From Exiguobacterium sp. s146 (GTDB lineage Bacteria; Bacillota; Bacilli; Exiguobacteriales; Exiguobacteriaceae): a DNA stretch of 64,000 bases. Location of the stretch: NCBI RefSeq assembly GCF_018618415.1, contig NZ_JACSMA010000002.1, positions 310,001-374,000 of the forward strand, written 5' to 3'. Under the pieces are notes generated by a model. It had not been told where the DNA came from, made no database searches, and worked only from the letters and a program-made list of their open reading frames with translations. Of the stretch, positions 1-64,000 are shown piece after piece. Both the position numbers and the translations under genes were made by a program. Within the stretch, counting starts at the first letter, position 1, and each line of letters opens with the position of its first letter.

Positions 1-869
1 TCAGCGAGTTGATGCGCGTGTTCTTCCGTGTCGTTGACCCCGCCGAATAAACCGTATTCGAACGTGATGCGGCGACCGCTCTTCTCTGTATAGTAGTTGA
101 CGGCTTCCATCAACTTGTCCAAGTTGTAAGCCCGGTTGATCGGCATGAGGCGTGTCCGAATCTCCGTCGTCGGCGCGTGGAGCGAGATGGCGAAGTTGAT
201 GCGCATCCCTTCATCGGCAAACTTGTAAATCTTCGGTACGATTCCACTCGTCGACACGGTGATGTGACGTGAACCGATGTTCAAGCCGTCATCGTGGTTG
301 ACCGTGCGCAAGAAGCGCATCAATTCGTCGTAGTTATCGAACGGTTCGCCGATTCCCATGACGACGACCGAGTCGACCCGCTCTTCGCTCGCGTCGAGCG
401 CGCGTTGGACGTCGAGGACTTGGGCCGTGATTTCACCGGCCTCTAGGTTACGTTTCAAACCGCCGAGCGTCGAGGCACAGAACGTGCACCCGATGCGGCA
501 GCCGACTTGCGTCGTGACACAGACCGAGTTTCCGTACTCGTGGCGCATGAGCACCGTCTCGATTGAATAACCGTCTTGAAGCTCGAACAAGAACTTGATT
601 GTGCCGTCCTTTGATTCTTGACGGACGAGTTCTTTCAACGTCGTCAACTGGAACGCCGCGTCTAATTTCTCGCGGAGCGGTTTTGAGACGTTCGTCATAT
701 CGTCGAACGAAGTGACACGCTTGACGTACATCCAGTCATATAACTGTTTCGCGCGGAACGATTTTTCTCCTGCCTCGATGAGCCACTGTTCAAGCTCTGA
801 GTACGTGAGGGAATAGAGTGACGGCTTGGCACCGATTAATGGATTTTTTTCAACTGCTTTTGGATTCAT
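1..869 (-). CDS. rlmN: RlmN, dual-specificity 23S rRNA/tRNA adenine-C2 methyltransferase (3' end cut by window edge)
   Basis: Radical-SAM enzyme that methylates C2 of A2503 in 23S rRNA and of A37 in some tRNAs. About 289 codons are visible; the C-terminal part lies beyond base 1. The radical-SAM cluster CRIGCTFC sits at residues 124-131, the expected Cys-x3-Cys-x2-Cys spacing, followed by the [12 protein letters not shown]-binding region near residue 172. The ATG lies 2 bases after the rsmB stop, with a GAGGT Shine-Dalgarno sequence inside the rsmB end, so the two are co-transcribed and probably translationally coupled. It is the last visible gene of the gmk-to-rlmN block, the same order as in B. 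subtilis. Confidence 0.95.
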
Positions 870-871
870 GT

Positions 872-2200
872 TTATACCTCTTTCTTGAATGCGGCGATAT
901 AGAAACCGTCCGTCCCGAACGACGTCGGGAGTAATTTGAGTTCAGCGCGGTCCGATGACACCATCGGGCGCAATACTTGTGGAAGACGGTCTTGGAGTGT
1001 CTCATCCCACGTCAATCCGTTCGACAAAATGTAATCGGCCTGCTGTTCATTCTCAGCCGGATCGATGGTACATGTCGAGTACACTAGCGTACCACCTCGT
1101 TTAAGCAGTGGCAAGACGGCGTCAATGATTTCACGTTGGACTTTCGGCAGTCCAGCGAGGGCGGACTTGTTTTTCGTCCATTTGATATCAGGCTTACGAC
1201 GGATGACACCGAGTCCCGAACATGGGACGTCGAGTAAGATCCGGTCGAAGCTCTCCGGTTCAAATTTGTCCCCGGCCTGACGGGCATCGAGGGCAAGTGC
1301 AGTCACTCCATCGATATGCAGACGCTTCGCTTGACGTTCAATCAGCTTCGCTTTATGCGGGTGTAAGTCGAGCGCGACGAGCGTCCCGCCGTCCATCCGT
1401 TCCGCCGTATGCATCGCTTTCCCACCTGGGGCGGCACACGCGTCGAGCACGCGTTCCATCTTCCCGGCTTGAAGCGCATCGGCGACAATCATCGAGCTCT
1501 CGTCTTGAATCGACAACAAGCCCATATCGATGAACGCCGTCGCATGCACGTTTCCAGATTCGATGATGAGACCGTCCGCTGACAGCTCCGAACGTGTCGC
1601 CACGACATCGACTTCAGCGAGCCGCTCCATCATCTCTTCGACGGTGACGCGCTGGCGGTTCACCCGGACCGTGACCGGCGCCGGCTCATTGTTCAACTTA
1701 CACATCGCCTCGGTCGCTTCGACACCATACGTCTCGACCCATTCGGCGACGAGCCAATCCGGATGGCTATGTTCGATGGCAATCCGTTCGGCGTCCGGCA
1801 ACGTGCTCAAATCCGGGAATCCGTCCCGGATGACGTTGCGCAACACACCGTTGACAAACTTACCAGTGCCCGAGTGGCCCCGTTTTTTCGCAATCTCGAC
1901 CGCCTCATGCAAGACGGCGCGATCCGGGATCTTGTCGAGATAAAACAGTTGATAGACACTCATCCGTAAGAGCGGTAAGACGAATTTGTCCAATTTTTTA
2001 GGGTTTTGGACCCGCTTCTCTAAAATATAATCGAGCGTCCGTTTCCGACCGAGTGTCCCGTAGACGAGCTCGGTGTAGAGGCCGACGTCTTTCGTCGCCA
2101 ATTTCTTCTGTTTCAATAAATCGTTGACCGCAATCGTCGAATAGGCACCGCCTTGTTCGATTTTGATTAGTGTATCCAGTGCTGCAACTCGTACGTTCAT
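872..2200 (-). CDS. rsmB: RsmB, 16S rRNA cytosine-C5 (m5C967) methyltransferase
   Basis: 442 residues, usual family length. An N-terminal NusB-like RNA-binding domain (about residues 1-140) precedes a Rossmann-fold SAM methyltransferase. The SAM motif DACAAPGGK is near residue 254, and the two m5C-methyltransferase cysteines appear in DVPCSG and YSTCT. It modifies C967 of 16S rRNA in the cytoplasm. The start is ATG with a GGAGG site that overlaps the TAG stop of the preceding def-fmt gene, so translation is likely coupled. No odd features. Confidence 0.95.
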
Positions 2201-2201
2201 A

Positions 2202-3587
2202 TTATCCTCCTAGTCGATCGCCGACTTGTAACTTTTGGCCGGCCCCACGCATGAAGGTGGCCCCGTCCATTCGCTTTTTACCAGATGGTTGCAAGTCGAC
2301 CACTTTTATGGCGACCCCGTCGCCTGTCGCGACGACAAATCCATCCTCTTCAAGCCGGAGAATCGTTCCCGGTTCACCCGTCCCTGTCGTTTTCGACCCG
2401 AAGAACAGTTTGACCCGTTCCCCGGCAATCGTCGTATACGCCGTCGGGAACGGATTCATCCCTCTGATGTGGTTATAAATGTCTGCACCGGAACGGGTCC
2501 AGTCAATCTGTTCCCGCTCCCGGCTGATGTTCGGTGCGAACGTGACGTCACGCTCGTCTTGTGGCACGGCTTCAATCCAACCAGCAAGGAAGGCCGGAAG
2601 CGTCTTGAGCAACAAGTCCGATCCTGCGACCGCGAGCTTGTCGAACAACGTGCCGACCGTGTCCGCTTCTTCAATCGGGACGACCGTGTTGGCGATCATG
2701 TCGCCGGCGTCGAGCTTATCGACCATATACATGATCGTGACGCCCGTCTCCTTGTCCCCGTCGAGAATGGCCTGATGAATCGGCGCGCCGCCGCGATGTT
2801 TCGGCAAGAGTGAGGCGTGCACGTTGATGGCGCCATGTTTCGGTGCTTCTAGCAGTGCGGTCGGGACGATTTGTCCATACGCCGCCGTCACAATCAAATC
2901 GGGCTCGAGTGCCAAGATGTCCGCATAATCGGTCCGCACCTTCTCAGGCTGCAAGACCGGGATATTATGGCGCAGGGCACACTCTTTCACCGGCGTCGGT
3001 TTCAGTTCGCGTTTTCGTCCGACCGGTTTGTCCGGTTGCGAGACGACACCTACGACATTGTATCCTTCTTCGAGCAAGCGCTCAAGTACGGATACGGCAA
3101 ACGTCGGTGTGCCCATGAAGACGATGCGTTGATCCGTCCCTTTGTCCGGCACGGCGAGCTTGTCTGTGAACAAGACCCCGTCCAAATGGTCGATCTCATG
3201 TTGAATCGCCCGGGCGAAAAATCCGCTCGCCTTCACTTGTTGGGTGCGGCCCTTCAAATCCTGCGTCTTGACGACGATCGTCTCATGCCGTTCGACGAAC
3301 CCGAATTCCCCCGGGATGCTCAAACAGCCTTCGAGACCGACCTCGGTCCCCGACGTCTCGATGATCTCCGGATTGATCAACACGAGCGGTCCCGTCTCAT
3401 CATCCGTATGGACGACGGCGAGCCGTTGGTTCAAATTGACCTGTGGGGCGGCCACGCCGACCCCATCATATTCATACATCGTGTCGAACAGTCGATCGAC
3501 CGTCTGACGCAATTTTTTATCAAACTTTGTCACCGGATCACACGTGACCCGTAAAATCTCATTTGGAATCTCTACAACTTTATACAT
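2202..3587 (-). CDS. Fused peptide deformylase / methionyl-tRNA formyltransferase (Def-Fmt)
   Basis: One uninterrupted 461-codon frame carries two normally separate enzymes. Residues 1 to about 150 are a peptide deformylase with all three metal/catalytic motifs: GVGVAAPQ (42-49), EGCLS (86-90) and HEIDH (130-134). From about residue 154 it continues directly into methionyl-tRNA formyltransferase (RIVFMGTP, then [15 protein letters not shown] at 255-269 and DAGD around 293-296, containing the Asn, His and Asp expected for catalysis). There is almost no linker. The two domains perform opposite reactions on the N-terminal formyl group: Fmt adds it to initiator Met-tRNA and Def removes it from nascent chains. 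The ATG at 3587 follows GAGGTGG by 6 bases; a GTG 15 bases upstream is less likely. Both domains look intact. In B. subtilis def and fmt are separate neighbours here, so gene fusion by stop loss is the probable origin. Confidence 0.93.
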
Positions 3588-3598
3588 CTGGTTCCACC

Positions 3599-5923
3599 TC
3601 ACATGAATACGTATGGGTTTACGTCGATACTCAATTGATATTCTTTTTTGCTGATTGCCTTCGCCCGTGCCTGTTGCAGCGTGGCGAGGACCGGATATAA
3701 CGCTTCCGGATGTTTCGTCTTGATGAACAGTTGATAGCGGAACATATTTTTTAACTTCGACAATGGAGCCGGCATCGGCCCGTTCAGTCGTGACTGGGCC
3801 ACGTGCGCCTCGACGAAATCGGCGGCGAACAGCTCGGCCTCGGCTTGGGCGACGAGCGGACTTTCCGCCGCGAACGTGACGAGCGTGACGTACCAGTACG
3901 GGGGATGATTGCCGACTTGGCGCAATTGCATCTCTCGCGCGTAAAACGACTCATAGTCGTGCTCGCTCGCCGTCTCGATGACGTAATGGTCCGGGTTGTA
4001 CGTCTGAACATATGCCTCGCCCGGCAAAGTGCCGCGTCCGGCCCGACCGGCGACTTGGGTGACGAGTTGGAACGTGCGCTCGGTCGCCCGGAAATCGGGC
4101 ATGCCGAGCGTCGCATCCGCCGCGAGCACGCCGACGAGTGTGACGTTCGGGAAATCGAGCCCTTTAGCGATCATCTGGGTGCCGAGCAGGATGTCGGCCT
4201 CCCCGTCCTCGAAACGCTTCAACAGTTGTTCGTGTGATCCTTTGCGGGACGTCGTATCTTGGTCCATCCGAATGATCCGCGCCTCGGGGATGCGATTTAA
4301 CAGCTCGGTCTCAATCTTTTGCGTACCGGTGCCGAACTGTTTGATTTTCTTACTGTCACACGTCGGGCATTTGGACGGCATCCCAATCTCGTAGCCACAA
4401 TAGTGACATTTAAGCCGGTCACCGTGTTGATGATACGTCAAGTTGACGGCACAGTGCGGGCAAGTGAGTCCTTCCCCGCAATCGCGGCACATGACGAACG
4501 TCGTGAAGCCGCGCCGGTTGAGCAAGATGACGCACTGTTCTTTTTTGGCGATGCGGTCGTTGATGGCGACGAATAAATCTTCTGAGAACATCGTCGTGTT
4601 ACCTTTGGCGAGCTCGCGTCGCATATCGATAATATGGACCGGCGGCATCTCGCCGCCGTACCGTTCGCTCAACTGCAAATAGCGATAGACGCCTTTTTGG
4701 GCGCGGGCGTAGGATTCGAGCGACGGGGTCGCACTTCCGAGGACGACCGGGCAGTCGTGATACTGGGCCCGCCAAATTGCGACGTCACGCGCATGATAAC
4801 GCGGGTTCTCTTCTTGCTTGTACGTCGTCTCATGCTCTTCGTCTAAGATAATGAGCCCGATGTTTTCGAGCGGTGCGAAAATCGCGGAGCGTGCCCCGAC
4901 GACGACGTCGACTTCACGTCGTTTGATTTTGCGCCACTCGTCATACTTCTCTCCTTGCGACAAGGCGCTATGAAGCACGGCGACGCGGTCGCCGAAGCGG
5001 CGTTTGAATCGTTTGACCATCATCGGCGTGAGCGAGATTTCCGGGACGAGCAAAATCGCCTGTTTGCCGTCGTCGACGACTTGTCCAATCGCCTCTAAAT
5101 AGACCTCGGTCTTTCCGCTACCGGTGACACCGTGCAACAGTAACGTCTCCCCGGCTTCGGCGTCGCGGATGGCGTGGACGGCCGTGGCTTGACTGTCGTT
5201 CAGTTCGACCGTCTCGATGACCTGTTCAATCGTGGCGTACGGGTCGCGGTTCAGTTCGACCTCGGTCACTTTGACGGCACGGAGCGACTCCATCTTTTGC
5301 AGTTGCGCGCGCGACAAGCCGATTTGACGTAACGACGACCAATACATCCGCGGGACGTCCTGCAACAACTGAATCGCCTCTTGTTGTTTCTTCGCCCGGG
5401 CCGGGATGAGCGTCGCATCAATCAGTTCGATGACGAGGTCCGTCTTCACCGTCCGTTTTTCTTTTAACACCGGTGCGAGCAAGATGTCCCCTTTTTTGGC
5501 GAGCGCCAAGATGATGGACTGCGTCTCTTTCGGATACTCGGAAAGATGGGTACCGGCTCGAACGCCGTCCGGGAGCATCTCGCCTTTAATCTCTTTGTCG
5601 TAGCTCACTTTTAACGCTGCCGGCAACATGGCGAGAAGTGCCGATGACCGGAAGCAGAGCGTCGTCTCTTTCACGTGGGTCGATAAGTCGAGCAACTCGT
5701 CCGTCAAAGACGATTCTTCATCTAATAGGGCCTCCAGCGGCTTTAACCCGTCGCGCGTCCCTTCGGAGACACCGGTGACGATGCCGAGCAGGCGTCGTGA
5801 TCCGAACGGGACCGAAACGCGCATGCCCGGTTCGATTAACGTCTTGAACTGGGACGGTACTTCATAATCGAACGGGCGGTCGATCGTGATGACGGGCGCG
5901 TCGACATGAACGTGGGCAATCAT
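3599..5923 (-). CDS. priA: PriA, primosomal replication-restart helicase
   Basis: 774 residues, slightly short of the B. subtilis protein but with all domains. An N-terminal fork-binding region is followed by a superfamily 2 helicase core with Walker A GVTGSGKT and the DEEH box. The PriA-specific zinc-binding insertion contains four CxxC pairs (CRDC, CPHC, CHYC, CPTC). It loads the replicative helicase at stalled forks. The stop lies 11 bases before the def-fmt ATG, and the def-fmt Shine-Dalgarno sequence begins at the priA stop. Upstream it overlaps coaBC by 4 bases (ATGA-type), indicating one operon. Confidence 0.95.
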
Positions 5924-7110
5924 CGCAAATCTTCCTTAAAATGTGTGAGCAACTCGACAGCGAGTTCGCGCTTGCTCTGTCGCGGCAAGCGGACGTGGGC
6001 CCCATCCGCTCGGAACAACGTGACTTCGTTGTCATCGGCGCGGAAGCCGATATCCGGCTGCGACACATCGTTGGCGACGAGATAGTCGACCCGTTTGCGG
6101 GCGATTTTATCGCGGGCGTGTTGCTCGAGGTGCTCCGTCTCGGCCGCGAAGCCGACGAGGAGCTGGTGCGTCTTCTTCTCCCCGAGCGTCTTCAAAATAT
6201 CGGTCGTCTCTTCAAGCTCGATCGTCAACGGACCGTGCACTTTTTTATGTTTCTCGCTATGGACCGTCTTCGGACGATAGTCGGCGACAGCGGCTGACTT
6301 GATGACGAGGTCTTGGTCATCGAAGCGGGCGAGCACCGTCTCAAGCATATCGGCCCCTGATTCGACGGCGATGGCGGTCACACCGTCTGGTACGGGCACT
6401 TGTAGCGGGCCGTGGACGAGCGTGACGTACGCGCCCATATCACGGGCGGCTGCGGCGAGCGCGACGCCCATCTTGCCTGAGGAGTCGTTCGATAAGAAGC
6501 GGACCGGATCGATCCGTTCAACCGTCGGACCGGCCGTGATCAACACGCGTTTCCCGAGCAGATGTTTCGGGACGAACTGGCTCTCGACGATGCGGACGAG
6601 GTCTTCCGGCTCCGGGAGCCGTCCCCCACCAATCCATCCGCACGCGAGGTTCCCAACGCCCGGTTCGATGATTTGATAGCCGAACGTTTTGAGCGTCTCG
6701 ATATTGCGACGTGTCGCCGGATTTTCGAGCATATTGACGTTCATCGCCGGTGAGACGATGACGGGGCATTTGGCCGCTAAAATCGAGGTCGTGATGAAGT
6801 CATCGGCAATACCGGCCGCGAGTTTCGCGATCATGTTCGCCGTGGCAGGTGCGACGACGATCAAGTCGCTCGTATCGACGACGTCGATGTGGGCGATTTT
6901 GGTCGGGTCATGTTCTTCGAACACGTCGGTGTAAACCGGATTTCGGCTGAGCGCCTGAAACGTTGCTTTCCCGACGAATTCTTCGGCCGACGCGGTCATC
7001 GCCACTCGAACGTTCGCACCGGCCTGGACGAGTTTCGACGTGAGCGCGCACGCTTTATACGCCGCGATTCCGCCGCTCACACAAAGCAAGATATTCCGAT
7101 CGTTCAACAT
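5920..7110 (-). CDS. coaBC: CoaBC, phosphopantothenoylcysteine decarboxylase / phosphopantothenate-cysteine ligase
   Basis: Bifunctional coenzyme A enzyme, 396 residues. The N-terminal flavoprotein domain (CoaC, about 1-180) starts with LLCVSGGIAAYK, contains the PAMNVNM segment and has the active-site cysteine in NLACGWIG. The C-terminal CoaB ligase starts around the ITAGPTVERIDPVR motif (about 195) and carries SSGKMG. It converts 4'-phosphopantothenate plus cysteine to 4'-phosphopantetheine in the cytoplasm. It is preceded by rpoZ across a 59-base gap holding a hairpin and overlaps priA by 4 bases. Confidence 0.95.
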   Translation of the reverse strand: MLNDRNILLCVSGGIAAYKACALTSKLVQAGANVRVAMTASAEEFVGKATFQALSRNPVYTDVFEEHDPTKIAHIDVVDTSDLIVVAPATANMIAKLAAGIADDFITTSILAAKCPVIVSPAMNVNMLENPATRRNIETLKTFGYQIIEPGVGNLACGWIGGGRLPEPEDLVRIVESQFVPKHLLGKRVLITAGPTVERIDPVRFLSNDSSGKMGVALAAAARDMGAYVTLVHGPLQVPVPDGVTAIAVESGADMLETVLARFDDQDLVIKSAAVADYRPKTVHSEKHKKVHGPLTIELEETTDILKTLGEKKTHQLLVGFAAETEHLEQHARDKIARKRVDYLVANDVSQPDIGFRADDNEVTLFRADGAHVRLPRQSKRELAVELLTHFKEDLR

Positions 7111-7138
7111 TCACAATTCTCCCCCTTATAGACAATGA

Positions 7139-7164
7139 GACCCAAGTCGCATCCGACTTGGGTC
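7139..7164. other. Perfect 11-bp hairpin between rpoZ and coaBC
   Basis: Arms GACCCAAGTCG and CGACTTGGGTC with a 4-base loop lie in the rpoZ-coaBC gap. No run of T follows on the minus strand, so a full intrinsic terminator is doubtful. It could act as an RNA-processing or stability element, or as a partial attenuator separating gmk-rpoZ from coaBC onward. Confidence 0.6.
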
Positions 7165-7169
7165 ACACT

Positions 7170-7378
7170 TCATCCGTTGTTTTTTTCGTTCGCGATGATC
7201 GTCGTGTCACCCGAATACAATTCTTCTAACGCTTGACCGACCGGCTTATATGATTTTGGCGCGGCGACTTTCGGTGCTTTTCCATCCTGAATTTGGCGGG
7301 CCCGCTTCGCGGCCACCGTCACGATCGTGTATTTCGACGGGATGATACGTTGTAAGGCATCAATCGAAGGGTATAACA

Positions 7379-7379
<1 letters not shown>
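7170..7379 (-). CDS. rpoZ: RpoZ, RNA polymerase omega subunit
   Basis: 69 residues, matching Firmicutes omega. It opens [10 protein letters not shown] and contains the [14 protein letters not shown] segment typical of omega, which helps fold and hold the beta' subunit. The ATG shares one base with the gmk TAA (TAATG), and the GGAGG Shine-Dalgarno sequence lies inside the last gmk codons, so translation is coupled. gmk-rpoZ-coaBC-priA is a conserved Bacilli order. Confidence 0.93.
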
Positions 7380-8035
<656 letters not shown>

Positions 8036-8037
8036 TT

Positions 8038-8067
8038 ATAATAGCAGTCAATCAATTGTTCCGGCAA
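8038..8067 (-). promoter_or_regulatory. Candidate SigA promoter for gmk operon
   Basis: On the minus strand TTGCCG (8062-8067) and TATTAT (8038-8043) are 18 bases apart, upstream of the gmk GTG by about 35 bases. An overlapping TATAAT (8035-8040) could serve as an alternative -10 element. Assigned by pattern only. Confidence 0.5.
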
Positions 8068-8157
8068 GAAGAAGTTCGGATTTCCTACTTCATCGTACCA
8101 TATTTTCCGTGAATCTGATAACGTAGAGACAGAAAAAGAACAAAGGTGATGAGACTA

Positions 8158-9846
8158 GTGGCATATGATGGATTAATGACATATCGTGTTGTAACAGAAT
8201 TACAAGCGCTCGTCGGCGGGCGCATCAATCGCGTGCACCAACCGTTTTCGCTCGATTTGATGATTCAAGTCCGCTCGAACCGCCAAAGCGTCCAACTGCT
8301 CGTTTCGGCGAACGCGATGTACGCACGGCTCCAACTGACCGATAACCCGACCAAGAACCCGCAAGAACCACCGATGTTTTGTATGATGCTCCGCAAACAT
8401 ATCGAAGGCGGCTTCATCACGGCGATCGAACAAGTCGGTCGTGACCGTGTCATCGTTTTGTCGATTCGTTCACGAAACGAGCTCGGCGACGAAGAGAATA
8501 AGAAAGTCTATATCGAACTGATGGGACGTCACTCGAACGTCGTCTTGACGAACGAGGACGGCAAGATTTTAGATGCCATCAAACATCTCCCGCCGTCACA
8601 GAACACGTATCGGACGATCATGCCGGGCAGCGAATACTTACTACCCCCGGCCCAAGACAAGTGTGACCCGTTGACGGAGCGCGAGGCCGGCTTGAAACGC
8701 ATCGACTGGAACGCCGGCTCGCTCGACAAGCAGCTCGTGGCCAGTTTTGCTGGACTCAGCCCACAAATCGCCCAAGAGATCGTCCACCGGGCCAAACTCC
8801 CGAACCGGACGAGCATCGAGGAGGCGTTCATCAGCGTGATGAGCGACCTCGAAGGCCCTTATGTCTTCCAACAGCTCGCCTCAGGCAAAGAGCGCTTCAG
8901 TCCGATCGTGCTCACGTCTGGTGACATCGCTTCGGAAGAGCGTTATGAGACGAGCAAAGACGTCCTCGACCGCTTCTTCTATGAGAAGGCGAACCGGGAC
9001 CGCGTCAAACAACAAGCCCATGACGTCGAGCGTCTGCTCAAGTCCGAACTCGAGAAAAACCTGTTGAAGCGCAAGCGCCTGCTCGATGATTTGAAGGCGA
9101 CGGAACGGTCCGACGAGCTCCAGAAATATGGGGAGCTGTTGACAACGTATTTGTTCCAACTCGAGAAAGGGATGACCGTTGCCCACGTCGTCGACTATTA
9201 TGACGAGGAAGGCGGCATGATCGACATCCCGCTCAACAAGCTCAAGACACCGAACGAGAACGCGCAAGCGTACTATAAGAAATACAACAAGTTGAAAGTC
9301 GCCAAAGTCGAAGTGCAGAAACAAATCGAGTTGAACGACGCCGAGATTCAGTATCTAGAGACACTCGTCGCCCAACTCGATGTCGCCTCACCGGCCGATA
9401 TCGTCGAGATTCGCGAAGAGTTGGCGGAAGGCGGCTACATGAAACAACGGAATCAAAAGAAGAAACAGACGAAGAAAATTTCGCTTGAAGCGTATACGTC
9501 GTCGACAGGGACCGAATTCTTCGTCGGGAAGAACAATACGCAAAACGATCATTTGACGTTCAAGTTCGCCCGCCGCGATGAGATTTGGCTCCATGTGAAA
9601 GATATTCCTGGCTCGCACGTCATCATTCGTTCGAGCGAACCGGATGAGACGACGCTCCTCGAGGCGGCGACCGTCGCCGCGTACTTCTCGAAGGCGCGAG
9701 CCTCGAGCGGTGTGCCGGTCGATTACACGAAAGCACGTTACGTGAAAAAGCCGAGTGGCGCCAAGCCTGGATTCGTCATCTATACGGATCAACAGACGGT
9801 GTACGTCACGCCGGATGAACGGCTCGTCAAATCACTCCAGCAATGA
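8158..9846 (+). CDS. rqcH: RqcH (NEMF/Rqc2 homolog), ribosome-associated quality control factor
   Basis: 562 residues from GTG at 8158 (AAAGGTGAT lies 7 bases upstream; a GTG 12 bases earlier overlaps that site). Layout: NFACT-N domain, helix-hairpin-helix, a long charged coiled coil (about residues 270-440), then NFACT-R with the EFFVGKNNTQND and DEIWLHVKDIPGSHV motifs. The Asp-Arg pair in VGRDRVIV (about D96/R97) matches the pair needed in B. subtilis RqcH to recruit Ala-tRNA. It binds stalled 50S-peptidyl-tRNA and adds C-terminal alanine tails that mark the chain for degradation. It stands alone, divergent from gmk, with its own terminator. Confidence 0.94.
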   Translation: MAYDGLMTYRVVTELQALVGGRINRVHQPFSLDLMIQVRSNRQSVQLLVSANAMYARLQLTDNPTKNPQEPPMFCMMLRKHIEGGFITAIEQVGRDRVIVLSIRSRNELGDEENKKVYIELMGRHSNVVLTNEDGKILDAIKHLPPSQNTYRTIMPGSEYLLPPAQDKCDPLTEREAGLKRIDWNAGSLDKQLVASFAGLSPQIAQEIVHRAKLPNRTSIEEAFISVMSDLEGPYVFQQLASGKERFSPIVLTSGDIASEERYETSKDVLDRFFYEKANRDRVKQQAHDVERLLKSELEKNLLKRKRLLDDLKATERSDELQKYGELLTTYLFQLEKGMTVAHVVDYYDEEGGMIDIPLNKLKTPNENAQAYYKKYNKLKVAKVEVQKQIELNDAEIQYLETLVAQLDVASPADIVEIREELAEGGYMKQRNQKKKQTKKISLEAYTSSTGTEFFVGKNNTQNDHLTFKFARRDEIWLHVKDIPGSHVIIRSSEPDETTLLEAATVAAYFSKARASSGVPVDYTKARYVKKPSGAKPGFVIYTDQQTVYVTPDERLVKSLQQ

Positions 9847-9853
9847 GTTCTGG

Positions 9854-9878
9854 CCACGTCGCATGACGTGGTTTTTTT
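9854..9878 (+). terminator. Intrinsic terminator of rqcH
   Basis: Arms CCACGTC and GACGTGG around a GCAT loop are followed directly by seven T, 8 bases after the rqcH stop. Confidence 0.92.
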
Positions 9879-9993
9879 GTGTGGATTCTTGTTCTCGCCT
9901 TCGCTGGCACCCTCCGTTCCTGGGGCGATGCGACTCCGGGATTGCCTGTGGAAAGCGAAGGCGCCGTAAGGACGTGCTCGCAATCAATCATGA

Positions 9994-10028
9994 AAACAAG
10001 GCCCCGTCATCGTGACGGGGCCTTGTTT
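9994..10028 (-). terminator. Long perfect hairpin terminator of the DUF939 gene
   Basis: A 16-bp perfect stem (arms start AAACAAGG and TGACGGGG) with a 3-base loop overlaps the stop codon of the minus-strand gene. The arms themselves end in TTGTTT on either strand, so it could also stop rqcH read-through. Confidence 0.85.
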
Positions 10029-10962
10029 ATTTCGGATTATGTTTGAACGCTTCGAGCTGTTCATGATAGTCGAGCAAGTGCCCGTGTAAGATTTCAGAAA
10101 CGGATAAATCCTCGTGCGGTAACGTGAACAGCGAGTATGGTTTGTCACACGTGTAGAGGATATCGTGGTGATGCGCGAGGAGGTATAAAAACTCGGACTC
10201 GAACGCCCGACGTTCCTCTTCATCCATCAATAAGAGCGCCTCGCGATGTTCGGCGAGGCTCTCGAGCAACAAGACGAGCTTGTCCTCGAGATGAATCAAT
10301 AACCGGTACTGCTTCATCGTCAAATGCTTCAATTTCACGTTCGTCACTTTCAGATCCTCTTGGAGCATCATGTGCAGCTCTTGATGGCCGAGGATGCGGG
10401 CTCGCGTTTCGAGCAGTTCTGCCGGCGAACCGACGAGCTCGCGCCAGTGTTGGAACATGTACGCCGACGTCTTCCGAATCTCACTGAGCAATCGCTCCTC
10501 GTAACGAGGCGGCATAAACGCATAGTTGACACCGAGCGAGACGAAGACACCGACGGCCGTCAACAAGGAACGGGTCCATGCATAATGAAAGAAGTCGGTC
10601 GTCGGGTTCTCGAGCATGAGCACGATTGCGAACGCCGCATACGTCGACATGTGGGTCTTATCGAACGTCGTGTTGAGCGTGAGCGCGACGATGACGGCGA
10701 GGCCGATTGAAATCGGGTTGACCCCGAACGCGTAGACGATCAAGAGACCGCACATGAGGCCGACCATCGTTCCGAAGATGCGGCTGAAGACGATTTTCGA
10801 TGATCGTTTCACGGTCGGTTGCATGGCGACGACGGCCGCGATGGCCCCCATGCCTGAATAGATGCCGAACACATACCACGACAAAGCGATCGTGATGGCG
10901 ACGGCGATGCCGGTCTTCAATGTCCGAAGACCGACTTTTGGGATGTAGCGTTTATTGATCAT
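10027..10962 (-). CDS. DUF939 / aromatic acid exporter-like (FUSC family) membrane protein
   Basis: 311 residues. The N-terminal half (about 15-150) holds several hydrophobic helices typical of the FUSC/ArAE superfamily, with the TLKTGIAVAITIALSW start seen in DUF939 proteins. The C-terminal half (about 160-311) is soluble, helical and rich in His, Glu and Leu, resembling the DUF939 C-terminal domain. Function is not known for Gram-positive members; transport of small aromatic or organic acids is only a family-level guess. It overlaps the upstream DUF4097 gene by 4 bases, so the two form one operon. Confidence 0.8.
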   Translation of the reverse strand: MINKRYIPKVGLRTLKTGIAVAITIALSWYVFGIYSGMGAIAAVVAMQPTVKRSSKIVFSRIFGTMVGLMCGLLIVYAFGVNPISIGLAVIVALTLNTTFDKTHMSTYAAFAIVLMLENPTTDFFHYAWTRSLLTAVGVFVSLGVNYAFMPPRYEERLLSEIRKTSAYMFQHWRELVGSPAELLETRARILGHQELHMMLQEDLKVTNVKLKHLTMKQYRLLIHLEDKLVLLLESLAEHREALLLMDEEERRAFESEFLYLLAHHHDILYTCDKPYSLFTLPHEDLSVSEILHGHLLDYHEQLEAFKHNPK

Positions 10963-11789
10963 TTCAATTCGACCTTTCCTGTCTCGGAAATGAGTTCGAT
11001 GTTTGGTCGATTCGAGTTCGACAGATGGTACACGCCGCCCCCGATCTCGTTGAACCGTTCCGACGCCGTCACATTGCCCGACGTCGTGACGGTCACTTGG
11101 CCGGTCGCATTGCGCGGCGCGTAAGCGAGTGTTCCCGCTTCCGTCTGAATCGTCATGCTTTGATTGACGACGATGTCGCTCACGGTCGCGTTCCGATACG
11201 ACCGGATATCTCCCGTGACGACACGGACGGTTTCGAGTGTCGTATCACTCCGTGTCTCGACACGAAGCCGATCACTTTCGAGTTTTTTTACATTGATGGC
11301 GTTCGCCTCCAAGACGATCGTCTTGGCAATCAATCCTTGGCCGGTCACTTGCTCGGCCTCGACTTCAATCGATGTCATCGAGCTCGGCAAGGCGACTCGG
11401 ATTTTATAACGGGATGGTTCATCACTCGCCCGACTACCGAATTGACTGAATTGGCCGTAACGTTCGACGACCGAAATCGTATCGCCGACCGATTTGACTT
11501 TGATGCGACGCTCTTTCGAGTTCGTCTGTAACACATCAATGTGGACTTTCTCATTCGTGCTGCGAACGAACTCGACATTGCCGTGTGCCGTCTCGAGCCG
11601 AAGTTTCTTCATTTGATAGCGGTCCTCGTACGTGTCCCCGAGTGCCAACACGTGACTGAATATGAATAAATTCAAGAAGAAGATGAGGGGCAAAACGGTG
11701 AGGACGAGTCCGAACGCAAGTTTACGATGTTTCGGGATTGCTTGAAAGCGGGCTTTCAAGGACTTTCCCTTCATTCTAGAATACGCCAT
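10959..11789 (-). CDS. DUF4097-like membrane-anchored beta-repeat protein
   Basis: 276 residues. A basic N-terminus is followed by one membrane helix (about residues 29-50). An extracytoplasmic region of short beta-strand repeats follows (LRLETAHGNVEFV, VEVRTRSDT-type strands), as in DUF4097 proteins thought to form beta-helix-like solenoids. Such proteins often sit with envelope-stress or LiaFSR-type genes, but no partner of that kind is here. The ATG follows AAAGGAGAT by 4 bases. The operon partner is the DUF939 membrane protein. Function unknown. Confidence 0.7.
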   Translation of the reverse strand: MAYSRMKGKSLKARFQAIPKHRKLAFGLVLTVLPLIFFLNLFIFSHVLALGDTYEDRYQMKKLRLETAHGNVEFVRSTNEKVHIDVLQTNSKERRIKVKSVGDTISVVERYGQFSQFGSRASDEPSRYKIRVALPSSMTSIEVEAEQVTGQGLIAKTIVLEANAINVKKLESDRLRVETRSDTTLETVRVVTGDIRSYRNATVSDIVVNQSMTIQTEAGTLAYAPRNATGQVTVTTSGNVTASERFNEIGGGVYHLSNSNRPNIELISETGKVELK

Positions 11790-11818
11790 ACATATCTCCT
11801 TTTTCGACTGCTTTCCCT

Positions 11819-11824
11819 ATTCTA
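11819..11824 (-). promoter_or_regulatory. Extended -10 promoter element for the DUF4097-DUF939 operon
   Basis: TGTTAGAAT on the minus strand (TAGAAT at 11819-11824 with the extended TGn) lies about 30 bases upstream of the DUF4097 ATG. The -35 region is poor. Confidence 0.45.
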
Positions 11825-11852
11825 ACATGTTCAGTATCCCATGTACCGAATA

Positions 11853-11881
11853 GAAAAAGAATCCGCCCGGAGGTGGATTCT
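11853..11881 (-). terminator. Terminator at the end of the pyr operon
   Basis: Minus-strand arms AGAATCC and GGATTCT with an inner CC/GG pair are followed by TTTTTC, about 10 bases after the pyrE stop. Confidence 0.85.
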
Positions 11882-11890
11882 CGTTGCAGA

Positions 11891-12503
11891 TTATGAAGAT
11901 AAGACACGTTCGCTCCAACCGGTCGGGTCGTTTCGCCACTCGCGCAAGGAAGCAACTTCTTCTTTACTGATGATTCGCTTCTTGACGGCAACGTCGAGCA
12001 CATCCAACAGTGTAATCAGGGCATGCGCAGTAAATTCAGAGTCCAACAGATTGATGAGGAAACGGTCCAGACCGTAGGAGAAGATTGCCTGAATCTTAAT
12101 GACTTCCCCTCCGGCTTTCTGAATCGCCTTGGCAGCCGCGATGCTGGACGAGCCTGTCGAGAGTAAGTCTTCAATCACGACGACACGAGCCCCTGGTTCA
12201 AATCGGCCCTCGATTTGATTCCCTTTCCCGTGTCCTTTCGCACTCGAACGGACGTAGACGAGCGGTAATCCGAGCCGATCGGCCACCAGTGTCGCATGAG
12301 GAATCCCAGCTGTTGCCGTCCCGGCGATGACGTCGGCGTCGAGCGGACGAATCACCTCGACGAGCGCATCGACGATGAGATTGCGGACGTCCGGATAGCT
12401 GAGCGTCAAGCGATTGTCACAATAGATTGGACTCTTCAGTCCGCTCGACCACGTGTACGGGTTGTCTGGTGATAGGGTGATGGCCTCAATCTGTAATAAA
12501 GCT

Positions 12504-12520
<17 letters not shown>
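11891..12520 (-). CDS. pyrE: Orotate phosphoribosyltransferase
   Basis: Transfers ribose-5-phosphate from PRPP to orotate, giving OMP. 209 residues from ATG at 12520; upstream in-frame ATGs lie inside pyrF and lack a Shine-Dalgarno sequence. The PRPP-binding motif VVVIEDLLSTGSS is near residue 115. The flexible-loop residues fall in SSAKGHGKGN. The start codon lies inside the last codons of pyrF (17-base overlap) with GGAG 8 bases upstream. Last gene of the operon; a terminator follows. Confidence 0.95.
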
Positions 12521-14821
<2,301 letters not shown>

Positions 14822-14825
<4 letters not shown>

Positions 14826-17800
14826 ACGGTCACCCCGAACGTCGTGAACGCCGGCAGGCTCGTCGTTTGGAACGACAGGCTCTCGATGACTTGGAGCAGC
14901 GCCTTGACCGTGTCGAGCGACGTCAAGCAGAGCACCCCTTGCTCGGCCGCGGCCCGGCGGATGATGAATCCGTCTTTCGTCGCCAAGGCGTCACGTGTCG
15001 TCGTGTTCAAGACGATATCGACTTCCCCTCGTTCGATGACGCTCAGCATCGTCTCTCCAGCTTCATTGATTTTCCCGACCGGGTGGACAGGTAGGCCGTC
15101 TGTCGAGAGCGCCTGCGCCGTACCGGACGTGGCCATCAAACGGAAGCCGAGTCGATTGAAGCGGCGGGCGATGTCGAGCGCTTCTTCCTTGTCTTGGTCG
15201 GCTACCGTCAACAGGACGTTCCCTTTTAAGGCAATCGTCATCCCGGCGGCGACGAGTCCTTTATAGAGTGCCTTCTCGAGCGTACGGTCGGTTGCCATGA
15301 CTTCACCGGTCGATTTCATCTCCGGCCCAAGTGATGGGTCGACTTCTTTCAGTTTCGCGAAACTGAATACCGGGACTTTGACCGAGATGGCGTCCGCTTC
15401 CGGATGGAGCCCTGTCCCGAGTCCGAGTTCTTGCAGGCTCGTCCCAAGAATTGTCTGCGTAGCGATTCGTGCGACCGGCAGCCCCGTCACTTTCGAGATG
15501 AACGGCACGGTCCGGCTTGCGCGCGGGTTGACCTCGATGACGTATAAGTCGTCGGCGTAGACAAACTGGATATTGAGCAACCCTTTAATGTTGAACGCCT
15601 TGGCGAGTTTGATCGTGTAGTCGACGACCTTCTGTTTTAACGCTTCGCTCAACCGTTGTGGCGGATACACGGCGATCGAGTCGCCCGAATGGACCCCGGC
15701 CCGTTCGATATGTTCCATGATGCCCGGGATGTAGACGTCTGTCCCATCACAGATGGCGTCGACTTCGATCTCGATGCCCGTCAAATAGCGATCAATCAGG
15801 ACGGGACGGTCTTTCGAGGCGACAACGGCGTGGCGCATGTATCGCTCGAGCTCCGAGCGCTCGTAAACGATCTCCATGGCCCGGCCGCCGAGGACGTATG
15901 ACGGGCGGACGAGCACCGGATAGCCGAGCATGTCGGCGCAGGCGACAGCCTCTTCGACCGTGACCGCCGTCTTGCCTGGTGGTTGGGCGAGTCGCTCGGC
16001 CGAGAGCGTCGCTTCGAACGCTTTCCGGTCTTCGGCGCGGTCGATATCCTCCAGCGACGTCCCTAAAATCTGGACCCCTTCCGCTTCGAGCGAGGCCGCC
16101 AAGTTGATGGCCGTCTGGCCACCGAATTGGACGATGACACCGAGCGGCTGTTCGTTACGGATGACCTCGAGTACGTCCTCGGTCGTGAGCGGTTCGAAGT
16201 AGAGCCGGTCCGAGATCGAGAAGTCGGTCGACACCGTCTCCGGGTTGTTGTTGATGATGATGGCTTCATAACCGGCGTCACGAATCGTCTGAATCGAATG
16301 GACGGTCGCGTAATCGAACTCGACACCTTGTCCGATGCGGATCGGACCCGATCCGAGGACGAGAATCGATGGTTTGTCGGTCTTCACGGCCTCGTTCTCG
16401 ACTTCGTACGTCCCGTAAAAGTACGGTGTCTCCGAGGCGAACTCGGCCGCACACGTGTCGACCATCTTGTACACCGGGCGGATGCCCCAGTCGTTCCGGA
16501 GCGACGTCACCGTCTCCACGCTCTCGTTCATGATGCGGGCAATCATCTTATCGCTGAAGCCGAGACGTTTCGTCTCGAGGAGGCGTTCTGGCGTGAGCGG
16601 CTCAAGCCGGAGCGTCTCTTCCTGTTGCCAAATCCGTGCGAGTTTCGATAGGAAGAAGCGGTCGATTTTCGTCAGCTCATGCAACTGTTCCGTCGAATAG
16701 CCGCGACGGAGCGCCTCATAGAGCATCCACAACCGTTCATCGGTCGGCGTGGTCAACTCACGGTCGAGCTCCTCTGTCGTCAATTGCGAAAGCCGGGGCA
16801 CGGCCAAGTCTTCTGTCCCGAGTTCAAGTGAACGGACAGCCTTGAGAAGCGCTTCCTCCAAGTTGCGGCCAATCGCCATCACTTCCCCGGTCGCTTTCAT
16901 CTGGGTGCCGAGGCGGCGGTCGGCCGTCTCAAACTTATCGAAGGCGAAGCGTGGAATTTTGGCGACGACATAGTCGAGCGCCGGTTCGAACGAGGCGTAA
17001 CTCGTCTCCGTCACCGGGTTCTTCAGTTCTGACAATTTGTATCCGACCGCCACTTTTGCAGCCAGCTTCGCGATCGGGTATCCTGTCGCTTTCGAGGCGA
17101 GCGCCGAACTGCGCGAGACACGCGGGTTGACCTCGATGACGTAGTACGTGAAGCTGTCCGGGTCGAGGGCGAACTGGATGTTGCAGCCCCCTTCGATGCC
17201 GAGAGCACGGATGATATCAAGTGAGACGCTGCGGAGCATCTGATAGTCGCGGTCCGACAGTGTCTGCGTCGGGGCGAAGACGATCGAGTCGCCCGTATGG
17301 ACCCCGACCGGGTCAAAGTTTTCCATCGCACAGACGATAATGGCCTGGTCGCTCGAATCGCGCATCACCTCATATTCGACTTCTTTCATGCCCGCAATCG
17401 ATTTCTCGAGCAACACTTGTGTCACCGGACTCGCTTTCAGTCCTGATTCGACGAACTGCTCGAATTCATTCCGGTCATGGGCAATCCCGCCACCGGTTCC
17501 TCCGAGTGTGTACGCCGGGCGGATGATAATCGGATAGCCGATCCGGTCGGCAAAGCCCCAAGCCGACTCGAGCGACTGCACGATTTCGCTTTCCGGTACC
17601 CCGTGGCCGAGCTGATACATGAGGTCACGGAATTGCTCCCGATCCTCGGCTTGTTCGATGGCCGACAATTTCGTCCCGAGCAATTCGACGCCGCAATCTT
17701 CAAGCACGCCGCGGCGGTCGAGTTCCATCGCCAAGTTGAGGCCGGTCTGGCCGCCAAGTGTGGCCAGGAGGGCGTCCGGGCGTTCTTGACGGATAATCCG

Positions 17801-18025
17801 TTCGACGAACTCCGGTTCGAGCGGTTCGATATAGACACGGTCCGCCGTCGTCGGGTCGGTCATGATCGTGGCCGGGTTCGAGTTGACGAGGATGACCTCG
17901 TATCCTTCTTCTTTCAAGGCAAGACACGCCTGAGTACCAGCATAGTCAAATTCTGCCGCCTGTCCGATGACGATCGGGCCGGATCCGATTACAAGGATTT
18001 TCTGAATATCTGGTCGTTTTGGCAT
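14822..18025 (-). CDS. carB: Carbamoyl phosphate synthase large subunit (PyrAB)
   Basis: 1067 residues, the family length. Two duplicated ATP-grasp halves: the first opens [21 protein letters not shown] (residues 8 onward) and the second repeats [17 protein letters not shown] near residue 553. The C-terminal MGS-like domain (about 940-1067), including TSGTAQAL, is the usual site of allosteric control. It makes carbamoyl phosphate from bicarbonate, ATP and ammonia supplied by CarA. The ATG lies one base after the carA TGA. Being inside pyr suggests a pyrimidine-dedicated enzyme. Confidence 0.97.
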
Positions 18026-18026
18026 G

Positions 18027-19109
18027 TCACATTCCTACTTTCTGTTTGTTTTCTTGAACGAGTTGCATGAACTGGTCAAATAAATCGTTGGCATCGTATG
18101 GGCCTGGAGCCGCCTCGGGATGGTATTGCACCGAGAACGTCGGATGATGCAGATGCTTCACCCCTTCGACCGTGCCATCGTTGACGGCGCGGTGCGTGAC
18201 GACGAGTCCTGTCGTCGCGAGTGACGACTCATCGACCGCGTAGCCGTGGTTTTGGGATGTGATTGTCACCGCCCCGGTCTCAAGCTCGAGCACGGGATGG
18301 TTGGCGCCGCGATGGCCGAACGGAAGTTTGAACGTGTTGGCCCCGCTCGCGAGCGCGATCAACTGATGACCGAGACAAATCCCGAAGATCGGGAGGGTCG
18401 GCATGAGGCGCTCGATGAGTGGCAGCGCCGTCGGGACGTCTTTCGGGTCCCCCGGTCCGTTTGACAGCATGACGCCGTCCGGTTCGTAGCGCATCACTTC
18501 TTCGGCCGTCACGTCGTGCGGCAAGACGACGACCTCACAGTCGCGCTTCACGAGTTCACGCATGATGCCGAGCTTCGCACCGAAATCGATGAGGGCGATT
18601 CGTGGTCCGCTGCCGGTACTGACATACGCCCGCTTCGTCGAGACGCGCTCGACCTGATTGGTCGGTAGCTGGACATCGAAGCGGTGTTGGACCGTCTCCC
18701 ACGTCGAGTCCCCGTCGACCATGACGCCGCGCATGACGCCGAGTGAGCGCAAGTGACGCGTCAACATGCGTGTGTCGACTCCGGCCAGACCCGGGATATT
18801 AAAACGTTTGAGCGTGTCATGAAGCGTCGCCGTCGAGCGGAAGTTCGACGGTGCGTCGCACACTTCTTTGACGATGAACCCTTTCGCCATCGGGACGGTC
18901 GTCTCGAAATCTTCGCGGTTGACGCCATAGTTCCCAATCAACGGATTCGTCAACACGATGAGTTGGTCGCAGTATGACGGGTCGGACAACATCTCTTGAT
19001 ATCCGGTCATCCCAGTCTGGAAGACGACTTCCCCGATCGTCTCGACGTCAGCGCCAAATGCTGTCCCTACAAATGAAGTCCCGTCCTCAAGCCATAATGT
19101 TCGTTTCAT
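18027..19109 (-). CDS. carA: Carbamoyl phosphate synthase small (glutaminase) subunit (PyrAA)
   Basis: 360 residues. The N-terminal CPSase small-chain domain is followed by a class I glutamine amidotransferase domain with the nucleophile in FGICLGHQL (near residue 243) and the His-Glu pair in VQYHPEA. It provides ammonia to CarB. It overlaps pyrC by 23 bases, its GGGGAG Shine-Dalgarno sequence lying inside pyrC. Confidence 0.96.
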
Positions 19110-20367
19110 CGAATCTCCCCTTATATACGATTTTTCCAGCTGCGATCGTCATGACCGGCCAGCCAACTAGTTTCTTTCCAGCGAACGGTGTGTTCTTCCC
19201 TTTCGAGCGGAACGTCGTCGGATCGACCACGCGTTCCGTCTCCGTGTCGATGAGCGCGAAATCGGCAGCCCGTCCTTCCTCAATCACACCGTACGGTAAT
19301 CCGAACACGTCGCTCGGCCGCTTCGTCATCCACTCGATGAGCGCCGCTTCTTCCATCTGTCCCGTTTTGACGAACGTCGTGTATAGGAGTGGGAACGCCG
19401 TCTCGAAACCGGTGATGCCGAACGGGGCCCGTTCCATGCCGGCCGCCTTCTCCTCGGCCGTGTGCGGGGCATGGTCAGTCGCGATCATATCGATCGTGCC
19501 ATCGAACAAACCTTCGAGGAGCGCGTCCCGGTCATCCGCGCTGCGGAGCGGCGGGTTCATTTTAAAGTTCGGGTCGAGGCCCGGGATGTCATCTTCACAG
19601 AGGACGAGGTGGTGCGGTGTCACTTCGGCCGTGACCCGGATGCCGGCTCGTTTGGCGTCTCGGATGACACGCACCGACTGTCGGGACGAGACGTGGCAGA
19701 CGTGATAGTGACAGCCGGTCTCTTCGGCGATCAAGACGTCGCGGGCGATATGGATACTCTCGGCGAGGCTCGGGATGCCTTGGATGCCGTGTTCGTCACT
19801 GAACCGGCCTTCGTGGACCGAACCGGCCTTGAGTGTATTGTCCTCGCAGTGGGCGACGATCGCCTTGTCGAGCCGTTTCGCTTCCCGCATCGCCGCGCGC
19901 ATCATCGCCGCGGATTGAACGCCGACCCCGTCATCGGTGAAGGCGAACGAATCTGCGAGCGAGGCCATGTCGACTTGTTCGGTCCCGAGCTGCCGTTTCG
20001 TGATAGCGGCGTATGGAAGCACCCGCACGATGGCGTCTTGCTCGATTTTAGCCAACAGCTGGTCCATCGTCGCGCGGTCGTCTGGGACGGGGCGCGTGTT
20101 CGGCATCGCACAGATGGTGGTGAATCCGCCGGCCGCGGCCGCCTCGGTTCCGGTCTTGATCGTCTCTTTCTTCTCCCCGCCCGGCTCGCGTAAGTGAACG
20201 TGGACATCGACGAGTCCCGGGATGAGCAGCATCCCCGTCGCGTCAATCACGTCATGTCCTGCGGTCGTGCCGTTATAGTCGACCGAGCGGATCTTGCCGT
20301 CTTCGATCAATAGATTCGTCGTCCGTTTCGTGTTCCCGTCATACCAAGTTGCGTGTTGAAGTATCAT
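19087..20367 (-). CDS. pyrC: Dihydroorotase
   Basis: 426 residues, class I dihydroorotase of the Bacillus type. The metal-binding motif is HVHLREPG (about residues 57-64), with later ligands in CHVSS and the [12 protein letters not shown] segment. It cyclises carbamoyl aspartate to dihydroorotate. It overlaps pyrB by 4 bases and carA by 23 bases. Confidence 0.96.
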
Positions 20368-21269
20368 AATTTTCCCCCTAATGCTCGATTTAAGATGGCC
20401 ATCCGGGCGTAAACGCCGTTCGTCATCTGTGGAAAGATGCGCGACTGTGGATGTTCGATCAGACTGCCGGCAATCTCGACGTCCCGATTGACCGGGGCCG
20501 GATGCATGATGATCGCTTTCGGTTTCATCCGCTCGACGCGGGCTGGCGTCAAGCCGTAGCGCTCATGGTAATCTTCTTTTGAAAAGATATCGCCCATGAT
20601 GTGGCGCTCATGCTGAACGCGCAGCAACATGATGACGTCACAGTCGGCCAACACGTCGTCGAGGTCATGATGCTCGAGCCCCATCGACTCGTCCCACCAA
20701 GAGGCGGGGCTACAGCCGACGACGTTCGCGCCGAGTCGTTTGAGCACCGAGGCGTTCGAGCGGGCGACGCGACTGTGGACAAGGTCGCCACAGATGGCGA
20801 TATTCAATCCCTCGAACGTCTTGAACTCTTCAAAGATTGTGACGAGATCGAGGAGTGACTGGGACGGGTGTTCCCCGCTCCCGTCCCCGCCGTTCAAAAC
20901 CGGGATCTTCAATTTTTCGACGAGTTCATGGTAGTAGCCCGACTCCGGATGGCGGATGACGAGGGCGTCGACTCCAATCGCCTCGAGCGTCTTGCATGTG
21001 TCGTAGAGCGTCTCGCCTTTCGTCACCGATGACGTGGCCACATCGAACGGGATTTCTTGGACGTTCAAGTGCCGTTCGGCCATTTGAAATGAATTTTTCG
21101 TCCGCGTCGAGTTTTCGAAGAACAAGTTCGCGACCGTCTTCCCGTCGAACAGAGGGGGCATGTTCCCTTGTTTATAACGGAGCGATTCTTCGATTAAGCC
21201 CATAATCTCGTCGAGGCTGAGCGTGTCCAAACTGACAAAATGCTTCGGTTGTTGTTTGATGATGTTCAT
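20364..21269 (-). CDS. pyrB: Aspartate carbamoyltransferase catalytic subunit
   Basis: 301 residues from ATG at 21269, preceded by GGAGGAG. The carbamoyl phosphate site FENSTRTK is near residue 50 and HPAPVNRD near residue 253. It condenses carbamoyl phosphate and aspartate. No regulatory pyrI gene is present, as in Bacillus. Longer frames to 21356 run into the terminator hairpin of the leader and have no proper start. It is preceded by a PyrR attenuator. Confidence 0.96.
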
Positions 21270-21303
21270 GTTCGTCTCCTCCTTTTTTGTGAAGGCAAAG
21301 AGA

Positions 21304-21407
21304 AAAGGCGCCTCTTCACCTACGTGAAGGGACGCCTTTACCTGGGCAGAACACACCCAAATAAACGAGCCTTCACTTTGCCGACCTCACGGGATCGAAT
21401 TAAAAGT
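21304..21407 (-). promoter_or_regulatory. PyrR attenuator upstream of pyrB
   Basis: The PyrR-binding loop lies at 21375-21407: outer arms ACTTT/AAAGT, inner arms CGA/TCG and the conserved loop TCCCGTGAGG. It overlaps the last codons of pyrP. The terminator stem is at 21304-21339, with arms beginning AAAGGCG and ending CGCCTTT, followed by a modest T-rich run. By analogy with B. subtilis, UMP-bound PyrR stabilises the loop, prevents antiterminator formation and stops transcription before pyrB. Confidence 0.88.
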
Positions 21408-22701
21408 TACTTGCTTGTCGTGTGTCTTCAGTTGTTTCAGCAGCAGGCTCTTCTACGCTCTCCGCTTTTGGCAAGAAGGCGTTCAAGAGAATTCCGACGA
21501 CCGTTGCGAGCGCCATCCCTTGGACCGGGAAGCTACCGAGTTGGACCATCGCCCCACCGAGTCCGACGACGAGAATGACCGAGGCGATGATGAGGTTGCG
21601 TTTCTCGGCGAGATCGACGTTGCTCTCGACCATCGTCCGGAGACCGTTCGAGGCGATGACCCCGAACAATAGAATCGAGATGCCGCCTTTTACCGGGTTC
21701 GGGATCGTCGAGATGAACGCTTCGACGTGTCCGAGGAATCCAAAGCTGATGGCCATGAGCGCCGCTCCAGCGATGACGTAGACGCTATACACTTTCGTGA
21801 TGGCCATGACCCCGTTGTTCTCACCGTAAGTCGTACACGGTGGACCACCGAGTGCCGAGGCGACCGCTTTGCCGATCCCGTCGCCGAGAAGCGTGCGATG
21901 GAGACCTGGGTCTTTCATCGTCTCGCGACCGATGATTTTCGATGTGACCATCTGGTCGCCGATATGTTCCGTCATCGTGACGAGCGCGACCGGGACGATG
22001 GCGAGCAATGCCCCGACCTGCCACATCGGCATGTAGTCGACGAACACCATCGTGAAGTCAGGCAGTTGGAACAAGCTTGCTTGTCCGATTGCCGAGTAGT
22101 CGATGATGCCGAACAGCGCGGCGATGACGTATCCGCCGATGATGCCGAACAGAATCGGGACGGCGCCCCAGACACCTTTGAGCGTCGTCATGGCGAGAAT
22201 CGTGATGCCGAGCGTGAGCAGCGCGATCGTGATGAACGTTCCGTTATAGGCTCCGTCTTTGTTCATCGACATGTCGATGGCGACCGGTGCGAGCGATAAG
22301 CCGATGACCATGATGACCGGTCCGACGACAACCGGCGGCAACAAGCGCAGCAACCAGTTCACGCCTGTCTTGTAGATGACGAGCGAGACGACACCGTAGA
22401 CGGCACCGGCGATGATGCCTCCGAACAAGGCGGCCTCGACACCCCACTGTTGGCTGACGGCGATGATTGGCGCGATATACGCGAAGCTCGACCCGAGATA
22501 GGTTGGGACTTTGAAGCGGGTGATGGCTAGGAATGAGAGCGTGGCCACTCCGGAAGCGACGAGGGCGACGGATGTGTTCAGCCCCGTCAAAATCGGGACT
22601 AAAATCGTCGCTCCGAACATGGCGAAGACGTGTTGCAGGCTGAAGAGCAGCCATTGCGGTAAATGAGCTGGACGCTCGTGAATGTTGAGGATGGGTTTCA
22701 T
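21400..22701 (-). CDS. pyrP: Uracil permease (NCS2 / nucleobase-cation symporter 2)
   Basis: 433 residues with many membrane helices. It opens MKPILNIHERP; family features include the QHVFAMFGATILVP helix, TYLGSSFAYIAP and the conserved TTYGENNGVMA motif of NCS2 uracil/xanthine transporters. It imports uracil with protons. The ATG at 22701 has AAGGAG 8 bases upstream, which is part of a PyrR-binding hairpin. It sits between pyrR and pyrB as in B. subtilis. Confidence 0.94.
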   Translation of the reverse strand: MKPILNIHERPAHLPQWLLFSLQHVFAMFGATILVPILTGLNTSVALVASGVATLSFLAITRFKVPTYLGSSFAYIAPIIAVSQQWGVEAALFGGIIAGAVYGVVSLVIYKTGVNWLLRLLPPVVVGPVIMVIGLSLAPVAIDMSMNKDGAYNGTFITIALLTLGITILAMTTLKGVWGAVPILFGIIGGYVIAALFGIIDYSAIGQASLFQLPDFTMVFVDYMPMWQVGALLAIVPVALVTMTEHIGDQMVTSKIIGRETMKDPGLHRTLLGDGIGKAVASALGGPPCTTYGENNGVMAITKVYSVYVIAGAALMAISFGFLGHVEAFISTIPNPVKGGISILLFGVIASNGLRTMVESNVDLAEKRNLIIASVILVVGLGGAMVQLGSFPVQGMALATVVGILLNAFLPKAESVEEPAAETTEDTRQASNF

Positions 22702-22709
22702 ATGTGGTT

Positions 22710-22742
22710 CTCCTTCCTGGCCTCTCTGGACCACCTTAAAGG
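22710..22742 (-). promoter_or_regulatory. PyrR-binding loop overlapping the pyrP Shine-Dalgarno sequence
   Basis: Outer arms CCTT/AAGG and inner arms TGG/CCA surround the conserved loop TCCAGAGAGG at 22712-22742. The 3' arm AAGG is the first part of the pyrP ribosome-binding site (AAGGAG, 22710-22715). Only about 8 bases separate it from the ATG and no terminator stem lies between. Transcription attenuation as at pyrR and pyrB therefore seems impossible; PyrR would be expected to block translation instead. Confidence 0.8.
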
Positions 22743-22749
22743 TTTTGGT

Positions 22750-23304
<555 letters not shown>

Positions 23305-23310
23305 TTATAT

Positions 23311-23444
23311 AAAAAAAGAAGACTTCCTGATCCGGCTGGAAAAGGAAGTCTTCATATGTGAGGGCAGACCTCTGCCTCAAATAATCGACGTGTCGTGGCC
23401 GCGGCCACAATCCTTTCACAGCCTCTCTGGACTGGGTTTAAAGG
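23311..23444 (-). promoter_or_regulatory. PyrR attenuator upstream of pyrR
   Basis: The PyrR-binding loop is at 23412-23444: lower arms CCTTT/AAAGG, inner AG/CT and loop TCCAGAGAGG. It is followed by an intrinsic terminator at 23311-23353, arms GAAGACTTCCT/AGGAAGTCTTC and seven T. Sequence between them can form the competing antiterminator. Classical Bacillus-type layout. Confidence 0.93.
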
Positions 23445-23459
23445 TGTTATGCTTCCTAG

Positions 23460-23488
23460 ACTATAAATCGGAATCGGTTGAAAGTCAA
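23460..23488 (-). promoter_or_regulatory. SigA promoter of the pyr operon
   Basis: TTGACT (23483-23488) and TATAGT (23460-23465) on the minus strand have an ideal 17-base spacer. The -35 element overlaps the rluD stop region, and the predicted start site lies just before the PyrR-binding loop. Confidence 0.85.
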
Positions 23489-24396
23489 CGCGTTTTCTCG
23501 ATTTTGTCTAATTTGGTGAGTTCCGCCTCGAAATCAGCCGGGAGTTTCGCTTCGAATTCTAGCCATTCGTTCGTGCGTGGATGGAAGAAACCGAGCGTCG
23601 CCGCGTGGAGCGCCTGACCGTTCAATTGAATCGTGCGGCGCGGACCGTATTTCGGGTCACCGGCGAGCGGATGGCCAATATAACGCATGTGAACGCGGAT
23701 TTGGTGCGTCCGCCCCGTCTCGAGTTTACACTCGACGAGCGTGAAGTCTTTATACCGCTCGAGGAGACGGAAGTGCGTGATCGCTTCTTTCGCGTTCTTG
23801 TCCGTCACCGTCATCCGCTGACGGTCGTTCGTGTCACGCCCGATTGGCGCTTCGATCGTCCCGAGTTCATGGGCGACTTCGCCATGGACGAGGGCGATGT
23901 ATTCACGCTTGATTTTGCGATCCTTCAACTGGCTCGCGAGCGATTCGTGGGCCACATCGTTTTTCGCGACCATGAGCAGACCAGTCGTATCTTTGTCGAT
24001 ACGATGGACGATGCCTGGACGTTTGACACCATTGATGCCTGACAGATCGTCACAGTGGTAGAGAAGTGCGTTGACGAGCGTCCCTGACGTATGGCCGGCC
24101 GCCGGATGGACGACCATGCCGCGCGCCTTGTTGACGACGATGACATCCTCGTCCTCATAGACGACGTCGAGCGGGATATTCTCAGGTAACACTTCGAGTT
24201 CGACGGCATCTGGGACCGTCACGACGATTTCGTCGCCTGCTTGCAGTTTATAGTTCGGCTTGACGATTTGACCGTTCACGAGCAAGTCGCCCGCCTTAAT
24301 CCAGTCTTGGATTTGCGAACGTGACCAGTCACTCTGTTCGCTCATCCATTTATCGATACGAGCCTTTTCTTCGGCGACAAATGTGTAAGTTTCCAT
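23485..24396 (-). CDS. RluD-family 23S rRNA pseudouridine synthase (YlyB type)
   Basis: 303 residues. An N-terminal S4 RNA-binding domain (about 15-75) is followed by the RluA/RluD catalytic domain with HRIDKDTTGLLM (catalytic Asp near residue 138) and the GRTHQIRVHM motif. It isomerises uridines in large-subunit rRNA; the exact target cannot be told from sequence. The ATG shares a base with the lspA stop (TAATG). In B. subtilis the same lspA-ylyB-pyrR order exists. Confidence 0.9.
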   Translation of the reverse strand: METYTFVAEEKARIDKWMSEQSDWSRSQIQDWIKAGDLLVNGQIVKPNYKLQAGDEIVVTVPDAVELEVLPENIPLDVVYEDEDVIVVNKARGMVVHPAAGHTSGTLVNALLYHCDDLSGINGVKRPGIVHRIDKDTTGLLMVAKNDVAHESLASQLKDRKIKREYIALVHGEVAHELGTIEAPIGRDTNDRQRMTVTDKNAKEAITHFRLLERYKDFTLVECKLETGRTHQIRVHMRYIGHPLAGDPKYGPRRTIQLNGQALHAATLGFFHPRTNEWLEFEAKLPADFEAELTKLDKIEKTR

Positions 24397-24869
24397 TACG
24401 ATTGTCCCCTTTCTTTGTTTAATTTTTCTTCGAACAAGACGCCGATGATCATAAAGATGACCCCGAACGTGAGCGCCATATCGGCGACGTTAAAGATGGG
24501 GAAGTTATATCCGAACGGGTACGTGTCGACAAAGTCGACGACTTCTCCGCGGAAGAGACGGTCGATAAAGTTCCCGATGGCACCGGCGAGCAGTAACCCG
24601 ACGCTATACCCGAGCAAATCGAATCCGTTCACTTCTTTATGCAAGAAATAAATCAAGCCGACGACGACGATGGCCGTGACGATGAAGAAGAACACCATCT
24701 GCCCTTCGAGCATGCCCCAGGCCGCGCCTTTATTGCGGTAAGACGTCAAATACAGCAACCCAGGGATGAGTTCGATTGACTGTCCGATTGTCATCGTCTG
24801 GACGACGATCCATTTGGTCACTTGGTCGAGCAAAATGAGGAAAAGTGCTAATCCGTAGTAACGTTTCAT
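24396..24869 (-). CDS. lspA: Lipoprotein signal peptidase (signal peptidase II)
   Basis: 157 residues, four membrane helices. The catalytic aspartates lie in GNFIDRLFRGEVVDFVD and FNVADMALTFG. It cleaves prolipoproteins before the lipidated cysteine in the membrane; ctaC in this window has a matching lipobox. It overlaps rluD by one base and follows the ileS terminator-like hairpin. Confidence 0.95.
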   Translation of the reverse strand: MKRYYGLALFLILLDQVTKWIVVQTMTIGQSIELIPGLLYLTSYRNKGAAWGMLEGQMVFFFIVTAIVVVGLIYFLHKEVNGFDLLGYSVGLLLAGAIGNFIDRLFRGEVVDFVDTYPFGYNFPIFNVADMALTFGVIFMIIGVLFEEKLNKERGQS

Positions 24870-24895
24870 CAGATTCTCCTTTCAAGTCATAAGAA

Positions 24896-24922
24896 ACCGG
24901 AGTGGACGATCGCCACTCCGGT
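24896..24922 (-). terminator. Hairpin between ileS and lspA
   Basis: A perfect 10-bp stem ACCGGAGTGG/CCACTCCGGT with a 7-base loop starts a few bases after the ileS stop. The following minus-strand run TTCTTATG is only partly T-rich, so some read-through into lspA is likely. Confidence 0.6.
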
Positions 24923-24927
24923 CCGGC

Positions 24928-27654
24928 TTATGCGATGACTTCTGTACAACGCGGGCAAAGCTCTGGATGCTGTTCGTCTTGACCGAGTTCGGTCGAGTAC
25001 GTCCAGCAACGGGCACAAGGGGCACCATCAGCTTTCAAGACGCTGATTTCGGCTGTCGCATAATCGACATCCGCCGCATCGACGTAATCGAGCTGTGATA
25101 CTTGTAGCAATTGGCGCACGTTGTCGATCGTCTCGAGCAACTGTTTCGTCTCACCTTTTGGCGCGACGAGCAGCTTCGCTTCGAGCGGTTTCCCGATCAA
25201 TTTCTCACCACGGGCGATCTCGATTGCTTTCAAGACGTCATCCCGGAACGTGAGGAACTTCGACCATTTCGCGAGCAACGCTTTCTCGTCGTCCGACAAG
25301 ACCGCTACTTCTTCGAGGTCCGTCAAGAAGACGCTATCCGCTTGTTTAGCCGGCACTTCTTGCCATACCTCATCCGCCGTATGCGGAAGGATTGGTGCGA
25401 GCAATTTCGTGAGCGTGACGACCGTGTCATACATGACCGTTTGGACGGCACGACGACGCGCATCATCTTCGCGCTCGATATAGAGGATATCTTTCGTGAA
25501 GTCGAGATAGAATGACGACAACTCGTTGACACAGAAGTTATGGCTCAAGTGATAAACAGCCATGAAATCGAACGTGTCGTATGCTTTGACGACTTTCGTC
25601 TGCAACTGCTTGAGCTTCGTCGCCATGAAGCGGTCCGCTTCCGGCATGTCTTCGAACGCGACACGCATCGATGGGTCGAAACCGTTCAAGTTCCCAAGCA
25701 AGAAACGTAACGTGTTACGGATTTTCCGGTACACTTCCGACACTTGTTTAAAGTTGTCGTGTGACGCACGGACATCTGACTGATAGTCGACCGACGACAC
25801 CCAAAGACGGACGATTTCCGCACCGTACTGTTTGACGAGGTCGTTCGGCGCAATCGTGTTACCGAGTGACTTCGACATCTTGCGTCCGTCTCCGTCGAGG
25901 ACGAAACCGTGGCTGAGCACGTTGCGATACGGCGCTTTGCCAGTCGTCGCGACAGCCGTCGAGAGTGACGAGTTGAACCAACCGCGGTATTGGTCTGAAC
26001 CTTCGAGGTACAGGTCGGCCGGGCGGCGCAAGTTGTCACGTTGTTCGAGTACGCCCGCATGTGACGAACCTGAGTCGAACCAAACGTCCATGATGTCGAG
26101 CTCTTTACGGAACTCGCCGTTCGGGCTGTTCGGGTGCGTGAAGCCTGCTGGCAACAAGTCTTTCGCTTCGCGCTCATACCAGACGTTCGAGCCGTGCTCG
26201 TGGAACAAGTTGGCGATATGTTCAATCGTCTCGTTCGTGATGATCTCCGTGCCGTCCTCGGCATAGAAGATCGGGATTGGAACGCCCCAGGCGCGTTGAC
26301 GGCTGATGACCCAGTCCCCACGGTCACGGACCATGTTGTAAAGACGTGTCATGCCCCATTCCGGCACCCAGTTCACTTCTTCGATTTCACGGAGCATGTC
26401 GGCCCGGAAGTCTTTGATTGAGGCGAACCATTGTGGCGTCGCACGGAAGATGACCGGTTTTTTCGTACGCCAGTCGTGCGGGTACGAGTGTTTGATGAAT
26501 TTCAAGTTGAGGAGATAGCCGTTCTCTTCGAGTTTCATCCCGATTTGTTTGTTCGCATCTTCATAGAACAAGCCTTCGAAACCTGGTGCCTCATCCGTCA
26601 TATAGCCGCGGTCATCGACCGGGCAGAGGACGTCGAGTCCGTATGCTTGCCCGACACGGTAGTCGTCTTCCCCGTGTCCAGGTGCCGTATGGACGAGACC
26701 TGTCGCGTCAGCCGTGACGTGATCGCCGATCATGACGAGCGAGGTCCGGTCGTAGAGCGGGTGTTGCGCCGTCATGTATTCGAACTCACGTCCGTTCCAC
26801 GAACCGCTCACCGTGTAATCCGTCCACTTGAGTGCCGTCGTCACTTCTTCCACGAGCGATTCGGCGACGATATAGCCTTTGCCGTCATGCTCGATGCGTG
26901 TGTACGTCAACTCGTCGCTGACCGCGATTCCGAGGTTGGCCGGGATCGTCCATGGTGTCGTCGTCCAGATGACGAAATGGTCGGTCGTCTGAAGGACGTC
27001 TTTCCCGTCGACGACTTGGAACGCCACGTAGATGGCCGGTGACTTCTTGTCATAGTATTCGATTTCTGCCTCGGCGAGCGCCGATTCAGAAGACGGTGAC
27101 CAGTAGACTGGTTTCTTCCCTTTATAGATGTAGCCCTTCTCGGCCATCGTACCGAAGAGACGGATTTGAGCCGCTTCGTATTCAGGGAGGAGCGTGATGT
27201 ATGGGTTGTCAAAGTCAGCGAGCAACCCGAGACGTTTGAACTGTTCACGTTGCGAGTTCACTTGTTCCATCGCATACGCCGCACACTTCTCGCGGAACTC
27301 GGCGACCGTCATCTCTTTGCGGTTGACACCTGCTTTTTGGAGCGCGTTCTCGATTGGGAGACCGTGCGTGTCCCAGCCTGGAATCATCGGTGACTGATAG
27401 CCGTTCAATGACTTGAAACGGACGATGATGTCTTTCAACACTTTGTTGAGCGCATGGCCCATATGAATGTCACCGTTCGCGTACGGAGGTCCGTCGTGAA
27501 GGATGTATTGTGGTTTCCCGGCGTTTTTCGCTTGGACGCGGTTGTATAGGTCCATCTGTTCCCAAGCCTCATGCATCGCTGGCTCACGTTTTGGCAGATT
27601 TCCGCGCATCGCGAACTCTGTGTCAGGCATCAATAGTGTGTCTTTGTAGTTCAT
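24928..27654 (-). CDS. ileS: Isoleucyl-tRNA synthetase
   Basis: 908 residues from ATG at 27654 (GGAGGAG upstream; the longer frame begins in the leader terminator). Class I signatures: HMGHALNK near residue 58 and KMSKSLGN near residue 592, with a CP1 editing domain between. A C-terminal zinc finger holds CARC and CPRC cysteine pairs. Expression is governed by the T-box leader upstream. Next to divIVA, as in B. subtilis. Confidence 0.97.
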
Positions 27655-27683
27655 TGAAACTCCTCCTGCATCTTTTTTTGACA

Positions 27684-27920
27684 ACAAAAAAACCCGCCCC
27701 TAATAGGGACGAGTTGGTCGACTCGCGGTACCACCCTACTAATCTCAAGGAAACCCCGAGACCGCTCTTGGTAACCGATAACGAGGTCAGGCGGTCGCGC
27801 TTACTAACTTCAGCCCGACACTCATAGGGGATACCGATAAAGTCTTTCTCTTAGGCTTGCACCTTCCCTAAGTCGCTTCGTAGGTATGACTTTATCGACG
27901 TGTCCTAATCGACGTATTGT
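27684..27920 (-). promoter_or_regulatory. T-box riboswitch leader of ileS
   Basis: The T-box core GGGTGGTACCGCG lies at 27724-27737 on the minus strand. It is followed by a terminator at 27691-27715 (arms AACTCGTCCC and GGGGCGGGTT) with seven T at 27684-27690. Upstream, long complementary arms (CGATAAAGTC and GACTTTATCG) and an inner CTTAGG/CCTAAG pair form stem I. Isoleucine ATC triplets occur on its 3' side; which one is the specifier is not certain. Uncharged tRNA-Ile should stabilise the antiterminator and allow ileS expression. The upstream limit is approximate. Confidence 0.88.
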
Positions 27921-27923
27921 GTA

Positions 27924-28469
27924 TTATCCGTGATGTTTTGTTGGTATGACTTCGTCGTCATTATACGCAAGTTCGGCCTTATCGTCAAGAACCGTCTGGA
28001 CCGGCGGCTCCCCGACAATCGTGTCCCATTCCGTGCTGTTCAAGAGCTCCATCTGAGCATCGACGAGGACGCGGAACCGGGTCCGGTACAATTCGACTTT
28101 CTTGAGCATTTGAATGACTTCCCGCTCGGCGAGCTGCTCTTTGCGAGACGCTTCTTCCTCACGGGCGAGCGCCTCGCGTTCGGCTTGCTTCAAAATGAGA
28201 CTCGCTTCCTTGGTCGCGTTCGTCTTCACTTCTTCCGCTGCCTCTTGGGCGACGATAATCGATTTGTTCAACGTGTCTTCCATCGAGGAGAAGTAGTCAA
28301 TACGGGCTTGCATATCGTTGACGAGTTCTTCGTACCTTCTATTCTCACGAATCAATAGTTCAAATTCTTTGATGATTTGATCTAAAAATTCATTGACCTC
28401 ATCGATATCGTACCCGCGAAAACGAGTCGAGAACTCTTTATTATGAATATCAATCGGTGTCAACGCCAT
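27924..28469 (-). CDS. divIVA: DivIVA, pole/septum-localised scaffold protein
   Basis: 181 residues. The N-terminal membrane-curvature domain begins with the conserved IHNKEFSTRFRGYDIDEV segment (residues 7-24) and is followed by a long, strongly charged coiled coil (about 30-140). It marks negatively curved membrane at septa and poles. The ATG follows AGGAGG. Conserved neighbour of ylmH and ileS. Confidence 0.95.
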   Translation of the reverse strand: MALTPIDIHNKEFSTRFRGYDIDEVNEFLDQIIKEFELLIRENRRYEELVNDMQARIDYFSSMEDTLNKSIIVAQEAAEEVKTNATKEASLILKQAEREALAREEEASRKEQLAEREVIQMLKKVELYRTRFRVLVDAQMELLNSTEWDTIVGEPPVQTVLDDKAELAYNDDEVIPTKHHG

Positions 28470-28487
28470 TCGACTTTCCTCCTAAGT

Positions 28488-29258
28488 TCAACGTATGATG
28501 CCATACTGGATTTTTATTTTCTCACGCTTCGTCGAGCCGAGAATCGCCGTCAGTTTGACACGGCCGTACCCTCGGATTGAGACCAAATCGTCTGGTTCAA
28601 GGATGAAGCTCGGATCATCAATCGGTTTATGGTTCACTTTACAGTCTCCATGTTTGACGAGCGCCTGGGCTTTTTGCCGGGATAACCCGAGCACTTCGCT
28701 GACGACCGTGTCAAACCGGAGTGACGAGACGATGCCGAACTCATCGCTCCATTTGACTTCAGGTACGACGAGCACGGCCTCCGGGGTCACTTCAGAGATG
28801 CGGATTCGGGCCTTGCCGACCCGGTCGACGTTCATCTCGATGAAACCGGCCGCGTCACGTGTCGTTGCGAACTGGGCGATGCCATCGTCGAGGACGACGT
28901 CGCCGAATTTTTGCCGCTTTAACCCGGCATTCAAGAGCGTGCCCGTCACTTGACGGTGCGTCAATTCGACGAACTTGGTCGGATAATCGATTTGACGAAT
29001 CGCAATCTCGAAATCGTTCGGGTCGAGCTCGTAATAATCCGGAGCCAGAATGAGACGACGCCGTTCCGCGCCGACAAATCCGCCATCCTCGTAAATCGCG
29101 AGCTGCTTGCCGACGAGTTGCCGGACGATTTGTTGCTCGCGTGGATCTAAAAAGTCCGTCACTTTCAACATATAGTTGTCCTCGACTTGTTGAACCCAAT
29201 CGAGCACTTGCTCGATAAATGCCCGTTCATTCGGTCGATAATGATCGAAGACGCTCAT
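28488..29258 (-). CDS. ylmH: YlmH, S4-domain RNA-binding protein
   Basis: 256 residues. The N-terminal region is followed by an S4 domain near residues 180-240 (LGLSRQKAQALVKHGDCKVN). B. subtilis YlmH has been linked to ribosome-associated quality control alongside RqcH, which is also present in this window. The ATG begins immediately after the yggT TAA with no evident Shine-Dalgarno sequence, so its translation probably depends on coupling. Confidence 0.9.
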   Translation of the reverse strand: MSVFDHYRPNERAFIEQVLDWVQQVEDNYMLKVTDFLDPREQQIVRQLVGKQLAIYEDGGFVGAERRRLILAPDYYELDPNDFEIAIRQIDYPTKFVELTHRQVTGTLLNAGLKRQKFGDVVLDDGIAQFATTRDAAGFIEMNVDRVGKARIRISEVTPEAVLVVPEVKWSDEFGIVSSLRFDTVVSEVLGLSRQKAQALVKHGDCKVNHKPIDDPSFILEPDDLVSIRGYGRVKLTAILGSTKREKIKIQYGIIR

Positions 29259-29531
29259 TTAAATACCGAAAATCGCACGCACTCCAAATTGCGCCATCCG
29301 TAGCACAAATAAAGCGACGATTGGGGAAATGTCGAGCATCCCGCCGATTGGTGGGATGATGCGACGAAACGGATTTAAAAACGGTTCGCACAGATACGAC
29401 AAGATTTGGCCAAACTTTGATTCGCGCGCATTCGGGAACCATGATAATAAAATATAGGCAATCAAGACCCAACTATAATATCCAAGTAACGTAACGATCG
29501 TGTTGCCTAACGCAGGTATAGCATTTTCCAT
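29259..29531 (-). CDS. YggT-family membrane protein (YlmG)
   Basis: 90 residues with two hydrophobic segments (about 10-27 and 62-80) separated by the conserved FLNPFRRIIPPIGG loop of the YggT family. Members sit between sepF and ylmH in many Bacilli and are linked to division or cell-shape functions, without a firm biochemical role. Four bases separate it from sepF. Confidence 0.88.
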   Translation of the reverse strand: MENAIPALGNTIVTLLGYYSWVLIAYILLSWFPNARESKFGQILSYLCEPFLNPFRRIIPPIGGMLDISPIVALFVLRMAQFGVRAIFGI

Positions 29532-29535
29532 TCAG

Positions 29536-30003
29536 TTACCACCCTTTACTATTGAGTTCGTCCTCCGAAATCAAGTTCGAGATCGACCCCGTCAACTCGA
29601 TGTTGTTCGGAGTACACAGAATCGTGTTATGTCCAATCGATGTCATCGTCCCTTCTAGTGCATAGACGACACCTGACAAGAAGTTGACGACTTGACGAGA
29701 CTGCTCTTTCGACATCCGTTGAAGGTTGACGATGACGGCCCGGTTTTCTTTCAACTGGTCGCTGATGTCTTGGGCTTCGGCGAATACACGCGGTTCGGCC
29801 AAGACGACTTTTGAACGTTCTTTCTTCTTCGTGTTCAACGCGACGATATTGTTCGATGTTTTCGGACGGTCCTCCGTTTTGACGATTGCCTCCGTCATCG
29901 GTTGTGTCTTCGTTTCGGCGACAGCATACTCGTCTCCTTCGAACTGGTTGTTCGGATCTTCCTCGAGTCCAAAGAAGTCCTTCATTTTGTTTTTGATTGA
30001 CAT
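29536..30003 (-). CDS. sepF: SepF, FtsZ-bundling / membrane-anchoring division protein
   Basis: 155 residues from ATG at 30003 with AAGGAGG upstream; the longer frame is an artefact. An N-terminal amphipathic segment (MSIKNKMKDFFGL) binds membrane. A variable acidic linker follows, then the SepF core from about residue 70 with VIVNLQRM and the NFLSGVVYALEG strand-helix. It links FtsZ (encoded nearby) to the membrane. Confidence 0.94.
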   Translation of the reverse strand: MSIKNKMKDFFGLEEDPNNQFEGDEYAVAETKTQPMTEAIVKTEDRPKTSNNIVALNTKKKERSKVVLAEPRVFAEAQDISDQLKENRAVIVNLQRMSKEQSRQVVNFLSGVVYALEGTMTSIGHNTILCTPNNIELTGSISNLISEDELNSKGW

Positions 30004-30026
30004 AACGGATTCCTCCTTAAAATATA

Positions 30027-30680
30027 TTATTGCACAAGTACGGTTCCAATACGAACAAACGATGCGCCTTCTTCGATTGCCAACGTGTAGTCGTTCGACA
30101 TTCCCATTGACAGTTCGGTACATGGTGCATGCGGGTAGGCATGACGCGCGACGTCATCGCGCAGCAGTCTCAAGTTTCGGAACGTCTCCCGAATCACCGT
30201 CTCGTCCTCTGTGAACGGGGCCATCGTCATCAAGCCGATGATCCGCACGTGAGGATACTGTTTACAGTTCTCGATGAACGGGATGACTTCCTCTTTTTCG
30301 AGACCATGTTTTGACGCTTCGCCCGATACGTTCACTTGCACGAAACAATCGATGACGCCTTGGGCGCGTTTATCGATCTCTTCGGCGAGCGAGAGGCGGT
30401 CGAGCGAATGAATCGCTGCCACATGGTCGATAATTTGTCTCACTTTACGTGTCTGCAGGCTGCCGATGAAATGAAACTTGGCATCAGGCGGCAACTGCTC
30501 GACTTTTTCAAGCAATCCTTCGGGACGATTTTCGCCGAAGTCGCGGATGCCTTCTGCATAGAGGGCGTTCGCTACGTCGGGACCGACCGACTTCGTAACC
30601 GCGATAAGCGTCACCGCCTGATCGGTCCGATGCGCGTCGATCGTCTGTCTGACTTGATTCACATTATTGGCTATACTCAC
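30027..30680 (-). CDS. YggS/YlmE-family pyridoxal-phosphate homeostasis protein
   Basis: 217 residues from GTG at 30680. Fold type III PLP-binding barrel; the lysine that binds PLP is in LIAVTKSV (near residue 30), and FGENRPEGL is conserved. It has no known catalytic activity and buffers PLP. The GTGA overlap with the ylmD stop (4 bases) shows translational coupling. Confidence 0.93.
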   Translation of the reverse strand: MSIANNVNQVRQTIDAHRTDQAVTLIAVTKSVGPDVANALYAEGIRDFGENRPEGLLEKVEQLPPDAKFHFIGSLQTRKVRQIIDHVAAIHSLDRLSLAEEIDKRAQGVIDCFVQVNVSGEASKHGLEKEEVIPFIENCKQYPHVRIIGLMTMAPFTEDETVIRETFRNLRLLRDDVARHAYPHAPCTELSMGMSNDYTLAIEEGASFVRIGTVLVQ

Positions 30681-31438
30681 GATTTCTTCTCCTTGACGAG
30701 GACGGCCGCAAAGCGACGCTTGGCATCACCGTTCCGATACGAGAAAAAGGTCTGATCAGAAACGGTCGACAAGTTCGATTGGGTGACCTCGATATTTCGT
30801 TCCACGGCGAGCGTCTCGTTCACTTGTTGGAGCGATAGACGGGCATGGCCCGCTCGTTCGTCCATGACCGATGACGTATACGCAGCCGGTGAGACCGCTT
30901 CGACCGCATCCAGGACGCGGCGGTCGACCTCATAATGTTCGGCTGTGATGGCCGGGCCGACGAACATGTCGATGGCTTCGGCTGGAACGCCGAGCGTGGC
31001 GAACGCATCCGTCATCGCAGCGACGATATTCCCGACCGTCCCTTTCCAACCGGCATGCGCCACACCGATGACGCCATGGTCCTCGGCACAGAAGAAGAGC
31101 GGGACACAGTCGGCAAAGACGAGGGCGAGTGGCAATGCGTCGGCCGTCGTGATGAGACCGTCCGTCGCCGGAATCGTCTCGTCATAGCGATAGGCGCCTT
31201 TGCCGCGGTCGGCGTCGCCGACGACTTCGACGTTCGTCTGATGGACTTGGTCGGCCCAGACCGAATCCGCGAGGGAAAGTCCCGCCGCGTCAAAGAAGTA
31301 CTCCCGATTGGCGACGACCTGTTCAGCGTCATCACCGACGTGGAGTCCGACATTTCCTTCATTATGTCCGTCCGTCCGGGTCGTCACATAAGCCTGATAG
31401 CGATACGTTTCGGTTTCCCATGTATGTAACAGTCGCAT
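30677..31438 (-). CDS. YlmD / YfiH-family protein (laccase-domain purine nucleoside phosphorylase-like)
   Basis: 253 residues. The conserved metal-binding His/Cys set appears as DCVPLFF and GVAHAGWKGTVG, plus VGPAI. The family was first called polyphenol oxidase; later work points to purine nucleoside phosphorylase/adenosine deaminase activity. Good AAAGGAG start site. In B. subtilis several sporulation genes separate this gene from ftsZ; here they are absent. Confidence 0.9.
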   Translation of the reverse strand: MRLLHTWETETYRYQAYVTTRTDGHNEGNVGLHVGDDAEQVVANREYFFDAAGLSLADSVWADQVHQTNVEVVGDADRGKGAYRYDETIPATDGLITTADALPLALVFADCVPLFFCAEDHGVIGVAHAGWKGTVGNIVAAMTDAFATLGVPAEAIDMFVGPAITAEHYEVDRRVLDAVEAVSPAAYTSSVMDERAGHARLSLQQVNETLAVERNIEVTQSNLSTVSDQTFFSYRNGDAKRRFAAVLVKEKKS

Positions 31439-31451
31439 ATGATTCTCCTTT

Positions 31452-31486
31452 TTTAGAAAAAGGGGATGCCGAGAACCGGCACCCCC
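31452..31486 (-). terminator. Intrinsic terminator of ftsZ
   Basis: Minus-strand arms GGGGTGCCG and CGGCATCCC around a 5-base loop are followed by TTTTTCTAAAA, a few bases after the ftsZ stop. Confidence 0.88.
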
Positions 31487-31492
31487 TGTTGT

Positions 31493-32638
31493 TTAGTTAC
31501 GGCGTTGTCTTACGAACGCTGGGATGTTGATCGTCTCGTCTGGGACGTCCCCACCATAGACCGGTCTATGGAAGTTCCCTTCATCTTGTGGCGCAGTTTC
31601 TTGCGCTTTCGGTTGAGCCTCACGGTTCACTTCAGCTTCCGGTTGTTTCTTCGGCTGCTGAAGGAACGGGTTCGTCCCTTGCGCTTCTTCTGCGAATTCA
31701 GTTGCAATCACGGTAACGATAATCTCGTCGTTCAAGTTTTCGTTGATGACTGAACCGAAAATCAAGTTCACTTCTTCATCCGCGGCACTTTGAACAATTT
31801 GAGCAGCTTCCGTGACTTCGTACAAGCTGAGGCTAAGTCCGCCCGTGATGTTCATCAAGACACCTTTCGCGCCTTCGATTGAAGACTCGAGAAGTGGAGA
31901 TGAGATGGCTTTCTTCGCTGCTTCAACGGCACGGTTCTCGCCAGTGGCGACACCGACACCCATGAGCGCCGAACCTTTTTCAGTCATGATCGTCTTGACG
32001 TCAGCGAAGTCAAGGTTGATGAGACCAGGAATGGCGATCAAGTCCGTGATCCCTTGGACACCTTGGCGAAGAACGTTATCCGCTTCGCGGAACGCTTCGA
32101 TCATCGGCGTGTTGCGCTCGACGATTTCAAGCAACTTGTCGTTTGGAATGACGATGAGTGTATCAACTTTTTCTTTAAACGCTTGAATCCCGTGTTGGGC
32201 GTGTTGCATGCGTTTGCGTCCTTCGAACATGAACGGTTTCGTAACGACACCGACCGTGAGCGCTCCGATTTCTTTTGAAATCTCGGCGATGACAGGTGCT
32301 GCCCCCGTTCCGGTTCCTCCGCCCATACCAGCTGTGACGAAGACCATATCCGCGCCATCAAGCGCTTCAATCAACTGCTCGCGGCTCTCTTCTGCCGCTT
32401 TTTTACCGATATCCGGATTAGCGCCGGCACCGAGGCCACGCGTCAATTTCGCTCCGAGTTGAAGCTTTACGTCCGCTTTCGACATGTTGAGTGCTTGCGC
32501 GTCCGTGTTGACGGCGATGAACTCGACACCTTGTACTCCGTGCTCGATCATGCGGTTGACAGCGTTTGAACCGCCGCCCCCGACTCCAATTACTTTAATT
32601 TTTGCTACGGCGTCAATCGCCTCATCAAAGTACATCAT
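31493..32638 (-). CDS. ftsZ: FtsZ, tubulin-like division GTPase
   Basis: 381 residues. The GTP-binding signature [10 protein letters not shown] is near residue 106, with an N-terminal [17 protein letters not shown]. The T7-loop region follows, then a variable linker from about residue 316. The C-terminal peptide [11 protein letters not shown] is the docking site for FtsA and SepF, both encoded close by. It forms the Z-ring at mid-cell. It lies downstream of ftsA and ends in a strong terminator. Confidence 0.98.
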
Positions 32639-32686
32639 TTCAGGTATCCCCCTACGTAATTTCCAATTGTTAACACAACGTCAAAT

Positions 32687-33982
32687 TTACACGCCAAATA
32701 ATTTTTCCATTAATCGACCGAAACCGTTTTTCGTCTCGCGGTCGTCCTGGACCACATGATCGTCGTGGTCATGGTCGTTCCCGGTTTGAGACGTGCCGTC
32801 TGGTTTTGCGACGGCTACACGGTCATCCGGCTTTTCAAGTCGTGACTTCGAGACGTGGTGATCGCTCATAAGCACGTACTTGAGGACGCCGACCGCGGTC
32901 GCGTATTTCGGATGTCTGACGCCAATCGACGAAGGCTGATACAGTCTCGTCTTTTGACCCATGACACGAGTCGCTAGTTCTTGGATGCCAGGTAAAGCAG
33001 CGGCCCCACCACAGAGGAGATAGCCTCCGCTGAGCGTTGGAACGCCTACCTTTTGCACTCTATTCAACACGAGTGTGAACATTTCCTCTATTCTTGCCTC
33101 TAAAACGTAACTAATTTCTGATTGCGGTTCGAACGTGACTTCCCCGTTGATGTTCGTGAACGAGAATCCTTCTGAGGCGTCCGCCATCTCTTCAAGGGCA
33201 AGTCCGTATTCTTCTTTCGCCACTTTGGCGTCTTGGTATTTACAATTGAGCTTGTACACCAAGTCGCGCGTCATATGATCGCCTCCGACCGGAAGGATAT
33301 ATGAGTAGACGAGGTCACCTCGATAGAAGACCGAGACGGTCGTTTTTTCATGTCCGATATCGACCAAGCCGATGCCAAGATCGATTTCATCGACCGATGC
33401 CGCACTCATGCCGAGCGCCAAGTTGCCGAGAACGAAACCTTCCAGTTTCAATCCTGCCCGTTCGATGGAACGACGAATGCTATGTAAAATCGTCTTCGAA
33501 CCGGTCACCATCTTGCCATGCATCTCTAAGCGGTAACCGAGCATTCCGCGAGGATCGACGACACCTGTCTGTTGATCGACCGTGAAGGAAGACGGGATCA
33601 CATCGATGACGCTCATCTCATCCGGCAAGCGCATGACTTGTGCCGAGTTGATGACTTCGATGACATCTGTGTCCGTGATTTCTTGGTCTTCTCGTTTGAC
33701 CGATGCAATTCCATGACATGGGGCGATTTGGATATGTTCCCCTTCGATGGCAACGTATACCGACCGAATTTGATCACCGAGCGCCGCTTCGGCATGTTCG
33801 ACGGCTTGCTTGATGGCTTGAACCGTCTTATCGATGTCGACGACGGCGCCACGTTTTACTCCTGCAGACGGGGCACACCCCTCCGCCAAAATGTTAAGCG
33901 TTCCCCCGAGTAATTCACCCACGACGAGCTTAATTTCTGACGTTCCTATATCCAATGCGGCCACATAACCATTCGCTTCCAA
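32687..33982 (-). CDS. ftsA: FtsA, actin-like Z-ring membrane anchor
   Basis: 431 residues from a TTG start at 33982 with GGAGG about 10 bases upstream. Actin-fold motifs: AALDIGTSEIKLVVGE at residues 8-23, GLVDIGHEKTTVSVF and GGYLLCGGAAALPGI. A His/Asp-rich stretch (about 400-418) precedes the C-terminal amphipathic helix (RLMEKLFGV), which binds membrane. The poly-His/Asp linker is unusual and could bind metal by chance. Confidence 0.95.
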   Translation of the reverse strand: MEANGYVAALDIGTSEIKLVVGELLGGTLNILAEGCAPSAGVKRGAVVDIDKTVQAIKQAVEHAEAALGDQIRSVYVAIEGEHIQIAPCHGIASVKREDQEITDTDVIEVINSAQVMRLPDEMSVIDVIPSSFTVDQQTGVVDPRGMLGYRLEMHGKMVTGSKTILHSIRRSIERAGLKLEGFVLGNLALGMSAASVDEIDLGIGLVDIGHEKTTVSVFYRGDLVYSYILPVGGDHMTRDLVYKLNCKYQDAKVAKEEYGLALEEMADASEGFSFTNINGEVTFEPQSEISYVLEARIEEMFTLVLNRVQKVGVPTLSGGYLLCGGAAALPGIQELATRVMGQKTRLYQPSSIGVRHPKYATAVGVLKYVLMSDHHVSKSRLEKPDDRVAVAKPDGTSQTGNDHDHDDHVVQDDRETKNGFGRLMEKLFGV

Positions 33983-34163
33983 AAGGGAAACACCTCCGCG
34001 CTTTAATTTCTGTGCTTGAATTCCGTTACATTATTACAGATATCCAAAAATATTGTTAGGTCCGGCAAGATATCTCACGTCTAAGTTTACAACAAATAAG
34101 ATAGTGAGAAAAGGTAGAATCCTACAAATTACGCGGTTTTGGGGTGTCAATTCGATTACAATC
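33983..34163. other. ftsA upstream region
   Basis: AT-rich non-coding stretch. On the minus strand an extended -10 (TGTAATAAT, hexamer 34030-34035) without a good -35 is the best ftsA promoter candidate. TTGACA near 34151 lacks a convincing -10. No small gene is supported. Confidence 0.4.
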
Positions 34164-34198
34164 GATAAAAAAACAGCCCTTATGTGTCTAAGGGCTGT
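34164..34198 (-). terminator. Strong terminator after divIB
   Basis: A perfect 10-bp stem ACAGCCCTTA/TAAGGGCTGT with a 6-base loop and seven T follows the divIB stop. It separates the murein-synthesis part of the cluster from ftsA-ftsZ. Confidence 0.95.
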
Positions 34199-34209
34199 AA
34201 AAATTCAGA

Positions 34210-34980
34210 TTATTCTTTCGGTTTTTCGTACGGGACGAAATAATATCCACCATCCATGACGACGGTTCCCCGCTGTCCTTTCGGAATGTTCTCATAGATT
34301 TCGCCGTACTTGGACACCGTTTGACTGAGCTTGAACGTCGGCGTCTGAATCGTGTTCCCGTCGTTCATATAAATCTCATATCGCGTCGGTTCGCCTTTCT
34401 GTTTCGAGAAGACGATTTCTGACATCCGGGCCCGCATCGCGTCATCGACTTGCTCGAGCTCACTCGCGATTTTCTCGAGTTCTGCCGCATCCGTGAATTC
34501 ACGCAACAACGGACCGTCTTTTAGTTTCGCTGGGTCCGTGATCGACCCGGTCGGATGCAACGAACCGTCAGCGAGGACGACGACTTCCTCTTCATCCGTT
34601 CGAGAGTAGGCAATCATTTTCTCTTCTTCAACGTCAATCGTCACGACGTTATACCATGAACGGTCGACGTTGACATCTTTCACGCCAGGCACTTTACGAA
34701 GTTCCCGTTCAATCCCGTTCGGCGAGACTTGAACGATTTTCGTGGACGTGTCGATGTCCGTTTCGGCGAGCACATACGCTTCTGTCAACCAAGACAGGCC
34801 GTTCACGTTCACCGCTTTCACGTCAGACACCGATGTCTGCATATATACGACGAGCGCAATCAACACCGCGAACAACAACAGGATGGTCGATAACCGTCTG
34901 TTTGCCTTCTTACGGCGTTGATCTTTCATATACGGGATCCGGTCTTCCAAACTACGAACGGTATTCTGACGTGTCTCCAT
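34210..34980 (-). CDS. divIB: DivIB / FtsQ, division septum protein
   Basis: 256 residues. Cytoplasmic basic N-terminus (1-33), one membrane helix (about 34-50), then an extracellular POTRA domain (VKAVNVNGLSW through DVNVDRSWYNVV) and a beta domain. It forms a trimer with FtsL and DivIC to control septal PBP activity. It precedes the strong terminator and follows murG by 13 bases. Confidence 0.93.
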   Translation of the reverse strand: METRQNTVRSLEDRIPYMKDQRRKKANRRLSTILLLFAVLIALVVYMQTSVSDVKAVNVNGLSWLTEAYVLAETDIDTSTKIVQVSPNGIERELRKVPGVKDVNVDRSWYNVVTIDVEEEKMIAYSRTDEEEVVVLADGSLHPTGSITDPAKLKDGPLLREFTDAAELEKIASELEQVDDAMRARMSEIVFSKQKGEPTRYEIYMNDGNTIQTPTFKLSQTVSKYGEIYENIPKGQRGTVVMDGGYYFVPYEKPKE

Positions 34981-34993
34981 GGCTACTCTCCTT

Positions 34994-36070
34994 TTAAGCG
35001 CGGACTTCTTCGACGAGGTCGGCGAGCGACTCCGCGGCGTGCGGGAATCCTAACCGTTTCGAGGCTGCGGCCATCTCATCGTGATGGGCCAATACATGTC
35101 GGATTGAGCGGACGAGTGACTCGCCCGTCAAATCCCCTTCTTTAATCAGTTCGGCCGCGCCGCTCTCAACGAGCGCCGAGGCGTTTTTCGTCTGATGGTC
35201 GGCCGTCACGTACGGGCTCGGAATCAAGATGCTCGGTAAACCGAGCGCCGTCAATTCCGAAATGGTCGAAGCACCGGCCCGGGACACGACGAGACTCGCA
35301 CACGCGAGCAGTTCGGGCATGTCGTAAACGTAAGGCAACACGTGGACGTTTTCGGCTTTAGGCGCCGTCGCCACGACGTTGTCATAATGGACGTTACCGG
35401 TCACGTAGAGCACGTTCACCGGTTCGGTCGCCAGTTCCGGGATGGCCTCGATGACGGCCCGGTTGATGGCCTCGGCTCCGCGGCTACCTCCGTAAATCAA
35501 GACGATTGGACGTTCATCGATCCCATACTCGGCCCGGACGGTCGCTTCATTCACCGTCGTCTTCAACACTTCGCTCCCGCGCGGGTTACCGATGACACGG
35601 ACGTTCGCATCGGGAAACTGTGATTCCGAACCGGCGAACGACAAGGCGACCCGGTCGGCTTTCTTTGATAAGAACTTGTTCGTCAAGCCCGGGATGCTGT
35701 TCTGTTCATGCAGAATCGTCGGGATGCCGAGTTGTTGCGCCGTGAAGACGACCGGCCCTGAAACGAATCCGCCCGTGCCGATGACGACGTCCGGACGGAA
35801 CGTCTTCATCTCTTTGCGCAACGTCAACACCGATTGAACAAACCAATAGGCCGTCTTAACGTTGTCTAGCGACAACGACCGTTTGAGCCCGGCGATTCGA
35901 ATCGATTTGAACGGTACGCCGGCACGTGGGACGAGATCGGCCTCGAGTCCGTTCTCGGTGCCGATATACAGCACCTCGAGGTTCGGATGGCGCTGTTTGA
36001 GCGTATCAAGGAGAGCGAGTGCCGGGTAGATATGGCCACCCGTCCCTCCACCAGAAATCATGATTTTCAT
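34994..36070 (-). CDS. murG: MurG, lipid II synthase (UDP-GlcNAc transferase)
   Basis: 358 residues, GT-B fold. The N-terminal GGGTGGHIYPALAL loop (residues 7-20) and the donor-site segment SRAGASTISELTALG (about 259-273) are typical. It adds GlcNAc to lipid I on the inner membrane face. It overlaps murD by 4 bases. In B. subtilis spoVE lies between murD and murG and murB after murG; both are missing here. Confidence 0.96.
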   Translation of the reverse strand: MKIMISGGGTGGHIYPALALLDTLKQRHPNLEVLYIGTENGLEADLVPRAGVPFKSIRIAGLKRSLSLDNVKTAYWFVQSVLTLRKEMKTFRPDVVIGTGGFVSGPVVFTAQQLGIPTILHEQNSIPGLTNKFLSKKADRVALSFAGSESQFPDANVRVIGNPRGSEVLKTTVNEATVRAEYGIDERPIVLIYGGSRGAEAINRAVIEAIPELATEPVNVLYVTGNVHYDNVVATAPKAENVHVLPYVYDMPELLACASLVVSRAGASTISELTALGLPSILIPSPYVTADHQTKNASALVESGAAELIKEGDLTGESLVRSIRHVLAHHDEMAAASKRLGFPHAAESLADLVEEVRA

Positions 36071-37404
36071 CGATTGGCCTCCTCATATGCATGGACGAGG
36101 CGGACGAAATGCTCGCCGCGCTCTTCAAACGTCTTATATTGATCCCAGCTCGCACACGCCGGTGACAATAATATCACGTCATCTGGGGCCGATTGTTCGA
36201 ACGCGAGCGGGACGGCCGCGTCGAGCGTATCGACTGCGAACGATGGAATCTGTTCGGCTTCACCGAGTGCTTGGAAACGTCCAGCCGTCTCACCGTACGA
36301 GACGATGGCTTTGACACGTCCGAGCGCCGGGATGAGTGAATCCAATTCGGCTCCACGCTCAAGTCCCCCGCACACCCACACGATCGGGGCATCGAATCCG
36401 CTCAATGCCGCTTCCGCCGCCACGTTGTTCGTCGCTTTCGAGTCGTTATAGACTCGGCGTCCGAGCACTTGGCCAAGACTTTCCGTCCGGTGGGCCACGC
36501 CGCCGAACGTGCGTAATACGTGATCGATATGTGCGGCCGGGATATCAAACGGTTCGACGAGCAACAATGCCGCCAACACGTTCTCCACGTTATGGGCCCC
36601 ACCGAGGGCGAGATCTTCGACCCGGATGACCGGCTTGCCGTGAAGCGTGATCCAGCCATTTGTGACGTGAGCGTCTCCGCCGTCATAGCCGAACGTCGAA
36701 GCAGCGAGACCGGCCGGGACGCGTTTCATCACTTCGGAGTCACTGCCCTTGACGACGACGCGGTCTGATGCCGTCATGTTCCGGAACAAGTTCCCTTTGG
36801 CGTCAGCGTACGACTCGAAGTCGCCATGATAATCCAAATGCGCCGGCGATAAGTTCAACAGTGCCGCCGCTTGCGGATGAAACTGTTCGACGCCCATCAG
36901 TTGGAAGCTCGATAGTTCGATGACGATGACGTCGCCTTGCTTCGCTTTCGATGCGACTTCAATCGCCGGGAAACCGATATTCCCTGCCACATGGACAGGA
37001 CGACTTCCTCCTTTGAGCAATTCATGGACGAGTGTGGTCGTCGTCGTCTTGCCATTCGAGCCGGTGATGGCGACGAACGTAGCATCGGTCGCCAAGTAGG
37101 CGAGTTCGACTTCGGTATAAATCGGGATCTTCCGCTCGAGCGCTGTTTGAAGGAGCGGGATGTGATACGGGATACCTGGGTTTTTGACGATCACGTCCGT
37201 CGTGTCGAGCAATTCGAGCGGATGGGCACCGAAAACACCGTTGATGCCGAGCGCTTCGATTTTCATCCGTTCTTCTGTTGACGGTTCGCTCCCGGTATTG
37301 ATGGTCACGTTCGCGCCGACATTTCTTAAGTAAGCGGCTGCGGCGATGCCGCTCCGTGCCGCGCCGAGTACGAGGACTCGTTTATCGTTCCACTGTTGTT
37401 GCAT
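36067..37404 (-). CDS. murD: MurD, UDP-MurNAc-L-Ala:D-Glu ligase
   Basis: About 445 residues from ATG at 37404, chosen for the GGTGG site 5 bases upstream; an ATG 12 bases earlier is possible. VLVLGAARSGIAAA is the N-terminal Rossmann start. The Mur ligase ATP loop GSNGKTTTT is at about 112-120, followed by the HLDYHG motif. It adds D-glutamate to the peptidoglycan precursor. Confidence 0.95.
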   Translation of the reverse strand: MQQQWNDKRVLVLGAARSGIAAAAYLRNVGANVTINTGSEPSTEERMKIEALGINGVFGAHPLELLDTTDVIVKNPGIPYHIPLLQTALERKIPIYTEVELAYLATDATFVAITGSNGKTTTTTLVHELLKGGSRPVHVAGNIGFPAIEVASKAKQGDVIVIELSSFQLMGVEQFHPQAAALLNLSPAHLDYHGDFESYADAKGNLFRNMTASDRVVVKGSDSEVMKRVPAGLAASTFGYDGGDAHVTNGWITLHGKPVIRVEDLALGGAHNVENVLAALLLVEPFDIPAAHIDHVLRTFGGVAHRTESLGQVLGRRVYNDSKATNNVAAEAALSGFDAPIVWVCGGLERGAELDSLIPALGRVKAIVSYGETAGRFQALGEAEQIPSFAVDTLDAAVPLAFEQSAPDDVILLSPACASWDQYKTFEERGEHFVRLVHAYEEANR

Positions 37405-37419
37405 GTCTTCCACCATCCA

Positions 37420-38379
37420 TTACATGAGTAGTAACGACAAGACTGCCGTGATCAAGCTAATTCCACCGAACGTCAAGACGATGCGCCATTCTGACCAACC
37501 GACCATTTCGAAATGGTGATGAATCGGGCTCATCTTAAAGATTCGTTTGCCCGTCGTTTTGAACGAGAGCACTTGCAAGATGACGCTGAGCGTCTCGATG
37601 ACAAAGATGATGCCGACGAAGACGAGCAACAGCTCGAGCTTGAGCATAAGGGCGAGACCGGCGACCGCACCACCGAGGGCGAGCGATCCCATGTCCCCCA
37701 TAAAGATTTTCGCCGGATATTTGTTGAAGACGAGGAAACCGAGCAAGGCGCCGACCGCACTGAAGGCGAACCAAGCGATACCCGCTTCGTCCTGTCCGAG
37801 GGCATAGATGCCGAAGAACGCGAACGTCGGGATGGCCGAGAACGAGACGAGACCGTCGAGACCGTCCGTCAAGTTGACCGCGTTCGAGAAACCGACGAGC
37901 CAGAAGATGACGATGGCGACATAGAACCAACCCGTATCAAACGCGATCGAAGTGAACGGGATTTGAATCGTCGTATCAAGTGCCCCACCGAGAGAGAGGA
38001 ACCACACGAACAAGACCGAGACGACGATTTGACCGATCAATTTTTGAAGCGACGTCAAACCGAGGTTGCGCTTGTTGACGACTTTGATGTAGTCGTCGAG
38101 GAAGCCGATCACCCCGAAAGCGAGGGTCACGAACAAGAGCGTGCCGAACCCGGCGACGGCTTCACCGAAGACGACCGAGACGAGGAAGCCGATGACAAGG
38201 GCGAGCAAGATGACGATGCCGCCCATCGTCGGTGTGCCTGATTTCTTTTGATGCCAACCCGGACCTTCGTCACGGATCTCTTGGCCAAACTTTAACTTAT
38301 GAAGTGCCGGGATAGCCCGCGGCATGACGACCAATACGGTCAATAATGAACTGATTAAGACGATTAAACTGATTAACAT
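37420..38379 (-). CDS. mraY: MraY, phospho-N-acetylmuramoyl-pentapeptide transferase
   Basis: 319 residues, about ten membrane helices. The catalytic aspartates are in GFLDDYIKV, with NAVNLTDGLDGL and the C-terminal MSPIHHHFE motif of the family. It makes lipid I from UDP-MurNAc-pentapeptide and undecaprenyl phosphate. GAGGT lies ahead of the ATG. Confidence 0.97.
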   Translation of the reverse strand: MLISLIVLISSLLTVLVVMPRAIPALHKLKFGQEIRDEGPGWHQKKSGTPTMGGIVILLALVIGFLVSVVFGEAVAGFGTLLFVTLAFGVIGFLDDYIKVVNKRNLGLTSLQKLIGQIVVSVLFVWFLSLGGALDTTIQIPFTSIAFDTGWFYVAIVIFWLVGFSNAVNLTDGLDGLVSFSAIPTFAFFGIYALGQDEAGIAWFAFSAVGALLGFLVFNKYPAKIFMGDMGSLALGGAVAGLALMLKLELLLVFVGIIFVIETLSVILQVLSFKTTGKRIFKMSPIHHHFEMVGWSEWRIVLTFGGISLITAVLSLLLM

Positions 38380-38400
38380 GTTCGTACCTCACTACTCTGT

Positions 38401-39708
38401 TTATTGAACTAGACGCTCGAGCGCCAGTCCTCGCGATGCTTTTAACAATATCACAGTCTGCGGACGTTGATAACTGCCGAGAAGGACTTTCGCTTCCTCG
38501 ACCGTCGGCACCATTGTCACGTTCACACGCGGGTCGGTGATACCTGCCGCAATCCATTTCGCTTTATCTCCGATAAGCACGCAATCCGTGACCGGCGCCG
38601 TGATGGCGTGGCCGACTTGTTCGTGCTGGGAGACCTCGTCCGCCCCGAGTTCATACATATCCCCGAGGACGAGGACGCGGCGTGAGAACCCTTCTAACGT
38701 TTTAATCGTCTCAACGGCGGCAATCATCGAAGTCGGGCTCGCGTTATAGGCGTCATTGACCAAGTGGGCATCGCCGAACATCCGTTTCTCCATCCGCATC
38801 GACGTCAACTGGACACGGTCGAGTCCCCGTTGAATCGTGTCATGCCCTAACCCGAACTTGAGACCGCAGGCGATCGCATAAGCGGCGTTGCGGATTTGAT
38901 GGGCCCCGAGCACTTTCAACTCATACAACTCGTTATTGTAGCGGAAAATCGAGGCGTCAAACGTCGCCTCCACGACCTCGAGCTTGCCGTCCGCGGTCGA
39001 ATCGTACCCGACGCGATACCCACCCGCTTCACTGAGGAGCGGCTCGTCGGCATCGACGATTAAGACGCCGTCCGGTTTCAACCCGGCTTTAATCTCGAGC
39101 TTCGCCTTGGCGATACCCTCGCGCCCACCGACTTGTTCGCCGTGTGACTCGCCGATGTTCGTGACGAAGGCGATGTCCGGTTTGGCGAGCTTCGATAAGA
39201 GTTCGATTTGTCCGAAACCGTTCATCCCCATCTCAAGGACCGCGACTTCGGTGTCGCGTGGCATCCGGAGCACGGTGAGCGGCAACCCGACGTCCGAGTT
39301 GAAGTTTCCAGCCGTCTTATGCGTCTTGAACGTCTCACCGAGCACGACGGCAATCATGTCTTTCGTCGACGTTTTCCCGTTCGAACCGGTGATGGCGACG
39401 ACTTTCGGATTGATTTCCGCCAAATAGCGGGCCGCCGCTTCTTGGAGCGCTGTCAACGGTGATGCGACCGGGATGGCGATAATCCCTTCCGGCAATGGAC
39501 GGTCTTGTTCCCAGAACGTCACGATCGCTCCTTGTTTGATGGCCGCCTCGATGTAATCATGTCCATCGACGCGCGCCCCGATAATCGGGACGAACAAGCC
39601 GTCGGCATTGTCGTCACGCGAGTCGGTCGCGACGTGGCGGACCTCTCGCGAATCATCTATTTCCATCCCAAACCAAGATGCGAGTGTTTGAATCGTCAAC
39701 TGTTCCAT
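38401..39708 (-). CDS. murF: MurF, UDP-MurNAc-tripeptide:D-Ala-D-Ala ligase
   Basis: 435 residues from ATG at 39708 with GGAGG 8 bases upstream. The ATP loop GSNGKTSTKD is at about 107-116. It adds D-Ala-D-Ala to the precursor. B. subtilis keeps murF outside the division cluster, next to ddl. Here it takes the slot between pbp and mraY that murE-murF fill in the ancestral cluster; murE itself is absent. Confidence 0.95.
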   Translation of the reverse strand: MEQLTIQTLASWFGMEIDDSREVRHVATDSRDDNADGLFVPIIGARVDGHDYIEAAIKQGAIVTFWEQDRPLPEGIIAIPVASPLTALQEAAARYLAEINPKVVAITGSNGKTSTKDMIAVVLGETFKTHKTAGNFNSDVGLPLTVLRMPRDTEVAVLEMGMNGFGQIELLSKLAKPDIAFVTNIGESHGEQVGGREGIAKAKLEIKAGLKPDGVLIVDADEPLLSEAGGYRVGYDSTADGKLEVVEATFDASIFRYNNELYELKVLGAHQIRNAAYAIACGLKFGLGHDTIQRGLDRVQLTSMRMEKRMFGDAHLVNDAYNASPTSMIAAVETIKTLEGFSRRVLVLGDMYELGADEVSQHEQVGHAITAPVTDCVLIGDKAKWIAAGITDPRVNVTMVPTVEEAKVLLGSYQRPQTVILLKASRGLALERLVQ

Positions 39709-39732
39709 AACCATTTCCTCCTGTGACAAAGG

Positions 39733-39754
39733 AAAAGAGAGCCGAGGCCCTCTT
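39733..39754 (-). terminator. Possible weak terminator/attenuator between pbp and murF
   Basis: Minus-strand arms AAGAGGGC and GCTCTCTT (one G-T pair) with a CTCG loop are followed by TTCCTTT. It lies between the pbp stop and the murF ribosome-binding site. The T-run is broken, so it may only reduce read-through. Confidence 0.5.
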
Positions 39755-39766
39755 CATCCCTTTGCG

Positions 39767-41914
39767 TTAGTTCGACGGTGACGCGAGCCTCACTGTGAGC
39801 GTCGCTCCCGTCTTGACGGGCTTGCCTTTCCCAATCGATTGGGAGGTGACGAAGCCGGTGCCGTCTATTTCTAAATTCAATTGATAAAGCGTCGCTAACC
39901 GTTTCACATCACGAAGCGACCAGCCTTTGAGCGTCGGCATCGCGAACGAGTCCGCCGTCTTTAAAAGCAACCGCTCACCGACGACGTACGGTTGGCCTTC
40001 GACCGGGCTTTGCGCCGTGACCGTCTCCCCGTTGCCAAGTGCCACCGGTGTGAACGCGGCCGCTTTGGCTTCTTTCACGGCGTCGTCACGACCTTGGTCG
40101 ACGAACGATGTCGTCGTTTTCGTCGAGGCGTCAATCGATTTCGCCTGCTTGTCCGGCTCGACGCTCCGATAGCGGAGCGCGACGTCCATCACATCTTTGA
40201 ACAGCGGTGCCATGATTCGCGGTCCCGTCGTCGACGAGTCACTGTTCGGACGGTCGACGGCGATGTACATGACGAGTTCCGGGTCGTCCTCCGGCGCCAT
40301 GCCGACGAACGAGTGGATGTATTGCCCACTCAAGTACTTCCCGTTCTCGGCGATTTGCGCCGTTCCGGTCTTCCCGATGACGCGATAGTTGTCGAGGGCA
40401 TACAATTGCCCCGTCCCGACGTCGCTGTTGACGACGCCATCGAGCGCTTCCCGTGTCTGTTTGGCGGCCTCGGCCGTAATCGGTTGTCCGACGACTTTCG
40501 GATTCGTCGTCCGAATCGTCTCACCGGTCTCACGGTTGACGACTTTCTTGATGACGTGCGGTTGCTTCATCGTCCCATCGGTCGCGATGGCCGACGTCGC
40601 TTGTAAAATCTGCATCGGCGTGACGGCCGTCGATTGGCCCCATGCCGTGATTAAGACGTTCAACGGGCTCTCGAAGTCGAATTGGCTATTGACCTCGCCC
40701 GGTAAATCGACGCCCGTACGTTGATCGAACTTGAAGGCGTTGAAATAATCTTCATAGCGGCTTAAGCCGAGACGCTCGTTCGCAAGAATCGAGAACGCGA
40801 CGTTCGACGAGTGCCAGACGCCTTCTACCATAGGAATCGTACCCCATCCGGTAATGTTGTAATCATTGAATACGGTCTTGCCATACTTATATGAACCCGA
40901 TTTATACAGTTCATTCGGATTATAGACGCCTTCATTGATGGCGGCGGCCAACGTGAAGATTTTCATCGTCGATCCCGGCTCGAAACGAGACGATACCGAG
41001 AAGTTACTATACGAGCTGATTTCGCGCGTATTCGGGTCAAACGAAGGACGGTCCGACAAGGCGATGATTTCGCCGGTCTTCGGGTCCATAATAATCGCCG
41101 TCGCATTCTTCGGCTTATATTCTTGATACAGCTCTTCCATTTTCGTATCGAGCAACTGTTGAATCCGGTGGTCGAGCGTGAGTTGCACGTCAGCCCCGTC
41201 TTCCGGGTCAATCTTCAATTGCTCGTCGCTCGAGACGATTTGGCGTCCGGCCAAATCTTTCTCGAACCGGTACAACCCGTACGACTCACTCAACACGTCG
41301 TTGAGCGATTTTTCAATGCCGAGCTCACCGACGAGTTCAATCCGTCCGTTCTGGTCGATTTTCTGGGCGTAGCCGACGACACTTGATGCGAACACTTTGT
41401 TCGGATAGTAGCGCTTCGGCTCTTCGACGAACGTGACCCCTGGAATCTCGAACGCCTCAATCTCTTCTTTTTGCTCGACCGTCAAATCGCGGCCCGGTAC
41501 GCCGAACTCGATTTGACCGCGATCTTTGTTCTGCTCGAGCCGTTTCAAAATGTCGGCCTCGGTCATCGGAATGACGGTCGCGAGCTGCTTGGCGGCCTCG
41601 GCGAACGCATCGGGCATGAGCGTCTTCCCTTCGACCCGCTCGCCGCCGAGTTTCAAGACGGCCACGATGCGGTAGGACGGGATGTTGATGGCAATCGGTT
41701 GCCCGAACCGGTCATAAATCTCGCCCCGCTCCGCTTTTAACGTACTGACCGCTTTCCAACGCTCTTCCTCGGCGAACGCGAGCATGTTCTCTCCTTTGTA
41801 CGTCTGGAAGACGGACAAGTAGAAGAACCAACCGACAAAAAATAAAAAGAGTGGTGTGAAGCAAACAATCGCCACCCACGCCACTCTTTTTTTACTCTGT
41901 TGTAGAGAATTCAT
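39767..41914 (-). CDS. Class B penicillin-binding protein with PASTA domains (PBP2B/FtsI type)
   Basis: 715 residues. One N-terminal membrane helix (about 12-33), a dimerisation/pedestal domain beginning AERGEIYDRFG, then the transpeptidase with STMK (near 310), SSN (near 363) and KTGT (near 509). Two PASTA-like repeats form the C-terminus (about 575-715). It is the septal transpeptidase. It is the only class B PBP in this cluster; the sporulation paralogue SpoVD is absent. It overlaps ftsL by one base. Confidence 0.95.
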   Translation of the reverse strand: MNSLQQSKKRVAWVAIVCFTPLFLFFVGWFFYLSVFQTYKGENMLAFAEEERWKAVSTLKAERGEIYDRFGQPIAINIPSYRIVAVLKLGGERVEGKTLMPDAFAEAAKQLATVIPMTEADILKRLEQNKDRGQIEFGVPGRDLTVEQKEEIEAFEIPGVTFVEEPKRYYPNKVFASSVVGYAQKIDQNGRIELVGELGIEKSLNDVLSESYGLYRFEKDLAGRQIVSSDEQLKIDPEDGADVQLTLDHRIQQLLDTKMEELYQEYKPKNATAIIMDPKTGEIIALSDRPSFDPNTREISSYSNFSVSSRFEPGSTMKIFTLAAAINEGVYNPNELYKSGSYKYGKTVFNDYNITGWGTIPMVEGVWHSSNVAFSILANERLGLSRYEDYFNAFKFDQRTGVDLPGEVNSQFDFESPLNVLITAWGQSTAVTPMQILQATSAIATDGTMKQPHVIKKVVNRETGETIRTTNPKVVGQPITAEAAKQTREALDGVVNSDVGTGQLYALDNYRVIGKTGTAQIAENGKYLSGQYIHSFVGMAPEDDPELVMYIAVDRPNSDSSTTGPRIMAPLFKDVMDVALRYRSVEPDKQAKSIDASTKTTTSFVDQGRDDAVKEAKAAAFTPVALGNGETVTAQSPVEGQPYVVGERLLLKTADSFAMPTLKGWSLRDVKRLATLYQLNLEIDGTGFVTSQSIGKGKPVKTGATLTVRLASPSN

Positions 41915-42276
41915 CAGTCAATCACCTTGACGTTGTTCTCATTGAATTGCATTCCGAGCTTTTCAGCAATCGCATAGATTCTCTCAGGTGAGCTTAGTTG
42001 GGCGATCTCATACTTCAATTCTTCATTCTCTTTGGCAATCGTGTTCGTCTCTTGTGTGATCAGAGCCGTATCGCGCATGATGTTGTACGCTTCGTTATGT
42101 TTCGATACCGTGATGCCACCGAACAAGACAACTGAACCAATCATGGTCGGGTACAGGATGGATTCGAACAAAGTCAACGTACGTCGTTTTGGAGCTGGTA
42201 TTGGTCGTTCTTGCGGAATCGGATTTCGATTCGGCGTAACTTGAGGCTGCAGAGCCTTGCGAGCAGCTTCTGGCAT
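41914..42276 (-). CDS. ftsL: FtsL, division protein
   Basis: 120 residues. A proline-rich, basic cytoplasmic tail (1-33), a membrane helix (about 36-55) and an extracellular leucine-zipper coiled coil (about 60-110) make the standard FtsL layout. It forms the DivIB-DivIC-FtsL complex. Its position between rsmH and pbp is the conserved one, and that context supports the call, since the sequence family is weakly conserved. Confidence 0.88.
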   Translation of the reverse strand: MPEAARKALQPQVTPNRNPIPQERPIPAPKRRTLTLFESILYPTMIGSVVLFGGITVSKHNEAYNIMRDTALITQETNTIAKENEELKYEIAQLSSPERIYAIAEKLGMQFNENNVKVID

Positions 42277-42299
42277 CAGGTATCCCTCCTACGTACAGT

Positions 42300-43232
42300 C
42301 TATTTTTGTTTTTCTGCGACCCGGAGTTTGGCCGAACGGGCCCGGCGGTTGCCTTCGAGCTCGTCGTCCCCGGCTGTGATCGGCTTGCGCGTAATCAATT
42401 TCAGTTCGGGTTCAAACTCTTTCGGGATGACCGGCAATCCGGGCGGTAACGGCGGATGCTGGCTTTTCTCTTTGAACACTTGTTTACAAATTCGATCTTC
42501 TAACGAGTGGAACGTGATGACGCAAATGCGTCCGTTGATGGCGAGCATGTCGATCGCGTCTTGGACGGCACGGTCGAACACGTTCAACTCATCGTTGACG
42601 GCGATGCGGATGGCTTGGAACGTCCGCTTCGCAGGATGGCCGCCTTTTCGTCGGGCCGGCGCCGGAATCGCGTCTTTAATCAATTCGACGAGTTCGAACG
42701 TCGTCTCGATCGGTTTGACGGCACGGGCCTGCTCAATCTTGCGCGCAATCTGTTTGGAGAATTTTTCTTCCCCGTATGTAAAGAAGATGCGGGCAAGATC
42801 TCCGAACGGCCATTCGTTGACGACGTGATACGCGGACAGCTCGCGTGAACGGTCCATACGCATATCGAGCGGTGCGTCGTAATTGTAGCTAAAGCCACGT
42901 TCGGCCTCATCGAGCTGCGGCGACGATACACCAAGGTCGAACAATACCCCATCGACCTGAGTGATTCCCCGCGCCAACAGTTCGTCTTTCAAATGGACGA
43001 AGTTGCTTTTAATGAACGTAACCCGGTCCTCATATGGAGCCAGCCGCTCACTCGCGTGCTTGAGCGCGACGTCGTCTTGGTCGAAGGCGTATAGATGGCC
43101 TGTCGTCAAGCGCTTGACGATCTCTTCGCTGTGACCGGCTCCTCCTAACGTACAATCGACATAAATCCCGTCTGGCTTAATATTTAATCCCTCAATGGAC
43201 TCCATTTTTAATACCGTTTCATGCTCAAACAT
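42300..43232 (-). CDS. rsmH: RsmH (MraW), 16S rRNA m4C1402 methyltransferase
   Basis: 310 residues. The SAM site [13 protein letters not shown] is at residues 24-36, and [14 protein letters not shown] near residue 97 is family-specific. It methylates N4 of C1402 in 16S rRNA. It heads the dcw cluster; the usual mraZ regulator gene upstream is absent, and bshC lies there instead behind a terminator. Confidence 0.96.
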
Positions 43233-43269
43233 ACAAAAACCCTCTCAACCTACATTTTTCAACTATTTT

Positions 43270-43299
43270 ATTACGTTTACTTTATCATAAAAATGTCAA
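43270..43299 (-). promoter_or_regulatory. Candidate dcw promoter upstream of rsmH
   Basis: A consensus -35 TTGACA (43294-43299) and a weaker -10 CGTAAT (43270-43275), 18 bases apart, lie about 40 bases before the rsmH ATG on the minus strand. No MraZ-type tandem GTG repeats were noticed, fitting the lack of mraZ. Confidence 0.5.
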
Positions 43300-43346
43300 G
43301 TGCCGCATCGCTTTTTAGCGAAAAGAGGAAACAAAAAGGTAACAAA

Positions 43347-43380
43347 CAAAAAATGGTTCCCACAAATTTTTGGGAACCAT
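43347..43380 (-). terminator. Intrinsic terminator of bshC
   Basis: A perfect 10-bp stem ATGGTTCCCA/TGGGAACCAT with an 8-base loop and a T-run, about 20 bases after the bshC stop. It isolates the dcw cluster from the upstream operon. Confidence 0.93.
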
Positions 43381-43400
43381 CTCTATCTCGCTCATTTCGG

Positions 43401-44957
43401 TCACAATTTGACCAAACATCGCTCGAAATCGGCTTGTTCATAAGACCGGCGCAAGCGCTCGAACAAATCGAGACCGTGACGGTTCAACAACGGGACCATC
43501 GACCATATCCGCTCTTGCGGGGCGTCCATCGGCAAGAGCCGTGTCGATAGATGAATCCGGCGACTGTTTAAGCGATATTGGTCGCGTTTCGCTTCGGCTC
43601 GCATCTCGTCGGCGAGACGTTCGAGCACGTGGCGTGCCTTGGCATCAAACCGGTGCCCGTGCTTGCCCGCCTCGCGCCCGATCGCTTCCGTGAGCGTCCG
43701 GTACGCGTACAAGTTTTGGTCGAACGTTTCGTCGTCGAACATGTGGTCCGGTAACGGGTCCGCCAAATAGTCGACGAGCGTCACACCTTCTTGGGTGAGC
43801 TTCTTCTCATCGTTCGCCGAGACGAGCACGGCCCCGAGCCGTGGGATCAACAGCGGCATCTTCCAATCGAGGACGTGGAATAAGGGCCGAAGTTGAAGCC
43901 AATAGGCGATTTCACCGGGTCCGGCGATATAGGCGAGTGTCGGGAACAAGTGGTCCTGCATGAGCGGACGGGACACGACGTTGTTCGAGAACCGTTCCGG
44001 GTGCGCGTCCACTTGTTGAATCAGCTCGGCCTCCGTGAAGCGGTGTCCCCGCTTCGTCGTGAAGAACCCGTCCTGCTTCGTCAACAGTTCGCGCGTCCCA
44101 TCGTGATAGAACAGGTGGGCCGCTTCCCGATTCAACTCGACGGTCGGCATCCCGTCCTCGAACGAATCGTGCAACGCCGCATGCAAGCGGTCGTGTTCCG
44201 TAATCAATCGTTTGAACGCGTCGCGCTCGAGGGCCCGGACTTCCGGCTGGTGCGGGTCGAACAGGATGAAGTCTGTGCCGACGAAGCGACGCATCATGTG
44301 TCCGAAAAATTGGGCGAACGAATGGCTCGCTTGAATCACATCGACGAGCTCATGATAGAGCGTCGTCGTGTAACGCGTCTCCGTCTCGGATAACAAAAGG
44401 CGTTGCAACATTTGCACGAGTTCGATTTTAAGGCGATCGAATTCCAATTCCCCGACCGACGCCTTCCCGGCGAGCGGGACGGTCGACAACGCCTCTTTGC
44501 GCAGTTGACGCGATAGCGGCTGGCTCACGAAGACGTGGTTGATTTCCGCATAATCATGATCCTCCGTCGCCATCCAAAAGATTGGGAGGACCGGTTTGTT
44601 CAATTTCGCTTCCGCCTGTTTGGCCTTCTTCAGCACGGTCAACAGTTTATACACCGCGAACAACGGACCGCCGAACACCCCGACTTGTTGCCCGGTCACC
44701 ATCGTGAACGCCTCACCGGCGGCCAACGCTTCGAGTTTTGATTCGAGCGCCGGAGAAATCAGACCGTGGACGGCTTGTTGGTCTCGCAAAATGTCGACGA
44801 GCGCGGGCAAATGCGTGAACGAACGGTTCATCAGTTCGTCCGCCCTCAGCTCGAGCTCATCCATCCCTGTATAGTCGAGCCATTTTGAATAGCCCGTCTC
44901 CACTTGCATCATCGGAGACGACGGGGCGTACATGGCGTCTAGCGACTCTATCCTCAC
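43401..44957 (-). CDS. bshC: BshC, putative cysteine-adding enzyme of bacillithiol synthesis
   Basis: 518 residues from GTG at 44957, with AAAGGAAG upstream. Full-length BshC (YllA) family: the VTGQQVGVFGGPLFAVYK segment near residues 85-102 and ILPIFWMATEDHDYAE are conserved. It is thought to add cysteine to GlcN-malate, the last bacillithiol step. It implies bacillithiol as the low-molecular-weight thiol. It sits just upstream of the dcw cluster as in Bacillus. Confidence 0.95.
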   Translation of the reverse strand: MRIESLDAMYAPSSPMMQVETGYSKWLDYTGMDELELRADELMNRSFTHLPALVDILRDQQAVHGLISPALESKLEALAAGEAFTMVTGQQVGVFGGPLFAVYKLLTVLKKAKQAEAKLNKPVLPIFWMATEDHDYAEINHVFVSQPLSRQLRKEALSTVPLAGKASVGELEFDRLKIELVQMLQRLLLSETETRYTTTLYHELVDVIQASHSFAQFFGHMMRRFVGTDFILFDPHQPEVRALERDAFKRLITEHDRLHAALHDSFEDGMPTVELNREAAHLFYHDGTRELLTKQDGFFTTKRGHRFTEAELIQQVDAHPERFSNNVVSRPLMQDHLFPTLAYIAGPGEIAYWLQLRPLFHVLDWKMPLLIPRLGAVLVSANDEKKLTQEGVTLVDYLADPLPDHMFDDETFDQNLYAYRTLTEAIGREAGKHGHRFDAKARHVLERLADEMRAEAKRDQYRLNSRRIHLSTRLLPMDAPQERIWSMVPLLNRHGLDLFERLRRSYEQADFERCLVKL

Positions 44958-44981
44958 GTATAACGACTTCCTTTCAAACGA

Positions 44982-45341
44982 TTAATACATCATCTCTCGT
45001 GCGATGCCGATCGTAAACAAGACGATATGGGCCGGGACGAGCACCAAAAACAATAAGCGCCACCCGTGCACGAACATCTTCGTATAGACGACATCTTCAT
45101 GGCGAATCCGTTGCCAAATCGCGTTGGCCGGGAAAATGGCGGCACAGACCGCAAGCAACAGCCAGATCAAGTCGATCCCGACAATCGCTTCGAGCAGCAC
45201 CGCGCATGCATAAAACCACAAGATCACGCCGGCATCACAGGCGAGTTTGAACGTATTAACCGATTTAGGCATAATTTTTCTAAGTATCATATACACCATA
45301 AACCAAATGACGAGTGGAAATGAAACGATATACACTAGCAC
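44982..45341 (-). CDS. DUF3397 membrane protein
   Basis: 119 residues with four hydrophobic segments, no recognised catalytic motif. It resembles DUF3397 proteins found between panE-like and bshC genes in Bacilli. It overlaps the panE-like gene by 7 bases and precedes bshC by 24 bases, so it is part of that operon. Function unknown. Confidence 0.75.
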   Translation of the reverse strand: MLVYIVSFPLVIWFMVYMILRKIMPKSVNTFKLACDAGVILWFYACAVLLEAIVGIDLIWLLLAVCAAIFPANAIWQRIRHEDVVYTKMFVHGWRLLFLVLVPAHIVLFTIGIAREMMY

Positions 45342-46174
45342 GATACGCTCGCTCCTAAAATTAATTTTTGCATGACCGGAATAACGGTCAAAGTGACGCC
45401 TCGTTCGTCGGCCCGTTTCAAGAGCGGCGTCAAGATGGCATCGACCTCGGTCTGGCGCCCCGCCTCGATATCACGCAACATCGAGGAACGATTGTGTGCC
45501 GTCTTGTCGATAATCGTGTCGATATATGTATACGGGACGTGACGATCGAACAACGTCGACAGTTCTTCGTAAATCGCCGTCGCGACCTCGCGGCAAGGCG
45601 ATAGGGCGACCGCCCCATTCTCGACACGGCAGAGCGCCGTTATCGGATTGATGATGGCGTTGGCGAACAACTTCTCCGTGACGACCTGCTCGATGTCCGC
45701 TTCCCAGACGACGGCGAGCGGTGACGCACGGAACGACATCGCCTCGAGCGAGTCGAGGCTGCCGATGCGGATGCGTCCGAGCCCGGTATGGTGGAGCCGA
45801 TCGCCGTCACGGCTCACGCCATGTTCGACCACCCCAAGGTGGAATCCTTTCGTACGTGCATAGTCGAGATGGGCGATTCCGTTCGAGCAGATGAACACGG
45901 GCACATCGCCGGATAATCGTTCCGTCGCCGCTTCGACCTGATGCGCTTTCGTCGTCACAAAGAATATATCCTGCTCCGTCTCGACGAGTGTCGTCACCGG
46001 ACAGAGCCGTACCACGGCCCTCCCCTCGGTGACGCCGGTCCGATCAATCGTCACCGTCGTCGCTTCGTCGACACGGCCATAGAGCGTCACCGTATAGTCC
46101 GGTTCGAACAGCGAGGCCATCAGCATACCGACGGCGCCGTTCCCGACAATCCCAATTCGTTTAATCGGCTTCAT
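45335..46174 (-). CDS. 2-dehydropantoate 2-reductase family protein (PanE/ApbA-like, YlbQ type)
   Basis: 279 residues from ATG at 46174 (GGAGG 8 bases upstream). The N-terminal NADP-binding motif IGIVGNGAVGML is followed by a helical C-terminal domain containing EKLFANAIINPITAL, typical of ketopantoate reductases. It likely reduces ketopantoate with NADPH for pantothenate and CoA, but distant paralogues exist, so the substrate is inferred. Confidence 0.85.
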   Translation of the reverse strand: MKPIKRIGIVGNGAVGMLMASLFEPDYTVTLYGRVDEATTVTIDRTGVTEGRAVVRLCPVTTLVETEQDIFFVTTKAHQVEAATERLSGDVPVFICSNGIAHLDYARTKGFHLGVVEHGVSRDGDRLHHTGLGRIRIGSLDSLEAMSFRASPLAVVWEADIEQVVTEKLFANAIINPITALCRVENGAVALSPCREVATAIYEELSTLFDRHVPYTYIDTIIDKTAHNRSSMLRDIEAGRQTEVDAILTPLLKRADERGVTLTVIPVMQKLILGASVSC

Positions 46175-46242
46175 TCGCCATCCCTCCACGTCTAGTCTGC
46201 ACTGAAAAGTTTACCACAATCTGATTCCCCGACCCAAAAATT

Positions 46243-46275
46243 AAAAAAAGAAGCGGCCTCCGGGGAGACCGCTTC
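46243..46275 (-). terminator. Intrinsic terminator of rpmF
   Basis: Minus-strand arms GAAGCGGTCTCC and GGAGGCCGCTTC (one G-T pair) are followed by seven T, 9 bases after the rpmF stop. Confidence 0.92.
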
Positions 46276-46283
46276 CTTTCGCA

Positions 46284-46457
46284 TTATTTGCTTGTTACTT
46301 CTTTACCGTTGTAATGTCCGCAAGATTTGCAAACACGGTGAGAAAGCTTCATTTCGCCACAGTTCGGGCACTCGTTCATACCAGGTACGTTGAGTTTGAA
46401 GTGAGTACGACGAAGACGTTTGCGAGTTTTCGACGTTCTACGGAATGGTACTGCCAT
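46284..46457 (-). CDS. rpmF: 50S ribosomal protein L32
   Basis: 57 residues from ATG at 46457, with GGAGGTG upstream. It begins [14 protein letters not shown] and carries the zinc ribbon CPNC and CKSC, so it is the zinc-binding (C+) form. It lies 22 bases after yceD, the conserved pair. A longer frame through 46622 is not real coding sequence. Confidence 0.96.
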
Positions 46458-46479
46458 CGTTGTCCACCTCCTTGAAAAG

Positions 46480-47007
46480 TTAGCCGTTCTCGTCCTCTTT
46501 TTTAGAGAACAAGTCAGCGAGCCCCGCGAGGCGCGGGTCGATTTTTGGTTGGTCGTCCGGCTGCTCGTCAATGACGGACCAGCCTTCCCCTTCAACCTGA
46601 GTTTTGTCTGTTTCGTTCCCAAAGATTTGCATTGGGACGTCTAACATGATGAGCTCTTTTACGATCGGTCGCAGATCAATCGTATTTCCTTCTGGCAAAT
46701 TGACATCATCGAATTGCTCCGTATAACGCCCATTCTCCAAAAAGAAAGGCTCGAGCGATTCAATATCGAATTCATAGATGACATCATCCAACGTACGCGC
46801 ATCTGGCAACGTCAGGTCACCTTGAATCTTCAGATTGAATGTAACTTGATTAGATGTGAACGACGCATCCCCGTGCACATGCACCGGGCGAATCGAACGG
46901 ATATCCGGATGGAGCTGAGTAAGCTCTGGTAGTTCGACCACCTCATCGATGGTAAAACTGTCACCCTGGTTTCGTAGCTTAAGTAGCTGTGCAATAGACC
47001 ACTTCAT
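46480..47007 (-). CDS. YceD/DUF177 family protein (YlbN)
   Basis: 175 residues from ATG at 47007 (GAGGTGATT upstream). Homologue of YceD, which accompanies rpmF in most bacteria and is linked to 23S rRNA accumulation. The usual cysteine pairs of some family members are missing; the C-terminus is acidic and ends [16 protein letters not shown], a typical DUF177 tail. Transcribed from a consensus promoter at 47036-47064. Confidence 0.9.
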
Positions 47008-47035
47008 CCGAATCACCTCAATTGCAACAATATGA

Positions 47036-47064
47036 ATTATAGATAGGCCAACTTGTTTTGTCAA
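47036..47064 (-). promoter_or_regulatory. Perfect consensus SigA promoter for yceD-rpmF
   Basis: TTGACA (47059-47064) and TATAAT (47036-47041) on the minus strand have a 17-base spacer: a full consensus match, as expected for a ribosomal protein operon. Its -35 shares DNA with the divergent tmcAL promoter. Confidence 0.92.
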
Positions 47065-47086
47065 TGTTTTTTCTTTACACTAAAAT
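47058..47086 (+). promoter_or_regulatory. SigA promoter for tmcAL
   Basis: TTGTCA (47058-47063) and TAAAAT (47081-47086), 17 bases apart on the plus strand. The -35 hexamer overlaps the opposite-strand TTGACA of the yceD-rpmF promoter by five bases. Confidence 0.8.
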
Positions 47087-47164
47087 CAGTTGACGACGGC
47101 GCTTTGCCAAAGCGTACTTACCCATCTTACACCAATCCAATCGACAATGCAAAGGAGTAATTTT

Positions 47165-48273
47165 ATGCGAAAAACGGCCATCATTGCCGAGTACAATCCG
47201 TTCCATAACGGGCACCTCCATCAGGCGGAACGAGCCCGGATTGAAACCGACGCTGACGCCGTCATCGCCGTCATGAGTGCCCAGTTCACCCAGCGCGGCG
47301 AACCGGCCGCTTTCGATAAGTGGAGCCGGGCCCGCGCCGCGGTCCAAACGGGCGCCATCGACCTCGTCATCGAACTGCCGACACGTTTCGGCGTGCACCG
47401 GGCCGACCGATTCGCGAGCGCCGCGGTCGCCATCGCCGAGCGTGTGCGTTGTCAAACGCTGTCCTTCGGGAGTGAGAGCGGCGACATCAGCGCCGTGACC
47501 CGGGCCGCGGCAGCTGATATCGAAGCGACACCCGCCTATCAGACGGCGTTAAAAGAAGCGTTAAATCAAGGTCGTTCGCCTGCCAAAGCGTCGAGCGAGG
47601 CGTTCGGGTCGCTCTATCCCGACTTTGATTTGACGCTCCCGAACAACATCCTCGCCTATCACTACGCGAAAGCCGCGACGTCGATCGAGCTGCACACGAT
47701 TCGCCGTCTCGGAGCCAGTTACCATGACCCGAGCGTCTCAGACGTCATGTCGGCCACGGGCGTGCGCGCCCACTACTTGGAGTCAGGTATGGTCCGGGCC
47801 GTCCCTGACGCCACACGAGCGCTGTTTCAGGACAATCCGATGGCCCACTGGTCACTCTATTGGCCCGTCCTTCAATATAAGTTGCGGACGACCCCGAAAG
47901 ATGTGCTCGAACAACTCGTCGGCATCGACAGCTCGCTGTCGCCCCGCCTGATTCAGGCCGGGCTCGAGCCGACGTTCGAACAGGCACTCGCTCGCCTGCT
48001 GACGAGACGCTACACGCGAACGTCCATTCAACGTGCGCTCGTCGCCATTCTCATCCACTGGCGGCAGGACGAGTTGCCGGAACGGTTCGATGACGTGCCC
48101 TATGTCCGACCGCTAGCGTTCAACACGATTGGACGTACCGTGTTAAACGACATAAAAAAAGACGTACCGCTTCTCAGCAAATACCATCCTGATCTGGCGT
48201 TCGAGGCTCGAGTGACCGAGGCGTATCGCCTTCCGCTTGGAAACCGGTCACTCGTCGAACATATGCAAACGCC

Positions 48274-48295
<22 letters not shown>
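47165..48295 (+). CDS. tmcAL: TmcAL, tRNA(Met) cytidine acetate ligase
   Basis: 376 residues from ATG at 47165, with AAAGGAG upstream. The nucleotidyltransferase motif AEYNPFHNGHLHQ lies at residues 8-20 and QFTQRGEP follows. It forms N4-acetylcytidine at the wobble position of elongator tRNA-Met using acetate and ATP. Its last 22 bases overlap the 3' end of the convergent ylbL gene, with no terminator between. Confidence 0.93.
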
Positions 48296-50331
<2,036 letters not shown>

Positions 50332-50350
50332 ATCCGTTCTCCTTCACCAC

Positions 50351-50379
50351 AAAAGATGAAGGCGGTGCCGCCTTCATCT
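50351..50379 (-). terminator. Hairpin terminator after ylbG
   Basis: A perfect 11-bp stem AGATGAAGGCG/CGCCTTCATCT with a 4-base loop is followed by a short TTTT on the minus strand, just after the ylbG stop. Confidence 0.75.
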
Positions 50380-50384
50380 CTGTG

Positions 50385-50648
50385 TTATTTCTGCTTCGAT
50401 TCGTACGTCTCCGCGACGAACGGCCGCTCACTACGGACGACCGCTTCGACGAACGGCAACGCGCTCACTTGTTCGAGAATCGCCTCATGTCCCTCAAGGT
50501 CGGTATATAAGAAGGCATACTTCTCCCGTTTGGACACGTAATACAGGTTCGCATAACGACGCAACGCCTTCACTTGTTTCAACGATTGGACGTAAACGAC
50601 GAACCCGATTCGACCATTCAATTCAAACGACTCAGATGGCACATCCAC
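50385..50648 (-). CDS. YlbG (DUF2129) protein
   Basis: 87 residues from a GTG at 50648: GGAGG lies 8 bases upstream, and the length fits B. subtilis YlbG (90). The core GRIGFVVYVQSLKQVKALRRY and the C-terminal ERPF are family features. The start lies inside the last codons of ylbF (17-base overlap), so its Shine-Dalgarno sequence is also ylbF glycine-rich coding sequence. The longer frame to 50756 would only re-read ylbF. Function unknown. Confidence 0.85.
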   Translation of the reverse strand: MDVPSESFELNGRIGFVVYVQSLKQVKALRRYANLYYVSKREKYAFLYTDLEGHEAILEQVSALPFVEAVVRSERPFVAETYESKQK

Positions 50649-51078
50649 AGCTTCCGCCTCCACAACTTCCCCCGCCTGAACATCCGCCTTCATCGAAGAA
50701 CGGGTTTCCGGTCGGGACTTTGATTTTTGGAGAAACCGAGAAGGCCAACAGCTCACTCACTTCCCCGAGCAGTTTATCCAAACTGCGTTCCGCTTTTTTA
50801 AATGCGGCCACTTCCGGCTGGACATCGAGACGCCGTTTGACAAGGTGCATCTCTTTTTTAATGCGATCGTGGTCCGGGTGATGTTTCCCGAAACGCTGTA
50901 CGTACTCGTAATCTTCTTTCATGCGCAAGAACTCACGTTCCACGAGCCGCGCTTCCTCTGATTGGGCTCGCGCTTGTTTCGTGGCGATATATGTTTGGAA
51001 CGACTCGCTCGCTTCAATCAAATCGGCTAACGCTTCCGTTTGATCGAGCAGGGCAATCGTCTGTTCAGTAATAATCAT
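50632..51078 (-). CDS. ylbF: YlbF/RicF-family regulator
   Basis: 148 residues from ATG at 51078 (AAAGGGTG upstream). A helical DUF964 core is followed by a Gly/Cys-rich tail with four cysteines in CSGGGSCGGGSCGC. In B. subtilis RicF joins RicA and RicT in an Fe-S cluster complex that aids RNase Y processing and affects competence and biofilm. Cluster binding by this tail is inferred. Confidence 0.88.
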   Translation of the reverse strand: MIITEQTIALLDQTEALADLIEASESFQTYIATKQARAQSEEARLVEREFLRMKEDYEYVQRFGKHHPDHDRIKKEMHLVKRRLDVQPEVAAFKKAERSLDKLLGEVSELLAFSVSPKIKVPTGNPFFDEGGCSGGGSCGGGSCGCAI

Positions 51079-51100
51079 GGCTTTCACCCTTTCTGCCATG

Positions 51101-51128
51101 ATTTTAACACATTTGATTCCCTCTGTAA
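51101..51128 (-). promoter_or_regulatory. Candidate ylbF promoter with extended -10
   Basis: On the minus strand TTACAG (51123-51128), a 16-base spacer and TGTTAAAAT (hexamer 51101-51106) place a start site about 15-20 bases before the ylbF ATG. Confidence 0.5.
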
Positions 51129-51139
51129 GCAATCGGCTT

Positions 51140-51145
51140 TATAAT
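51140..51145 (+). promoter_or_regulatory. TATAAT -10 element upstream of the ATP-grasp gene
   Basis: A perfect TATAAT on the plus strand about 45 bases ahead of the leader ORF. The -35 position is poor, so an activator or a relaxed promoter is possible. Confidence 0.4.
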
Positions 51146-51185
51146 TGAACGTGACTGTCAAGCGTCCAACCAGAAAGGAAGTGAA

Positions 51186-51199
51186 CAGGTGCGCACCTG
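51186..51199. repeat. 14-bp perfect palindrome CAGGTGC-GCACCTG
   Basis: The palindrome sits inside the short leader ORF upstream of the ATP-grasp gene. It could be an operator for a dimeric regulator or form a small RNA hairpin. Confidence 0.6.
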
Positions 51200-51212
51200 C
51201 ACCTCGCTATGA
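51189..51212 (+). CDS. Putative 7-codon leader ORF coupled to the ATP-grasp gene
   Basis: GTG-CGC-ACC-TGC-ACC-TCG-CTA-TGA encodes MRTCTSL. A good AAAGGAAG site lies 7 bases upstream, whereas the ATG of the main gene has none of its own. The TGA overlaps that ATG in an ATGA junction, so ribosomes ending the leader could restart on the main gene. Inference from spacing only. Confidence 0.45.
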   Translation: MRTCTSL

Positions 51213-51964
51213 AAAAAGTCTCATTCAATATGATTCGCTCGGCCGGCATCAAGACCGACTATGCGAAACCTGAATACTATTACGATCAACTCGATAAAGT
51301 CCGAGCGGCCGACCTCGTCTTGTTCCCCGAATATTGGATGGTCAACTCGATCATCTACGGGCTCAACAAACCAATTTTCCCGTCCCCGGCGTCGTACCAC
51401 CTCGGGCACGATAAAATCGAGATGACGCGCGCCTTCAAGGCGACGTTCCCGCACCGTATCCCGAAGACGCTCATCTACGGGAAGAACCCTTACACGATCG
51501 AGCGTGTGTTGGAAGAATTCGAGTATCCGTTCGTCGCCAAGACGGCCAAGTCGTCGATGGGACAAGGGGTCTGGCTCATCAAGAATGAACAGGACTGGCT
51601 CACGTACGTCGACAAGCACGACACGTTTTACGTCCAACAGTACATCCCGAACGACCGCGACCTTCGCATCATCGTCATCGGGGAAGAAGTCGTCGGGTCG
51701 TATTGGCGCGTCAGCGATTCGTTCTTGAACAACGTCGCCGAAGGCGCCCACTTCTCATACGACGATATCCCGGACGACGTCGTCGCGGAAGTGCTCGACA
51801 TCGCCAAGACGCTCCATATCAATCATGCTGCCTTCGACGTCATCGTCGCGGACGGTGAGTTTTACATTTTAGAGTTCAACGTCTTCTTCGGTTCAGAGGG
51901 ACTCATGCCGCTCGGTGTGCGGCTTCCGGACAAAATCGCCCATTACCTCGACACCCGCGCTTGA
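51209..51964 (+). CDS. RimK-like ATP-grasp protein
   Basis: 251 residues. The ATP-grasp pattern is visible: FVAKTAKSSMGQGVWLI (the glycine-rich loop, about 110-126), YVQQYIPNDRDLRIIVIG and the C-terminal metal-binding FYILEFNVFFGSEG. Such enzymes ligate a carboxylate to an amine or thiol using ATP; the substrate cannot be told. It is shorter than RimK, lacking much of the N-terminal domain. It stands alone between ylbF and a YugN-like gene. Its start has no clear Shine-Dalgarno sequence of its own. Confidence 0.75.
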   Translation: MKKVSFNMIRSAGIKTDYAKPEYYYDQLDKVRAADLVLFPEYWMVNSIIYGLNKPIFPSPASYHLGHDKIEMTRAFKATFPHRIPKTLIYGKNPYTIERVLEEFEYPFVAKTAKSSMGQGVWLIKNEQDWLTYVDKHDTFYVQQYIPNDRDLRIIVIGEEVVGSYWRVSDSFLNNVAEGAHFSYDDIPDDVVAEVLDIAKTLHINHAAFDVIVADGEFYILEFNVFFGSEGLMPLGVRLPDKIAHYLDTRA

Positions 51965-52067
51965 GGCGTTCATCTTTTTTTCACAATTTGAACACACGTT
52001 ATTCCAAGAACGTTTTCGAATATGATATGATGACATATGAGGTTTATTAGGGAAAAGGGGGATTATG

Positions 52068-52430
52068 ATGAAATTTGAGCAGTTCCACATCGAGGGAAAA
52101 GAGATCCGCTTCGGTTTGCTCGAGACGATCATGGATCATCATCATTTCATCCGTGAAGGCGCTTGGGACTATGAGCGTGCAACGTATGACATGAAGTACG
52201 AGAAACAATCGACGGGCGAGACGTTCTACCTTCGCTTACCGGTATATGCAATCGAAGGCCAAATCGAGGACCGTCACGCGGTCGTCAAAATGTTGACACC
52301 GATTCTCGGAAAACATTACTACCCGCACGGCGTCGAATACGACGAAGAGTTCCCAGAAGAAATCGTCCGTGATTGCGAGCGTCGTCTAGCCGCACTCGCT
52401 GAGACACTCGAAGTAAAACCCCTCGCATAA
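52068..52430 (+). CDS. YugN-like family protein
   Basis: 120 residues from the second of two adjacent ATGs (52068), better spaced from GGGGGATT; the first at 52065 is possible. It resembles the YugN family, with DHHHFIREGAWDYERATYDMK near the N-terminus and FYLRLPVYAIEG following. Function unknown; members are small cytoplasmic proteins of Bacilli. The terminator hairpin begins inside the final codons. Confidence 0.75.
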   Translation: MKFEQFHIEGKEIRFGLLETIMDHHHFIREGAWDYERATYDMKYEKQSTGETFYLRLPVYAIEGQIEDRHAVVKMLTPILGKHYYPHGVEYDEEFPEEIVRDCERRLAALAETLEVKPLA

Positions 52431-52446
52431 GCGAAGGGTTTTTTTT
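52417..52446 (+). terminator. Terminator of the YugN-like gene
   Basis: Arms AACCCCTCGC and GCGAAGGGTT (one mismatch) around an ATAA loop containing the stop codon, followed by a T-run. Confidence 0.88.
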
Positions 52447-52487
52447 GATGGACGCTCACGAGTCGATATACACGTTTTCTAAGCAGC

Positions 52488-52979
52488 TTATGCCGACAGG
52501 TCCGCTGAGCGGATGATGGCACAGCCTTTCCCTTCGTAGTACGCGATCATGTCGTCGATTTTCTTCAAGTCATAGCTGGTGATGCAATCGGACAGGACGC
52601 TGACCGTATAGTCGGATTTCCGCAGATTGTAACACGTCGACTTCACACAGGCGGTCGCATCGGCGCCTGTGATGTAGAACGTGTCGATGCCATGATGGTC
52701 AACGAACGCCGCGAACGCCTCACTCGTCAAGGCGTTGCCCTTATACTTGGTGAACACGTGCTCGGACACGAGCTTCAAGTCTGGCGCCAATTCCGCTCCT
52801 CGCGTCCCTGTTTTGAACGTTCTCGTCCCCGACGATAGATTTTCATGCCGGATATAGATGACGTGAATCCCTTTGGCGACCGCCCAATCGATGGCATAGT
52901 TGATGTTATCGATGACGGCTTTGTAGTTTTTCGTGATGTCATTTTGAATGTCAATGACGACCAACGCGTGATTCTGCAT
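52488..52979 (-). CDS. Isochorismatase-family cysteine hydrolase
   Basis: 163 residues. Catalytic triad candidates: Asp10 in LVVIDIQND, Lys80 in KYKGNALTSEAF, and Cys111 in ITGADATACVKST. Family members hydrolyse amides (nicotinamide, carbamoyl groups) or isochorismate. The protein is smaller than nicotinamidases and lacks their full metal triad, so the substrate is unknown. GGAGG lies 7 bases before the ATG. The promoter region contains two inverted repeats (53009-53022 and 53040-53056). Confidence 0.85.
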   Translation of the reverse strand: MQNHALVVIDIQNDITKNYKAVIDNINYAIDWAVAKGIHVIYIRHENLSSGTRTFKTGTRGAELAPDLKLVSEHVFTKYKGNALTSEAFAAFVDHHGIDTFYITGADATACVKSTCYNLRKSDYTVSVLSDCITSYDLKKIDDMIAYYEGKGCAIIRSADLSA

Positions 52980-53008
52980 GCTCCATCCTCCTTCGTCTTC
53001 AAAAAAAA

Positions 53009-53056
53009 CGAACGTTAGTTCGCACTACATTCTATCATACCAGAGTTTACGTCTGG
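53009..53056 (-). promoter_or_regulatory. Promoter region with two inverted repeats upstream of the cysteine hydrolase
   Basis: CGAAC-GTTA-GTTCG (53009-53022) lies in the presumed leader. CCAGA-N7-TCTGG (53040-53056) abuts a TATGAT (53034-53039, minus strand) and would fill the spacer between -10 and -35. TTTCCA with a 19-base spacer to TAGAAT is a possible alternative promoter. Repressor or MerR-type control is conceivable; no regulator gene is adjacent. Confidence 0.4.
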
Positions 53057-53087
53057 AAAATATAAACAAAGCCAATGATCAGCATAC

Positions 53088-53121
53088 AAAAAAGGGAGGC
53101 CCTCGACGGGTCCTCCCTTTT
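53088..53121 (-). terminator. Terminator at the end of the cta assembly operon
   Basis: Minus-strand arms AAAAGGGAGG-A-CCC and GGG-CCTCCCTTTT (one bulge) followed by TTTTTTG, right after the Asp23-like gene. It closes the transcript from ctaB or ctaG onward. Confidence 0.9.
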
Positions 53122-53122
53122 A

Positions 53123-53395
53123 TCATGTCGCGATGACGTTGAGCGTCACGTCGACTTGTCCGAGCAACAAGTCGAACTGATCGCGCACGTAGCGATATAA
53201 GCGTTCAGCCTCAACGAGCGAGACGGGTGCGACGATTTGATAATCGTATCGCTCTTTCGAGACGGACACGACCTTCACTTCACGCAACCCGAATTCGATC
53301 GCACTGCACGCAATCAAATCCTCAATCGCCCGTTCAGCGATCGTCACATCTCCATAAGAATAATCATTACCGATGACAGCCATCGTATCATTCAT
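53123..53395 (-). CDS. Small Asp23/Gls24-like protein
   Basis: 90 residues from ATG at 53395, with GGAG 8 bases upstream inside the sco end; a GTG 9 bases earlier is less likely. The pattern GDVTIAERAIEDLIACSAIE then LYRYVRDQFDLLLGQVDVTLNVI resembles Asp23/Gls24 proteins, which are tied to envelope stress or membrane scaffolding. The family call is by eye. It is the last gene of the cta assembly transcript, where such a gene is not usually expected. Confidence 0.5.
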   Translation of the reverse strand: MNDTMAVIGNDYSYGDVTIAERAIEDLIACSAIEFGLREVKVVSVSKERYDYQIVAPVSLVEAERLYRYVRDQFDLLLGQVDVTLNVIAT

Positions 53396-53400
53396 CTGCT

Positions 53401-54015
53401 TCACTCCTTTTCTGCCGCGAGTACTAACACGTCCTCCATAATGGTTTCGATATCGACGGGTTTTTCTCCTGCCGTGGCCATTTGGGCGACCGCACGGACG
53501 TCATGGTGACGGTCGATGATATACATCGTCGTCGCATGCGTGACGAGTCCGCTGTTCGCTTTCGAATAATAGAATTGAAGCTGACGCGTGATGCGGTCGA
53601 TATCGGCCTGGTCACCGGTCAACATCTTCCAGCCCGTCGGTTCGGCTTGGAACGCCTCCCCGTAATTCTCAAGGACCGGCACCGTATCGACGTCAGGGTC
53701 GACCGTGATGGCGACGAGCTCAACGTCCGTCCCGTACAGGTCGTTCGCTTTCAATTCTTGCTCGAGCTTCATGAAGTCACGTAACGTGAGCGGGCAGATG
53801 TCCGGACAGTTCGTATAGAAGAACGTGACGATTTTGACTTTGCCGTTGTCCGAATTGTACGACTGACCGTCGAGCGCGTTCGTCAAAGTGAACGGGGTCG
53901 GCTCTTGGATGACGGGCAAGTCCTCTTCTTTAAAGAACAAGAAGTACGAGGCCACGCCGATCGCCACCAGAATGGCGACCGTCAAGCCGACCGTCATATA
54001 GCTATTCCGTTTCAT
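53401..54015 (-). CDS. SCO1/SenC family copper chaperone
   Basis: 204 residues from ATG at 54015 (AGAGGGGG upstream). An N-terminal membrane anchor (about 6-27) precedes a thioredoxin-like domain with the copper ligands CPDIC (near 70-74) and the histidine in VTHATTMYI. It delivers copper to the CuA site of CtaC. It overlaps or abuts the DUF420 gene, as expected for oxidase assembly genes. Confidence 0.92.
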   Translation of the reverse strand: MKRNSYMTVGLTVAILVAIGVASYFLFFKEEDLPVIQEPTPFTLTNALDGQSYNSDNGKVKIVTFFYTNCPDICPLTLRDFMKLEQELKANDLYGTDVELVAITVDPDVDTVPVLENYGEAFQAEPTGWKMLTGDQADIDRITRQLQFYYSKANSGLVTHATTMYIIDRHHDVRAVAQMATAGEKPVDIETIMEDVLVLAAEKE

Positions 54016-54035
54016 CCTCATCCCCCTCTCTCGAT

Positions 54036-54497
54036 TCACCCACCGATAATGGCACGGAAGACGTTCGTCGTCTCACCCGGGTCGTAGGCGACATAAAGAA
54101 GGATGTAGACCGTCACGCCAGTGATTGCTGTGAAAAACCAGACGACCGAGGCTTTCGGTCCGATTTTACGGTGTTTCTCGACTTTATTTTTATAACCGAG
54201 ATATAACGTGATCAATCCGAGCACCCCACCCGTCGTCGCGAGCAGGATATGGAAAATCATGAACGCCAAATAGTAAGGCTTCACGGAATCCGGTCCCCCG
54301 AAGGCAGTATTGCCGACGAAAATCGTCCGTGAGACGTAAAGAATGAAGAATGTCGTCGCAGCGATTGCCGCGGCCGTCATGACTTTCTTGTGTTTGTCGA
54401 CGTCGCGGCGATCGCGCGCAATGATCGTCCATCCGATCGCGACTAAAATAGCACTGATGACAATGAATGTCACACTGATCAAGGCAAGATAGTTCAT
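54036..54497 (-). CDS. DUF420 membrane protein, oxidase-associated
   Basis: 153 residues, four membrane helices with conserved histidines (VDKHKKVM, MIFHILLA, VEKHRKIGP). DUF420 proteins accompany haem-copper oxidase genes and are thought to help haem or oxidase maturation. The good GGGG start site and position between ctaG and sco support that role. Confidence 0.87.
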   Translation of the reverse strand: MNYLALISVTFIVISAILVAIGWTIIARDRRDVDKHKKVMTAAAIAATTFFILYVSRTIFVGNTAFGGPDSVKPYYLAFMIFHILLATTGGVLGLITLYLGYKNKVEKHRKIGPKASVVWFFTAITGVTVYILLYVAYDPGETTNVFRAIIGG

Positions 54498-54520
54498 CGT
54501 AGTTTCCCCTTTGATTTAGT

Positions 54521-55444
54521 TCATTTTTTCTCTTTTGGTTCTTGCGGTGTGAACGACATGCCTTCGTCGAGCGCAAGCGATTTCGTCCGGCGCACCCAAC
54601 CGAAGAACGTCCAGCCGAAGAAGAAACCGTAGACGACTTCTTGACCAAGCTTCATCAGTACCCCGCCGAAACGTTGGTCTTCAAGGGCGCTGTTCGTCGC
54701 GCCCATGAGTGCATTCAAATCGAGACCTGACACGTCGCCGTTCGGCATACAGTAGCCAAGCACCGTCGCGAACGTCTCGGCGTCCGTATAGGCGTCATAC
54801 AAAATACCTTGACTAAAGATGATGAACGCACAGGCCGGTGTCAAGAGCACACCGTTCGCGATGATGTACACCATTCGCTTCAAATCCGACATCCCTTCCT
54901 CTTCTTCTGAGAGGAACGGTGCAATCACCGGGTACCACATCGTCAAACTGAAGACAACGAGGGCGCCGTGGAAGATTCGATGCACACCATAGTTCGTCAA
55001 GACGTAGTCGAAGATGAAAGGCATATGGTAAAACGTAAACAGTGCATTGAACAAAACGAGGGCAATCAAAGGCTTTGTCATAAATCTGAGCGTTGGCCCA
55101 ATCACCTTATAGCTAAATAATTTTTCGAACACCCAATATGGCATCCCGTATACGACGAGCGCCGGTGCGAGCACATAGACGAGCACCATCTGGAACATGT
55201 GCACTGAGAAGATGATGTGTGCGAGGACATCGACCGGACTTCCGAAACCGATATAATACAATACAATGGCGGATAACATGCTGAACTTTTGTAGCAACGT
55301 GGTCGACTCGTACCCTCGCTTCGCCATTTTCTCTGTGACGACCGCATAGAGGACGTACAACCCTACCATCAACAATCCGAACCATGGACTCCAAAGTGTC
55401 ATCCAATCGAACTGTTTGAGTAGCTCTGATGTATTCCAGAGCAT
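54521..55444 (-). CDS. ctaG: CtaG, caa3-type cytochrome c oxidase assembly protein
   Basis: 307 residues with about seven membrane helices; the family (caa3_CtaG) histidine-containing segments HIIFSVHMFQMVLV and TFYHMPFIFDY are present. It is required for caa3 oxidase activity in B. subtilis and unrelated to the proteobacterial CtaG. A terminator after ctaF separates it from the structural genes, so it may also have its own promoter in 55445-55526. Confidence 0.93.
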   Translation of the reverse strand: MLWNTSELLKQFDWMTLWSPWFGLLMVGLYVLYAVVTEKMAKRGYESTTLLQKFSMLSAIVLYYIGFGSPVDVLAHIIFSVHMFQMVLVYVLAPALVVYGMPYWVFEKLFSYKVIGPTLRFMTKPLIALVLFNALFTFYHMPFIFDYVLTNYGVHRIFHGALVVFSLTMWYPVIAPFLSEEEEGMSDLKRMVYIIANGVLLTPACAFIIFSQGILYDAYTDAETFATVLGYCMPNGDVSGLDLNALMGATNSALEDQRFGGVLMKLGQEVVYGFFFGWTFFGWVRRTKSLALDEGMSFTPQEPKEKK

Positions 55445-55526
55445 CCCTTCACCCCTTTTCTTTCTCTCCCAAACCGATGAAACCGTTCACTTCAAGATTA
55501 CTATTCCTTTATTTTTGAAGTAAAGC

Positions 55527-55571
55527 AAAAAGGACTGAATCATCTATGTTTCCACAGATGTTCAATCCTTT
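55527..55571 (-). terminator. Terminator of the ctaBCDEF structural operon
   Basis: A long stem (AAAGGATTGAA pairing with TTCAGTCCTTT, then CATCT/AGATG after one bulge) followed by TTTTTGC, 8 bases after the ctaF stop. Confidence 0.88.
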
Positions 55572-55578
55572 GTCACAT

Positions 55579-55908
55579 TTACCAAATGAGCAAGCGAAGT
55601 GCAGCGACTGTGATGATGGCGACGAAGATTCCAAGCCACATCATTCCGACGATCCACGTGTTGCCACGGTTGTTCATATGCATGAAGATATAGAGCTGCA
55701 AGAACACTTGGATGATGGCGAGGATGATTAAGAAACCACCTGCCGCCCACACCGGCATGAGTTCAGCGTATACAGCGCCGAACGCGACGAATGTGAGCAA
55801 AATCATCATCGCGAAGCTGATTAACTGGAGTTGATATTCGCGGCGCGACTCGGCTTTTACTTCGAGCTCTAACTGCTTGTGTGATTCGTTGATTGGTTGT
55901 TTTTCCAT
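55579..55908 (-). CDS. ctaF: Cytochrome c oxidase subunit IV
   Basis: 109 residues, three membrane helices; LYIFMHMNNRG is typical of subunit IV of caa3/quinol oxidases. Small accessory subunit. One base separates it from ctaE. Confidence 0.93.
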   Translation of the reverse strand: MEKQPINESHKQLELEVKAESRREYQLQLISFAMMILLTFVAFGAVYAELMPVWAAGGFLIILAIIQVFLQLYIFMHMNNRGNTWIVGMMWLGIFVAIITVAALRLLIW

Positions 55909-55909
55909 G

Positions 55910-56536
55910 TTAGCTCACCATCCCTAAGAGGTAGACGATTGAGAAGATGAAAACCCAGACGACGTCGATGAAGTGCCAGTACAGACTCGACACGTAGAAC
56001 TTCGGTGCGTTGTACACATCGATTGGACGGTTCCAGTTGCGAATCAACAATGTCGTAATCCAAAGCAGACCGAACGTGACGTGCGCGCCGTGGAAACCGA
56101 CGAGCGTGTAGAACGCAGATCCGAACGCGCTCGATGTGAACGTGTGACCGATATGGTAGTAGTGGATGAACTCGTAAATCTCGGCTCCAAGGAAACCAGC
56201 CCCGAGAAGAAGCGTGATCACCAACCAAAACTTCATGCGGCCTGGATTGTTCGCTTTCATGTTCATCATGGCGAGAACACTTGTGAGCGAACTTGTGAGG
56301 AGGAGCATCGTCATTAAGAAGACGAGCCCCATCTCAAAGATATTGTACGAACGAAGTTCCTCTGGCGCACCAGAGTTGAGTAGACCGACATACGTTCCGA
56401 AGAGCGAGGCGAAGAGAACGGTCTCTCCACCGAGGAAAAACCAGAAGGCTACATATTTATTTTTCCCTTCCAGTGTGGCTTTCTCTGGATTGGCCGGAAT
56501 TCCGGTCACCGGGTGTTTTTCGACTGCATGTGCCAT
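55910..56536 (-). CDS. ctaE: Cytochrome c oxidase subunit III
   Basis: 208 residues, five membrane helices as in the short bacterial form. FHGAHVTFGLLW and the C-terminal WHFIDVVWVFIF motif are characteristic. Part of the caa3 complex; its ATG lies at the end of ctaD. Confidence 0.95.
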   Translation of the reverse strand: MAHAVEKHPVTGIPANPEKATLEGKNKYVAFWFFLGGETVLFASLFGTYVGLLNSGAPEELRSYNIFEMGLVFLMTMLLLTSSLTSVLAMMNMKANNPGRMKFWLVITLLLGAGFLGAEIYEFIHYYHIGHTFTSSAFGSAFYTLVGFHGAHVTFGLLWITTLLIRNWNRPIDVYNAPKFYVSSLYWHFIDVVWVFIFSIVYLLGMVS

Positions 56537-58423
56537 TTATTGGTCTCCTTTCTCACGAATCGCTTTCAAATCCGCTTCGATCTTCGATTTTGGAATGTAG
56601 AAGCCGTGGTCGTCAATCCATGAACGGAGGAACATCGACACGAATGTGATGAGCAATCCAATCACGATGAGTGACCAACCGACAACCGTGTTATCCATTT
56701 GGAAAATCGCTCCGAGTCCGGCGATGAACAAGCCGAGTGACATGAAGAACGGGATAAGCGAGTTGTTCGGCATGTGGATGTCTGCTACTGGTTCAGCGAC
56801 AGATACCCGTTTGTTGCCCGCCATCTTCTCGAGCCAGAATGTATCGAGACCTTTGACGAGCGGTGTTTGTGCAAAGTTGTACTCTGGTGTCGGTACAGGA
56901 AGCGTCCACTCGAGTGTACGTCCATCTTCCCAATGGTCTGGCTTGACGCGTTGTTTCGACAAGAATGCTTTCACAACAGCGACGAGCAAGACGATTGTCG
57001 ATACACCCATGAAGAAGGCGCCGATTGTCGACAGCAAGTTCATCGTCTCAAACCCTTGGTTCGGAAGGTATGTGAAGACGCGGCGTGGCATCCCGAACAA
57101 TCCGAGGAAGTGTTGCGGGAAGAACGTCAAGTGGAACCCGATGAAGAACAACCAGAACTGCCAGTAGCCAAGCTTCTCAGAGAGCGCTTTACCGAACATG
57201 AGCGGGAACCAGTAGTAAAGTCCTGCAAATAGACCGTAGACGACCCCACCTACGATAACGTAGTGGAAGTGAGCGACAACGAAGTAACTATCATGGTACT
57301 GATAGTCGGCCGGTGCGACCGAAAGCATGACCCCTGTCATCCCCCCGACGAGGAATGATGGAATGAATGCGACCGAGTAGAGCATCGCGACGTTGAACTT
57401 GATTTGTCCGCCCCATAGCGTGAACAACCAGTTGAAGATCTTGACCCCTGTCGGCACGGCGATGGCCATTGTTGCGACAGCGAAGATCGAGTTGGCGACC
57501 GGTCCAAGACCGACCGTGAACATGTGGTGAACCCAAACCATGAATCCGAGGAAACCGATGAGCATCGTTGCGAAGACCATCGTTGTGTAACCGAATAGGC
57601 GTTTACGAGCGAATGTCGGAATGATTTCCGAGAAAATACCGAACGCCGGTAAAATCAAGATGTATACTTCCGGGTGTCCGAAGATCCAGAAAAGGTGTTC
57701 CCAGATGATGACGTTCCCACCCATTGCTGGGTCGAAATAGGCGGCCCCGAACAAGCGCTCGAACATCAACATGAACAAACCGACTGTGAGCGGCGGGAAC
57801 GCGAAGACGATCAATGCCGAAGCAACGAACGTCGTCCACGTGAAGAGCGGCATCCGCATGAGTTTCATACCTGGAGCACGCATGTTCAAAATCGTGACAA
57901 GGAAGTTAATCCCGGCCATGAGTGAACCGAAACCTGAAATTTGAAGACCAAGGGCGTAGAAGTCGACCCCTGATGCTTCCGGTTGTGTCGAGAGCGGCGC
58001 GTACGCCGTCCAGCCTGCGTTCGGTGCAGCGCCGAAGAACCAGCTAAGGTTCAACATGACACCACCGAAGAAGAACAACCAGAAACCGAGTGAGTTAATG
58101 AACGGGAACGCGACATCGCGTGCCCCGATTTGAAGCGGTACGACGGCGTTCATAAATCCGAATAGCATCGGCATGGCCGCTAGGAAGATCATCGTCGTCC
58201 CGTGCATCGTGATCAATTGGTTGAACGTTTCGCCGCTGACGAAGTCGTTCATCGGACGAACGAGTTGCCACCGAATAAGTAATGCTTCAATTCCACCGAG
58301 AAGGAGGAAGAAGATTCCTGAGAACAAATACAAAATACCGATTTTTTTGTGGTCAACCGTCGTAACCCAATCCATGATGCCATTGTATTTACGCGGTTGC
58401 TGCAATGCAGTGGTCTGTGCCAC
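56537..58423 (-). CDS. ctaD: Cytochrome c oxidase subunit I (caa3 type)
   Basis: 628 residues from GTG at 58423 with AAAAGGGGG upstream. Haem-copper oxidase signature: WEHLFWIFGHPEVYILILP includes the crosslinked His-Tyr region of CuB, and VVAHFHYVI holds the haem ligands. The extended C-terminus is typical of caa3 enzymes. It reduces oxygen and pumps protons. Confidence 0.97.
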   Translation of the reverse strand: MAQTTALQQPRKYNGIMDWVTTVDHKKIGILYLFSGIFFLLLGGIEALLIRWQLVRPMNDFVSGETFNQLITMHGTTMIFLAAMPMLFGFMNAVVPLQIGARDVAFPFINSLGFWLFFFGGVMLNLSWFFGAAPNAGWTAYAPLSTQPEASGVDFYALGLQISGFGSLMAGINFLVTILNMRAPGMKLMRMPLFTWTTFVASALIVFAFPPLTVGLFMLMFERLFGAAYFDPAMGGNVIIWEHLFWIFGHPEVYILILPAFGIFSEIIPTFARKRLFGYTTMVFATMLIGFLGFMVWVHHMFTVGLGPVANSIFAVATMAIAVPTGVKIFNWLFTLWGGQIKFNVAMLYSVAFIPSFLVGGMTGVMLSVAPADYQYHDSYFVVAHFHYVIVGGVVYGLFAGLYYWFPLMFGKALSEKLGYWQFWLFFIGFHLTFFPQHFLGLFGMPRRVFTYLPNQGFETMNLLSTIGAFFMGVSTIVLLVAVVKAFLSKQRVKPDHWEDGRTLEWTLPVPTPEYNFAQTPLVKGLDTFWLEKMAGNKRVSVAEPVADIHMPNNSLIPFFMSLGLFIAGLGAIFQMDNTVVGWSLIVIGLLITFVSMFLRSWIDDHGFYIPKSKIEADLKAIREKGDQ

Positions 58424-58443
58424 GTGAAATCCCCCTTTTCCCG

Positions 58444-59460
58444 TTAGTCAATCTTCTGATCGTACAAGAAGTCAACGAGTGCATCTAGCTCTTCATTGCT
58501 GATTTGGCTTTCGTTGAAACCAGGCATGAGCGCGCCCTGCTTCAAATCTTGTGGGTTACGGATCCATTCTTTCAACTTATCTTCGTTGTTTTCAATGTAA
58601 CCCGCTAACCATTCGCGATCACCAAAGTTTGTCAAGCTAGGTGCGACTTTCCCGCCCCCGTGACAGCTCAAGCAGCTCTCGACGTACACGGCTTCACCTG
58701 TCGTCAAGTTTTGGTTATCTGCAACAAGGTTTTCTGTGTTCGCATCTTGCTGTGCTTTCATGTCTTCGAGCCATTGGTCGTAATCTTCTTGCTCGAGCGC
58801 GATGACTTTGAAGTCCATGAGCGCGTGTGACGGTCCGCAAAGCTCGGCACATTTCCCGTAGAACGTACCTGGTTCATTTGCATGCAACCACATTTCGTTG
58901 TCAAGGCCAGGGTTCGTATCCGTTTTACCTGATAAAGCCGGTACCCAGAACGAGTGGATGACGTCTTTCGATGTCAAGTTGATGCCGACGCGTTTACCGA
59001 CCGGGATGACAAGTTCTTGTCCCGTGACGACGCCTGCGTTCGGATATTCAAACTCCCACCAGTACAAGTTAGCCGTAACGTTGATCTCTTCTTCTTTTTT
59101 CGCTTCTTTCGCTTTCGCGAGCTCGACAGTCGTCGTGATTGTCGGTACAGCGAGAATGATGAGCAAGATGATTGGCACGACTGTCCAAATCATCTCGAGT
59201 GTGCTGCTTCCTTCGACTTGCTTCGGAATCGAATCGTCTTTACGACGGAACTTCATGAGCACGTACACGTAAATGATCGTTACGATGACGAGTACGAAGA
59301 GCATGATCGCCAAACTGATGATAATGATCCGGAGCTGAATTTCAGCGCCTTCTCCCATCGGCTTCAATGCAGACAATCCCTCAACGCCGCACCCTGACAA
59401 TAGCAGTGCGAACATCATCATCGGGACGATGCCAAACAGAAGCTTTTTAAATGATTTCAC
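58444..59460 (-). CDS. ctaC: Cytochrome c oxidase subunit II with fused cytochrome c domain (caa3 type)
   Basis: 338 residues from GTG at 59460 (GGGG 6 bases upstream). A lipoprotein signal with lipobox LLSGC and two membrane helices lead to the CuA domain, with ligands in CAELCGPSHALM. The C-terminal cytochrome c domain has CLSCH and a distal methionine in LMPGF. It accepts electrons from cytochrome c and makes this a caa3 enzyme. LspA in this window would process it. Confidence 0.96.
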   Translation of the reverse strand: MKSFKKLLFGIVPMMMFALLLSGCGVEGLSALKPMGEGAEIQLRIIIISLAIMLFVLVIVTIIYVYVLMKFRRKDDSIPKQVEGSSTLEMIWTVVPIILLIILAVPTITTTVELAKAKEAKKEEEINVTANLYWWEFEYPNAGVVTGQELVIPVGKRVGINLTSKDVIHSFWVPALSGKTDTNPGLDNEMWLHANEPGTFYGKCAELCGPSHALMDFKVIALEQEDYDQWLEDMKAQQDANTENLVADNQNLTTGEAVYVESCLSCHGGGKVAPSLTNFGDREWLAGYIENNEDKLKEWIRNPQDLKQGALMPGFNESQISNEELDALVDFLYDQKID

Positions 59461-59517
59461 AACAATCCCCACTTTCTCCCAAAATGATGTGTAATGGTTT
59501 CTATATAGTGAGTGTGA

Positions 59518-60444
59518 TTACGCTAATGCTGCCGTCAAAATCAGCGCGACAATCCACACGACTAAATAAATCAATGAATAAAAGAACATTTTGTTTGCCC
59601 ACTTGATTTCATCCTCAGCTTTAAAACCTTTCAACCCGAGGTATAACCAGTAGCCCCCAAGACCGGCTGCAATGATTACGTAGACTAACCCGTAATGCAT
59701 GAACAAGAGCGATGCTGGAATCAACGTCGCAATCCACCAGATGATTTGACGCTTCGTAATCGCAAAGCCGTTGACGACCGGTAGCATCGGAATGCCGGCC
59801 GCTCGATACTCCTCGACACGTCGCATGGCGAGCGCGAGGAAGTGTGGCGGTTGCCACAAGAACATGACGAGGAACATGAGCCACGCGTCGATATGAAGCG
59901 CGGGATCGATGGCTGCCCAACCGATGAGCGGTGGTACCGCTCCGGAGATGCTGCCGACGACCGTGTTCAACGTGTGCGTCCGTTTAAGCCACATCGTATA
60001 AATGACGACATAAAAAAATGCCCCGATTAAACCGAAGACTGCTGCCACATACGAGACGATCAATAAGAGTAATGTCCCGATCGCAAGTTGCGTTAATCCA
60101 AGGAGCAAAATCCGTTCTCCTGAAATTTTACCGGTGACACTCGGCCGATTGTCTGTACGTCCCATCAAGTAATCGATATCACGGTCCACGAAGTTGTTTA
60201 GGTAACAACTCCCGGAGATGACGAGTGCGCTTCCTAACATCGTTAATAAGAGCTGCGGCCAAACCTCAAATAAATAAAAGACTGGCGTATCACTCTGATA
60301 CGTTGCTGCTACAAAGAAACCGGCGAATACCAACAATAAGTTGGCGCGGACGATTCCCATTTTTGCCAGAGCAACATAGTCGCGGAACGAGGCGGATTCT
60401 GTATATTCTACTTCTGCCATTGTTCCTGGGTTGACTTTTGTCAT
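59518..60444 (-). CDS. ctaB: Protohaem IX farnesyltransferase (haem O synthase)
   Basis: 308 residues from ATG at 60444 (GGGGGG upstream). UbiA prenyltransferase fold: the NNFVDRDIDYLMGRTDNRP motif near residue 85 binds the prenyl diphosphate, and WLKRTHTLNTVVG follows. It farnesylates haem B to haem O, which CtaA converts to haem A. First gene of the ctaBCDEF operon and divergent from ctaA. Confidence 0.95.
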   Translation of the reverse strand: MTKVNPGTMAEVEYTESASFRDYVALAKMGIVRANLLLVFAGFFVAATYQSDTPVFYLFEVWPQLLLTMLGSALVISGSCYLNNFVDRDIDYLMGRTDNRPSVTGKISGERILLLGLTQLAIGTLLLLIVSYVAAVFGLIGAFFYVVIYTMWLKRTHTLNTVVGSISGAVPPLIGWAAIDPALHIDAWLMFLVMFLWQPPHFLALAMRRVEEYRAAGIPMLPVVNGFAITKRQIIWWIATLIPASLLFMHYGLVYVIIAAGLGGYWLYLGLKGFKAEDEIKWANKMFFYSLIYLVVWIVALILTAALA

Positions 60445-60775
60445 ACTGACCCCCCTACTAATCACGAAATCCACGTATTCTCTTCACAGAAAAAACACAA
60501 TATGAACAAAGTTCACCTAACTCATAACAAAGATACCATATTTTCAAAAAGAATACGTCGTTTATGCTTGTAAAATAGCTAGTTTTTTGTGACAAACGTG
60601 TGATAATTGTCACAGTAAAAACGCCATGTTAATACTAGAATAACGATTTTGATAGCGATTGCAAGCTTTTCCGTTTCGTTTTTACGACGTAAAGCCGTAT
60701 AATAAGTATGGCGAAAAAAATATAAACTTACAAGGCACAATTCTAGTGATTTTTCTCAAAAGCAGGTGGAAACGA
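60445..60775. promoter_or_regulatory. ctaB-ctaA divergent regulatory region
   Basis: 331 bases without a gene. It holds a ctaA-side TATAAT (60698-60703, plus strand), a TGAAC-AAA-GTTCA inverted repeat (60503-60515), and a Crp/Fnr-like array (60588-60614). On the minus strand a TTGTCA overlapping the array is a possible ctaB -35, but its -10 is weak. Confidence 0.6.
60588..60614. promoter_or_regulatory. Crp/Fnr-type box array
   Basis: Three half-sites 11 bases apart: TGTGA (60588-60592), TGTGA (60599-60603) and TCACA (60610-60614). The last two form a perfect TGTGA-N6-TCACA site, the consensus of Crp/Fnr-family regulators. Fnr-type oxygen control of haem A synthesis and the caa3 oxidase would make sense, but the regulator is not in this window. 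Confidence 0.65.
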
Positions 60776-61678
60776 ATGCATAAAAAACTCGCACTATTTT
60801 CAGCGCTCGTCACGCTCGGGATGATGCTCGTCCTGATCATGGGTGGAACCGTGACAAAGACGGACTCCGGCGACGGGTGCGGAACGGATTGGCCGCTCTG
60901 CCATGGGAAACTGATTCCGACCAATCCGAGCGTCGAAACGATGATCGAGTACAGTCACCGAGTCGTCTCTGGCATCGAGGGGCTGCTCATCATCGCCTTG
61001 ACGATTTGGACGTTCGCGGTCGTCAAGAACCGGTATGACGTCAAAGTGTTCGCGTTTTTCGCGTTCATTTTCATGCTCATCCAATCGATTATCGGTGCCG
61101 GGGCAGTCATCTGGCAACAGTCGGACGCGATTCTCGCGCTCCACTTCGGCATCTCGCTCGTCTCGTTCGCATCGCTGCTCATCCTGACGATACTCTTGTT
61201 CGAAGGAGAACGCGTGCATCGGGCCGTCTCCGAACGGTTGAAGGTTCATCTGTACGGCTTGACGATTTATACGATGGTCGTCGTCTATACGGGCGCTTAT
61301 GTTCGTCACCTCGGCGCGACATATGCCTGTGTCGGCTGGCCAATCTGTGACCAGAACGTATGGACGTTCGAGTCATACGTCCAAATGGGGCACCGCATCA
61401 TGGCCGGACTGCTCGTCTTCTATACGCTCTACGTCCTTTACTTGGCGCGTCGGGAGACGAACCGACTCGTCGAGACCGGCATGTGGGCCTCCCTGTTCTT
61501 CATCCTGCTTCAAGTCGGCACGGGTGCGTGGATTGTCCTTGGGGGACACGCCACGTACGTCCCGCTTCTCCACGCCTTCTTGATTACCTGCTATTTCGGG
61601 ATTATCTCGTATTTGGCATATCATGCGTATCGGAGTCAGAAACAGGCGACCGAGTCCGCCCGACAACGATCCGTCTAA
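60776..61678 (+). CDS. ctaA: CtaA, haem A synthase
   Basis: 300 residues from ATG at 60776 with AGGTGG upstream; the longer frame covers the promoter. Eight membrane helices in two similar halves; haem-ligand histidines in EYSHRVVSG and QMGHRIMAG, and loop cysteine pairs in CGTDWPLC and CVGWPIC. It oxidises haem O to haem A for the caa3 oxidase. Confidence 0.95.
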   Translation: MHKKLALFSALVTLGMMLVLIMGGTVTKTDSGDGCGTDWPLCHGKLIPTNPSVETMIEYSHRVVSGIEGLLIIALTIWTFAVVKNRYDVKVFAFFAFIFMLIQSIIGAGAVIWQQSDAILALHFGISLVSFASLLILTILLFEGERVHRAVSERLKVHLYGLTIYTMVVVYTGAYVRHLGATYACVGWPICDQNVWTFESYVQMGHRIMAGLLVFYTLYVLYLARRETNRLVETGMWASLFFILLQVGTGAWIVLGGHATYVPLLHAFLITCYFGIISYLAYHAYRSQKQATESARQRSV

Positions 61679-61682
61679 TCAC

Positions 61683-61725
61683 GTATACAAAAAAGGAGCG
61701 ATGCGTTCGCTCCTTTTTTGTATAC
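61683..61725. terminator. Bidirectional terminator between ctaA and the photolyase gene
   Basis: A 19-bp perfect stem starting GTATAC and ending GTATAC, with a GC-rich core GGAGCGA/TTCGCTCC and A6/T6 tracts on both sides, lies between two convergent genes. Confidence 0.93.
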
Positions 61726-61729
61726 CTAT

Positions 61730-63085
61730 TTACTGCGCGTCCTTGAACCGCTCGAGTGCGCGGGCGCGCGCTTCCTTGTGGTCGACGATCGGGTCGACGT
61801 ATCCGTCCCGCTCGGTCGAATCGGGGAAGTGAATCGCTTTTTTATCGAGATCGGCGAGTTCGGGCACGTACTTGCGGATGAACGTCCCGTCCCGATCGAA
61901 CTTCTCGGACTGCGTCGTCGGATTGAAGATGCGGAAGTACGGCACCGCATCCGTCCCGACCGAGGCCGCCCATTGCCAGCCCCCGATATTCGAGGCCGCC
62001 TCATAGTCGATCAGTTTCTGCTCGAAATAGCGCTCCCCTTTCCGCCAGTCAATCATCAGATGCTTCGACAAGAACGAGGCGACGATCATCCGGAGCCGGT
62101 TATGCATCCAGCCCGTCTCGTTCAATTGCCGCATCGCCGCGTCGACGATCGGGTAGCCCGTCTTCCCGTCACACCATGCCTGGAAGTTCGCATCATCGTT
62201 CTCCCAATCGAGATGCTTATACTTGTCGTTGAACGGACGATCTTTCAGTCCCGGGAACTGGACCATGATCATATAGTAGAACTCGCGCCATAACAGCTCA
62301 TCGTAATACGTGTCGCGTCCACTCGATTTCGGCGCGGCGAGCACCGCTTCCGTCACGGTCCGGATCGAGAGCACCCCGGTCCGAAGATACGGCGACAGCC
62401 GGCTCGTGCCGGCGATGGACGGGATATTGCGGTCTTCATCGTACGCATCGATCCGTTTGGCGACAAAGTCGCTCAAGCGACGTTTCGCGGCCGCTTCCCC
62501 GAGCGCTTTCCACGAACGCTCACAGCGGTCGAATTGACGCTTCAATTCAACCGGGACCTCATGCCCCGATGTCACGTGACGCTTCAACGCCTTCACATCG
62601 ACCTCATACGGCGCAGGCGGCGTCTCGGCATAGGCTGCTTTTTTAAAGGGCGTATACACTTTATACGGATCACCATCTTTTTTCGTGAGCGCGTTCGGGG
62701 CGAACAGATGACGGTCGAGCAGGCGAATGACTTTGACGTCTTCCTCAAGCGCCTCGATGACGGCGTCATCCCGTTGTTTGAACGGTTCGACATACTCGGC
62801 GTTGAAGTAGAGCACATCGAGCTCCCCGAGCGCTTCGACGAACTGTTCGGCCGTGTCGGCCACGATGACACGGAGTCCGAGCCCGCGTTCATCCAAGTCG
62901 TCCATGAACTGGCGCATCGTCGCGAAAAAGTAATCGTGGCGCGTCTCGAACGGCTCGCAATATTTTGGGTTGAGCCAAAAGACGAACTCCATCTCATCGT
63001 CGGACTCAGCGTCTTTTAATGCCCTGTGCAACATATGATTATCTGTCAATCGAAAATCCGATCGAAACCAACATACTCGTCTCAT
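61730..63085 (-). CDS. phrB: Deoxyribodipyrimidine photolyase
   Basis: 451 residues from ATG at 63085, behind a GGGAGAGGGAG site. The N-terminal antenna-pigment domain begins VCWFRSDFRLTDN. The C-terminal FAD domain has GTSRLSPYL, WREFYY and the DAAMRQLNETGWMHNR segment, then GGWQWAASVGTD. It repairs UV-induced pyrimidine dimers using light. Class I CPD photolyase is most likely. It separates ctaA from pycA, which are neighbours in B. subtilis. Confidence 0.93.
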   Translation of the reverse strand: MRRVCWFRSDFRLTDNHMLHRALKDAESDDEMEFVFWLNPKYCEPFETRHDYFFATMRQFMDDLDERGLGLRVIVADTAEQFVEALGELDVLYFNAEYVEPFKQRDDAVIEALEEDVKVIRLLDRHLFAPNALTKKDGDPYKVYTPFKKAAYAETPPAPYEVDVKALKRHVTSGHEVPVELKRQFDRCERSWKALGEAAAKRRLSDFVAKRIDAYDEDRNIPSIAGTSRLSPYLRTGVLSIRTVTEAVLAAPKSSGRDTYYDELLWREFYYMIMVQFPGLKDRPFNDKYKHLDWENDDANFQAWCDGKTGYPIVDAAMRQLNETGWMHNRLRMIVASFLSKHLMIDWRKGERYFEQKLIDYEAASNIGGWQWAASVGTDAVPYFRIFNPTTQSEKFDRDGTFIRKYVPELADLDKKAIHFPDSTERDGYVDPIVDHKEARARALERFKDAQ

Positions 63086-63104
63086 CTCTCCCTCTCCCAT
63101 CTAA

Positions 63105-63135
63105 AAAAGAAGCATAGCCGCGCTATGCTTCTTTT
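63105..63135 (-). terminator. Terminator of pyruvate carboxylase gene
   Basis: A 14-bp perfect stem AAAAGAAGCATAGC/GCTATGCTTCTTTT with a 3-base loop and a T-run on the minus strand, just past the pycA stop. Confidence 0.92.
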
Positions 63136-63137
63136 CA

Positions 63138-64000
63138 TTATACAAATTCAATCAATAGGTCGTCACTTTGGATTGTGTCGCCTTCTTTAATATGGACCGC
63201 TTTGACTTCTCCGTCTTGCGCGGCTTGGACCGTCGTCTCCATCTTCATCGCTTCCGTGACGAGGAGCTGTTCCCCGCGATGGACGCGACTGCCCGGTTCG
63301 ACGAGCACTTTCAACACCGATCCCGGCATCGAGGCACCGACTTGTTTCGGGTTCGTCCGATCGACTTTCGGACGGCTCGTCGTCGCCGACTTCACGTTCA
63401 CGTCTTTAATCTCGATTTCACGCGGGACGCCGTTCATCTCGTACGAGACGAGACGGATGCCGTCCTCGTTCGCCGCACTGATTTGGACGAGTTTGATGAT
63501 GAGCGTCTTCCCGGTCTCGATTTCGACTTGAATCGTCTCCCCGACGTTCAATCCGTAGAAGAACGTCAACGTGTCGAGCACCGAGACATCGCCATACGTT
63601 GTCGAATGCGTGACGTAATCCTCGAACACTTTCGGATACAACGCGTTCGAGAGCAATTCGAAGTCCGTCACCGGACGGTCGAGTTTTTCGAACAATTTCG
63701 ACTGGGCCGCTTCAAAGTCATACGGCTCAATCAACTTCCCTGGACGTACGGCCAGCGGCTTCTCACCTTTTAAAATCGCTTGCTGGACATCGGCCGGGAA
63801 CCCTCCTGGAGGCGTCCCGAGTTCGCCGCGCATCATCTCGACGACCGAATCCGGGAAGTCGAGTTGGTGACCGCGCTCGATGACATCCTGCTCGCTCAAG
63901 TTATGTTGGACCATGAACAGTGCCATGTCGCCAACGACTTTCGACGACGGTGTCACTTTGACGATATCCCCAAACAACATGTTGACGCGGGCGTACATCG
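63138..64000 (-). CDS. pycA: Pyruvate carboxylase, C-terminal part (gene continues past window edge)
   Basis: About 287 C-terminal codons visible; the 5' part lies beyond 64000. The final part of the carboxyltransferase domain (MLFGDIVKVTPSSKVVGD) is followed by the biotin-carboxyl carrier domain with the biotinylated lysine in TEAMKMETT near the C-terminus. It makes oxaloacetate from pyruvate. The internal ATGs are not starts. Strong terminator downstream. Confidence 0.95.
   Translation of the reverse strand, partial: MYARVNMLFGDIVKVTPSSKVVGDMALFMVQHNLSEQDVIERGHQLDFPDSVVEMMRGELGTPPGGFPADVQQAILKGEKPLAVRPGKLIEPYDFEAAQSKLFEKLDRPVTDFELLSNALYPKVFEDYVTHSTTYGDVSVLDTLTFFYGLNVGETIQVEIETGKTLIIKLVQISAANEDGIRLVSYEMNGVPREIEIKDVNVKSATTSRPKVDRTNPKQVGASMPGSVLKVLVEPGSRVHRGEQLLVTEAMKMETTVQAAQDGEVKAVHIKEGDTIQSDDLLIEFV

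Follow-up and report, generated by a model that had tools for sequence, protein, structure and literature searches.

Does a single reading frame that holds both peptide deformylase (PDF) and Met-tRNA formyltransferase (FMT) specify one working bifunctional enzyme, and how did such a frame come about? The frame lies in a 64,000-nucleotide stretch of DNA from Exiguobacterium sp. s146, hereafter the window. The genome is 2.85 Mb in size, and the named loci nearest to the window's gene are from Exiguobacterium, at 99% identity. Deformylase serves as a drug target, and for most bacterial proteins these two enzymes act at either end of synthesis. The reading that we favor, at a probability of roughly 85%, is that of a genuine bifunctional enzyme made from two operon neighbors, whose domains are largely independent and are produced 1:1 from one protein. 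The locus is laid out as follows:

872..2200, minus strand: rsmB, downstream neighbor (profile match)
2202..3587, minus strand: fused def-fmt coding sequence, 461 codons plus TAA, with zero stops in all 38 family genomes
2205..2210, minus strand: GGAGGA, the final two Gly codons of the fusion and, from the sequence, likely the Shine-Dalgarno stretch for rsmB (ATG 2200)
2205..3128, minus strand: Met-tRNA formyltransferase, PF00551 at residues 154–329 and PF02911 at residues 353–449 (profile match; PDB relatives 4iqf and 1fmt/2fmt)
3129..3158, minus strand: linker, about residues 144–153, the sole internal indel site among 38 family sequences
3153..3587, minus strand: peptide deformylase domain PF01327, residues 1–145, with three intact PDF motifs (E 3.4e-49; PDB relatives 1ws0 and 1lme)
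3594..3600, minus strand: Shine-Dalgarno-like GAGGTGG, read from the sequence, overlapping the priA stop codon (3601-3599)
3599..5923, minus strand: priA, upstream neighbor (profile match)

The frame opens with the ATG at 3587, closes with the TAA at 2204..2202, and has no internal stop across its 461 codons. A preliminary description of this DNA had placed it at the correct coordinates and length, without naming the strand, and had proposed that def and fmt share one stop-free frame; the two are indeed fused in frame, and both enzymes are complete. The longest open reading frame starts further upstream, at GTG 3602 (466 aa), but we prefer the ATG because the Shine-Dalgarno-like GAGGTGG precedes it. 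Upstream of the fusion ATG, GTGAGGTG is found at all 38 family loci. The conservation of GTGAGGTG, taken with the overlap between the priA stop and the Shine-Dalgarno-like stretch, makes translational coupling of def-fmt possible, and at the 3′ end of the fusion GGAGGA probably doubles as the ribosome site of rsmB.

The N-terminal part belongs to the peptide deformylase family by its domain match (PF01327, 166.9 bits against a cut-off of 22.8) and by motifs I (GxGxAAxQ), II (EGCLS), and III (HExDH), which are invariant in 23 family members except at a single position in each of motifs I and III. The remainder carries the N-terminal catalytic domain and the C-terminal domain of the Met-tRNA formyltransferase family (PF00551, 147.4 bits; PF02911, 87.6 bits), with 4iqf as its best PDB match; all three scores are far over their cut-offs. 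QHEIDHLDG in the PDF part and LDAGD in the FMT part are both present, the meaning of the FMT motifs, LDAGD included, being presumed. An AlphaFold2 model built on a 117-row alignment has both domains complete (pLDDT 96.7, pTM 0.86), and the block holding most of the linker scores 92; only 23 close sequences gave a poor model (pLDDT 64.9), and the 117-row alignment was used instead. The scores suggest that the two domains hold a set position relative to each other, without demonstrating it.

The fusion characterizes the entire family as sampled. Among 398 genomes from across the class, the joined def-fmt (residues 1-460 or 1-461) runs without a stop in all 38 genomes of the Exiguobacteriaceae, which span two GTDB genera and match the window's protein at 67–100% identity; at the genus level, 19 of 19 genomes match full-length and stop-free at 87–100% identity. 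Outside the family, each of the 57 joined matches listed has at least one stop, and in the other 303 of the 398 genomes the two parts matched separately or were absent among the joined matches listed. In the best 80 named loci, def and fmt are fused in 11 of 11 from Exiguobacterium versus none of the 69 others, one of which (L089) yielded no def in the fetched stretch. Three Bacilli genomes (G056, G051, G060) were considered as further fusions and rejected: they have long frames around fmt, but def lies in another frame.

Gaps among the 38 distinct family sequences fall solely in alignment columns 146–152 (linker) and 463–467 (C-terminus), and they always comprise whole codons. The whole-codon linker differences over 38 genomes rule out a mistake of sequencing or assembly in the junction, an explanation to which we give practically no weight. 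Within the genus, def has a median dN/dS of 0.033 (usable pairs 157/171), the N-terminal part of fmt 0.037 (165/171), its C-terminal part 0.070 (161/171), and the linker 0.077 (just 82/171 usable). By these ratios, both the def and fmt domains are under purifying selection.

The Exiguobacterium fusion is real, functional, and already published, and the window's gene belongs to the published set. According to PMC12690207 (Mol Biol Evol, Nov 2025, msaf311), four Exiguobacterium reference genomes have def and fmt genes that look fused, a second PDF is encoded in every Exiguobacterium genome, and a synthetic, codon-optimised E. alkaliphilum fusion brings a def-fmt mutant of E. coli back to normal growth. 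That rescue, as published, implies PDF activity of the fusion, and the preliminary description's remark that it was not aware of the fusion being characterised is therefore out of date. The features reported there recur here, namely one uninterrupted frame, a second PDF with its critical residues, and an Exiguobacterium host.

A joined frame could still yield separate products, if an internal start supplied some or most of the FMT or if the protein were cut, and the preliminary description had named a linker indel or stop and an internal start as grounds for doubt. In the family sequences, linker lengths (5 to 12 residues) differ by whole codons, and none of the in-frame ATG, GTG, or TTG codons in the linker is common to all members. 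The sole candidate start in 38 of 38 is the ATG of FMG, located within the first fmt strand, which a start there would delete; by eye, no Shine-Dalgarno-like stretch stands at the right distance before it in the window. The dN/dS values, the indel pattern, and the unshared junction starts show that both parts are retained and give no sign of a conserved start for fmt alone. In favor of separate products, some family members do have an in-frame GTG, TTG, or ATG near the junction. In the class of Thermaerobacter marianensis, the second group of fused genomes (below), an in-frame start codon occurs within the 14 codons preceding FMG at 54 of 68 fused loci, a Shine-Dalgarno-like pentamer at 42, and the two together at 35; these are raw counts, and GTG and GGAGG-like words are common by chance at high G+C (72.5% in T. 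marianensis). The published rescue gene was codon-optimised, so a native internal signal would probably have been altered in it. On balance we consider separate products quite unlikely, and we infer that the bifunctional enzyme remains uncut in its native host, with each domain acting independently.

The preliminary description had also suggested looking for further copies of either gene, and the outcome differs between the two. A second def lies at C2:394876 of the window's genome, with GIAAPQ, EGCLS, and QHELDHLDG intact. A second fmt was not seen in that genome, where the other PF00551 hit, on C16, matches the fmt part at just 37% along a stretch of about 87 residues; it probably represents a relative such as purN. 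Further formyltransferase-like frames, 286–290 aa long and ~29% identical to the fmt part, occur in two Exiguobacterium genomes:

G009:C1:630710-631249 (L027): formyltransferase-like frame
G013:C1:1203714-1204415 (L025): formyltransferase-like frame

Two PF01327 matches are present in all 38 family genomes, and the main deformylase of Exiguobacteriaceae is thus not necessarily the fused one. In one Exiguobacterium species (L287, G013:C1:2262200-2263500) the second, unfused def is broken by a stop in motif II, whereas the other family genomes have intact copies; this could be a base-calling error, and if the stop is real, the fused def is that species' only intact deformylase.

With a second def in every family genome, the fused one might be a decaying passenger. 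This is very improbable, given the low dN/dS (0.033) and intact motifs of the def part, the interrupted second def of that one species, and the Thermaerobacter class, where most of the fused genomes checked have no other def.

Zero-stop def-fmt spans also appeared outside Exiguobacterium in a phylum sample of 398 genomes. Reading the DNA confirmed the fusion in 8 of 10 fetched loci, all eight from the one class that includes T. marianensis. Among candidates that were rejected, G564 has a stop-free span over both domains in the search, yet its def and fmt lie in two frames, and L247, L249, and L258 have long frames with def and fmt in different ones. At least 71 of 151 sampled genomes of the class carry the fusion, a figure composed of 61 stop-free two-domain spans (139 of the 151 genomes match) and ten fmt-only matches added by frame checks. 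A script classified 60 of 70 fetched class loci as fused, to which L192–L194 are added, and eight of the 71 are counted from the match span. Many of the class genomes are drafts; the single-contig genomes G451, G405, and G851 are among the fused. A composed-query search of largely the same genomes, all sampled from one phylum, returned no zero-stop span outside the class among the matches listed, and the absence of further fusions holds for those matches. Nor did we find another report of a def-fmt fusion, this clade included, in the open-licence literature (most subscription journals and preprints lie outside it), and the main text of PMC12690207 has no words beginning Thermaerobacter, Limnochord, or Symbiobacter.

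Among 30 class genomes searched with PF01327, 26 are fused, and in 24 of these the fused def is the only match (G802 and G646 have another), an argument that a cell can rely entirely on a fused def. In T. marianensis itself (G451; L187, L199), the fusion is the sole PF01327 protein that the single-contig genome encodes, and the C-terminal part of its fmt contains a long Gly/Pro/Ala-rich stretch. A strict check for five motifs at 83 fused loci, some of which share a genome, found 20 that miss at least one pattern, all in the second class; the 15 Exiguobacteriaceae loci match all five. Such patterns are crude, and we draw no claim about activity for those 20.

The linkers of this class are partly regular. 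There are 58 distinct ones, 29 of exactly 13 residues and the others of 11–73, and the 13-residue linkers occur in 13 families with the consensus A-x-[KR]-[VI]-V-E-[VL]-P-P-E-[ST]-x-L (one row per family), from which f208 and f227 deviate. The positions that stand out are A, P, and L, each in 11 of 13. In a comparison restricted to 13-residue linkers, mean pairwise identity is 0.39 for the linker, lower than for fmt (0.49) and def (0.55). We read the class fusion as one old event with some constraint on the linker, without taking the pattern as proof of either.

The number of origins was approached with a def+fmt tree. Its 106 rows, 60 of them fused, were hand-picked from 188 classified loci to reduce redundancy; the separate genes L247, L249, and L258 of the second class were left out, which slightly favors the fused count. 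Exiguobacteriaceae fall among the Bacilli and all 61 rows of the Thermaerobacter class group together, with bootstrap/SH-aLRT support of 100/100 and 100/99 for the two groups and the bootstrap not fully settled. AU tests rejected a single clade of all fused rows (p 0.024) and did not reject one of the second class's fused rows (p 0.88); these tests used a quick tree, the search for which missed a better second-class topology. At least five changes of state are required on the tree, three of them forced by well-supported branches. It is thus likely, though not proven, that the fusion arose at least twice. The unfused members of the second class within the tree (L205, L210, L262–L266) could reflect later splitting or never having been fused, and L247, L249, and L258 are unfused members outside it; one unfused class genome is, we assume, that of Symbiobacterium thermophilum. 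The occurrence in the Thermaerobacter class is wider than that in Exiguobacterium and probably older.

The preliminary description had proposed that fusion could localise deformylase relative to initiator tRNA or the ribosome exit, or tie the two levels 1:1. These observations bear on whether the fusion is kept because tethering matters, that is, because it keeps FMT close to the ribosome or ties formylation to the capacity for deformylation, in a geometry set by the linker. The probable origin on at least two separate occasions, the 13-residue linker in 29 of 58 cases with a consensus over 13 families, and the high pTM of the model all point that way. However, the 13-residue linker is less conserved than the domains that it joins and two families are off its consensus, the other 29 of the 58 class linkers vary from 11 to 73 residues, the short Exiguobacterium linkers evolve faster than the domains, and chance fusion is easy since def and fmt are often neighbors. 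Tethering as the reason for retention strikes us as rather unlikely. A broader proposal, which we would entertain only tentatively, is that def-fmt fusion is a recurrent, selected architecture with separate origins in Exiguobacteriaceae and in the deep class containing Thermaerobacter; in the latter, one polypeptide would be the formyltransferase and usually the only deformylase, about half of its linkers would be of the 13-residue type with a PPE[ST] core, and the two ends of the formyl cycle would be tied to each other in quantity and perhaps also in location.

Under the bifunctional-enzyme reading, the mechanism is an ordinary one, the joining of operon neighbors. By comparison with unfused relatives, the short def tail, the def stop, and the fmt start would have been lost between adjacent genes in an ancestor of Exiguobacteriaceae. 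The FMT part would formylate Met-tRNA(fMet) in the cytosol and the PDF part would deformylate nascent chains at the ribosome; translation itself lies between the two steps, so a direct substrate channel is not expected. Each domain most likely acts largely alone, with one mRNA and one protein setting the 1:1 ratio. Full independence is harder to square with the model's pTM of 0.86 and with the 13-residue linker that recurs in the second clade, both of which hint at a defined domain arrangement.

What is new here is the second clade, the Exiguobacterium fusion having been known. A natural one-protein version, and a class in which the fused deformylase is mostly the sole one, would make the need for balance or co-localization of formylation and deformylation directly testable, and with it the idea that fusion couples the two activities. 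The fusion also offers a deformylase context without the ribosome-docking helix of the E. coli type.

The same domains are encoded by adjacent, separate genes in the Bacillales, as the preliminary description had stated for B. subtilis: def stops, and then fmt follows. In 68 of the 69 named non-Exiguobacterium loci, def ends 10–21 residues beyond the LFTxK region and fmt comes after it, in the same or another frame. Thirteen relatives are 41–53% identical to the window's protein in def and 55–61% in fmt. The order priA-def-fmt-rsmB is presumably that of B. subtilis as well as of the window.

E. coli PDF shares its Pfam family and motifs with the fusion; its C-terminal helix binds ribosomal protein L22 (PMC8712518). 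In contrast, the model of the fusion predicts just a 4-residue helix (140–143) between the HEIDH helix and the linker. We dropped the notion that fusion cost PDF a ribosome-docking helix, since the def tails of unfused Bacillales relatives are short and mostly acidic, and none is E. coli-like. Compared with PMC12690207, our results concern the same genus, the same gene order, a single gene, and a second PDF; whereas that study treats four reference genomes and tested the E. alkaliphilum protein, ours covers 38 genomes and adds junction anatomy, selection, and a structural model. The Thermaerobacter-class fusion is like that of Exiguobacterium in having def followed by fmt in one frame, but differs in forming a separate clade, in its longer linkers, and in being mostly the sole deformylase found.
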